Assembly: GCA_013152755.1 (NCBI GenBank)
Contig: JAADFR010000185.1
Location: 1 to 48,239, forward strand
Length of the DNA: 48,239 nt
Direction of reading: 5' to 3'
DNA from: Alphaproteobacteria bacterium
GTDB taxonomy: Bacteria > Pseudomonadota > Alphaproteobacteria > Sphingomonadales > Emcibacteraceae
Within the stretch, counting starts at the first letter, position 1. Each line of letters opens with the position of its first letter. The translations under genes were made by a program, and so were the position numbers. Positions 1 to 48,239 of the stretch are shown here, piece by piece. A model generated the notes under the pieces. That model searched no databases, had not been told where the DNA came from, and saw only the letters and a program-made list of their open reading frames with translations.

Positions 1-1454
1 GTATAGCCGCGGAAAGACGCCTCCTCTTTCATGCTCTTGTCCACCCATGTAGCGGGCAGTTTAAAGGCCGGTTCCAGTGTTTCCTCACCGGGCAGACCCA
101 CCGGCTCCCCGCGCGGGTCCATGACCAACAACATATTGGGCCGGATGTCACCGCTGCCAGCGTCGGTTTCTTTCAGACGGATCACATAGCCATTGGCGGG
201 CAGTTGCATATTGTCCAATATGCGCACCGACGGCATGACAAAGCCCATATCCGTTGCCAGTTGACGGCGCAGGGCCTTGATCTGATCGGTCAGGCGGATA
301 CCGCTGTCATCATTGATCAGTGGCAACAGGCCGTAGCCCAGTTCAAGGCGGATGGGGTCAATGGTCAGGGCTGTGGTAATCGGCTCCTCCACATGTTCAA
401 CCTTTTGTTCCTCATCACTTACCGCCTTTAATTTGGCCTCGGCACGTTCCTCTTTCTGGCGGGTCAGGGCAATCGTTGCAATACCCAGCAACCCGGCAAG
501 GGCCGCAAAGGGTAGAAACGGAATTCCGGGCAACAAAGACAGGCTGATCAACATGGCCGCACTGACCCCCAAAGCCCGGGGGTAATTGCCGAACTGTCTG
601 AACAGGGCCTGATCCGTCCGCCCGGTCAGCCCGGCTTTCGTGACCAAAAGGCCCGCCGCCGTGGAGACAATCAAAGCCGGAATCTGGCTTACCAGACCAT
701 CGCCCACGGTCAGCAGAGTATAGGTATTGGCCGCCTCGCTAAAGCCCATGCCCTTCTGGGCAACACCGATAATCATACCGGCAATGATATTAATGAAGGT
801 GATCAGCAATCCGGCAATGGCATCCCCGCGCACATATTTGGCCGCCCCGTCCATGGACCCGAAAAAGGTGCTTTCATCCTCAAGGTTTTTCCGGCGCGTG
901 CGGGCCGCATCTTCATCAATAAGGCCAGAGGACAAATCCGCATCAATGGCCATCTGCTTGCCGGGCATGGCGTCCAAACTAAAACGGGCCGCGACCTCGG
1001 CAATACGTCCGGACCCCTTGGTGATCACCATGAAATTGACAATCAGCAGGATGGAAAAGACGATAATACCGATAACAAAGTTACCGCCCATAATAAAATT
1101 ACCGAAGGCCTCAATCACATGCCCCGCCGCCGCTGACCCCGTATGGCCATTGGTCAATATAAGTCGGGTAGAGGCCACATTGAGCGCCAGCCTGAGCATG
1201 GTGGTTAGCAGCAGAACAGCTGGAAAAGTATTGAATTCCAGAGGTGTGTGAATGAACAGAACCGTCATCAATACTGTTACAGAGAAAGTAAAGGAAATCG
1301 CCAGCGCCACATCAAGCAACCAGGGCGGCATGGGCAGAAACAGAATGACAAGGATCAGCACAACCCCGACAGCCATGATTATATCGGACCGCTGGGCAAG
1401 ATATCCCATAATTCCTGTAGAACCGGAAATATTACTGGTGGCCGTATCGCTCAT
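1..1454 (-). CDS. flhA: Flagellar biosynthesis protein FlhA, N-terminal part (truncated by window start)
   Basis: Reverse-strand translation from ATG at 1454 reads MSDTATSNISGSTGIMGYLAQRSDIIMAVGVVLILVILFLPMPPWLLDVALAISFTFSVTVLM... and continues open to the window edge; FlhA-type multi-TM N-terminus (LRLALNVASTRLIL, GSGRIAEVAARFSLDAMPGKQMAIDADLSSGLIDEDAARTRR). Missing from the ORF track because it has no stop inside the window. Confidence 0.95.
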   Translation of the reverse strand, partial: MSDTATSNISGSTGIMGYLAQRSDIIMAVGVVLILVILFLPMPPWLLDVALAISFTFSVTVLMTVLFIHTPLEFNTFPAVLLLTTMLRLALNVASTRLILTNGHTGSAAAGHVIEAFGNFIMGGNFVIGIIVFSILLIVNFMVITKGSGRIAEVAARFSLDAMPGKQMAIDADLSSGLIDEDAARTRRKNLEDESTFFGSMDGAAKYVRGDAIAGLLITFINIIAGMIIGVAQKGMGFSEAANTYTLLTVGDGLVSQIPALIVSTAAGLLVTKAGLTGRTDQALFRQFGNYPRALGVSAAMLISLSLLPGIPFLPFAALAGLLGIATIALTRQKEERAEAKLKAVSDEEQKVEHVEEPITTALTIDPIRLELGYGLLPLINDDSGIRLTDQIKALRRQLATDMGFVMPSVRILDNMQLPANGYVIRLKETDAGSGDIRPNMLLVMDPRGEPVGLPGEETLEPAFKLPATWVDKSMKEEASFRGY

Positions 1455-1485
1455 AAGCTGTGACTGTTTCTAATAGGGTTAGGTT

Positions 1486-2859
1486 TCATAAATTAGGCAT
1501 GGGCTGCGTTCCGGGGCCGGGAACATTGACACCGTCAGACATATAAATATTCAATTTGTTGCGTAACGTCCGAATGGAAATCCCAAGGATATTTGCCGCA
1601 TGGGTACGGTTACCCAAACAATGCTTCAACGTATCAATAATCAGGTCTTTTTCCACATCCGCCACCGTGCGCCCAATCAGGGACGCCGCCGCAAGCGGTT
1701 CGGTGCCTTCCGGTGTCTGCTGATCGCCCAAAGACGATCCGGACTGAATTTCCATGTGGGGCTTACCGTCCGGCAGAACGATGTCAGAGGCTTCAATATC
1801 ACTTCCCGCCGTCAACAGAACGGACCGGTGAATAGTATTTTCCAGCTCCCGCACATTGCCGGGCCAACTGTGATTGATCAGAACCTTCATCGCGCCGTCA
1901 GTGACATTCTTCGGCGGCAGGGCGTTAAATTCGGCATAACGTATGGCAAAATGTTTGCATAAGGCCCGAATATCCTCTGGCCTGTCTTTCAAGGGCGGGA
2001 TATTCAGATTAATTACATTCAGCCGGAATAAAAGATCTTCGCGGAAAGTCCCCTCTTTCACCGCTTCCTGCAAATTCCGGTTTGTGGTGGCGATCAGCCG
2101 GATGTCAATCTTGACCGCACGGGAACCGCCAACCCTGTCAACTTCGCGCTCCTGTATGACGCGGAGCAATTTTGCCTGCAACCGCACATCCATTTCGCTG
2201 ATTTCATCCAGCAACAAGGTGCCGCCGTTGGCTTCCTCAAATTTACCGATCCGCCGGGCCACGGCGCCGGTAAAGGCCCCCTTTTCATGGCCGAACAGCT
2301 CGCTTTCCAGCAGGTTTTCCGGAATGGCTGCGCAATTTACCGCGATAAAAGACTTACCCCGGCGGCGGCTTTTGTTATGGACATGGCGAGCCATGACCTC
2401 TTTCCCGGTGCCACTGTCGCCGGTGATCATGATGCTGGCCTCGCTGGCGGCAATCTGATCGGCCAGCTTGACAACCTGCATCATATTACGGTCACGATAG
2501 ATGAATTTATGCTCGTCAACGGTGATGGCGGTCAGAACAGCGGCGATCAGGTCCGGGTCCGGTGGCAGGGGAATATATTCTTTTGCCCCCGCCCGAATGG
2601 CGGCGACCGCCTCATCGGAATTTGACCCCACACCGCAGGCCACGGCTGGCGTGGAAATATGCTCGGACGCCAATTGATCCAGCAGGCCCTTGATGTCACA
2701 TTTCACATCGATCATCAAAAGATCGGCCCCTTTGGAGCGGATCAGGGTCAGGGCCGTCTGTTCATCGGGCGCATGAATAACCTTCGCGCCATTGTTCAGG
2801 GCGATCTGTGACGCTGCCGCCAGCTGTCCCCCTAACGAGCCTACAATTATTAGTCGCAT
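1486..2859 (-). CDS. flbD: Sigma54-dependent flagellar transcriptional activator FlbD-like (receiver-like + AAA+ + Fis HTH)
   Basis: 457 aa; [53 protein letters not shown] (GAFTGA loop), C-terminal Fis-type HTH; located in a flagellar cluster. Confidence 0.88.
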
Positions 2860-2868
2860 AACAGGGCC

Positions 2869-3630
2869 TTAATCATAATAGCTGATCCGGTTTTTTTGCG
2901 GCAACATGGCATTAAGCTGCATTTCAAGACGGCGTGGATTTTCTTCCCGCCCGATGGACAAAAGTCCGGTCAGATACAGTAAATTCAGGGTGGATTCATT
3001 ATGGGAATTCCGCTCTGCCTTGGTGGACAGGGGGATCAAAACCATATGAGCCAGAATAGCCCCGTAAAAAGTGGTCAAAAGCGCCACCGCCATGGCCGGG
3101 CCAATGGTGCTGGGATCGCTGAGATTGCCCAGCATCTGTACCAGACCCACCAGCGTACCAATCAGGCCCATGGCCGGGGCCACCTCTGCCGACCGGCGCA
3201 GAAGATCAACGCTCTTTGATTGTATGGATACGGTGGAATATATTTCCTGCTTCAGAATATTCTCGATTTCATCAACCTTGACCCCGTCCGCCGTAAGCTC
3301 CAGGCCCTTTTGCAGAAAAGGCTCATTTTCAAATGACTTGCTGACTTTCTCAAGGCTGACCATACCGCCGGAACGGGCCTTTTCGGCAATCTGGATCATG
3401 GTCACACCAATTTCCTGAGGGTCATGTGGGGTATAGACCATAAGCCGCCATAAAGCGCCGGGAATCTGCCTCAGCTCTTTCAGGGAAAAACTGACGATCG
3501 TGATCGCCACGGTGCCGCCCAAAACGATCAAGACCGACTGGAGATTGATAAAATCCGCCGGTGAGCCACCATACAACATGGCAGAAATAATCAACCCAAA
3601 TCCAGCTACTATTCCAAGAAGTGTAATCAC
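2869..3630 (-). CDS. motA: Flagellar motor stator protein MotA/PomA type
   Basis: 253 aa; GTVAITIVSFSLKEL, RRSAEVAPAMGLIGTLVGLVQMLGNLSDPSTIGPAMAVALLTTFYGAILAHMVLIPL typical of MotA/PomA; within flagellar operon. Confidence 0.88.
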   Translation of the reverse strand: MITLLGIVAGFGLIISAMLYGGSPADFINLQSVLIVLGGTVAITIVSFSLKELRQIPGALWRLMVYTPHDPQEIGVTMIQIAEKARSGGMVSLEKVSKSFENEPFLQKGLELTADGVKVDEIENILKQEIYSTVSIQSKSVDLLRRSAEVAPAMGLIGTLVGLVQMLGNLSDPSTIGPAMAVALLTTFYGAILAHMVLIPLSTKAERNSHNESTLNLLYLTGLLSIGREENPRRLEMQLNAMLPQKNRISYYD

Positions 3631-3671
3631 TTTTTATTTCCTGTATCTGTTACGGCTCTTGAAGTATCGAT

Positions 3672-4019
3672 TCATTCGTTACCCTTTATTATTTCCGTCA
3701 TGGTAATGCCGAGCTTTTCTTCCAGTAAAACAACTTCACCACGCGCAACAAGCCGGTTATTCACATAAATATCAATGGCTTCACCAACTTTCCGATCCAA
3801 TTCCACAATGGAACCCGATCCCAGTTTCAGCAATTGACTGACCGTCAGATTGGTAATGCCCAAAACGGCGGACACCTTTACCGGAACATCAAAAACCGCT
3901 TCCAGATCACCGCCGCCTTCTGCCACATCCGCGCCCCCGCCCTGTGCGGTATCGGCGCCATCCGGCGTGGCGTCGCCTTGATCCAATTCCTGCCAATCCA
4001 TATTTTCCGTATCAGACAT
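3672..4019 (-). CDS. fliN: Flagellar motor switch protein FliN
   Basis: 115 aa with SpoA domain: VFDVPVKVSAVLGITNLTVSQLLKLGSGSIVELDRKVGEAIDIYVNNRLVARGEVVLLEEKLGITMTEI. Confidence 0.93.
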   Translation of the reverse strand: MSDTENMDWQELDQGDATPDGADTAQGGGADVAEGGGDLEAVFDVPVKVSAVLGITNLTVSQLLKLGSGSIVELDRKVGEAIDIYVNNRLVARGEVVLLEEKLGITMTEIIKGNE

Positions 4020-4166
4020 TAGCTGCTAGCCCTTAATAATTGGTTGTCATAAGTCATTATCACTGAATATTTTTTCCTGTAATCTATTCTGTATTAACCA
4101 TATTTACCGTCAAATACAAAATGCAAAAGTCCCAGAACAGATTTATTCTGCTTCTGCCATCCCTTT

Positions 4167-4826
4167 TCACGTGGTTATGGTTTCCGATATTGTCCCGGCT
4201 TTCGGGTCAATCTGCCCGGTTTCAGGATTAGCCACCACCTCCGGCGCATCAATAAAAAGCTGAACCGCCTGTTCTATGGTCGCCTGCAAACTGTTAAAAT
4301 CACGCTCCACGCCGCCGTTGGCCCATTCCACCCGGCAATCGGAAATATGGGGCATAGGCTCACTGATCAAAATAATTTGTCCCTCATAACCACTTGCCGC
4401 TTTCATCTGCTCTATTTTTTCCTGAAGGACGGATAGAAGTGCCTCATCCACCCGGATCACCAGCCGGGGTTCCAGCGGGCTTGACTGCAGGCATTTCTCC
4501 ACCAGAATTTCTATTTCCGCAAGAGGTATTTTTTCCACTGCCGCCGGGGCCAGTTTCTGCATGATGGTAAAGGCCAGATTCGCAGCTTCCTTATGCATCA
4601 GGGCCGTCTGTTCGTCCTGACGGCCTGCCAGATTCTGCGTTGCGGTGACGATATTCTGCAACAGACTTTCACAGCTTTGCTGCAGACCGTCCAACACCTC
4701 TGCCCGACCGGCTTCCTGCCCCTGTGCAAAAGCCTCTGCGCGCATTTCTTCCAGCTTTTTCTGGCTTAAGCTGCCGCCGCCGCTATTCTCGAAATCATCG
4801 TCAAAGGTAAATCTAACCGCACTCAT
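4167..4826 (-). CDS. fliH: Flagellar assembly protein FliH-like
   Basis: 219 aa immediately downstream of fliG; FliH/SctL-like C-terminal region (VEKCLQSSPLEPRLVIRVDEALLSVLQEKIEQM...DCRVEWANGGVERD). Confidence 0.75.
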   Translation of the reverse strand: MSAVRFTFDDDFENSGGGSLSQKKLEEMRAEAFAQGQEAGRAEVLDGLQQSCESLLQNIVTATQNLAGRQDEQTALMHKEAANLAFTIMQKLAPAAVEKIPLAEIEILVEKCLQSSPLEPRLVIRVDEALLSVLQEKIEQMKAASGYEGQIILISEPMPHISDCRVEWANGGVERDFNSLQATIEQAVQLFIDAPEVVANPETGQIDPKAGTISETITT

Positions 4827-4845
4827 AACCTGTTTAATCCCTATC

Positions 4846-5868
4846 CTAATAGATTAATTCGTCTTCGCTCTTTGAATCATTGAGCACGATTTCACCGCTA
4901 TCTGCCAGATCCTTGGCCACATTGACGATTTCCATCTGTGCTTCATCCACATCTTTCAAGCGGACCGGCCCCATGGCCTCCATATCCTCTTTCAAGATTT
5001 TTGCCGCCCGCTCTGACATATTACTGAAGAACATATCCCGAACCTTGTCCGATGAGCCTTTCATAGCCAGACCCAGACGGTCCTTGTCAATGCCCCTGAG
5101 CAGGGTTTGCACCCCGGTTGCATCCAGATTTTGCAAATCATCAAAGGTAAACATCAAGGCCCGGACCTTTTCGGCACTTTCCCGGTTCCGGTCTTCCAAG
5201 GCCGTCAGAAAACGGGTCTCTGAGGCCCGGTCAAGATAGTTGAAAATCTCCGCAATGGTTTCATGGCTGTCCTTGCGGCTGGTTTTTGCCAGATTATTCA
5301 TGAATTCTGTGCGCAACGTCTGTTCCACCTTATCCAGAATATCCTTCTGCACCGGCTCCATACGCAACATTCTCTGGACCACTTCCATGGAAAATTCATC
5401 GGGCAGAACACTTAACACCGCCGCCGCATGTTCCGGTTTGATCTTGGACAGGACCACCGAAACCGTCTGGGGATATTCATTCTTGAGGTAGGTGGCCAGC
5501 ACCACCTCATTCACATTGCCCAGCTTGTCCCACATGGTACGCCCGGCAGGGCCGCGAATTTCCTCCATGATCTGATTGACCCGGTCCCCGGACAACATCT
5601 TGGCCAGCAACCGTTCCGTATTATCAAAATTCCCGGTCAGGGAGCCAACGGACGACACATCATTGGCAAAATCGAGGAACAGTTCCTCAATCACCTTTGA
5701 ATCAACCGCCCCCAGCGAGGACATGGCCAGCGACAATTCCTTGACCTCCTCGTCATCCAGAAGATTCCAGATTATGGACCCGTTTTCATCCCCAAGCGCC
5801 AACATCAATGCGGCTGCTTTATCCGCGCTCGTCAACTCTGCGACACGGCTTATTTTTCCACTGTTCAT
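4846..5868 (-). CDS. fliG: Flagellar motor switch protein FliG
   Basis: 340 aa; FliG signatures ([103 protein letters not shown]). Confidence 0.96.
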
Positions 5869-5874
5869 GTCATA

Positions 5875-7571
5875 TTATCCGTACAACCAACCTCTGACGA
5901 CCGCTGCGGATTCTTCCGGATGCCGTTCAACTAACTCCCCGACTTTCTTCAGGGCAGTGGCTTGTATTTTTCCTTCAACCGCCGCAACATCAATGGCCGA
6001 ATCAATGGCGCCGGTCTGCTGGGCTATCTCGCGGGAGGTCAATTGCCGCCCATGTTCATCAACGAGGGAAACGGCCTGTTCCCCGCCTTCAGGTGCGGCA
6101 AGGGCCTGCTGCTCACCCGGGGGTAATTGCCCCTGCGCCCCCCCTTCAATCGCCGCCATCTGCGGGGTATAGGTCGTCGGTGGTGAGGTGAGGAATTTGA
6201 TCAGAGGCCGCAGGGCAAAGAAGATCACCAATATGCCGATCAACATAAGACCACCAAGTTCGATAAAGCGCATGATGTCCGCCTTGCTGAAATCAAACAA
6301 GCCTGTTTCTGCACTTTCTTCCCCGTAATCCACGGCGGCAAATTGCATATTTACGATCTGGACGCTGTCCCCGCGTTCCTCATCATAGCCAATGGTTGAC
6401 TGGACCAGTTCTTTCAACTTTTCAATATCTGCCGCACTGCGTTCCTGATAAACGGCGGGATTACCCTCCCCCGCGTCCTGATAGGTTCCGTCAACCAACA
6501 CAGCCACCGTAATCTTCTTAATGGTGCCCGCCTCATGTATCTGGGTTTTGATTGTCTTGGAATTCAGGAAATTGGTTATTGTTGATGTATCATTATCACT
6601 GGACTGATTCTTGATGGCCGGTTCTTCATTCCCAGCCTGATCCTGATCCGGCAGGTTGTTATTGACCGAAACCGTCTTTTCATCAGCATTTTCGCGCTTG
6701 TTGGTTGTCCTCTCCCGGCTTTCTTCCGACTGGATGACCTGACCATCCGGGTCATATATTTCCGAATTGCTGGTGATCCGGTTCATATCCAGTTCGGCAC
6801 TGACCTCTGCCCTGACCTTGCCACCGTTTTCTCCAGCAGGGTTTCGATCTGACCCCGCAGGCGATTTTCAATAGAAATCTTCTTTTCCTCCAGCGACAGA
6901 GACATCATGGATGCCGTGTCTTCGGACGATCCGCGCGCCAGCAGGGAGCCCTTCTGGTCCACAATGGAAATACGTTCCGGTTGCAGGTCCGGCACTGCCG
7001 CCGCCACCAGATTCTGAATGGCCATGATCTGATTGCGTGACAGACGGCCAGAGTTCGATTTGATAAAGATGCTTGCCGTGGCTTGGCGGTTTTCATTGCT
7101 GAACAGGCGACGTTGAGGCAGAACCAGATGGATGCGGGCACTGGTCACTTTATCAATGGATTGTATGGTCCGCGATAATTCACCCTCCAAGGCCCTGACC
7201 CGGTTGATATTCTGGACAAAGCTGGTGGCGCCGAGACTGTCACTACGATCAAAAAGCTCATAGCCCAGTGACCCGCCATTGGCCAGCCCCTGCTCGGCCA
7301 CTGATATGCGGATACGGCTAACCTGATTTTCCGGCACCAGTATCGTGCTGCCGCCCCCGACCAGTTCATAAGGGATGGCCTGTGCTTCAAGACTTTGGAC
7401 AATCTTGGCTGAATCCGATAAATCCAATCCGCTATATAATAAAGACATATTGGGTGTGGACAGACGGATGGATAGAAAGATAAAAAAGCCGATGGTAATG
7501 GCGGCGACGGTCGCAATTGCCGCCAGACGGGCCGGGCCCAATGTTTTAAAGAACTCTGCTAAACCATTCAC
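5875..7571 (-). pseudogene. fliF: Flagellar MS-ring protein FliF, reading frame interrupted by an apparent 1-nt deletion (ORFs 6783-7571 and 5875-6786)
   Basis: N-terminal 262 aa ORF (FliF/YscJ domain: LLYSGLDLSDSAKIVQSLEAQAIPYELVGGGSTILVPENQVSRIRISVAEQGL) and C-terminal 303 aa ORF (MNRITSNSEIYDPDGQVIQSEESRERTTN...) are consecutive FliF halves in different frames. Reading upstream of MNR in its own frame gives ...GKVRAEVSAELD, the expected FliF continuation; inserting one G in ACGGTG-GC-AAG restores TVGKVRAEVSAELDMNR. Either a true pseudogene or a sequencing/assembly indel. Confidence 0.85.
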
Positions 7572-7760
7572 AATGTCGTTTCCTGATATACTTTTTAAAT
7601 TATATTACTTAATATCTGCGTCTGCTGCCCCATCCCGAAGGCGAGATTGATTCAACGTTATATTAAGTTTACCAATTATTAAGTAAACAAGACGTTAATG
7701 GTAGGCAATTTTTGCCTAGTTAAGCTGAAAATTATGTTGACATCCCCGAAACCAAGGGTT

Positions 7761-7776
7761 TGCAAGGCCCCCACCA
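7761..7776 (-). promoter_or_regulatory. Putative sigma54 promoter upstream of fliF
   Basis: Reverse complement TGGTGGGGGCCTTGCA matches TGG-N8-TTGCW spacing of the -24/-12 consensus (TGGCACG-N4-TTGCW); ~190 nt upstream of fliF start. Confidence 0.55.
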
Positions 7777-7918
7777 CTTGTGCTTTTTATCGCAAGAGCA
7801 CTATATATAGTGGATTTTACCAAAATAGTTAATTTTCAGGTCAAAAAAAAATTAACCATAAGAATCACTTCCCATGGCTAATTTTAATTTTCTGATATTT
7901 CAGGCGGTTCTGGTTAAA

Positions 7919-8218
7919 TCAATTATCCAGCCTCTGGGATGTATTCTCCCGATACTCCTGAACCCGGGTCACCCGAAGCCCCAGAAGCCCGTCTTTATCA
8001 ATTGCCCGCTGCCAGGAGAGAAATTCCTCCACTGACAGGGTATATTTCTTACAGGCATCTTCCAGCGACAACAACCCACCCCGTACGGCGGCAACCACTT
8101 CCGCCTTGCGTCGTATGACCCAACGTTTGGTATTTGTCGGTGGCAGATCCGCAAGCGTAAGCGGTTCGCCTGTCGGCCCCAACACAGGTGCGGCTGACAT
8201 ATTTTGAAATCTACTCAT
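7919..8218 (-). CDS. sciP: CtrA inhibitor SciP (DUF1153 family)
   Basis: 99 aa; RWVIRRKAEVVAAVRGGLLSLEDACKKYTLSVEEFLSWQRAIDKDGLLGLRVTRVQEYR, hallmark SciP sequence. Confidence 0.92.
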   Translation of the reverse strand: MSRFQNMSAAPVLGPTGEPLTLADLPPTNTKRWVIRRKAEVVAAVRGGLLSLEDACKKYTLSVEEFLSWQRAIDKDGLLGLRVTRVQEYRENTSQRLDN

Positions 8219-8360
8219 TATGTACTAATCTCCGGTAACATTTACACATGAGATACAGACTATCCCCAAGCCTTTAAAAAAAGCCTAATGAACGAGGTTA
8301 ATTTGCAATAAAAAATAGATAAAAATTTTATCTATTTGATTTTTCGGGCCCGGAGAATAG

Positions 8361-8389
8361 AAAAGGCCGCTTGAAAAACACAAGCGGCC
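8361..8389 (-). terminator. Rho-independent terminator downstream of flgE
   Basis: Perfect 9-bp stem GGCCGCTTG / CAAGCGGCC with 7-nt loop followed (minus strand) by TTTTCT; 23 nt past flgE stop. Confidence 0.85.
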
Positions 8390-8411
8390 ATCTCTTTAAG
8401 TACTTGATTTA

Positions 8412-9794
8412 TTAGCGTTTAATATTATTCAATTCGGTCAGCATCTCATCCGCTGTGGTGATGATTTTGGTACTGGCCGAAAAGGCTCTTTGAATGGTAA
8501 TCAGGCTGGTAAATTCACCGGCGAGGTCCACGGTCGAGGCCTCCAATGTCTGCGGCGCGACAAATCCGGCCCCGCCGACCCCGGCAAATTTAAGGTTCAA
8601 ACTGCCCGATTGGTCCGATACGGTATAAGAATTTCCCTGCCGCCGGGTCAGCCCGTCCGGGTTCTGGAAGGTGCTGAGCGGAAGCTGAAAAACCTTTTTA
8701 GCCAGACCGTTACTGAACAAGGCGCTGATCACCCCATCCTTGTCGACGGAGACCCCAATCACGTTACCAAATGTCGCCCCGTTGGAGGAAGATGAAATAA
8801 GGGTCGAATCACCGGCAAACTGGGTGATGCCATCACTAAGGCCATCGGTCCCCAAATCAAAGGTAATATTGCCCGCATTCGCCCCACCGGTCCAGTTTAC
8901 AGTAACTGGGTTTAATAAAGCAGGCGTCGTCCCCGCCACATTCAGTGTACCATCACCGTTAAAGGCCATCTGACCACTGATAATCTGTCCGGTGCCCGCC
9001 AATCCCGAAGTTACTTCACTGGGCGGATCGACAAACATTTCCACATTCCACAGATTATCCGCCTGCCGCAAAGCAGCAAATGTCACCGTATGAACGCCCC
9101 CGCGTGCGTCAAAAACCTGTACATTGGTCTGAAAATCAGACTTTACCCCATTCACGGGTGGAATGACACCAGCAGCTATATCCGCCGCATACCCAGCCAT
9201 GGAACCGGCCACGGTGGCCGAGTTATAGGTCGCCCCCGTCACCGCCGCACTAATCGGCTGTGATGATTGCAGGTTAGCCCGCAGAGTCAGGCTTGTGGTT
9301 GCTTCCGCCGTACTGGTCAGATTCGAAACATTGATAGGCTGAAGCCCGCTCAGGACCAAATTGGCAGGTGGCTCGCCATTGCTGTCAAGGGGAACCCCCA
9401 TCAGGAAAAGGCCAGCCGTATTTTTCAGGAAACCATCCGCGTTGGGCGTAAATGACCCCGCTCTGGTGAAGCTGATTTCCGTATTGGGATTCACCGGCTC
9501 ACCCCGGGTGGAGACAACGAAGAAACCAGCGCCGTCAATGCTGAGGTCCGTGGCAGACGTGGAAGATTGCAACAATCCCTGACGACTGATCAGGCTCTGG
9601 GGCAAGGCTTGCACCCCGCCCGGTGAATAGCTGGTAGAGGAACTGGATTCCGTCACCAAAGTGGAAAAATTCGCCCGGGTTTCTTTATAGCCAATGGTGT
9701 TCAGATTGGCGATATTGTCTGAAACCATGCCAAGAGCGGCACTGAAGGCGCCAAGTCCGGATACGCCGGATGCAAGTGATGCGAAAAGACTCAT
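8412..9794 (-). CDS. flgE: Flagellar hook protein FlgE
   Basis: 460 aa; MSLFASLASGVSGLGAFSAALGMVSDNIANLNTIGYKETRANFSTLV and C-terminal FTSLITIQRAFSASTKIITTADEMLTELNNIKR. Confidence 0.95.
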   Translation of the reverse strand: MSLFASLASGVSGLGAFSAALGMVSDNIANLNTIGYKETRANFSTLVTESSSSTSYSPGGVQALPQSLISRQGLLQSSTSATDLSIDGAGFFVVSTRGEPVNPNTEISFTRAGSFTPNADGFLKNTAGLFLMGVPLDSNGEPPANLVLSGLQPINVSNLTSTAEATTSLTLRANLQSSQPISAAVTGATYNSATVAGSMAGYAADIAAGVIPPVNGVKSDFQTNVQVFDARGGVHTVTFAALRQADNLWNVEMFVDPPSEVTSGLAGTGQIISGQMAFNGDGTLNVAGTTPALLNPVTVNWTGGANAGNITFDLGTDGLSDGITQFAGDSTLISSSSNGATFGNVIGVSVDKDGVISALFSNGLAKKVFQLPLSTFQNPDGLTRRQGNSYTVSDQSGSLNLKFAGVGGAGFVAPQTLEASTVDLAGEFTSLITIQRAFSASTKIITTADEMLTELNNIKR

Positions 9795-9899
9795 GTCGTA
9801 CTCCTTTTATTGTACCGGGAAAAATTCCCGCAGGTCTGATATATTATTGTGAGCGTTTTACGCGATTAAGCTGGCGACTTCTGCGACAGAGATGAATAG

Positions 9900-10538
9900 T
9901 TATGGTTTGACAGCCTGAATATTTGAGGTTGCCGTTAAAATGCCGTTGACGGATAAATTCACTTCACCGTTCAAGGCTTCGATGGTTTCCACCCGTCCTT
10001 TGGAATAGATGGCAAATTGTACATCTGTCCCGTTTGCTGTCTGAGCAGACAGACTTAACTGATATATACCATCGGGGGTATTTGCCGGGGCATCCCAAAC
10101 AAAATCGTGTAATCCGGCCTTGTTATTGCCCTGACCTTCAAACAATATCTTGCCCTTGGAATCCGTCACGGTCAATTTTGTTTCCTCTGAATTGGTTTCA
10201 AGGCCATATTCCCATTTGGCCACACCATCCCGCAAACCTGCCCTGTCCGTTTCAATGGTCACTTCCTTGCCCAGATAGCCAACCGCATTGGACATGGCCT
10301 GAGTCTTGGTCTGACTGATGAGATTTTCAAGGTTTTTATTGGTGGTAATGGATTGTTCCACTTGAGAGAAAGATACCAACTGATTGGTAAATTCGCTTGA
10401 GTCCATGGGATCCAACGGATCCTGAAACTGCAACTGGGTCGTCAAGAGGGTTAAAAACTGATCAAAATCATCGGCCAGTTTTGTCTCACTCCTTGTCGCT
10501 ACCGATGAATTGGCGGCTGATGCTGCATTGATTTCCAT
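9900..10538 (-). CDS. flgD: Flagellar hook assembly (scaffolding) protein FlgD
   Basis: 212 aa; FDQFLTLLTTQLQFQDPLDPMDSSEFTNQLVSFSQVEQSITTNKNLENLI is diagnostic for FlgD. Confidence 0.95.
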   Translation of the reverse strand: MEINAASAANSSVATRSETKLADDFDQFLTLLTTQLQFQDPLDPMDSSEFTNQLVSFSQVEQSITTNKNLENLISQTKTQAMSNAVGYLGKEVTIETDRAGLRDGVAKWEYGLETNSEETKLTVTDSKGKILFEGQGNNKAGLHDFVWDAPANTPDGIYQLSLSAQTANGTDVQFAIYSKGRVETIEALNGEVNLSVNGILTATSNIQAVKP

Positions 10539-10554
10539 TATCCTGCGTCCTTCG

Positions 10555-12189
10555 TTAAATATTTATATCCAGAAGATTATCTGAATAGGCCATTTTCATT
10601 TGCTGGTGGCTTATTATGCTGTTTGACAAAGCGGGCATTTGATCGAAATCATGTTCACTGCTTTCCCCACTGTCCCGATCTGCTTGTTCAAATTGCCCCA
10701 TATCCTGTTGCTGTTCTTTCAGGGTAAAATTCAGGCTGTTGCCCCCGGCATCAAAGCCGGCATTTTCCAGAATTTTAACCAGTGATCCCTGGTCCCGCTG
10801 AAGCATCTGGAGCGTCCGTTCGCTCTCAACCGTCACCGTGGCCGCCACCTTGCCCTCAGCCAGGAAGTGCATCTTGATGTCCACCTGACCAAGTTCAGCG
10901 GGCTTCAAGGTTATCCTGAAACTCTCCTGACCGCCACCAGACTGTTTGGCAATGGCCATGCTGATTTGTTTGGCAACCATCTGTGGATCAACGCTCAACA
11001 TCTGAGGTCTGGCGTGGCCCGTTTGGGTCAGCCCATTGGCCTGGCTTAGATGCTGGTTCGCGCCCTGACCCACTTCCTGAACGGACAGCAATCCGGTGGC
11101 AAGTTGCGGCGACGTCATCTGTATTGCCCGGCCTTCCGTACTCACCGCCCCCTGACTGACCTCTGTCAGAAATGGGGTTTTAGACATCGAAATGCTGGCA
11201 GTATCAACAATACCAGCGGCTTTATTACTGACCACATCCGTTTTATGGCTAGAGGTTTGGGTGAAATTACGCCCGTTATTCTGTGAATTTTCTTTATTCT
11301 GCGAACTTGCGTTTTTATGGTCAACGACTTGATAACGGCCTGCCGCCTCACCGTCAGAGCGCGCTTTACCCATATCCTTAACGTCGGCTTCTTTTACCAT
11401 CCCATTTTTTTCCGGTTTCTCCGGCACAGGGGCCGCCGCAATGGCCGCCTGTTGGCTAGTTACAACCGGGGCAGGATTTTCCGCTAATGCAGCAGCCTGG
11501 TTAGCGACCGCCGTCACAACGGAAATTTCCTCTGCCGATGTTTCAGCGGGAGCTACTGTCGGCTTTGGCGAAATGTCGGATGCACCCACTTTGGGAGAAG
11601 CCATGGAAGGCGCATCTTTTTTCGGCAGTGAGTTACCTTCTGACTTTTGGCCCACAATATTTATACTTTGCCCTACTATAGAGAGATTTTGATCAGGAAG
11701 ACCTTGACCTTCAGGGGCGAATACCGCCGTATTCTCCGGCGTAAAATCCGCTGTGGCCACCTCTACGATTGACGTTTCATTTTGTCCGCCCTCCAAGACC
11801 GGCGCATCAGGCGCTGCAATAACCGGCCCGGCCATCGGAACAATCTGATCTTCTGGAATGACATCTGTTATGAGACCATCTGTGTCAATCAATTCAGACG
11901 TCTGTATATCTGCCTGTCCTTCTGGCTCTTTATTGTCTGCAACACGCCCAAAGCTGCTTTCCAGAGCGTTCAACAAAACCGCCTCACTGGACACACCCTT
12001 ACCTGTCAGTCTTTCTTTAAATGGAATAATTTTCTCATCTGTAGCCTGAACCAGCTGATCTGCAAAGGCTTTGCCCTCGCCTTTGGGTGTTGTCTGCGCC
12101 CCCTTCCCATCACCGGACACAAGCTGTCCACCGCCAGCCGTGGGGGCAGCGGAGATAACATTTGTGAATAGTTCAGTACTCAGAGTCAT
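10555..12189 (-). CDS. fliK: Flagellar hook-length control protein FliK-like
   Basis: 544 aa, low-complexity N-terminus, C-terminal Flg_hook-like domain (FRITLKPAELGQVDIKMHFLAEGKVAATVTVESERTLQMLQRDQGSLVKILENAGFD), upstream of flgD-flgE. Confidence 0.85.
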   Translation of the reverse strand: MTLSTELFTNVISAAPTAGGGQLVSGDGKGAQTTPKGEGKAFADQLVQATDEKIIPFKERLTGKGVSSEAVLLNALESSFGRVADNKEPEGQADIQTSELIDTDGLITDVIPEDQIVPMAGPVIAAPDAPVLEGGQNETSIVEVATADFTPENTAVFAPEGQGLPDQNLSIVGQSINIVGQKSEGNSLPKKDAPSMASPKVGASDISPKPTVAPAETSAEEISVVTAVANQAAALAENPAPVVTSQQAAIAAAPVPEKPEKNGMVKEADVKDMGKARSDGEAAGRYQVVDHKNASSQNKENSQNNGRNFTQTSSHKTDVVSNKAAGIVDTASISMSKTPFLTEVSQGAVSTEGRAIQMTSPQLATGLLSVQEVGQGANQHLSQANGLTQTGHARPQMLSVDPQMVAKQISMAIAKQSGGGQESFRITLKPAELGQVDIKMHFLAEGKVAATVTVESERTLQMLQRDQGSLVKILENAGFDAGGNSLNFTLKEQQQDMGQFEQADRDSGESSEHDFDQMPALSNSIISHQQMKMAYSDNLLDINI

Positions 12190-12234
12190 AGTTTTCCATT
12201 TTTTTCATAGGCGTAATGATCTACGAAGTATCTA

Positions 12235-12250
12235 AGCAAATTACGGGCCA
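12235..12250 (-). promoter_or_regulatory. Putative sigma54 promoter of the fliK-flgD-flgE operon
   Basis: Reverse complement TGGCCCGTAATTTGCT differs from TGGCACG-N4-TTGCT at only one defined position; ~46 nt upstream of fliK start. Confidence 0.75.
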
Positions 12251-12362
12251 TTTTTAGCCACCTGACTAATATACTGAAAAATAAGGATAATATTTTCTTC
12301 TCCGGTGGCTTATCACACAGCATCCGGTAATTTCTTCCTGATTTTCAGGGTAAATATTGCTG

Positions 12363-12389
12363 GTCGGCAGAATGAACCCGTCGGCAGAA
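12363..12389. promoter_or_regulatory. Direct-repeat, enhancer-like element between opposed sigma54 promoters
   Basis: Two identical GTCGGCAGAA copies (12363-12372 and 12380-12389) with 17-bp periodicity, followed by TTTGCCGG (12397-12404) in opposite orientation. Confidence 0.45.
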
Positions 12390-12444
12390 ATATATCTTTG
12401 CCGGAAAAGACCATGTCATATGTTTTTCACATCTGCCGTCAAAT

Positions 12445-12460
12445 TGGCCTGAGCCTTGCA
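12445..12460 (+). promoter_or_regulatory. Putative sigma54 promoter of flgK-flgL
   Basis: TGGCCTGAGCCTTGCA matches TGGC-N7-TTGCA -24/-12 spacing; ~230 nt upstream of flgK. Confidence 0.6.
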
Positions 12461-12691
12461 TCTATTATAGGCATGACAGGGATACGACCCAAGCTCAAGC
12501 CCATTGGGATCATAAGGCTATACATATTATTTATGTGCATTTTCAATGCCTTGAAAGGATAACATAGATGTTGAGTACAAATTATATAACGAAATATATC
12601 CCCGCAAGGAGGGGCTATTTTTTCCTGTTACGGCAAGGGTTGCCTATCAAGAACATCATAATCCCGACCAGAAGTCGTTGAAAGGAATCCC

Positions 12692-14800
12692 ATGTCCATT
12701 AATGCCATTATAAATAATTCCCTGACCGGATTATTCACCAATCAGACGGCACTGCGGGTCACATCCAGCAATATTGCCAACATCAATACCCCCGGTTATG
12801 CCCGGCAAGTTGTACGGCAGGAAGCTATTGTCAATGGCAGCACAATGGGCGGGGTCAGAATCTCGGAAATTGTCCGGGTCGTGGATAAATTTCTGGTCAG
12901 TGCCGTATATGATGCCAATGCCAGCTATTCCCGCTATGAAGTGGAAAATTCTTTTCAGAGCCGGATACAATCCTTACTGGGACGCCCGGACCAGAATAAT
13001 TCCCTGTCCGGCCGCATTGATAATACCTTCAATGCCCTGTCGGAAATGGCCCTTAATCCCCTGTCCCTTGTTCTTAAAGAAAGCACCCTGTCAACGATTA
13101 ACCAGTTCGGCGAGGAAATCGGCGGCCTTGCCCAGCAAATTCAGAATATGCGTCTGGATGCCAGCAATCAGATCGCCCAACAGGTTGACCGCATCAATGC
13201 CCTGACCAAGCGCATCGAAAGCCTGAACCCCCTGATCATCAAAGAGACCCTCACCGGTGGCGAGCCGGGAGCTTTGATCGAGAAACGCGCACAGGCCCTG
13301 ACGGAACTGTCCAATATTGTTGACCTAAATATCACCGATTCCGGGAGCAACAATATTCAGGTTTCCACGTCATCCGGTGTTATTCTGGTGGGAGCAAGCC
13401 GGAAAATCCTGCAATATACGCCGCCGGGCTCGGTGACATCATCAACCCCCTTTTCGCCGATTACGGTACACCAGATAGACAATGCTACAGGTGGGCTTCG
13501 GCCCAGCAATACAACACTGGACGGCGATTTAAAAGCCGGATCACTAAAGGGCTTGCTTAACCTCAGAGACAAAGAGCTTCCCGAGATCGCCCTGCAACTG
13601 GGCAGCATGGCGGCGGGCTATGCCGATGAGCTAAACCGGGTTCACAATTTAAATTCTGCCGTACCAGCTCCCAACAGCATGACGGGCGTCAATACGGGCC
13701 TGTTGGCAACGGACAGGCAGAATTTCACCGGCGAAGCCGTTTTTGCCATTACCAATACCAATGGTGATCTGGTCTCCAAAGTCAATATTGATTTCGGGGC
13801 CATTGGGCCAACCATGAATGATGTCGTAAATGCGGTAAATGCCGGGCTTGGCGGCGCAGGCACCATGGCCCTGTCCAACGGTGTCCTGTCCTTAACCGCA
13901 ACCGCTGCCACAAGCGGCGTGTCAATATCGCAGGTGGATGGTAATGAAAGCAGCCGGGGCGGCCGGGGGTTCTCTCAATTCTTTGGTATGAATAATCTGG
14001 TTCAGGCCCGCGCACCTGCACATTATGAGACCGGGGTCTCCGGTACGGATGCGCATGGCTATACCGCTGGTGATACCATGCTGGTGGAAATGCGGGACGG
14101 TAACGGGGTAAAGCTGACCGAATATACCCTGACCATTGGCGGCACATCCTTTAATGACATATTGACCAACCTGAATGGCAGCACATTGGGGAGTTTTGCC
14201 ACTTTCTCTTTATCGGCCACGGGCGAACTGGTGACAACACCAAAACCCGGCATTGATGATATAAAGCTTCACATAAAAACCGATAATACATCGCGAGGCT
14301 CAACCAATGTTCCCCTATCCAAATTCTTTGGTATTGGGGATTCTTTTCGTACAGATGCCGCCGTTGACTTGAAAGCCAATGATACAATTGCCAATAACCC
14401 GAGCCAGATGGCTCTGGCCCGTTTCGACCAGACCGCCATCGTTGGCGGAAATGCCTTAAGCATCGGGGATCAGACCGGGGCACTGGCCCTGTCAAATTTG
14501 TCCGGGACGGCGCGTAGCTTCGATCGGGCGGGCGGGCTGAGCGCCACGACGGCAACCTTATCCCAATATAGCGCCAACTTGCTGGCTAATCTGGGGCTTC
14601 GGGCTGAACTGGCCAATAATTCAATGGCGGATAATCTTTCGCTCAGCGAGGAACTAACACGAAAATCTTCGGATATATCCGGGGTGAATCTGGATGAGGA
14701 ACTGGGTAATATGGTCATATTCCAGAATGCTTACTCAGCATCGGCCAGATTACTGAGTACCGCCAAGGAATTATTCGATACAATATTACAAATTGTGTAA
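12692..14800 (+). CDS. flgK: Flagellar hook-associated protein FlgK
   Basis: 702 aa; INNSLTGLFTNQTALRVTSSNIANINTPGYARQVV and C-terminal SGVNLDEELGNMVIFQNAYSASARLLSTAKELFDTILQIV. Confidence 0.95.
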   Translation: MSINAIINNSLTGLFTNQTALRVTSSNIANINTPGYARQVVRQEAIVNGSTMGGVRISEIVRVVDKFLVSAVYDANASYSRYEVENSFQSRIQSLLGRPDQNNSLSGRIDNTFNALSEMALNPLSLVLKESTLSTINQFGEEIGGLAQQIQNMRLDASNQIAQQVDRINALTKRIESLNPLIIKETLTGGEPGALIEKRAQALTELSNIVDLNITDSGSNNIQVSTSSGVILVGASRKILQYTPPGSVTSSTPFSPITVHQIDNATGGLRPSNTTLDGDLKAGSLKGLLNLRDKELPEIALQLGSMAAGYADELNRVHNLNSAVPAPNSMTGVNTGLLATDRQNFTGEAVFAITNTNGDLVSKVNIDFGAIGPTMNDVVNAVNAGLGGAGTMALSNGVLSLTATAATSGVSISQVDGNESSRGGRGFSQFFGMNNLVQARAPAHYETGVSGTDAHGYTAGDTMLVEMRDGNGVKLTEYTLTIGGTSFNDILTNLNGSTLGSFATFSLSATGELVTTPKPGIDDIKLHIKTDNTSRGSTNVPLSKFFGIGDSFRTDAAVDLKANDTIANNPSQMALARFDQTAIVGGNALSIGDQTGALALSNLSGTARSFDRAGGLSATTATLSQYSANLLANLGLRAELANNSMADNLSLSEELTRKSSDISGVNLDEELGNMVIFQNAYSASARLLSTAKELFDTILQIV

Positions 14801-14824
14801 AGACACCACAAACAGGATAGCGAC

Positions 14825-15748
14825 ATGACACGGGTATCAAGTTTCGGAAATCAACAGGTTATGCTGAGCAGACTGATGGATAATCAAGCCAGACTGTTCA
14901 AGGATCAGACTCAGATCACAACCGGTAAGAAAGAAGATAGTTACAGCGGACTGGCCACCGAAATTTCAACTCTTCTGGGGGCGAAAACGGTGATTGACCA
15001 GACACAGGGATACTTGCGGGCAGCAGATCATGCGGACCGTTTTTTACGCACCAATGATATTCAGCTCAGCACCATGGTCACCAATGCGGAGAATATCCGC
15101 GACACGATGCTTGAGGCCATTGCCCAGGAAGAAACTTTTGCCCTGAATGAATTGATGGGTGAATCCTATTCAACCATGGTCAGCGCCCTGAACACCAGTG
15201 TCGGCGGCGTTCATGTTTTCAGTGGTGCCCGTTCGGATAAAGAACCTGTGACCGCCAAGACAATCGCCGACCTTACGGCGGCCACCAATGTTGCGGATAT
15301 TTTCCAGAATGACCAACGCCGCCCAACGGCCAAGGTTGGTCAGAATACGACCATGGAATATGGCCTTTTGGCCGATGAAGTAGGACAGGAAGTCTTTCAG
15401 GTCTTTAAAAATATTGCCGATTTCAATGCCGGGCCGTCCGGGCCGCTGGCCGGGAAACTGGACGCCACCCAGATTAACTTTCTCAAGAGTGAACTGGCCA
15501 ATATGGACACAGCTATTGATAATCTGCGGGTTTTAGTGGCCCGAAACGGCACCCGGCAGAAGAATGTGGAAAATTTCACCAAAGAGCATGAAAATCAGGA
15601 AGCCTTCCTGAAAATATTTATTTCCGACATTGAAGACGTCAATGTGGCCGAGGCCATCAGTCGGCTGAATAATGATCAAGTGGCGTTGGAAGCCTCTTTC
15701 AAGATCACCAGCGAACTGACCAACCTGACACTCCTCAACTTTATCTAG
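14825..15748 (+). CDS. flgL: Flagellar hook-associated protein FlgL (flagellin-like)
   Basis: 307 aa; N-terminal flagellin-type helix region and C-terminal DIEDVNVAEAISRLNNDQVALEASFKITSELTNLTLLNFI; directly after flgK. Confidence 0.9.
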   Translation: MTRVSSFGNQQVMLSRLMDNQARLFKDQTQITTGKKEDSYSGLATEISTLLGAKTVIDQTQGYLRAADHADRFLRTNDIQLSTMVTNAENIRDTMLEAIAQEETFALNELMGESYSTMVSALNTSVGGVHVFSGARSDKEPVTAKTIADLTAATNVADIFQNDQRRPTAKVGQNTTMEYGLLADEVGQEVFQVFKNIADFNAGPSGPLAGKLDATQINFLKSELANMDTAIDNLRVLVARNGTRQKNVENFTKEHENQEAFLKIFISDIEDVNVAEAISRLNNDQVALEASFKITSELTNLTLLNFI

Positions 15749-15799
15749 GTTACTAATCTTTTCTTGAAGTCAGGCCATATATGCTATATTGGCCGCCCT

Positions 15800-16936
15800 A
15801 TGACCAATAATACAGACCATATAGACCTGAACTCATTAGGAATCGCCAAAGCTCCCGCAGACACGCGAGTTGTGGTGGCCATGTCCGGCGGCGTGGACAG
15901 CTCCGTGGTGGCCGCTATGCTGAAAGAAGAAGGCTATGATGTAATCGGCATCACCCTGCAACTCTATGATCACGGTATTGCGGTTCAGAAAAAAGGTGCC
16001 TGTTGTGCCGGACAGGATATTCATGATGCCCGCCGTGTGGCCGAGGCCATCAATATCCCCCATTATGTTCTGGATTATGAAAGCCGCTTTCAGGATTCCG
16101 TCATGTCAGAATTCGCCGACAGCTACATCCGGGGCGAAACCCCCATTCCTTGCGTCCGCTGTAATCAGGAAGTGAAATTCAAAGACCTGCTGGAAACCGC
16201 GCGCGATCTTGACGCCGATGTTCTAGCAACGGGCCATTATGTGCAACAGGAAAAATCCGGCGACCATTGGGAAATGTACCGGGCGGTGGATGACAACCGG
16301 GATCAAAGCTATTTCCTGTTTGCCACGACCCAGGAACAGCTTGATTTTCTGCGTTTCCCCTTGGGCAGCATGGAAAAGGACGACGTGCGCAAGCTGGCCG
16401 AAAAATACGGCCTTCAGGTGGCCCATAAACCCGATAGTCAGGATATATGCTTTGTGCCGGGCGGCAATTATGCCAGTGTCATCGAACGGCTACGCCCCGG
16501 CGCGTCCGAGGCCGGAGATATTGTCCATGTGAACGGGGACATTCTGGGCCGCCACAAAGGCATTATCCATTACACCATCGGTCAACGCAAAGGCCTTGGC
16601 ATCGGCGGCGGCGATCCACTCTATGTGGTCAAGCTGGACCCGGATATGAAACAGGTTATCGTTGGCCCGAAAGAGGCTCTGGAGATTTCACGGCTGACCC
16701 TGAAAGAGGTAAACTGGCTGGGTCATCAGGCACTACCGGAAGGCGGCTTGAACATAACCGTCAAGGTTCGTTCCACCAGCGCCCCGGTTCCCGCCGTCCT
16801 ATCACCCCTCAACGGCACAGGCCATGCGGAGATAAAGCTACAAACGCCAGAGCAGGGCATTTCTCCGGGACAGGCCGCCGTATTCTATCAGAACGACCGA
16901 TTGCTGGGCGGGGGCTGGATCAGTAAAAGCGCGTGA
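15800..16936 (+). CDS. mnmA: tRNA-specific 2-thiouridylase MnmA
   Basis: [92 protein letters not shown]-track start 15764 is a TTG; ATG at 15800 (MTNNTD) is more likely. Confidence 0.96.
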
Positions 16937-16938
16937 CG

Positions 16939-19086
16939 TTAAAGCGCACGAATATTGGACAGGAAGTCATCCACAACGTCTGAGATAGACTGGGCATTAT
17001 TCTTCACATCATTGGCCGCTTTATTGACATCACTGGCAATATGTCGCGTTTCCGCCGCACCTGTTGAGACATCAACAATGACCGTTGTCACTTCCTGTGA
17101 TCCCTTAGCTGCTTCCTGCACATTGCGGGCGATTTCCGCCGTGGCCGTATTCTGCTCCGCAACGGCAGCAAAGATAGAGGTCGCAATTTCATCGGTTTCC
17201 GTGATGATTTTACGGATATTTTCCACAGCCGCCACCGCCTGTTCAGAAGACGCCTGAACCGCGCCCACATGCTCGCTGATTTCACCGGTCGCATTGGATG
17301 TCTGGGTTGCCAAGGCCTTGACCTCACTGGCCACAACAGCAAAGCCTTTTCCGGCTTCCCCTGCTCTGGCGGCCTCAATCGTGGCATTCAGCGCCAACAA
17401 GTTGGTTTGCTCTGCAATATCATTGATCAGCTTGACCACATCAACAATCAATTCCGTGGTTTCGGACAAAGAAGACATGGTTGCCTGTGTCGCCGCGGCC
17501 TGTTCTACAGCCCGTTTGGTAATTTCCGTGGATTGGGCGAGCTGACGGCTGATTTCGCTAACAGACGCCGACATTTCCTCTGACGCGGCGGCCACCGTAT
17601 TGATATTAGAGGTGGATATTTCCGCCGCCGACGCCGCCGTAGTGCTTGAGGAGCCGGTTTGTTCCGCAATGCCGGCCATGCTGCCTGATGAGCCGATCAA
17701 TTGTGTCGAAGTTGATGATATAACCTGTAGCGCGGAAGATATATTATTATCAAAGCTCTTGATCAGAGCTTCCATTTTTGCGGTGCGTTCTTCACGCTGT
17801 TCAATTTCCTTGCGATCATGGGCCAGCTTCTCTTCGCGTAGTCTGTTCTCACTTTCTTCGGCTTCTCTTTCCAGTTGCCGTTGGGCTTCCTCGGCCTCTC
17901 TGGCCTCCTGCTCTAATTTCTTATTCTTAATGGCATTATTCTGGAAATTGAGGACATCGTTGGCCATGGCTCCAATTTCACTGCCAAAATCAACATACGG
18001 AATTTCCGCATCCAGATTGCCGTCAGACAATTGCGCCATTGATTTTTGTATGCCCTTAAGCGGACCGGTTATGGAATAGGCTATTTTATAGGATATAAAA
18101 CCGATTCCAGCCGTCAGCAACAAAGACAACACAACCAATTCCCAAAACATCAAACTGGCATCAAAAGCAAGACTATCAGCCTGTTCGCCTATATCAGTAA
18201 TAAATTTTTGTTCGACTTGATGGTAAAGGTCAATTTTCTTGGTTATGCTGTCAAACCATTCCGACCCGGAGACACCACTCGTGGAAACATCCCTATAATC
18301 TTTGAATACATAGGCACGCAATGCCTTGACCTTTTCAATATCAGGTCCGCTGAGGGTGCTGGCTAAATAAGACTTTATTCCCGGATTAGCCGTTGCCTCA
18401 AAAATTGTCAGAAATGCTTTTTGTTCTGCAATTTGCGATATAAAGTTTTTATAGACACCATCACTGAAAGCCCCTTTGGCAAAACCATTGGCCCCCATGG
18501 CCCGTTCAATACCGGAATGTTCCTTTGCCTCCAACAGAGCAATATACGCTGTAATGTCTCTCAATAATGACGGATCATGTGTGACGTGTCCCACCGCTTT
18601 GACGATATCCATTAATTTGGTAATTGTGGCCGTGTAATATTTGGCCATCTCTCCAACAGTTAAATCCAGTGACTTAACGGCGCGACGGTTCTCGGCCAAT
18701 TGACCAAGGGCATTCAGGGCGATATTGGTATTTTGATCAAGCTCTGTACTGATTGATGCCAAGTCCATATTCTGTGCATCTGTTTTGAAAACAGCCTGCT
18801 TTGCATCACTGAATTTATGCTGGGCATCAATACGCGAAGAAAAAACTCCGGACCCCTGTGACCCGATATAGCCGGCGGAAATGCCACGTTCTTTTTGCAA
18901 CTCATGAATAAGGCCACCAATCTTTGGCGTATATTCAGTCAGCTCTCGTATCGTCTGATCTTGCGTGGAAATTTGATAGAAATCTACCATTTTATTCACA
19001 GAAAAAGCCATGAATAAAACAAAGGTTATCGATATCATCGTCAGGATTCGGGCACGGACCCCAAACTTATTAAGCCACATATTCAT
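16939..19086 (-). CDS. Methyl-accepting chemotaxis protein with N-terminal NIT (nitrate/nitrite-sensing) domain
   Basis: 715 aa; periplasmic [18 protein letters not shown]...[23 protein letters not shown] (NIT-type), HAMP, and MCP signalling tip [48 protein letters not shown]. Confidence 0.9.
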
Positions 19087-19338
19087 ACTACAACCCTATT
19101 TCCTTGTTTGATTTAACAAACCCCGATGACAATTAGCCTATTCGGCCTATACCCAGTATTTTGACTTATATCTTTCATTCAAAAGCATATGTACTTTAGC
19201 TATCAGTAATATAAATTCATTTCCAAAACGTTAAGAAATGAAGAAGCTAGCCTTTAAAATTTATATGATTAACTTGAAAACTATAAATTTATAGAATATC
19301 ATTAATTTCTATATTAATTTGCACTCTGGAGGACTATC

Positions 19339-20589
19339 ATGGAAATGACGGACGGACGAATAATTAAGCCTCTGCCTAAATCAGGTATGACGTTTGAGAA
19401 AATCAAAGAAGATTTGAGCAAGCTGGAACTGCCAGACCCCTATGCTCATTTTGCCAGAGCCTTTCGCGGACCCAAAGATGTTCAGGAAGTGGGCAAATAT
19501 GCCTTTGAGCGTTTCATGTCGGACAATGGTTTTTTCTCGCTTTACCTGCCCTATATGCAGACCATAGAACAGGAAGTCATCGCCATGGGGGTCAGCCTTC
19601 TGAACCCCACAGAGACCTCTACGGGAAATTTCACCAGCGGCGGAACCGAAAGCAATTTCTCCGCCCTTCATGCCGCCCGCAATTGGGCCAGAGACCATAA
19701 GCCACATATTAAAAAGCCGAATATTGTCGCGCCCTTCACCATTCACCCGTCGTTTCAAAAGGCATCCCGCTATCTGGATATAGAGGTTATCACAACCGAA
19801 CTTGACGAAAATGGCCGGGGTGTTGCGGCCAATATCGCCGCCGCCGTTAATGACAATACCATCATGATCGCGGCCTCTGCCCCGTCATGGCATTACGCCA
19901 ATATAGACCCTATCCCGGAGATTGCCGCCGTTGCGGTGGATGCCAATCTCTGGATGCATGTGGATGGCTGTATCGGCAGCTATATCTCGCCTTTTCTGGA
20001 AATGCTCGGCGAAAAGCTGACCCCGTGGGATTTTCGGGTGCCGGGGGTGATGTCCATCTCCGCCGACCTGCATAAATTTGGCTATTGCCAGAAACCGGCC
20101 TCAACCATTTTCTGGCGCGAGGCCGCCCTGCAGGATTATCACTATGTGGCCATTGATGATCCTTTTCTGGGGCCATACAAGCTGGCCGGTTTTTCAGGCT
20201 CCCGCTCCGCCGGCCCCATATTCGCCGCTTGGGCCGTCTTTAACTATCTGGGCGAAGAAGGCTATCTGCGGCTTGCCCGGCGGCTGTTGGACCTGAAAGA
20301 AAAATTCACCAAAGGGGTCAATGCCATTGAGGGCCTGCGCATGTGGGATGTGGATGTTATGCCATTGCATTTCCATTCTGAAAAAGCCCCCACATCTGCC
20401 GTCTATCAAGGGCTACTCGACAAAGGCTGGCTCATGTTGGGGCTGGTCAATCCCGAAGCCATCACCATTGCCGCCGATGCGGCCCTGAGCGACGAAGACG
20501 CGGATTTATTTCTGGCTGATCTCAGACAGGTCACGGAAGCAATATTGGCTGGTGGAACGGCCCAAAAGGGGGACATTCGCTATAGCTGA
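19339..20589 (+). CDS. PLP-dependent group II decarboxylase / sphingosine-1-phosphate lyase-like enzyme
   Basis: 416 aa; TSGGTESNFSALHAARNWARD, MHVDGCIGSYISPF, and PLP-lysine motif SISADLHKFGYCQKPASTIFWR. Confidence 0.82.
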   Translation: MEMTDGRIIKPLPKSGMTFEKIKEDLSKLELPDPYAHFARAFRGPKDVQEVGKYAFERFMSDNGFFSLYLPYMQTIEQEVIAMGVSLLNPTETSTGNFTSGGTESNFSALHAARNWARDHKPHIKKPNIVAPFTIHPSFQKASRYLDIEVITTELDENGRGVAANIAAAVNDNTIMIAASAPSWHYANIDPIPEIAAVAVDANLWMHVDGCIGSYISPFLEMLGEKLTPWDFRVPGVMSISADLHKFGYCQKPASTIFWREAALQDYHYVAIDDPFLGPYKLAGFSGSRSAGPIFAAWAVFNYLGEEGYLRLARRLLDLKEKFTKGVNAIEGLRMWDVDVMPLHFHSEKAPTSAVYQGLLDKGWLMLGLVNPEAITIAADAALSDEDADLFLADLRQVTEAILAGGTAQKGDIRYS

Positions 20590-21223
20590 CCTTGCCCCCT
20601 CACCAAGCCTGAGACAGCGGCAGAAAAACCGCCGCTGTGCCCGCATCATTGCCGCTGGCAAGAAATTATTTTCAGATCAGGGCTACAGCACGACCAATAT
20701 GGAGGCCATCGCGGAACTGGCCGAGGTTGGTGTGGCCACGGTCTATAATTATTTCGGTAGCAAGGGCGGTCTGCTGGCCAATATTTTACGTCCGGAGCTT
20801 GAGGAGTTAATTGCCCAAGGCCGCCTGCTTCTGGACAATCCGCCTGACGATCCTGTTGCGGGTATGCTGTCCCTGATTGATATTTACCGGCGGTTTCAGA
20901 ACAGCTGGGACAGGAAAGATGCCTTAAGAGCCGCCATTGGCCCCGGTCTATCGGCGGAACCGGTTCTGGACGTGCTGTCCGCCCATGCCGAAAATCGGGT
21001 AAAGGAGCAGATCAGCGCGCTGATAACCCATTATCAGACCCAAAGAAAAATCCGGCCCGCCATTGATGTCACCGATGCGGCAACTATCATTTTCTTTATT
21101 TTCAACCAGCATTTCATCGAATATATCACCCGTGACGAAGCAGATTACACTCAGATGAAAATGGAAATGGATCGCCAGATCAGCTTTATTGTCTCAGCCT
21201 CAAGCGTTTCCGGCATGACTTGA
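20552..21223 (+). CDS. TetR/AcrR family transcriptional regulator
   Basis: 223 aa; RIIAAGKKLFSDQGYSTTNMEAIAELAEVGVATVYNYFGSKGGLLANIL is a TetR HTH. Start uncertain (overlaps preceding gene). Confidence 0.88.
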   Translation: MERPKRGTFAIADLAPSPSLRQRQKNRRCARIIAAGKKLFSDQGYSTTNMEAIAELAEVGVATVYNYFGSKGGLLANILRPELEELIAQGRLLLDNPPDDPVAGMLSLIDIYRRFQNSWDRKDALRAAIGPGLSAEPVLDVLSAHAENRVKEQISALITHYQTQRKIRPAIDVTDAATIIFFIFNQHFIEYITRDEADYTQMKMEMDRQISFIVSASSVSGMT

Positions 21224-21781
21224 CAACATGGAAATATCAATGCCCAATTTGGCCATCGCCCGGGGCCATTTCAGATCAAGATCGGTTCGGAACAGCAATT
21301 CCTCATCCGGCTCTATATTGAGCCAGCTGTTACGCTGTATCTCTGATTCGAGCTGGCCCGCCCCCCATCCGGTATAGCCAAGGGCAATGATATAATCCTG
21401 TGGCCCCTCCCCCTGTGCGATAGCGGCCAGAATATCAACGGTGGCAGTCAGGGCAACGGTCTCAGAGATAATCAGGGTGCTGTCCTGAATATAATCCGCT
21501 GAATGTAAAATAAACCCGCGACCGGTTTCCACAGGCCCGCCCGCATGAAGGATAACCTCCTGCATTTCCCGGCCCCGATGGCCATACGGGTCAAAGTCCA
21601 CATCCAGTTGATCCAACAATCCGGGGAAATCAATATTTTCAGCACAATTATTGATCACCAGCCCCATGGCACCTTCTTCACTGTGACTGCACATATAAAT
21701 AACGCTGCGGTCAAATCGGGGGTCGGTCATATTGGGCATGGCCAACAGCAATTGCCCGTCAAGATATGATGCTTTAATCAT
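21200..21781 (-). CDS. YqgE/AlgH family protein
   Basis: 193 aa; YLDGQLLLAMPNMTDPRFDRSVIYMCSHSEEGAMGLVINN and LHAGGPVETGRGFILHS are YqgE/AlgH signatures. Confidence 0.93.
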   Translation of the reverse strand: MIKASYLDGQLLLAMPNMTDPRFDRSVIYMCSHSEEGAMGLVINNCAENIDFPGLLDQLDVDFDPYGHRGREMQEVILHAGGPVETGRGFILHSADYIQDSTLIISETVALTATVDILAAIAQGEGPQDYIIALGYTGWGAGQLESEIQRNSWLNIEPDEELLFRTDLDLKWPRAMAKLGIDISMLSSHAGNA

Positions 21782-21888
21782 GGGGATATAGGACCTTCTG
21801 CATTAAAAACATAATTTTCACACAATATTGATTATATTCTCATAAGGATTAACTATATACTTATTGGCCTGTAATTTATAGAAACAAA

Positions 21889-22713
21889 ATGAATATGATT
21901 AAAAAGATCGCCCGCTATATCATCACGGCCAGCTTGTTCCTGATCGTCATTTTGCCACAAAGTCTGATGGCGAACAATCTCTCCTCCCAATGGGTCGTGG
22001 ATCAATATAGCAAATCACGCCTGTTTGTCGGTGGCTATGACCGGGATAGTAAAACCCTTCATCTGGGCTGGCAGGTATCGCTAAAGGATGGCTGGAAAAC
22101 ATACTGGCGCTCCCCCGGCGAGGCTGGCCTGCCCCCGCGCTGGGACTGGAACAAGGTAGAAAATATCAACAATATTGCCGTTAAATGGCCCCTGCCAAAG
22201 CTAATGCAGCTTTTTGATATGGATACCTATGTCTATTATCACGAGGTCATTCTACCCATTGAAGTGACTGTTAAGGATGAGAATGCACCTGTTTCCGTTG
22301 CGCTGGGCCTTGATTACATGATCTGCTCGGATATATGTGTCCCCCAACATGCCAATTACAAACTGACTGTTTCTGCACCAAAGAATATGAAAATATCAAT
22401 TTTCCAACAGGCCCAACTGGACAGATACCGCGATCTTGTTCCACTTACTATGGACGGCAAAGACACGAAAATAACATTGGGTAAGGAAAACACCCTGTTA
22501 ATCCGACTGCCGTACAGTCTTGCCGATGTTAAAAATATCATTGTGGAAGGTCCGGAAACCATGTTGTTCGGACAAGCCTCCCCGACGAACAACGGCCTTT
22601 TTGCCGTCTCCTATAACGGCCCGGAAACATTAAAGGGCAAGACATTGACCTTGACTGTAGTCCTAAAAGAGGGCCGGGCAAGTGAGCTGAAAGCCACCGT
22701 TCAGGCCCGGTAA
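21889..22713 (+). CDS. Secreted DsbD N-terminal (alpha)-domain-like protein
   Basis: 274 aa with signal-like N-terminus; KDGWKTYWRSPGEAGLPPRWDW ... LDYMICSDICVPQHANYKL resembles DsbD-alpha/ScsB-type N-terminal domains; no TM or thioredoxin domains follow. Confidence 0.72.
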   Translation: MNMIKKIARYIITASLFLIVILPQSLMANNLSSQWVVDQYSKSRLFVGGYDRDSKTLHLGWQVSLKDGWKTYWRSPGEAGLPPRWDWNKVENINNIAVKWPLPKLMQLFDMDTYVYYHEVILPIEVTVKDENAPVSVALGLDYMICSDICVPQHANYKLTVSAPKNMKISIFQQAQLDRYRDLVPLTMDGKDTKITLGKENTLLIRLPYSLADVKNIIVEGPETMLFGQASPTNNGLFAVSYNGPETLKGKTLTLTVVLKEGRASELKATVQAR

Positions 22714-22779
22714 ATCTTGTCATTATGAAAATAACGGTTATGCTGGCCCCAACCGATATTCATTGATCAAGAGCATCCT

Positions 22780-23598
22780 ATGTACGCCGATACCAAAATA
22801 CGCCGCAACACCATCCGTGACATCACAAAGCTGAAAGGCGAGCGCCCTGTGGTCTCACTCACCGCCTATACCGCGCCCATGGCGGCACAGCTTGACCCCC
22901 ATGTGGATTTCCTGCTGGTGGGTGACAGTCTGGCCATGGTGCTCTATGGCATGGAAAGTACCATTGGTGTATCGCTGGACACCATGATTGAGCATACCAA
23001 AGCCGTCATGCGCGGCGCACAAAAAGCCATGGTGATCCTTGATATGCCCTTTGGATCATTCGAGGAATCAAAGGAACAGGCCTTTCACAATGCTTCCCGC
23101 GTCCTGCGTGAGACCGGATGCGCGGCGGTTAAGCTGGAAGGTGGGGCGGCCATGGCGGAGACCATAAAGTTTCTGGTGGACCGCAATATCCCGGTCATGG
23201 CCCATATCGGCCTGCGCCCGCAAGCGGTTCATGTGATGGGCGGTTACCGCACCCAGGGCCGCAATCAGGACGAGCGCACCCAGACCATTGAAGACGCCTA
23301 TGCCATTCAAAAAGCCGGGGCCTTCTCCGTGGTACTGGAAGGCGTCATGGAGCCATTAGCCGTTGAAATCACTAAAAAACTGGATATTATTACCATCGGC
23401 ATTGGCGCCTCACCGGATTGTGACGGGCAGATTCTGGTGGTGGAAGACATGCTGGGCTATTTCCCGTCCAATGCCAAATTTGTCAAACGCTATGCGGAAG
23501 TGGGGCAAACTATTGACGCGGCAGTCCGCCAATATGCCGAAGACGTCAAGGCCCGAAGCTTTCCGGCGAAGGAACATACCTATCGGCCAAAGTCTTAA
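22780..23598 (+). CDS. panB: 3-methyl-2-oxobutanoate hydroxymethyltransferase
   Basis: 272 aa; [74 protein letters not shown]. Confidence 0.96.
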
Positions 23599-23700
23599 TC
23601 CTGACAATTTTTTACGCTAATCGCAATGCTTGATTGCCTTATGGGCAAGCCCGCGCTATCTTGTGCCGCAAATAAAAAATGACAATGACAGGAGCCTTGA

Positions 23701-24345
23701 TTGTCCGAAGAATTTATCCGCGAGGTTGACGAAGACCTGCGCCACAAACAGCTGACCAGTTTCTGGAAGAAATTTGGTCCCTATCTCATCACCTTTCTGG
23801 TGGGGATAGTGTTATTCGTGGCCGGTAATGTGACCCTGAAGAATTACAACGAAAGCAAATATGCCAAGGTTGCGGAACTCTACGGCAAGGCGGAACAGAG
23901 CGTCATTGCCAATGATATGGATGAGGCCCTGAAAACCCTTGACCAGCTGACCACCACCGATGTGGATGGCTACCAGATTCTGGTGGCCTTCAAACAGGCC
24001 GATATTGACCTGAACGTGGGTAACAAGGACAAGGCGGTTGCCGCCCTTGATAAATTGGCCAGTGCCTCGGACGTGGAAATGGTTTTCCGCGATCTGGCCC
24101 GCCTGAAAGCCGCCATGATCATGTTGGATACCGCCACCTATGAGGATATGCAAAAGCGCCTCGCTCCCCTGACCATTGAGGGGAATACATGGAAATATAT
24201 GGCCAAAGAGCTTCTGGCCATGTCCGCCATCGCCGCCGGCAAGGTGGAAGATGGTAAAAAACTGCTTGTAGAACTGGAACAGGATCTGGAAGCACCACAG
24301 GACGTCAAAAGACGGGCCAAAGATTTCAAATCCGTTATCGAATAA
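23701..24345 (+). CDS. YfgM-like tetratricopeptide membrane protein (SecYEG-ancillary type)
   Basis: 214 aa; single N-terminal TM after FIREVDEDLRHKQLTSFWKKFGPYLITFLVGIVLFVAG; TTG start; precedes bamB. Confidence 0.8.
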   Translation: MSEEFIREVDEDLRHKQLTSFWKKFGPYLITFLVGIVLFVAGNVTLKNYNESKYAKVAELYGKAEQSVIANDMDEALKTLDQLTTTDVDGYQILVAFKQADIDLNVGNKDKAVAALDKLASASDVEMVFRDLARLKAAMIMLDTATYEDMQKRLAPLTIEGNTWKYMAKELLAMSAIAAGKVEDGKKLLVELEQDLEAPQDVKRRAKDFKSVIE

Positions 24346-25721
24346 TGAGTGAAGGTAAGCAGCATATGATTTCCCAGCGTAAATCATCAATGACCGTTTT
24401 TTTAAAGGTATCCCTGTGTGTGGCCCTGTTCGGCGCCCTCGCGGCCTGTAGTGGGTCATCAGATGAAGGTAATAAAAAGGGTAAAAAAATAACCGGGGAA
24501 CGTATTCCAGTTCTGACCTTTGAACAAAGCCTTAAAGAAAATGCGGACCTGGCAAACCTTCAGGTTCAACTGCCCATGCCCTATGTGAACAAGAACTGGG
24601 CGCAGGCGGGCGGTAATCCGTTACATGTGATGCAGCATTTGAGCCTTGGCGATAATCCCAAAAAAATATGGTCAAAAAACATTGGCGAAAGCTCCAATAA
24701 CCGCCGCAGTACCATCAGCATGCCTGTGGTACAGGATGGTGTGGTCTATGTCATGGATGCCATGTCCAAGGTAACCGCCTATAACGCGGATACGGGCAAG
24801 AAGCTGTGGGACCATAAATTCGAGGAAAAAGGCGAGACAAAAAATATCTCATATGGCGGCGGCGTTACGGCAGGACCGGATGCGCTTTATATCACCAATG
24901 GTTACGGCCATGTGGCGGCCATGTCCAAAAGCACCGGCGAGATCATCTGGCTCACCCGTCTGGCGGTGCCCATGCGCGGCGCCCCCACCTATGCGGACGG
25001 GCGGGTTTTTGCCCTGACCCATGATAATCAGACATATGCCCTGAACGCCACCAACGGCGAAATCCTGTGGAGCGAAGTGGGCATTTCGGAAAATGCCGGA
25101 CTTGTCGGCGCGGCCAGCCCGGCGGTGGTGGGCAATACGGTGATCTCTGCCTATTCCTCCGGCGAGCTTTACGCCATGCGGGTGGAAAATGGCCGGGTGC
25201 TCTGGTCCGATACCCTGAACACTCAAGGCCGCCTGACCGCCATGTCGACCCTGCGCGATATTGATGGTGAGCCGGTGATATTTGACGGCAAGGTCTATGC
25301 CATCAGCCACAGTGGCCGTATGGTCGCCATTGACCTGCGTTCCGGCGTGCGGATATGGGAACAGAATATCGGTTCTCAGCATACCCCGTGGGTTGCCGGA
25401 GAATATATCTATGTGGTCACACCGGAAGGACAGGTGGTTTGCGTCACCCGCCGGACGGGACTGATCCGCTGGGTGCGGCAGTTGGAGCGTTTTAAAGACC
25501 CGGACCGGCGCAAAGAATCCGTCATCTGGCATGGGCCAACCCTTGCCGGTGATCGGTTGATCGTGACCTCATCCCATGGCTATGCGGTGTCCTTGTCGCC
25601 CTATGACGGCTCTTTCATCAGCGGCATGAAATTACCCGACGACATGGAAATGGCCCCGATTGTCGCCAACAAGACTTTATATTTCCTGACGCGGGATGCA
25701 GAACTTATCGCCATGCGTTAA
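24345..25721 (+). CDS. bamB: Outer membrane assembly lipoprotein BamB-like (PQQ beta-propeller)
   Basis: Lipobox ...FGALAAC; repeated beta-propeller blades (VVYVMDAMSKVTAYNADTGKKLWDHKF, TYALNATNGEILWSE). Start may be internal ATG at 24366. Confidence 0.85.
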   Translation: MSEGKQHMISQRKSSMTVFLKVSLCVALFGALAACSGSSDEGNKKGKKITGERIPVLTFEQSLKENADLANLQVQLPMPYVNKNWAQAGGNPLHVMQHLSLGDNPKKIWSKNIGESSNNRRSTISMPVVQDGVVYVMDAMSKVTAYNADTGKKLWDHKFEEKGETKNISYGGGVTAGPDALYITNGYGHVAAMSKSTGEIIWLTRLAVPMRGAPTYADGRVFALTHDNQTYALNATNGEILWSEVGISENAGLVGAASPAVVGNTVISAYSSGELYAMRVENGRVLWSDTLNTQGRLTAMSTLRDIDGEPVIFDGKVYAISHSGRMVAIDLRSGVRIWEQNIGSQHTPWVAGEYIYVVTPEGQVVCVTRRTGLIRWVRQLERFKDPDRRKESVIWHGPTLAGDRLIVTSSHGYAVSLSPYDGSFISGMKLPDDMEMAPIVANKTLYFLTRDAELIAMR

Positions 25722-25748
25722 GCTTCGACTGCTATTCTATTTGCTTTA

Positions 25749-25777
25749 TTGGCCCGTTTTGCGTAAAGACGGGCCAA
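25749..25777. terminator. Inverted repeat between bamB and der (possible terminator/processing hairpin)
   Basis: TTGGCCCGT / ACGGGCCAA 9-bp perfect stem, 11-nt loop; no strong U-tract. Confidence 0.5.
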
Positions 25778-25826
25778 ATGTTATTATGGGACAAATCGTG
25801 ATGACCCAATATAGTGGACAAAGAAC

Positions 25827-27245
25827 ATGACCATTAAGGTTGCAATGGTTGGCCGGCCCAATGTGGGCAAGTCAACATTATTTAACAGGCTGGTCGGCAA
25901 GCGGCTAGCCCTTGTGGATGATACCCCCGGTGTCACCCGGGATCGGCGTGAGGCCAAGGCGAGCCTCGGCGGGATAAATTTCCTGGCCATTGATACGGCA
26001 GGGCTTGAGGAGGACGGCGATACAAAGCTGTCGGCCCGTATGCGCGCCCAAACGGACCTAGCCATCGCAGAGGCGGACTTTGCCCTGTTCATGATTGATG
26101 CCCGCGCGGGCGTCACCCCACTGGACAAATATTTCGCCGATGTTCTCAGGCGCGGCAAGACTCCGGTGATCCTGCTATGTAATAAATGCGAAGGCCGGGC
26201 CGCAGAAGCGGGCATTTACGAATCCTATTCTCTGGGCCTTGGCGATCCGGTCGCCATCTCCGCAGAACATGGCGAGGGCCTGTCTGAACTGATCGAGGCC
26301 TTTGATAAAATAATCCTCGACAAAGGCCTGGTGGTGGAAGAAGAACCTGATGACATCATCAGCAAGTCCGTCTCCATCAAGGGCGAGGTCAGCGACGAAG
26401 AAGCAGAGGCCACAGAAGAAGACAGCGACCTGCCCCTGCAAATGGCAATCGTCGGGCGGCCCAATGTGGGCAAATCCACGTTGGTCAATTACCTGCTGGG
26501 CGAAGAACGCCAGATCACCGGACCAGAAGCGGGCCTGACCCGGGATTCCATCGGGGTGACTTATTATTACGAAGGGCGTGAAATCCGTATGTTCGATACG
26601 GCGGGACTGCGCCGGAAATCAAAGGTCATGGAGAAGCTGGAAAAGCTCTCGGTCGCCGATACCATTCGCGCGCTCAATTTTGCCGAGGTGGTTGTCCTGA
26701 TGGTTGATGCCACCATGCCCTTTGAGAAACAGGATTTGAGCATTGCCAGCCTGATTGTGCAGGAAGGCCGCTCGCTGGTGATCGCCCTGAATAAATATGA
26801 CCTGATGGAAAACCGTCAGGAGGTCATGAAAGATATATTGGACACGCTCGAACATTCCCTGCCCCAGATCAAGGGTATTCCGGTGGTTCCGATCTCGGCC
26901 CTGACCGGCCGGGGGGTTGATAAGTTGATGCCGGCGGTTTTCGATGCCTATCGCATGTGGAATCGGCGGGTCAGTACGGCGAAACTCAACAAATGGCTGG
27001 CGGCCACCACCGCATATCACCCCCATCCCTCGGTCAAAGGCCGCCGGATCAAGATGCGCTATATGACACAGGTGAAAACCCGCCCGCCTACCTTTGCCAT
27101 TTTCTGCAACCGGACCGCCGATGTAGCCCGCAGTTATGAGCGTTATCTGCTCAATGAGCTACGCTGGGATTTTGAATTGCCCGGCGTCCCCATCCGTATG
27201 ATGCTGCGCAAAGGCGATAATCCTTTTGGCAAGAGCCTGAAATGA
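25827..27245 (+). CDS. der: Ribosome biogenesis GTPase Der (EngA)
   Basis: 472 aa with two GTPase domains (VGRPNVGKSTLFNRL ... VGRPNVGKSTLVNYL) and KH-like C-terminus. Confidence 0.97.
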   Translation: MTIKVAMVGRPNVGKSTLFNRLVGKRLALVDDTPGVTRDRREAKASLGGINFLAIDTAGLEEDGDTKLSARMRAQTDLAIAEADFALFMIDARAGVTPLDKYFADVLRRGKTPVILLCNKCEGRAAEAGIYESYSLGLGDPVAISAEHGEGLSELIEAFDKIILDKGLVVEEEPDDIISKSVSIKGEVSDEEAEATEEDSDLPLQMAIVGRPNVGKSTLVNYLLGEERQITGPEAGLTRDSIGVTYYYEGREIRMFDTAGLRRKSKVMEKLEKLSVADTIRALNFAEVVVLMVDATMPFEKQDLSIASLIVQEGRSLVIALNKYDLMENRQEVMKDILDTLEHSLPQIKGIPVVPISALTGRGVDKLMPAVFDAYRMWNRRVSTAKLNKWLAATTAYHPHPSVKGRRIKMRYMTQVKTRPPTFAIFCNRTADVARSYERYLLNELRWDFELPGVPIRMMLRKGDNPFGKSLK

Positions 27246-27757
27246 TCATCCGCCCTGCAACCAAAGCCGATACCACCGCCTTTCAGGACATCATGAAAAG
27301 CGCGATTTCCGGCATTTGCGCGGCGGCTTACGGGGCGGAAACAGTGGCGGCATGGACATCGGACGATAACCCGGCCTTCCATTTTAGAATCCCCAAATTC
27401 GCCTTTGTTGCCGAGGAAAATGATGAAATCATCGCAGTCGGCGGCTGGAGCCTGACCGATCAGGTTGACCTGCATCCCGTCGGCGACCGGGTCATAGAAG
27501 CCCCCACCCACGCCCGCATCAACGCGGTCTATATCCGTCCGGGCTTTGAGGGCCAAGGCCTTGGCCATAAAATGGTGACCCATCTGGAAGCGGATATAAC
27601 AAACCAGAGCGATCTGCGTGACATCTACCTATGGTCCACCAAAAACGCCATCCCTTTTTATCAAGCCATGGGCTATACGCCGGGTGTCGATGAATATCCA
27701 GAGGTGGCACTGGGGTATAAGGTGCAGGTTAGATATATGTGGAAGAGGTTGGGGTAG
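27242..27757 (+). CDS. GNAT family N-acetyltransferase
   Basis: 171 aa; INAVYIRPGFEGQGLGHKMVTHLE...YLWSTKNAIPFYQAMGY; ATGA overlap with der. Confidence 0.85.
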   Translation: MIIRPATKADTTAFQDIMKSAISGICAAAYGAETVAAWTSDDNPAFHFRIPKFAFVAEENDEIIAVGGWSLTDQVDLHPVGDRVIEAPTHARINAVYIRPGFEGQGLGHKMVTHLEADITNQSDLRDIYLWSTKNAIPFYQAMGYTPGVDEYPEVALGYKVQVRYMWKRLG

Positions 27758-27767
27758 TATATGGGAC

Positions 27768-28223
27768 TCAAATATACTTTGTCATAAACATGCTATTTGG
27801 GTCTTCTTTATAACCATCAAACGGTGCGCACTCTTTAAAGCCAAATTTTTTGTATAATTTTTGTGCTGGAATAAACACATCCATTGAACCTGTTTCTAGA
27901 CTAATTCTCGAATAAGAGCGTTTTTTTGCTTCACTTAAAATATGATTGAGTAGCTTCGCTGCTACGCCTTGCCTAAGGTGAGAACGGGACGTCCGCATGG
28001 ATTTAATTTCTCCATGAGACTTATCCAACTCTTTCAAAGCCCCGCAACCTGCTAAATTACCCTCCTTCCAAACACTCCAGAAGGTGATATTAGATGCCTG
28101 CAACGACTTTAAATCCAGTGCATGAACACTCTCGGGTGGGGTATGAAAGAACATATCATCAAGATGTTCCCTTAGCAGGGCCTTAATCTCTTTACCATTC
28201 AAATCATCTATATGAAAGTCCAT
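27768..28223 (-). CDS. GNAT family N-acetyltransferase
   Basis: 151 aa; LAGCGALKELDKSHGEIKSMRTSRSHLRQGVAAKLLNHILSEAKKRSYSRISLETGSMDVFIPAQKLYKKFGFKEC. Confidence 0.85.
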   Translation of the reverse strand: MDFHIDDLNGKEIKALLREHLDDMFFHTPPESVHALDLKSLQASNITFWSVWKEGNLAGCGALKELDKSHGEIKSMRTSRSHLRQGVAAKLLNHILSEAKKRSYSRISLETGSMDVFIPAQKLYKKFGFKECAPFDGYKEDPNSMFMTKYI

Positions 28224-28419
28224 AACCTTCTCCTTACAGGATCATTACAACGGGTTTTAGCATCCATATTTCTGACACATTAACCTCGCCAAACATAATC
28301 CTGAAATAAATTCAGAGTAATCAGAATATTTGTCCTGACGATTCGGCGATTATTCCCCCATTTAGCCAAAATACTTCCGCCACGAACCACCCATCATATA
28401 CAAAAACAGAAAGCACCCC

Positions 28420-29193
28420 CTATTGAACATTCTTTATCTGTTTTTCCCACTTCTTCAGTATGACAACCCATATCACAACAGATATGGCAAGAATGAATAT
28501 CTTTTCTGTCCCGTCAATACCATTTCTGATCAGGGCATTAAACATCATAATCTGTACAATAAGATGAAAACAAGCGCTGGCCATGATTGACTTGGTCATA
28601 TCAGCAACCTGCCCAATCCCCCAACTGCCCAAAATCATCATAGAAAGAAAAAATAGGTTATCGCCCAATGTGGTATCCGCCAGAAAACTCAAATGCCAGA
28701 AATACCAAACAAACCCAATAAGGGTATATTTTTTCCAGGGTGCCAGACCACCAAGTTCCTCCTGTAAATAGCCGCGCCATCCATATTCTTCCATAATGCA
28801 ATAGATTAATGTGCCAAAGGTGGCGATAAACCCATAGAGGTGACTATTCAAACCATACTCATTATCTACCCCGACCACAGATAATAAAATAATTGGTACT
28901 GCCCCCATCACTAAACTGAACTGTTTGGAGGAACCAAAAAAGCTTATCAAAGACGGCCTGTCTTTTTTTAACAAATAAAGACAAAATATTGCCCCCAGAA
29001 AAACCCCGCTTCCTTCAAGAAATACCGTTACTAACACAAAAACCCACGCCGGCAATATTTCAAAAAATCCCTGTGTCTGGAATAGGTTAAATCTGAAAAT
29101 ATTGGAAAGGGTAACACTTATAAGCAGGAATATAAAAACGCGCTTTAAATTTACTTTATAATCACCCGTTACATTTTCAATCATATATTTCAA
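28420..29193 (-). CDS. CPBP family intramembrane metalloprotease
   Basis: 257 aa polytopic; CIMEEYGWRGYLQEEL (EExxxR motif) and a WHLSFLAD motif. Confidence 0.82.
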   Translation of the reverse strand: MKYMIENVTGDYKVNLKRVFIFLLISVTLSNIFRFNLFQTQGFFEILPAWVFVLVTVFLEGSGVFLGAIFCLYLLKKDRPSLISFFGSSKQFSLVMGAVPIILLSVVGVDNEYGLNSHLYGFIATFGTLIYCIMEEYGWRGYLQEELGGLAPWKKYTLIGFVWYFWHLSFLADTTLGDNLFFLSMMILGSWGIGQVADMTKSIMASACFHLIVQIMMFNALIRNGIDGTEKIFILAISVVIWVVILKKWEKQIKNVQ

Positions 29194-29377
29194 TCCCGTT
29201 GTTTATGAATATATTGCCCTTCCAACCAAAATCAGGTCAAGTATTTATTTTTCATATTGTAGGAATTATGTGATCAGGAGTTATGAAACGTCTAGACACC
29301 TCCATTCTGCCAAATATTCCTCCCCTCACTTGTATCACTCCCCGTTCTACTGTACAGAACCCGTGAAGGAGATCACA

Positions 29378-30199
29378 TTGGCTGGTACCAATAGTTTGGA
29401 AAATGAAATTATCGCTCACAACGGCCCCGCAATTATATTGATCGGGGCGCAGTTGGGCGAGAATATCGGTAAGGCGGTCAGGGCTATGTATAACTTTGGC
29501 CTCACCGACTTGCGGCTGGTCGCGCCCCGTGATGGCTGGCCCAATCCGGATGCGATTCCGGCGGCGGCGGGCGCGGATATTGTGCTGGAACAGGCACAGG
29601 TGTATGCCACCACCGCAGAGGCCATTGCCGACCTGAATTTTGTTTACGCCACCACGGCGCGCCGCCGCGACATGATCAAGACCGTGGTCACCCCCCACAA
29701 ATGTGCGGAGCTTATGCGCCGTCATGCCACCCAAGGCCGGAAATTCGGCCTGCTGTTCGGGCCGGAAAAGGCCGGGCTGACCAATGATGATGTGGCCTTA
29801 TGCGATGCCATCGTGTCGGTGCCGCTGAACCCGGCCTTTGCCTCCATCAATCTGGCGCAGGCGGTGATCCTGCTGTCTTATGAATGGTTTCAGACCGGGG
29901 CGGACCAGCCCGCCGAATATACGCCGCAGTTAGGCACCGCCCCGGCCACCTCAGAGGAACTGCAAAAGCTGTTCAATCATATGGAGCGGGAGCTGACCGA
30001 GGCCGGTTATTTCCGCCATGATCAGCGGCGCGCCACCATGAAACGAAATCTGCGCAATATTTTCAAGCGGTCTGCCCTCACCCATGAGGAAGTCAGCACC
30101 CTCCGCGGGGTGGTCAAGGCGCTGGCCACCGGCGGCGGCCCCGGCTGGATCGCGGAAAAGGCCGAAATTGAGGCGAAAAACCCTGTAAAGAAAGATTAG
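29378..30199 (+). CDS. trmJ: tRNA (cytidine/uridine-2'-O-)-methyltransferase TrmJ-type (SpoU)
   Basis: AIILIGAQLGENIGKAVRAMYNFGLTDLRLVAPRDGWPNPDA, FGLLFGPEKAGLTNDDVALCDAIVSVPLNPAFASINLAQAVILLSYE. TTG start at 29378 preceded by AAGGAG is more plausible than 29270. Confidence 0.88.
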   Translation: MAGTNSLENEIIAHNGPAIILIGAQLGENIGKAVRAMYNFGLTDLRLVAPRDGWPNPDAIPAAAGADIVLEQAQVYATTAEAIADLNFVYATTARRRDMIKTVVTPHKCAELMRRHATQGRKFGLLFGPEKAGLTNDDVALCDAIVSVPLNPAFASINLAQAVILLSYEWFQTGADQPAEYTPQLGTAPATSEELQKLFNHMERELTEAGYFRHDQRRATMKRNLRNIFKRSALTHEEVSTLRGVVKALATGGGPGWIAEKAEIEAKNPVKKD

Positions 30200-30220
30200 C
30201 CGGACGCACCCCCATACGGT

Positions 30221-30304
30221 CGTCATTCCCGTGCAGGCGGGAATCCATCTGGCTACTTCTATGCTGTTGCACGATGGATCCCCGGGTCAAGCCTGAGGAT
30301 GACA
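30221..30304. repeat. REP/BIME-like intergenic palindromic element
   Basis: CGTCATTCCCGTGCAGGCGGGAATCCAT...ATGGATCCCCGGGTCAAGCCTGAGGATGACA; two imperfect hairpins in opposing orientation; antisense translation gives the familiar LLSSSGLTRGS..MDSRLHGNDD repeat peptide. Confidence 0.7.
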
Positions 30305-30471
30305 ATAGGGGTTGGATGGGGGCAATACGCTTTTCCGTTGACTTTCCCTTAGGCATGGCTATATTCCGGCCATCGTGAATGACTCGGGTGAAAATCTTGG
30401 GTTGCACAGGATGGGGCATATCTCATTCTGTGGCGCTGACTTCAACATATTAACAGAAGCGATTCTATAAA

Positions 30472-31089
30472 ATGACAAAACGTACACAAGCCAAGTATAA
30501 AATTGACCGCCGCATGGGTGAAAACATCTGGGGCCGTCCGAAATCTCCGGTAAATTCCCGCGAATATGGGCCGGGCCAGCATGGTCAGGGCCGCCGCAGC
30601 AAGCTGTCCGACTTTGGTATTCAGCTCCGCGCCAAACAGAAGCTGAAAGGCTATTACGGCGATATTACCGAAAAACAGTTCAAACGCATTTATAAAGATG
30701 CCGACAAAATGCGCGGTGATACCGGTGCCCAGCTGGTGGGTCTGCTGGAAAGCCGTCTGGATGCGCTGGTTTATCGCGCCAAGTTTGTACCGACCATCTT
30801 TTCTGCCCGTCAGTTCGTCAACCACGGTCATGTGACCGTTAATGGCAAGAAAGTGAATATCCCCAGCTACCGCGTGAAAGCCGGTGATGTGGTTGAGATT
30901 CGCGAAAAATCCCGTCAGATCCCCATGGTTATTCAGGGTATTGGCTCTAATGAGCGCGATATTCCGGAATATCTGGCCCTGGAAAATGATGGCACGAAAG
31001 TTACTTTCCTGCGTGTGCCTCTGCTGGATGAGATCCCTTATCCGGTTCAAATGGAACCAAATCTGATTGTGGAATTCTACTCCCGCTAA
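30472..31089 (+). CDS. rpsD: 30S ribosomal protein S4
   Basis: 205 aa; [63 protein letters not shown] ... QIPMVIQG. Confidence 0.98.
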
Positions 31090-31128
31090 GGAATGCGATT
31101 GTGGCTATACTTTATAGCTGATAGATTA

Positions 31129-31161
31129 AGCTGCTCATTTTAAAATTGAGCAGCTTTTTTT
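31129..31161 (+). terminator. Rho-independent terminator of rpsD
   Basis: AAGCTGCTCA / TGAGCAGCTT 10-bp perfect stem followed by TTTTT. Confidence 0.92.
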
Positions 31162-31175
31162 GTTTGGAGCATAAA

Positions 31176-31532
31176 TTGAAATTTATAAAAAAACTCTGGC
31201 GCGGCGAAATCAGTCTAACCGATACCTTTTGGGTAATGGGTGTGATCGTAAATGTTGCTATTTCATTTTTTAAAACCTTCCTAGGGTGGTGGTTAAACTT
31301 ACATGAGGATGTCACTGACCTTAAGCTGACGATCACTTTGATATTAACGATTATCAGCCTGCTGTATTCAGTATTTATTTCCATTTGCATTTGGCGCAGT
31401 GCAACCAAATATATATTGACTGAGGATGCTAGTGAAGATGAGGAGCGGGACGGTACTTGGGGCTATTGGGCAAAAGTAATTGTGGCATTCAATTGGGCAA
31501 TTTTTATAGTTTTACTTATTCTGGCAAGATAA
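31176..31532 (+). CDS. Small hypothetical membrane protein
   Basis: About 118 aa from TTG at 31176 (GGAG upstream) - LKFIKKLWRGEISLTDTFWVMGVIVNVAISFF...; 2-3 hydrophobic segments. The ORF-track start 31146 lies inside the rpsD terminator. Confidence 0.6.
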   Translation: MKFIKKLWRGEISLTDTFWVMGVIVNVAISFFKTFLGWWLNLHEDVTDLKLTITLILTIISLLYSVFISICIWRSATKYILTEDASEDEERDGTWGYWAKVIVAFNWAIFIVLLILAR

Positions 31533-31654
31533 TATTTTTTGGCCATCATACTATCGGTGATGTTGTCGGGGTTAGCTGAAAATCATTAATGCAAAGTATA
31601 ATACTTGCGCTTACTTACAGTCCCGCGAATAGTCTTTAGACAACATTTATTAAA

Positions 31655-31668
31655 TTGATTTAGGTCAA
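31655..31668. promoter_or_regulatory. FNR/FixK-type binding site
   Basis: TTGATTTAGGTCAA = TTGAT-N4-GTCAA, 64 nt upstream of the first hemerythrin ATG. Confidence 0.65.
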
Positions 31669-31731
31669 GGCAAATAATCCAAAGCTGTCCAGTATCACGC
31701 TGGGCGGCTTTATTATTAGCAAGAGTATTTT

Positions 31732-32139
31732 ATGAATAAAATGGAATTATCCCCCGCGTTTCTTATCGGCCATAGGGAGATTGATGACGAGCATAGACAA
31801 CTTGTTAAGGTGTTAAATGATATGGCCAAAGGATATACCCTGAAAGACATAGGCCTTTGCCGCCAAAATTGGCAGTTATTCTGCGACCTTCTTAGAAAAC
31901 ATTTCACACATGAAGAAAAAATAATGGCGGATATGGACTATATTAAAAAAGAACACCATGACTGCCATCAAACAATTTTAACAAGTGCGCAAAATGCAGG
32001 CCGCGAATCCAAGACTCTGAATGATTGGGAACAATGTCTTTTTAAACTGCGTGATGAAATTCTATCGCAAATTTTAAGGCATGATCTGCATTTTGCTGAA
32101 CATTTGGTCGCGATAGGCTATAATGACAGCAAACAATAA
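31732..32139 (+). CDS. Hemerythrin-like protein (bacteriohemerythrin family)
   Basis: 135 aa; IGHREIDDEHRQLVKVLNDM, HFTHEEKIM (HxxxE), HHDCH (HxxxH). Confidence 0.85.
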   Translation: MNKMELSPAFLIGHREIDDEHRQLVKVLNDMAKGYTLKDIGLCRQNWQLFCDLLRKHFTHEEKIMADMDYIKKEHHDCHQTILTSAQNAGRESKTLNDWEQCLFKLRDEILSQILRHDLHFAEHLVAIGYNDSKQ

Positions 32140-32251
32140 AACAGTAATTGCCCTCTGCTCCAAATTTCAAAACCTTAAATATTTATTAACACTAAGCCTT
32201 TATGAGTAATCCTTCCGATAGAAAATCGGAGGCGCCTTGTGGAGCTTAATT

Positions 32252-32659
32252 GTGAATAAATTTGAACTATCGCCAGCTTTCCTGATCGGTCATGATGACA
32301 TAGATTCTGACCATGCTGAACTTATAAAAATTCTCAATGAAATGACGGACAGTTTTATGGCGCAGGATACAAAGCGTTGCCATGAAATATGGCAGCAATT
32401 TTGCGCAAAGCTCAACCAACATTTTATTGATGAAGCAAAAGTCATGGCTGGCTTTGGTTATACGGAAGAAAAAGAAAACTCCGATCATCAAAAAATCCTG
32501 GCCCATATTGATACTCTGGGCGGACAGGAAAATACTCTGGAAGATTGGAAAAATTGCCTATTTGAAATGCGTAATGAATTCCTGTCCTGGATTTTAAGAC
32601 ACGACCTGAAATTTTCAGAGCATCTCATCACAATCGGATATAATCAGGCCCGCCCATAA
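32252..32659 (+). CDS. Hemerythrin-like protein, diverged paralog of preceding gene
   Basis: MNKFELSPAFLIGHDDIDSDHAELIKILNEM parallels the upstream gene (MNKMELSPAFLIGHREIDDEHRQLVKVLNDM); HFIDEAKVM. GTG start at 32252 preferred over TTG at 32237. Confidence 0.82.
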   Translation: MNKFELSPAFLIGHDDIDSDHAELIKILNEMTDSFMAQDTKRCHEIWQQFCAKLNQHFIDEAKVMAGFGYTEEKENSDHQKILAHIDTLGGQENTLEDWKNCLFEMRNEFLSWILRHDLKFSEHLITIGYNQARP

Positions 32660-32915
32660 AGCCACCGTCGAGACAGTGCTTTTTACAATTTCTGGCGCAT
32701 CATCATACGCTATTTCGCCCCTCCATTATTACTTGCCATTCTCATTTTGGGATTAGTCCAAGTTGCCTCAACCTAAGGTTTTAGACAAAAACAAAATTTT
32801 ATTCTATAATAAGCAAAAAAACTTGCCAAAAAACTATTTTAGAACGTCTTTACTGCATAATAAAAAATAAAAAACACTACCCCCTAACTTTAATAATAAC
32901 AGAGGAAATATATCC

Positions 32916-35330
32916 ATGAAAATATCCAAAAAATTAAACATACTTGCCGGAACCGCAATGGCGTCCAGCATGATCATGATTGGCGGAGCCTACGCCGAAG
33001 AAGATACCGGCGGCAAGGTCGTATTTGAAGAAATTCTTGTTACGGCGACAAAACGGGCCTCTACCATCAAGGATGTCCCCTTTTCAATCAATGCACAGAC
33101 TCAAGAAGACATTCAACGCTCCGGTTCCCAAAGCCTTGAGGACCTTGCCCGTAATGTTGCCGGCCTGATGATTCAAAATCTCGGCCCTGGCCAGAGTCAG
33201 GTTGCCATTCGCGGCGTATCAGCGGGTCAGATCGTTCGCGATCAACCGGGCGTTAAGGAACAGGTTGGCGTATATCTGGATGAATCCGTGATCTCCCTGT
33301 CGCTCTTTACCCCGGACATTGACCTGTATGACCTGAACCGTGTGGAAGTTCTGCGTGGACCGCAAGGCACGCTGTTTGGCTCCGGTTCCATTGGTGGCAC
33401 CATCCGCTATATCACCAACCAGCCAGATACCGAAGGCTTTGAAGGTAGCGTCGAGGGTAATATCAATGTCGTTGACGGTGGCGGCACAGGCGGTCACATC
33501 AAAGGCATGATCAATATGCCAATTTCAGAAGACAAGGCCGCCGTTCGTATCGTTGGTTATCATACTGAATATGCGGGCTTCATTGATGCTCTGCGTGAAG
33601 GTGGCAGCATTGACCAGAATGTCAATAGCGGCTCGCGCAGTGGCGGACGCATCACATTGCTCCTGAAACCCACAGAAGATATCACCATAACACCACGGGT
33701 TATCTATCAGGAAATCAGCATGGACGGCAATAACCGTCAGGAAGTCTTTAATCTGTATGCCAATCCATTCACAACCACGCGCACGCCGGTACAATTAGGC
33801 CCACGTCAACAGTTCCTGTTGCGGCGGGAAGGCTTTAATGACAAAACACTGATTGCCGATTTAACCGCAGAAATTAACTATGACGGTTTTGACCTGACAA
33901 CGGTTTCAAGCTACACAGACCGGGACATATTGGTTAGCCGTGATGCCAGTGCCCTGACCGGCAGTGTGTCGGTTGACCTTGGCTTCCCGGATGCGGCTGT
34001 ATTACTACCGTCCAATCTGAGAGACACAACCAAGGTCAAACAATTTACCCAGGAAGTCCGGGTAAGTTCGAATAATGACGGGCCTTTGCAGTGGGTTGGC
34101 GGTGTTTTCTATGCCAACACAGACCGTTTCTATAAACAGTTCCTGCCAACCCCCGGTTATGATGCCTTTGTGGATGCGGCCTTTGGTGCCGGAACTTCTG
34201 CTGGCGCAGGGGCCGGTGTCGGGCCGGTTGATTCACCCTTCTATTCTGAATTACCCTACAACCTGGAACAGGTTGCGGTCTTTGCCGAAGCCACATATGA
34301 CATCACTGATGAGTTTCATTTCACCGCTGGTGGCCGTTATTATGATTATGAAGAAGTCCGTAGCGTTACCCAGGTCGGACTTTTCGGCAACGGTGTTGTG
34401 GATCAGGTGGATAAGACAGCCTCCAACGGCTTTACCCCGCGTTTTCTGGCCAGTTTTGACGTGAATGACGAGATTACCGTCAATGCCCAGATTTCAAAAG
34501 GCTTTCGTCTTGGCGGGGTGAATGACCCTCTGAATACGGCCCTTTGTAATGCCAATGATCTGGCTATATTTGGCGGTTTTCAGGACTATAATGATGAAAC
34601 CCTCTGGAACTATGAGGCCGGGGTCAAGGTTAACACAGGCAGTATGTCTCTGAATGTGGCGGCATTTTATACCAAGATGTCCAACCTTCAGGTAACATTG
34701 GACGCCGGCTCCTGTTCTTCGCGCATATCCTTTAATGTACCAGATGCCCATTCACAGGGTGTTGAGTTTGAACTGAAAGCACAGCCCATTGAAGGCTTCG
34801 ATATTTCTGTTGCCGGTAGCTTGCTCCAGTCTGAATTTGATTCAACCGTTCTGGATAGCACCGGTGCGGTTCTGGGCGGCGTGCGGGACGGCAACCGCCT
34901 ACCATCCGTGCCAAAATTCAATATTGGCGTGACCGCGACCTATAACTTTGAACTTGATTCCTTTGGCGATAATACAGAAGGTTATGTTTCCGCAACCTTC
35001 CAGCATCGTAGCAGCATCTTTACCCAGCCTTCCGATCAGGAAGCAGGCGGCCCGAACAATTCCATTCTCCGCCAAGCTTCCGGTCTACCATTCGGCGGGG
35101 CAAGCGGCCTTGACGAAACGGTCCTTGATCTGGAACTTGGGTCATACCAGACGATGAATATCAGCGCCGGTATTGTTATGGAAAGTTGGGAAGTTGTGGC
35201 CTATATCAACAATCTGACCGACGAAAATGCCAATCTGTCCTTTGACCGTGAACGCGGTGGACGGGCCCGGCTTGGTTTCCGGACCAATCAGCCCCGTACA
35301 TTTGGTTTAACTGTACGGTCCTTCTTCTAG
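32916..35330 (+). CDS. TonB-dependent outer membrane receptor
   Basis: 804 aa; signal peptide, TonB box/plug (EEILVTATKRASTIKDVPFSINAQTQEDIQRSG, LNRVEVLRGPQGTLFGSGSIGGTIRYITNQPD), C-terminal beta-barrel ending in F. Confidence 0.94.
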   Translation: MKISKKLNILAGTAMASSMIMIGGAYAEEDTGGKVVFEEILVTATKRASTIKDVPFSINAQTQEDIQRSGSQSLEDLARNVAGLMIQNLGPGQSQVAIRGVSAGQIVRDQPGVKEQVGVYLDESVISLSLFTPDIDLYDLNRVEVLRGPQGTLFGSGSIGGTIRYITNQPDTEGFEGSVEGNINVVDGGGTGGHIKGMINMPISEDKAAVRIVGYHTEYAGFIDALREGGSIDQNVNSGSRSGGRITLLLKPTEDITITPRVIYQEISMDGNNRQEVFNLYANPFTTTRTPVQLGPRQQFLLRREGFNDKTLIADLTAEINYDGFDLTTVSSYTDRDILVSRDASALTGSVSVDLGFPDAAVLLPSNLRDTTKVKQFTQEVRVSSNNDGPLQWVGGVFYANTDRFYKQFLPTPGYDAFVDAAFGAGTSAGAGAGVGPVDSPFYSELPYNLEQVAVFAEATYDITDEFHFTAGGRYYDYEEVRSVTQVGLFGNGVVDQVDKTASNGFTPRFLASFDVNDEITVNAQISKGFRLGGVNDPLNTALCNANDLAIFGGFQDYNDETLWNYEAGVKVNTGSMSLNVAAFYTKMSNLQVTLDAGSCSSRISFNVPDAHSQGVEFELKAQPIEGFDISVAGSLLQSEFDSTVLDSTGAVLGGVRDGNRLPSVPKFNIGVTATYNFELDSFGDNTEGYVSATFQHRSSIFTQPSDQEAGGPNNSILRQASGLPFGGASGLDETVLDLELGSYQTMNISAGIVMESWEVVAYINNLTDENANLSFDRERGGRARLGFRTNQPRTFGLTVRSFF

Positions 35331-35356
35331 GACAGACAAAAAATAGTCATCCAATA

Positions 35357-35390
35357 AAAACGGGAGGTGTCAAACAACACCTCCCGTTTT
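35357..35390. terminator. Bidirectional terminator between TonB receptor gene and grxD
   Basis: 14-bp perfect stem AAAACGGGAGGTGT / ACACCTCCCGTTTT, 6-nt loop. Confidence 0.93.
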
Positions 35391-35409
35391 ATTATCTTGG
35401 CACTAAAAG

Positions 35410-35742
35410 TCAGGCTTTAGGCTTGATCTCGTTCTGTTCAAACAGACCAACCAATTCACCATTTGCCGCCATCTCACGGATGATGTCACATCCGCCAACA
35501 AATTCACCCTTCACATAAAGCTGGGGAATGGTCGGCCATTCACTATATTCCTTAATACCGTCCCGAAGCACGGAATCCTGCAACACATCAAAGGCTTCAA
35601 AATCCACTTTAAAATGATTTAGCACCTCTATCACGGCGGCGGAAAAACCGCATTGGGGGAACATGGGGCTGCCCTTCATATAGAGAACAATGTCACTATT
35701 TTGAACGTCGGCTTCGATACGGGCGAAAATTGGGTTTGTCAT
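35410..35742 (-). CDS. grxD: Monothiol glutaredoxin (Grx4/GrxD family)
   Basis: 110 aa; VLYMKGSPMFPQCGFSAAVIEVLNHF, WPTIPQLYVKGEFVGGCDIIREM (CGFS motif). Confidence 0.95.
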   Translation of the reverse strand: MTNPIFARIEADVQNSDIVLYMKGSPMFPQCGFSAAVIEVLNHFKVDFEAFDVLQDSVLRDGIKEYSEWPTIPQLYVKGEFVGGCDIIREMAANGELVGLFEQNEIKPKA

Positions 35743-35769
35743 AAGTTTTTTCCTGAAATTATATCTTTG

Positions 35770-36024
35770 TCATTCTGGTACGGCGGTTTGTAGGGCAAGG
35801 GCATGGAGATCATCGCCCATTTTCCCTTTGAGGGCCTTATAGACCATCTGGTGCTGCTTGACGCGGCTTAATCCGGCAAATTTCTGTGAAACGACCAAAG
35901 CCGCATAATGGTCCCCGTCCCCGCGCAAGTCCTCTATGGTGACCTTGGCATCGGGAATGGACTCCCGTATCATTGCCTCAATCTCTGTTGCTTCCATAGC
36001 CATTATCGTCTCCTGATTAATCAA
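35770..36024 (-). CDS. BolA family protein
   Basis: 84 aa; [66 protein letters not shown]. Confidence 0.93.
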
Positions 36025-38221
36025 TACTCATATAGTCTGGCATCCAGCCCCGATGCACGTCAAGCAATTCTGCAACAGATATGGGGGCAGTCCCCGTCAA
36101 AGTCAACGCATCACCGCCAGTATTTCCCACCGTTTGTGCCATAACACCGGCTTTCTGTGCCATTTCAAGGACTGTGTCTGCCCCATTTTTTGGTACCGAC
36201 AATATATACCGCGCCTGATCCTCACCAAAAGCCAAAGCATGGGGTGGTATATTCCCGCCGTCTATGGCAACGGTCATGCCCATATTGGATGCCATGGCCA
36301 TTTCCGCCAGCGCCACATACAGGCCCCCATCGGATATATCGTGGCAGGCGGCAATATTTCCGGCTTCGATCTGCGCGCGGACAAAATCACCGTTTTTCTT
36401 TTCAAGGGCAAGGTCAACGGGCGGCGGCGTCCCCTCTTCGCGGCCCTCCATCACCTCAAGATACAAAGAGGCCCCAAGGTGGCCTTTGGTTTCACCGATC
36501 AGGATCAGAATTTCACCTTCTGCCTGCGGCGCGATAGTGACCATTATGGAGCTATCCTGTAAAAGCCCGACACCGCCAATGGCCGGGGTCGGGTGAATGC
36601 CGGTGCCGTTGGTTTCATTATAAAGAGATACATTGCCCGACACCACGGGGTAGTCCAGAACCTCGCAAGCCTCCCGCATACCCTCAATACAGCCCACGAA
36701 CTGGCCCATGATTTCCGGGCGTTCCGGGTTGCCGAAATTCAGACAATCGGTGATCGCCAGCGGCAGAGCACCCACGGCGGTAAGATTACGCCATGTTTCC
36801 GCCACCGCCTGCTTGCCGCCCTCTACCGGGTCCGCATAGCAATAACGCGGCGTACAGTCGGTGGTGATGGCAATGGCCTTATCCGTCCCATGAACCCGCA
36901 CCACGGCGGCATCGCCGCCTGGTTTCTGAATAGTATCGGCCATGACCTGTGTATCATACTGCTGCCAGATCCAGTGACGGCTGCACAGATGGGGCGAGCC
37001 GATCATGTCCAGCAACGCCTGTTTCATATCCGCAGGGGCCGCAACCTCTCCCAAAGGCGCTTTTGGTTCTGTCCGGACCCATGGCCGGTCATATTCCGGC
37101 GAATTATCAGCCAATGGCTGGGTCGGAATATCGGCCACCACTTCGCCCTTGAAAGTCAGGGTCAGGTTGCCCGTATCGGTAATTTTGCCAATCACCGCAA
37201 AATCAAGATCCCATTTGTCAAAAATGGCCTTGGCTTCACCTTCGCGTCCCGGTTTCAGGACGATCAGCATCCGCTCCTGACTTTCCGACAGCATCATTTC
37301 GTAAGGGGTCATACCCTCCTCACGCTGGGGCACCATATCCAGATTAAAATCAAAGCCAACCCCGCCGCCGGAAGCCATCTCAACCGAAGATGAGGTCAAG
37401 CCCGCCGCACCCATATCCTGTATGGCCACCACCATGTCCGTAGACATCAATTCCAGACAGGCCTCAATCAGCAGTTTTTCAGTAAACGGATCACCCACCT
37501 GCACGGTCGGGCGTTTTTCTTCGGTATCCTCGGTAAATTCTGCGGAGGCCATGGTCGCGCCGTGAATCCCGTCCCGCCCGGTTTTGGAGCCCACATAAAC
37601 CACCGGATTGCCGATACCCGCCGCCGCTGACAGGAAAATCTTGTCCTGATCCGCCAGTCCCACATTCATGGCATTGACCAGAATATTGCCGTCATAGCTG
37701 GCATGAAAATTAGTCTCGCCGCCCACGGTCGGCACGCCAACACAATTACCGTAACCGCCAATGCCCTCAACCACACCGCTGAGCAGATGCCGGGTTTTAG
37801 GGTGATCAGGGGAGCCAAAGCGCAGGGCATTCATATTGGCAATGGGGCGCGCCCCCATGGTAAAGACATCGCGCAGAATACCGCCAACGCCCGTCGCCGC
37901 CCCTTGGTAAGGTTCGATATAGGACGGGTGGTTATGGCTTTCCATCTTGAATATAATCGCCTGATTATCGCCAATATCAATGACGCCCGCATTCTCCCCC
38001 GGCCCGTGAATGACCCACGGGGCCTTGGTGGGCAGGGTTTTTAAATGCTTTTTTGATGATTTATAGGAGCAATGCTCGCTCCACATTACGGAGAAAATCC
38101 CAAGCTCCGTCAGGGTCGGCGTCCGGCCCAGTATTTTCAGGCAGAGCGCATATTCATCCGCGCTCAGGCCATGTTCCCGGACCAGCGCATCGGTAATTTC
38201 CACGTTATTATTCCACGTCAT
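36017..38221 (-). CDS. purL: Phosphoribosylformylglycinamidine synthase subunit PurL
   Basis: 734 aa; [40 protein letters not shown], small PurL with adjacent purQ/purS. Confidence 0.97.
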
Positions 38222-38231
38222 CCATAGACCC

Positions 38232-38924
38232 TTAATTAAGTGCGTTGATCATACTTTTAAAGAAGCCAAGGCCATCTGTGCCGCCCTGCGCATCCTCAAT
38301 CAGCCGTTCGGGGTGAGGCATCATCCCCAGAATATTCTTCCGGCGGTTAATGATCCCGGCAATATTGTTGCGCGAACCGTTGGGATTCGCCCCGGCCTGC
38401 CCACGCTTGTCCACATAGCGAAAGACCACCCGCCCCTCATCTTCCAATTCCGTCAGTGTATCCGGATCGGCAAAATAATTACCGTCATGATGAGCCACGG
38501 GAATGGTAATGACCTCCCCCTGTTCGTAGGCATTGGTGAAGGGCGTATCATTATTTTCCACCTTGAGGTGAACATCCCGGCAGACAAATTTCAGGCTTTC
38601 ATTGCGCATCAAGGCACCCGGAAGCAAGCCGGTTTCGGTCAAGACCTGAAAACCGTTACACACCCCGATCACGTGACCGCCCCGGTCCGCATGTTCAATA
38701 ACCTTGCGCACCACTGGCGAACGGGCCGCCATGGCCCCGCACCGCAAATAATCGCCGAAAGAAAATCCGCCGGGCAGGGCAATCATATCCACATCGGGAA
38801 TATCATCATCCTGATGCCAGATAATATGGGGTTTTTGCCCGGTTATTTTTTCGAGCGCGGTAATCATATCGCGGTCACAATTGGAAGCAGGAAATACGAC
38901 AACAGCAGTTTTCATGGGCGTCAT
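38232..38924 (-). CDS. purQ: Phosphoribosylformylglycinamidine synthase subunit PurQ
   Basis: 230 aa; glutamine amidotransferase [22 protein letters not shown], ...MMPHPERL. Confidence 0.96.
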
Positions 38925-39160
38925 TCAATCTCTATTGTGTAATTCTCAATGACCGTATTGGACAGGAGCTTCTTGCACATATCCTCAACAGCGGCCTGTG
39001 CCTTGCCCGGATCAGTTTCCGCAAGGTCCAGTTCGATATATTTGCCCTGGCGGACATCTTCCACCCCGCCAAAACCAAGGGCCGACAGCGCATGCTGAAT
39101 GGCCTTGCCTTGAGGGTCAAGAACACCATTTTTCAAGGTGACATGTATGCGTGCTTTCAC
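38921..39160 (-). CDS. purS: Phosphoribosylformylglycinamidine synthase subunit PurS
   Basis: 79 aa; [40 protein letters not shown]. Confidence 0.95.
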
Positions 39161-39194
39161 GGATAAACCTTTCTATATCTTACAGGTCAATATT

Positions 39195-39950
<756 letters not shown>

Positions 39951-40155
39951 CTGAGTGTTTCCTGTCAAAAATAGAGTGTTTTCAGTAAAGAGAATCAAGC
40001 GAGGCGAACATATCCCAATTAGTCCCGGAAAACAATTGGAACAGCCCTTAAAAAATAAACTTGCCGTCCCCATATAAAATTATGGAAACAAAATTCATTC
40101 TAGCGTACATAAGGACAGACGAATTTTGTATTGAGACTTTAAGGAGATCGTATAA

Positions 40156-40473
40156 ATGACCCAATTTGACGACCGTGAACAGGCCTATGAAAAAGAATTC
40201 GCCCGTAATGAGGAATTAGATTTTAAAGTAGTTGCCCGCCGTAACAAGCTTCTTGGGCTATGGGCCGCCGGGAAAATGGGCCTTGAGGGCGACGCCGCAG
40301 ATGCCTATGCGGCACAGGTTGTCAAAGCCGATTTTGAAGAAGTCGGCGAGGAAGATGTTTACCGCAAGGTGAAAGGCGATCTGGACGACAACAATGTAGA
40401 GGTCTCCGAACATCAGGTCCGCCGAGAGATGGAAGACCTCCTCCATACGGCGCGTGAACAGTTGACCAGTTAG
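40156..40473 (+). CDS. DUF1476 family protein (alphaproteobacterial F1-ATPase zeta-subunit-like inhibitor)
   Basis: 105 aa; MTQFDDREQAYEKEFARNEELDFKVVARRNKLLGLWAAGKMGL. Confidence 0.9.
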   Translation: MTQFDDREQAYEKEFARNEELDFKVVARRNKLLGLWAAGKMGLEGDAADAYAAQVVKADFEEVGEEDVYRKVKGDLDDNNVEVSEHQVRREMEDLLHTAREQLTS

Positions 40474-40628
40474 GGCTTTATCCCCGGAATATATCAAGGC
40501 CATCCCGCAATAGGGGTGGCTTTTGTCTTTATCCGGCCACGCAATGGACACAACTCAGTCATGCTATGAACATATTTATGGGACATAACGAGCCAAAATA
40601 AAATAGTGCCCATACAAGGAGCCATCGC

Positions 40629-41717
40629 TTGAAAATTATTAAATTATTTATGGCATCACTAATGCTTTTCCTGCCTGTCAGCCTTCAGGCAATGGATCAC
40701 AGCAAACCCTTAATGCTGCAAGATGATTTTTATAAGGAATATTGGGAACAGCATTTCCTGTTTGAGGATGGCAGCTTTGTCACCAGCCGGTTTCTGGTGG
40801 CCAACTTTCCCTGGCCCGTGGGCAAGGACCATGGCATCATGGTCACGACCGTGGTATCCCCTGATGGTAAACGCACCATCATCAAGAATGGCCGCGGCCC
40901 CGACGAATGGGGGTTTGACAAGGAAAAATTTGACCTTTTCATTCACGTCCATCGCCTGAAAAGCCAAGGCAACAAACATGAAATTCATATTGGCACCAAA
41001 GATGGCAACAGAGTTAATGTGGCCGTAACCTCCCCCGGCGTGCCGCTGGATCACCAACGTTACGACAAGAAAAAGAGATATATGGAAAGCTCTTTCTATA
41101 TGCCGTTTGTCACCGGACAGGGCCAATGGAATGTGCTTGATGAAGAAACACAGGCTTTTGTCTCCGGCGGGGGCAAGGTTCAGGGATTTGGCACCCATGT
41201 CATCTTTAATGGCCGGGTGGAAAAGCTGCTGAAAAACTGGCTACGTGTCTCTGGGCTGCGGGCGGACGGCAAGGATCAACCTGTGCCCTTTCTGTCCTCA
41301 ATCAAACGGGCCGATGGCAGTGAAGACACCCTATTGACCCTGCGAAATTCAGATAATGACATTGCAAAATTCTCCAATATTACCCTGAAATACAAGGATA
41401 TTAAAAAGGGTAATAATCATTCCACTTATCCCACGGTTATTGAGGTCACGGCCCGCAATGATGAGGCCAGCCTGATCGGCACCATTCGTTTCACCCGAAA
41501 AATTGACCATTTCAATATCAATGAGCATCTGAATTTCTTTGAACGAAATTTTGCCGAATCCAGAGCCTCCGTAGCCAATTACCGTTATATTGCGGATTAT
41601 GACCTGTCCTATGTGACCGAAAAAGGATCCACAAAGCTCACCGGCAAAGCCCTCAGCGAATATAAGGACATCCTCCCACCCAAGAAAAAGAAAAACAAAA
41701 GAAGAAAACGGCGCTAA
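40629..41717 (+). CDS. Secreted protein of unknown function with polybasic C-terminus
   Basis: 362 aa; signal peptide MKIIKLFMASLMLFLPVSLQA, beta-rich body, C-terminus PPKKKKNKRRKRR. No confident family assignment by eye (possibly lipocalin-like/CrtC-Svf1-like). Confidence 0.75.
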   Translation: MKIIKLFMASLMLFLPVSLQAMDHSKPLMLQDDFYKEYWEQHFLFEDGSFVTSRFLVANFPWPVGKDHGIMVTTVVSPDGKRTIIKNGRGPDEWGFDKEKFDLFIHVHRLKSQGNKHEIHIGTKDGNRVNVAVTSPGVPLDHQRYDKKKRYMESSFYMPFVTGQGQWNVLDEETQAFVSGGGKVQGFGTHVIFNGRVEKLLKNWLRVSGLRADGKDQPVPFLSSIKRADGSEDTLLTLRNSDNDIAKFSNITLKYKDIKKGNNHSTYPTVIEVTARNDEASLIGTIRFTRKIDHFNINEHLNFFERNFAESRASVANYRYIADYDLSYVTEKGSTKLTGKALSEYKDILPPKKKKNKRRKRR

Positions 41718-41825
41718 ATTAAGGAAATTCTTAATCCTGCCCGTTTATAAATCTTAGACTCTTGTAAAAAGCCCTGATAATATCGGGGCAATTAGGGAAG
41801 AAATCAAGTTAAGGACCAAAACGGC

Positions 41826-43109
41826 ATGACCCGACCTCAGAAATATCTGACGCGAATCGTACTTTTTCTCATACCTGTTATTATTCTCTGTGTATTCTTA
41901 TACCCGCGATTGCAGGGTGCCTTTGCCACCAATCCTGGTCTGAATGGTCTCATTGCCAGCGTACTGCTCATCGGCATTATCATGTCCATCCGGCAGGTTA
42001 CCATGCTGAGTCCCGCCACCATATGGATTGAAAAATTCCGCAAAAGTGACTCATCAGAGGTGCCCGGCGATGCGCCGAAAATTATCGCCCCCATGGCCGC
42101 CATGATGGGCGAGAGTGACCGCAAGCTGTCCCTGTCCGCCCTGTCCATGCGCACCATATTGGACGGTATCGCCGCCCGAATGGATGAGGGACGCGAGATT
42201 ACCCGCTATTTCATTGGCCTGCTGATTTTTCTGGGCTTGCTGGGCACATTCTGGGGCTTGCTCGGCACCATTGGGTCCATCAAAGACACCATCAATAACC
42301 TGACCGTTGGCTCCAACGACATCTCTATCCTGTTTGATGACCTGAAAGACGGCCTTTCCGCGCCCCTTGGCGGCATGGGGACGGCTTTCAGTTCCTCACT
42401 CTTTGGTTTGGCAGGTTCCGTGGTTCTGGGCTTCATTGACCTTCAGGCAGGGCAAGCACAGGGCCGGTTCTTCAATGATCTTGAGGATTGGTTGTCCGGC
42501 GTGACAAAATTGTCCCGGGGCAGCAGCCTTGCCGCCGTAGAGGGCGGTGACGCCAGTGTCCCGGCCTATGTGAGCGCCCTTCTGGAACAATCCGCCGACA
42601 GTCTGGAAAACCTCCATAATGTCATTGCCCGCAGTGAGGAACGGCGGGCCGATGTGAATACGGCCATGCTCAATCTGTCAGAACAATTATCCACCCTGTC
42701 GGACAGCCAGACAGAAATGCGGTCGGTTCTGAAACAGATGCTGGAGCTTTTCGCCAACCAGATTTCCGGCGAGGACGATAAAATTCAGGTCAAGCATCTG
42801 CGTAATATTGATGTTCAGCTTAAATATCTAACCGAGGAAACAGTGAAGGGACAACATCAGTTTAACGATACCCTGAAATCCGAATTCAAACTTCTGGCCC
42901 GTACATTGGGCGCTATTGTAGACCGCAAGCCCCAAGCTCAACCGGAGCCCGCGCAAGCACAGCCAGCCGCAGAGCCGGAACCAGCGCCAGCGGCCCCGCC
43001 CGCGACTGCGGATAATCTGGACTATGACATGCCAACGCCCAAGCCAAAGTCCAACAAGAAACCGCTCTTTACAACGGATAAGAAACTGACCGCCAGAAAG
43101 GACGACTGA
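41826..43109 (+). CDS. MotA/TolQ/ExbB proton-channel family protein (non-flagellar context)
   Basis: 427 aa; two N-terminal TM segments, YFIGLLIFLGLLGTFWGLLGTIGSIKDTI ... LGGMGTAFSSSLFGLAGSVVLGFID, then a long charged C-terminal helix region and Pro/Ala linker. Confidence 0.85.
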   Translation: MTRPQKYLTRIVLFLIPVIILCVFLYPRLQGAFATNPGLNGLIASVLLIGIIMSIRQVTMLSPATIWIEKFRKSDSSEVPGDAPKIIAPMAAMMGESDRKLSLSALSMRTILDGIAARMDEGREITRYFIGLLIFLGLLGTFWGLLGTIGSIKDTINNLTVGSNDISILFDDLKDGLSAPLGGMGTAFSSSLFGLAGSVVLGFIDLQAGQAQGRFFNDLEDWLSGVTKLSRGSSLAAVEGGDASVPAYVSALLEQSADSLENLHNVIARSEERRADVNTAMLNLSEQLSTLSDSQTEMRSVLKQMLELFANQISGEDDKIQVKHLRNIDVQLKYLTEETVKGQHQFNDTLKSEFKLLARTLGAIVDRKPQAQPEPAQAQPAAEPEPAPAAPPATADNLDYDMPTPKPKSNKKPLFTTDKKLTARKDD

Positions 43110-44212
43110 TGTCTCTGTTACGCACAGGCAGACGGCGGCCCGGCGGCAGCGGCATGGACAACAGCTGGCCGGGATTTGTTGATGCCCTCAGCACCATGTT
43201 GCTGGTGATCATTTTCCTGCTGTCCATCTTTATGCTGGCTCAATTCTTTCTGGGGCAGGCCCTGTCCAGCAAAGAGGATATACTGGACAAGCTCCGGGCC
43301 GAGATTTTCGACCTTCAGGACAGCCTGTCCATTCAGGAACAGATCAACAATGATCTGAATATTGAATTCAACCGCATCTCGTCCAATCTTACAGAAGCCA
43401 ATATTTCCAAGGAAGATCTCGCGGCGCGTATATTGGAGCTGGAATCCGATCTGGCCGATGCACAGGGCCAAGGCAACCGGGTCAAACGCAGCAGTAATGA
43501 ACAGGTGAAAATCATCCGCGATCTGGAAAAAAGATACCGGGAATCCACCGCCACGCTGGCCCGTGAAAAGGAGCTGACGCTAGCCGCCAACCGGCGCGTT
43601 GACCTGCTCAACCATCAATTAACCACCCTGCGTAAACAGCTATCCGTTCTTAATGCGGCCCTTGAGGCTTCAGAGAAACGGGACAAGGAACAGCGCGTAT
43701 CCATTGAAAACCTGAGCCAGCGGCTCAATGCCGCCCTTGCCTCCAAGGTGCAGGAGCTAAGCCAGTTCCGGTCCGAATTTTTTGGCCGGTTGAAAAAAGT
43801 TCTGGGTAACCGCTCGGATATTCGCATCCACGGTGATCGTTTTGTCTTTCAGTCCGAAGTTCTCTTTACCTCTGGCTCCGCCGTTCTGGGGTCAAAGGGG
43901 CAGAACGAAATGCGTAAACTGGCCAGCGCCCTGAGAGAGATTTCAGCCACCATTCCGAAAAATATTGACTGGGTGCTGAGGGTTGATGGTCATACGGATA
44001 ACCTGCCGATCCGGACAAAACAATTCCCGTCCAACTGGGATCTGTCCACGGCGCGCGCTTTGTCGGTGGTTAAATTTCTGATTTCGGAAGGCATCCCGGC
44101 CAAAAGATTTGCCGCCACAGGTTTTGGGCAATTTCACCCGCTGGACAAAGCCAATACGGCAGAGGCCCGCAAACGCAACCGCCGCATAGAAATGCGCCTG
44201 ACTCAGCGGTAA
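43109..44212 (+). CDS. MotB/OmpA-domain protein with long coiled coil (partner of preceding MotA-like protein)
   Basis: 367 aa; single TM with Asp (PGFVDALSTMLLVIIFLLSIF), coiled coil, OmpA-like C-terminus (LRVDGHTDNLPIRTKQFPSNWDLSTARALSVVKFLISEGIPAKRFAATGFGQFHPLD). TGATG overlap with the previous gene. Confidence 0.87.
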   Translation: MSLLRTGRRRPGGSGMDNSWPGFVDALSTMLLVIIFLLSIFMLAQFFLGQALSSKEDILDKLRAEIFDLQDSLSIQEQINNDLNIEFNRISSNLTEANISKEDLAARILELESDLADAQGQGNRVKRSSNEQVKIIRDLEKRYRESTATLAREKELTLAANRRVDLLNHQLTTLRKQLSVLNAALEASEKRDKEQRVSIENLSQRLNAALASKVQELSQFRSEFFGRLKKVLGNRSDIRIHGDRFVFQSEVLFTSGSAVLGSKGQNEMRKLASALREISATIPKNIDWVLRVDGHTDNLPIRTKQFPSNWDLSTARALSVVKFLISEGIPAKRFAATGFGQFHPLDKANTAEARKRNRRIEMRLTQR

Positions 44213-44241
44213 GTATCTACCGCTATTTGCTTCCCCTTTAC

Positions 44242-44270
44242 CGTCACCCCGGACTTGATCCGGGGCGACG
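44242..44270. repeat. REP-like palindrome in a convergent intergenic gap (possible bidirectional terminator)
   Basis: CGTCACCCCGGACTTGATCCGGGGCGACG; near-perfect inverted repeat between convergent 43109-44212(+) and 44293-46098(-). Confidence 0.7.
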
Positions 44271-44292
44271 GCGTAGGAAAGGGTATTACTAC

Positions 44293-46098
44293 CTAAAGCT
44301 CGTCCTTATCACCGAATTGCAATTTGGCCAGACGGGCATAGAGACCGCCTTCTTTGATCAATTCATCATGGGTGCCGATAGTGATGATACGGCCATGATC
44401 CATGACTACGATCCGGTCCGCCTTCTTTACCGTCGCCAGCCTGTGGGCCACGATAAGCGTGGTGCGGCCCTGCATCAGTTTTTCCAATGCTTCCTGCACC
44501 TTCTTCTCGCTTTCCGCATCCAGCGATGAGGTCGCCTCATCCAGAAGAAGGATCGGCGCGTCCCGCAATATGGCGCGGGCAATGGCGATGCGTTGGCGTT
44601 GTCCCCCGGACAGGCGGCTGCCGCGCTCGCCCAGATAAGTCTGCATCCCGTCCGGCAGGCGATCAATAAATTCATCGGCGCGGGCGGCCACGGCGGCGGC
44701 CCTGACCATTTCCGCGCTGGCATCGGGATTGCCGTAACGGATATTATCCTCCACCGTGGTCGCAAAAACCACCGTTTCCTGAGGCACAATAGCCAGCCGT
44801 TTGCGCACCTCTTCCGGATCAGCCTGACAGATATTCACGCCGTCAATGGTGATGTTGCCCTCCGCCGGATCATAAAAACGCTGTATGAGCTGAAAAACCG
44901 TGGTTTTTCCGGCACCGGACGGGCCGACAATAGCCAAATTTTCGCCCTTTGCCACGGACAGATTTAGCTGATTCAGTATCTTCTCCCCCGGCCTTGAAGG
45001 ATAAGTGAAGGTCACATTGTTAAAGTCAATACGGCCCTCATGGACATCCGGCAGGGGAAGCGGATTTTCAGGCGCCTTAATATCAGCCTCCGTATGGATA
45101 ATCGATACGCAGCGGCTTATGGCACCAGCGGCCCGTTGCAGTTCGCCGTAAACCTCGCTGAGCGAGCCCACAGCCCCGGCCACCATGGCCGCATACATGA
45201 CGAAAGAGGCCAATTCGCCGCCGGTCATCTCGCCTGAGATCACATCGGACGCCCCGATCCACAGGACAAAATCCATGGCGGCAAACATCATCAGGATCAC
45301 AAGACCCATGAGCCATGAACGGATTTTAATCCGCCGCACCGCCATATCAAACGTAGCCTCCACATAAGTGGAAAAACGCAGGCTCTCCCGCACTTCCTGT
45401 GTGAAGCCCTGAATGGTCTGCACCGCGCCGATGGTTTCATTGGCCACCGCGCTGACCTCGGCGGTTTTATCCTGTGTTTTGGTGGATAGTTTACGCACCC
45501 GGCGGCCCAGAACAATGATCGGCACCACCACCAGCGGCACCACCAATAACACCAGCCCCAACATCTTGGCACTGGTCACCGCCATAAAAATCAGGCCGCC
45601 CACAAGGGTCAGGACATTCCGCAAGGCAATGGAGATGGAAGACCCCACCGCCGACTGAATAACGGTGGTATCCGTGGTCAGCCGCGAAATAATATCACCG
45701 GTAAGATTTTTCTCAAAAAATGTCGGGCTTAAACGAATAACATTGCTGAATACGGCTTTTCGAATATCGGCTACGACTCGTTCGCCAATCCATGAAACAA
45801 AATAATGCCGGGCAAAGGTCGCCACCGCCAGGATGAAGGCCACCACCATCAGAATGGCAAAATAGCGATCAATTAAACCGGCGTTTTCAGCAGAAAACCC
45901 CTCGTCAATCATACTGCGAAAGGCCAAGGGGATTAGCAAAGTGGCCCCGGATGCGATGATCAGGGCGATGAAGGCGCTGAACATCGTTTTTTTATATTGA
46001 GATAAAAATCCCCATAACAATTTGATTTCACTGACTTTTTTACGGGGCGCTATATCCTGTTCCGACTTGGATGTTATCCCTGCTTGTTGTTCTGACAT
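44293..46098 (-). CDS. ABC transporter, fused transmembrane and ATPase domains (MsbA/LipA-exporter type)
   Basis: 601 aa; six-TM ABC domain, Walker A GPSGAGKTTVFQLIQRFYDP, signature LSGGQRQRIAIARAILRDAPILLLDEATSSLD. Confidence 0.95.
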   Translation of the reverse strand: MSEQQAGITSKSEQDIAPRKKVSEIKLLWGFLSQYKKTMFSAFIALIIASGATLLIPLAFRSMIDEGFSAENAGLIDRYFAILMVVAFILAVATFARHYFVSWIGERVVADIRKAVFSNVIRLSPTFFEKNLTGDIISRLTTDTTVIQSAVGSSISIALRNVLTLVGGLIFMAVTSAKMLGLVLLVVPLVVVPIIVLGRRVRKLSTKTQDKTAEVSAVANETIGAVQTIQGFTQEVRESLRFSTYVEATFDMAVRRIKIRSWLMGLVILMMFAAMDFVLWIGASDVISGEMTGGELASFVMYAAMVAGAVGSLSEVYGELQRAAGAISRCVSIIHTEADIKAPENPLPLPDVHEGRIDFNNVTFTYPSRPGEKILNQLNLSVAKGENLAIVGPSGAGKTTVFQLIQRFYDPAEGNITIDGVNICQADPEEVRKRLAIVPQETVVFATTVEDNIRYGNPDASAEMVRAAAVAARADEFIDRLPDGMQTYLGERGSRLSGGQRQRIAIARAILRDAPILLLDEATSSLDAESEKKVQEALEKLMQGRTTLIVAHRLATVKKADRIVVMDHGRIITIGTHDELIKEGGLYARLAKLQFGDKDEL

Positions 46099-46267
46099 TT
46101 ATTCCCTGATCCTGTGTTTATTACCCTGTGCCCTCATCCCTCATCATATAGGCTCCCGCAGGCAATCCCGCAACGGTTCAATAAAAGAAATCTGCAAACT
46201 TCCCTTGCTTTCGTAATTTCCCTTGGGTATATAGGCGCAATTAAATTTTCGCGGAGAAGAGAGAGCG

Positions 46268-46492
46268 ATGAAACAGAATATTCACCCGGACTACCATGAA
46301 ATCAATGTGGTAATGACCGATGGCACTAGCTACAAAACCTTTTCTACCTGGGGTAAAGAAGGCGACACAATGACTTTGGAAGTTGATCCTAAATCCCATC
46401 CGGCATGGACGGGCGGGACCAAGCAAATTGCAGATAAAGGACGCGTTGCACAGTTCAACAAGCGTTTCGCAAACTTCAAATTGTCAAAATAA
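46268..46492 (+). CDS. rpmE: 50S ribosomal protein L31 (cysteine-free form)
   Basis: 74 aa; [70 protein letters not shown]. Confidence 0.96.
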
Positions 46493-46517
46493 CCGATTTT
46501 ACGGTTTTAAGAATTTT

Positions 46518-46553
46518 AATTGGGGCATCCTTTACAGGGTGCCTCAATTTTTT
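46518..46553 (+). terminator. Rho-independent terminator of rpmE
   Basis: AATTGGGGCATCC / GGGTGCCTCAATT stem (with wobble/mismatch) followed by T-tract. Confidence 0.8.
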
Positions 46554-46559
46554 ATGGGC

Positions 46560-47027
46560 TCAGCTATCTTCACTGCTTAACCTGTGAAACAGCTGATGCA
46601 CGGGATTGATGATTTCCCGGTCACCGTAAACCATTTTATCCATCCGAGCGACCTGCCGATAAATATTTTGGGCTTTCTCCAGAAAAACCACAAATTCCGC
46701 CGGCAGGCTTCCCTGACTGGTATCCACATCCGCAAGGCATATATCCTCTGCCCCAAGCCGATATTTCATGCTCCCGGCCTCCTCTTTGGTGATCTCACCC
46801 GAGGCGACCCCCTTTTGAACCAAAAACCACGCCATGACCTGCATCAGGCAAGTAGAAACCCGCATGCTTTCGCTGGCATAATAAACATCTGATTTTAACG
46901 ACAGGTCAAAACCGGAAATCCGGTCGTTATCGGCCTCAAGATAGCTTGCCACCGTCTGGGTGAGCGCCATTGCTTCCTGATAGGATTTCTCCAGAAAACG
47001 CGAATTCAGCAGATCATCTTCACTCAT
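46560..47027 (-). CDS. rcdA: DUF1465 family protein, RcdA-like (regulator of CtrA degradation)
   Basis: 155 aa; SRFLEKSYQEAMALTQTVASYLE...YYASESMRVSTCLMQVMAWFLVQKGVASGEIT. Confidence 0.85.
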   Translation of the reverse strand: MSEDDLLNSRFLEKSYQEAMALTQTVASYLEADNDRISGFDLSLKSDVYYASESMRVSTCLMQVMAWFLVQKGVASGEITKEEAGSMKYRLGAEDICLADVDTSQGSLPAEFVVFLEKAQNIYRQVARMDKMVYGDREIINPVHQLFHRLSSEDS

Positions 47028-47120
47028 ACCCTGTGGTGCCTTATATAGCTGTCCATCTTAGATTCTTGCCAATATTACAGGTTATTTCTTAAGGCCGGGT
47101 TACTTTTTTCATATAGTTGT

Positions 47121-47150
47121 CTTGAAATATTCCGCGTCCTGATTATCTAT
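47121..47150 (+). promoter_or_regulatory. Putative RpoH (heat-shock sigma) promoter of hsp20
   Basis: CTTGAAA at 47121-47127 and AT-rich ATTATCTAT around 47142-47150, roughly matching CTTGAAA-N-CYTATNT type promoters. Confidence 0.4.
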
Positions 47151-47193
47151 ATTTTATAGACAGGGCCAAATACGGACTGCCTATATTTTGAGA

Positions 47194-47250
47194 CGTCCCG
47201 GCCATTTGGCGGGACATGATGAACATATCGCTTTTAAGATAGAAAGGATA
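47194..47250 (+). ncRNA. ROSE-like RNA thermometer in hsp20 5'UTR
   Basis: Hairpin GTCCCG..CGGGAC (47194-47214 region), then SD-sequestering hairpin 47226-47250: UAUC(G)CUUU pairs with AAAGGAUA, containing the ROSE-type UCGCU opposite AGGA with a bulged G, just before ATG 47256. Confidence 0.7.
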
Positions 47251-47255
47251 ATATT

Positions 47256-47723
47256 ATGCGTACAATGGATTTAACCCCCCTCCTGCGGTCTTCCATCGGA
47301 TTTGACCATATCAACCGTTTGCTGGATACGGCGCTCACTAATAACGAGCCTAGCTACCCACCCTATAACATCGAAAAAATCAGCGAGGATGATTACAGAA
47401 TCACTGTAGCCCTTGCCGGATTTTCAGAAGATGATCTTGATGTGACCATCAATGAGGGCGTGCTGATTATCTCCGCCCGCACCACACAGGAAAAAGAAGA
47501 AGAGAGTGATGATGGCCGCTATCTCCATCGCGGCATTGCCCAGCGTTCCTTTGAACGCCGTTTCCGTCTGGCCGAAACCATCCGGGTTATCGGGGCCGCT
47601 CTGGAAAACGGCCTGCTGACCATTGATTTGCAGAGAGAAGTCCCCGAACATCTCAAACCCCGCAAGATCAATATCAATGGCAAAAGCAAGAAACCAAAGG
47701 TAATCAACGACAAAGCTGCCTGA
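47256..47723 (+). CDS. Hsp20/IbpA-type small heat shock protein
   Basis: 155 aa; RSSIGFDHINRLLDTAL, PPYNIEKISEDDYRITVALAGFSEDDLDVTINEGVLIISART, LHRGIAQRSFERRFRLAETI. Confidence 0.94.
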   Translation: MRTMDLTPLLRSSIGFDHINRLLDTALTNNEPSYPPYNIEKISEDDYRITVALAGFSEDDLDVTINEGVLIISARTTQEKEEESDDGRYLHRGIAQRSFERRFRLAETIRVIGAALENGLLTIDLQREVPEHLKPRKININGKSKKPKVINDKAA

Positions 47724-47736
47724 ACCCTACCACAGA

Positions 47737-47766
47737 AACCCTGCCCGACCCGGCGGGGTTTCTTTT
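47737..47766 (+). terminator. Rho-independent terminator of hsp20
   Basis: AAACCCTGCC..GGCGGGGTTT hairpin followed by CTTTTT. Confidence 0.85.
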
Positions 47767-47972
47767 TATGAAAAGAAACTTTCCGCCGATTGACGGGCAT
47801 CTCCCTTTTGGGCAATGGCCTGTTCGGTCCGGCTTATTTCACCCTTGATGGCCTCCAGACGCATGGTCAGAAGCTCCACAGAATGAGTGGTCAAATCCTC
47901 CGCCAATACATCAATCATGGGGGTGTTTTTCAACAGTTCCCATTCATCTTTCAGGTCCGTTAAATTAGTCAT
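47766..47972 (-). CDS. Small hypothetical protein, DUF1192-like
   Basis: 68 aa; PMIDVLAEDLTTHSVELLTMRLEAIKGEISRTEQAIAQK; pattern of DUF1192 proteins. Confidence 0.7.
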   Translation of the reverse strand: MTNLTDLKDEWELLKNTPMIDVLAEDLTTHSVELLTMRLEAIKGEISRTEQAIAQKGDARQSAESFFS

Positions 47973-48042
47973 TTAATTCTCTTGATCTTTTGTCATTAAT
48001 GCTCATTCTCTATAGCATAAATCATATGTAAAAGGACATCCC

Positions 48043-48239
48043 ATGACAGAATTTATGACGGCCATAGAAATCACCCGCTTTGGCGAGCCGGACGTCCTGA
48101 AACCGCGCCAGCTCCCCGTGCCGGATATAAAGGATGATGAGCTTTTGATCAGAGTCGCGGCCGCCGGGGTCAACCGGCCCGACATCATGCAGCGTACGGG
48201 CATGTATCTGGCCCCGAAAGGCGCATCGGAAATTCCCGG
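48043..48239 (+). CDS. NAD(P)H quinone oxidoreductase (zinc-type alcohol dehydrogenase-like), truncated by window end
   Basis: MTEFMTAIEITRFGEPDVLKPRQLPVPDIKDDELLIRVAAAGVNRPDIMQRTGMY...; open to window edge. Confidence 0.85.
   Translation, partial: MTEFMTAIEITRFGEPDVLKPRQLPVPDIKDDELLIRVAAAGVNRPDIMQRTGMYLAPKGASEIP

Follow-up and report, generated by a model that had tools for sequence, protein, structure and literature searches.

Divergent sigma-54 promoters of the hook and flgK-flgL operons in an Emcibacteraceae genome: sequence conservation points to a dedicated, putatively FlbD-bound enhancer at each promoter

How are two flagellar operons that diverge from one intergenic region activated, and do they share an enhancer? 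The original prediction for the fliK/flgK intergenic region was that two identical copies of GTCGGCAGAA (12363-12389) form a single bEBP enhancer for two opposed sigma-54 promoters, with FlbD as the likely activator. The window, the whole stretch of 48,239 nucleotides that was analysed, corresponds to contig C185 of a metagenome-assembled genome of 2.9 Mb; among named sequences, its flbD is most closely related to those of Emcibacter and other Emcibacteraceae assemblies. Leftward from the intergenic region, the gene order is fliK, flgD, flgE, sciP (DUF1153), fliF (broken), fliG, a 219-amino-acid gene in the position of fliH, fliN, a MotA/ExbB-type gene and flbD; rightward, flgK is followed by a flgL-like gene. 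The region is quite probably a divergent class III pair of the Caulobacter type, served by sigma-54 polymerase and most likely by FlbD, with IHF as a proposed bending protein and with one dedicated enhancer per promoter (Table 1).

Table 1. Genes and sequence elements of the fliK/flgK region and of the neighbouring fliF promoter (window coordinates)
Feature	Position	Strand	Remarks
flbD, bEBP (proposed activator)	1486..2859	-	Pfam Sigma54_activat + HTH_8; GAFTGA
Palindrome GTAGGCAATTTTTGCCTAG upstream of the fliF...flbD operon	7701..7719	.	proposed FlbD autoregulatory site, ftr4-like
flgE, hook operon	8412-9794		after flgD; Pfam FlgE_D2
flgD, hook operon	9900-10538		after fliK; Pfam FlgD
fliK, first gene of the hook operon	10555..12189	-	Pfam Flg_hook
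sigma-54 promoter of fliK-flgD-flgE, TGGCCCGTAATTTGCT	12235..12250	-	exact -24/-12 match, kept in relatives
IHF-like core TAATATACTG	12267..12276	-	between hook promoter and enhancer; one mismatch in the window copy
Proposed hook enhancer site A, GGTAATTTCTTCC	12326..12338	.	degenerate palindrome within the conserved block
Proposed hook enhancer site B, GGTAAATATTGCT	12349..12361	.	kept across the genus alignment; 2 mismatches to GGCAAN3TTGCC
Repeat copy 1, GTCGGCAGAA	12363..12372	+	borders the hook-enhancer block and is conserved with it; may be a weak third site
Repeat copy 2, GTCGGCAGAA	12380..12389	+	not conserved, probably incidental
TTTGCCGG	12397-12404		downstream of the repeat copies; present as originally predicted
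sigma-54 promoter of flgK-flgL, TGGCCTGAGCCTTGCA	12445..12460	+	exact -24/-12 match, kept in relatives
IHF-like core CAATGCCTTG	12544..12553	+	in the flgK leader
Proposed FlbD site, flgK downstream enhancer, GGCAAGGGTTGCC in CGGCAAGGGTTGCCTA	12632..12644	.	conserved, locked to the promoter
flgK	12692..14800	+	Pfam FlgK_D1
flgL-like gene	14825..15748	+	Pfam Flagellin_C; Flagellin_N below cut-off

The promoters were examined against the genome and against related loci. On both sides, TGGC-N7-TTGC was found with the exact -24/-12 spacing, and both opposed sites were positionally conserved in 29 of the 30 related loci that were left after three duplicate loci had been dropped. The strict pattern TGGCMYN5TTGCW matched 45 times in the 2.9-Mb genome, whereas the reversed control gave only 2 matches. 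Because of this excess and of the conservation in relatives, the sites are more than chance matches and, as judged from their sequence, the two opposed promoters facing fliK-flgD-flgE and flgK-flgL are real, as had been predicted. From the sigma-54 sites we estimate that transcription of the hook operon starts near 12224 and that of flgK near 12471, which would give flgK a leader of ~221 nt.

The proposed repeat enhancer fared differently. All letters named in the original prediction were indeed in place and its distances were correct, including those from the repeat to the flgK promoter (~55-80 bp) and to the hook promoter (~115-140 bp). However, the repeat was not beyond chance: exact 10-bp direct repeats with copies 10-30 bp apart occurred 3 times in the window, with 1.1 expected, and the intergenic region alone gave a P value of 0.016 that is uncorrected for the choice of region. 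Copy 2 reads GTTAGCAAAA in the 95%-identical sister locus L003 and GATAGCAGAG in L004, and the two-copy repeat was absent from all relatives, both in the genus alignment and in the counts; copy 2 exists in the window's own genome only. Copy 2 also scored only -14.7 bits on a matrix built from the palindromes at fliF described below. Since copy 2 is missing in every relative and the repeat occurs at near-chance frequency, the direct repeat was rejected as an enhancer; despite its placement between the promoters and the retention of copy 1 within the genus, we regard one repeat-based enhancer for both promoters as highly improbable. Copy 1 itself was kept as GGCA[GA]AAT in 14/14 genus sequences, at the edge of a conserved block of ~50 bp that the original prediction did not mention, and the alignment indicates that the unit under constraint is this block and not the direct repeat. 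A long inverted repeat formed by copy 2 and TTTGCCGG was also considered and dropped; it is confined to the window's own genome and absent in L003 and L004.

In the genus alignment, the conserved block reads GGTAA-N3-TTTCC, then GGTAA-N3-TTGC and then CTG-N-TCGGCAGAAT. It contains the two degenerate palindromes A and B, 23 bp apart; site A is GGTAATTATTTCC or GGTAATAATTACC in the genus and a perfect GGCAATTTTTGCC in locus L017. On the fliF-palindrome matrix, sites A and B of the window scored -4.1 and 1.5 bits, compared with 28.8 for fliF and 6.5 for the flgK leader, but a matrix built on the fliF palindromes alone proved too tight to judge A and B and was discarded for this purpose. In 23/25 loci, site A and the hook promoter are separated by 73-78 bp, and in the other two by 64 bp, about one helical turn less (standard deviation, 3.6), whereas the interval between site A and the flgK promoter varies between 63 and 191 bp over the 25 loci (standard deviation, 26.4). 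The block is thus fixed to the hook promoter and varies relative to flgK, which speaks against the single enhancer for both promoters that had been predicted. A and B precede the estimated flgK start by ~116-139 bp, over which a bEBP can work, and enhancers can act over variable distances, so it is still conceivable that the block serves both promoters and that the palindrome in the leader provides flgK with a further site. Given the variable spacing, we consider such sharing unlikely. For Caulobacter, Mullin and Newton reportedly found in 1993 that ftr1 acts on flbG alone and ftr2/ftr3 on flaN alone, and this, too, counts against sharing. For the hook operon, we favor a dedicated upstream enhancer in which sites A and B would lie at ~-108 and -131 from the estimated start.

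Indeed, flgK has a palindrome of its own. The transcribed flgK leader contains a 13-bp palindrome, GGCAA-N3-TTGCC, which is a near-invariant GGCAA-N3-TTGCCTA in the genus alignment. Among 47 leaders, it was exact in 22/26 from the own family and in 4/21 from other families, and present within one mismatch in 23/26 and 13/21, respectively, counts that are inflated by kinship among the loci. With any other spacer from 0 to 7, none of the 47 leaders matched exactly and no more than 3 did so within one mismatch, and five scrambled palindromes matched none of them. The longer form GGCAAN3TTGCCTA is found at one or two places per genome in 14 genomes, and in the window's own genome at two places only, the flgK leader and the fliF promoter. 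The distance from the flgK promoter to the palindrome was 183-187 bp in 11 loci, 196-200 bp in 13 and 177 bp in 1, that is, it clusters at ~186 and ~197 bp, about one helical turn apart. The standard deviation of this distance was 6.9 over ~190 bp, compared with 12.8 over ~60 bp for the distance from the palindrome to the ATG, which ranges from 30 to 84 (25 loci). Judged by this spread, the palindrome keeps its register with the promoter rather than with the ATG. As in a flaN/flbG-type pair, a conserved element is thus locked to the flgK promoter from downstream, and we predict that it is the flgK enhancer, located inside the transcribed leader at ~+168. Several members of the genus carry a further palindrome-like element, GGGAAAATTTTCC, ~19 bp before the leader palindrome; it is degenerate in the window (12598-12625).

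A palindrome in a leader could also be an RNA hairpin that controls translation or stability of the flgK mRNA. A 5-bp stem with a 3-nt loop is possible, and the leader RNA (window 12470-12720, +) has a more stable fold than shuffled sequences (z = -2.64), but the predicted minimum-energy fold does not include this hairpin. Moreover, the position is locked to the promoter rather than to the start codon, and the same palindrome is found upstream of fliF and at fliX/flgI. An RNA element is therefore very improbable, and we favor a DNA enhancer.

Each promoter is accompanied by an IHF-like core. The full IHF consensus is uninformative by itself since it is too common genome-wide (137 matches versus 41 for the control), but in about two thirds of the loci on each side the cores occupy fixed positions; in about a third they are missing or degenerate. 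On the hook side, the core in relatives is YAAN4TTG, strict and 16-18 bp from the hook site in 15/25 loci; on the flgK side, CAAN4TTR lies 97-99 bp from the flgK site in 15/25 loci. The hook core of L015 and L024 lies at 7 bp and their enhancer is also about one turn closer, and in L004 the flgK-side core lies at 89 and the palindrome is also 10 bp closer. These joint shifts of core and enhancer, seen as spacings in related sequences, are the strongest argument for a possible promoter-bend-enhancer assembly on each side. In the proposed model, IHF would introduce a bend between each promoter and its enhancer such that FlbD meets the polymerase on the right face of the helix, and this would explain why spacing changes mainly by about one turn.

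FlbD probably binds GGCAA-N3-TTGCC and looser versions of it. The FlbD encoded in the cluster has the GAFTGA motif and a Fis-type HTH, and a FliX partner is encoded in the genome (above the family cut-off), in line with the prediction that FlbD is the likely activator. The genome encodes eight strong sigma-54-activator domains, so FlbD is the leading candidate rather than the sole one. That one of the other bEBPs binds the palindrome is nevertheless improbable, as the palindrome is a mark of flagellar promoters, among them the promoter of the operon that contains flbD, and flbD is part of the cluster. Palindromes were found at fliF in 21/30 flbD loci of the Emcibacter/Kordiimonas type, and in two separate alphaproteobacterial sets the N3 spacing alone was enriched near sigma-54 sites around flbD loci. 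By virtue of the palindrome upstream of fliF, FlbD would be able to act on its own operon.

Three more flagellar promoters of the same genome, those of flgF, fliX/flgI and a flagellin gene, carry palindromes with 0-1 mismatch. The divergent fliX/flgI region (L199 5779-5913, contig C121) has an exact GGCAAN3TTGCC palindrome, GGCAAGGATTGCC, which falls within a 5' extension of the fliX ORF; the region also has a perfect match to the IHF consensus, AATCAACAAGTTA, and, facing flgI, a sigma-54 site with one mismatch. Upstream of the flagellin gene (L199 7940-8063, contig C121) are a sigma-54 site that fits the strict pattern, TGGCACGCCCTTTGCA, an IHF-like core, CAATAAGTTA, and a palindrome with one mismatch, TGCAAGCTTTGCC; at flgF as well as at the flagellin gene, the one-mismatch palindromes lie upstream of sigma-54 or near-sigma-54 sites. 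A common conserved element is thus present at several flagellar promoters including that of fliF, as expected for control by FlbD through ftr elements. The genome-wide list of palindromes was not adopted as a regulon: 12/15 fall within predicted ORFs that have no evident flagellar context, only three, at the fliF operon promoter, in the fliX/flgI region and in the flgK leader, are outside or at the edge of genes, and only these two window sites and the fliX/flgI site look regulatory.

The predicted arrangement resembles flaN/flbG of Caulobacter crescentus, where hook and hook-junction operons also diverge from two sigma-54 promoters and FlbD and FliX are present. There, the hook enhancer is upstream and the other side has a downstream enhancer with IHF; the enhancers proposed here would lie in the same places, with an IHF-like core on the flgK side, a likeness that is one of layout. 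The Caulobacter locus reportedly has two ftr elements at ~+86 and +120; here, there is one strong palindrome at ~+168 instead, and the hook sites are degenerate. Mullin and Newton (1989, 1993) reported ftr2/ftr3 as downstream elements at flaN/flbG, and Gober and Shapiro (1992) an enhancer 3' of a Caulobacter flagellar promoter, together with IHF. Caulobacter FlbD is an ftr-binding protein that activates middle and late genes and, via ftr4, represses fliF, and it is governed by FliX (PMC3930126). The fliF palindrome is comparable to ftr4 by position, being upstream of fliF with flbD in the same cluster downstream of fliF-fliG-fliN; repression, as described for Caulobacter, is its possible effect here. 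PMC7962754 describes RpoN promoters at which IHF sits between the promoter and the site of the activator; here, in about two thirds of the loci, IHF-like cores lie at fixed positions between promoter and proposed enhancer. Compared with those promoters, the flgK side is mirrored, with IHF-like core and proposed enhancer downstream of the promoter.

The distribution of flbD and of the palindrome was also compared across families of the order. An flbD ortholog (64-69% identity) was found in 12/12 tested genomes of families f2-f5, f7 and f8, and none at E below 1e-100 in 5/5 genomes of family f6. At three f6 flgK starts, coding sequence directly precedes the gene, with no leader, no nearby sigma-54 site on the strand and no palindrome. 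This co-distribution fits FlbD but is confounded, since f6 has a different flagellar gene arrangement. Of 17 further regions upstream of flgK, taken from other families of the order, most contain a sigma-54 site and, 122-232 bp downstream of it, a palindrome that has 0-2 mismatches. The layout itself is already known from Caulobacter; the order-wide downstream flgK enhancer that these data suggest is the most interesting feature. Taken to the extreme, an in-leader enhancer on one helix face might be ancestral and near-obligatory in FlbD-controlled flagella across the order, each round of flgK transcription crossing its own activator site. We rate this as a long shot, but if true, the enhancer could be a built-in brake or timer on hook-junction synthesis. 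With GGCAA-N3-TTGCC, a chance repeat is replaced by a testable model of the FlbD site for a group of marine alphaproteobacteria. The data further suggest that the downstream-enhancer layout of one Caulobacter operon has been kept order-wide with spacing rules of about one turn, and the natural spacing variants lend themselves to tests of downstream enhancers and DNA bending in the activation of sigma-54 polymerase.

Within the cluster, fliF (window 5875-7571, -) is split into two ORFs and has 7 bases fewer than in L032, whose frame stays open for 566 codons; the deficit may be a real loss or an error of the metagenome assembly. Between fliF and flgE is a gene for a DUF1153 protein (window 7919-8218, -), which we take to be of the SciP family and which occupies the same place in most related flbD loci.
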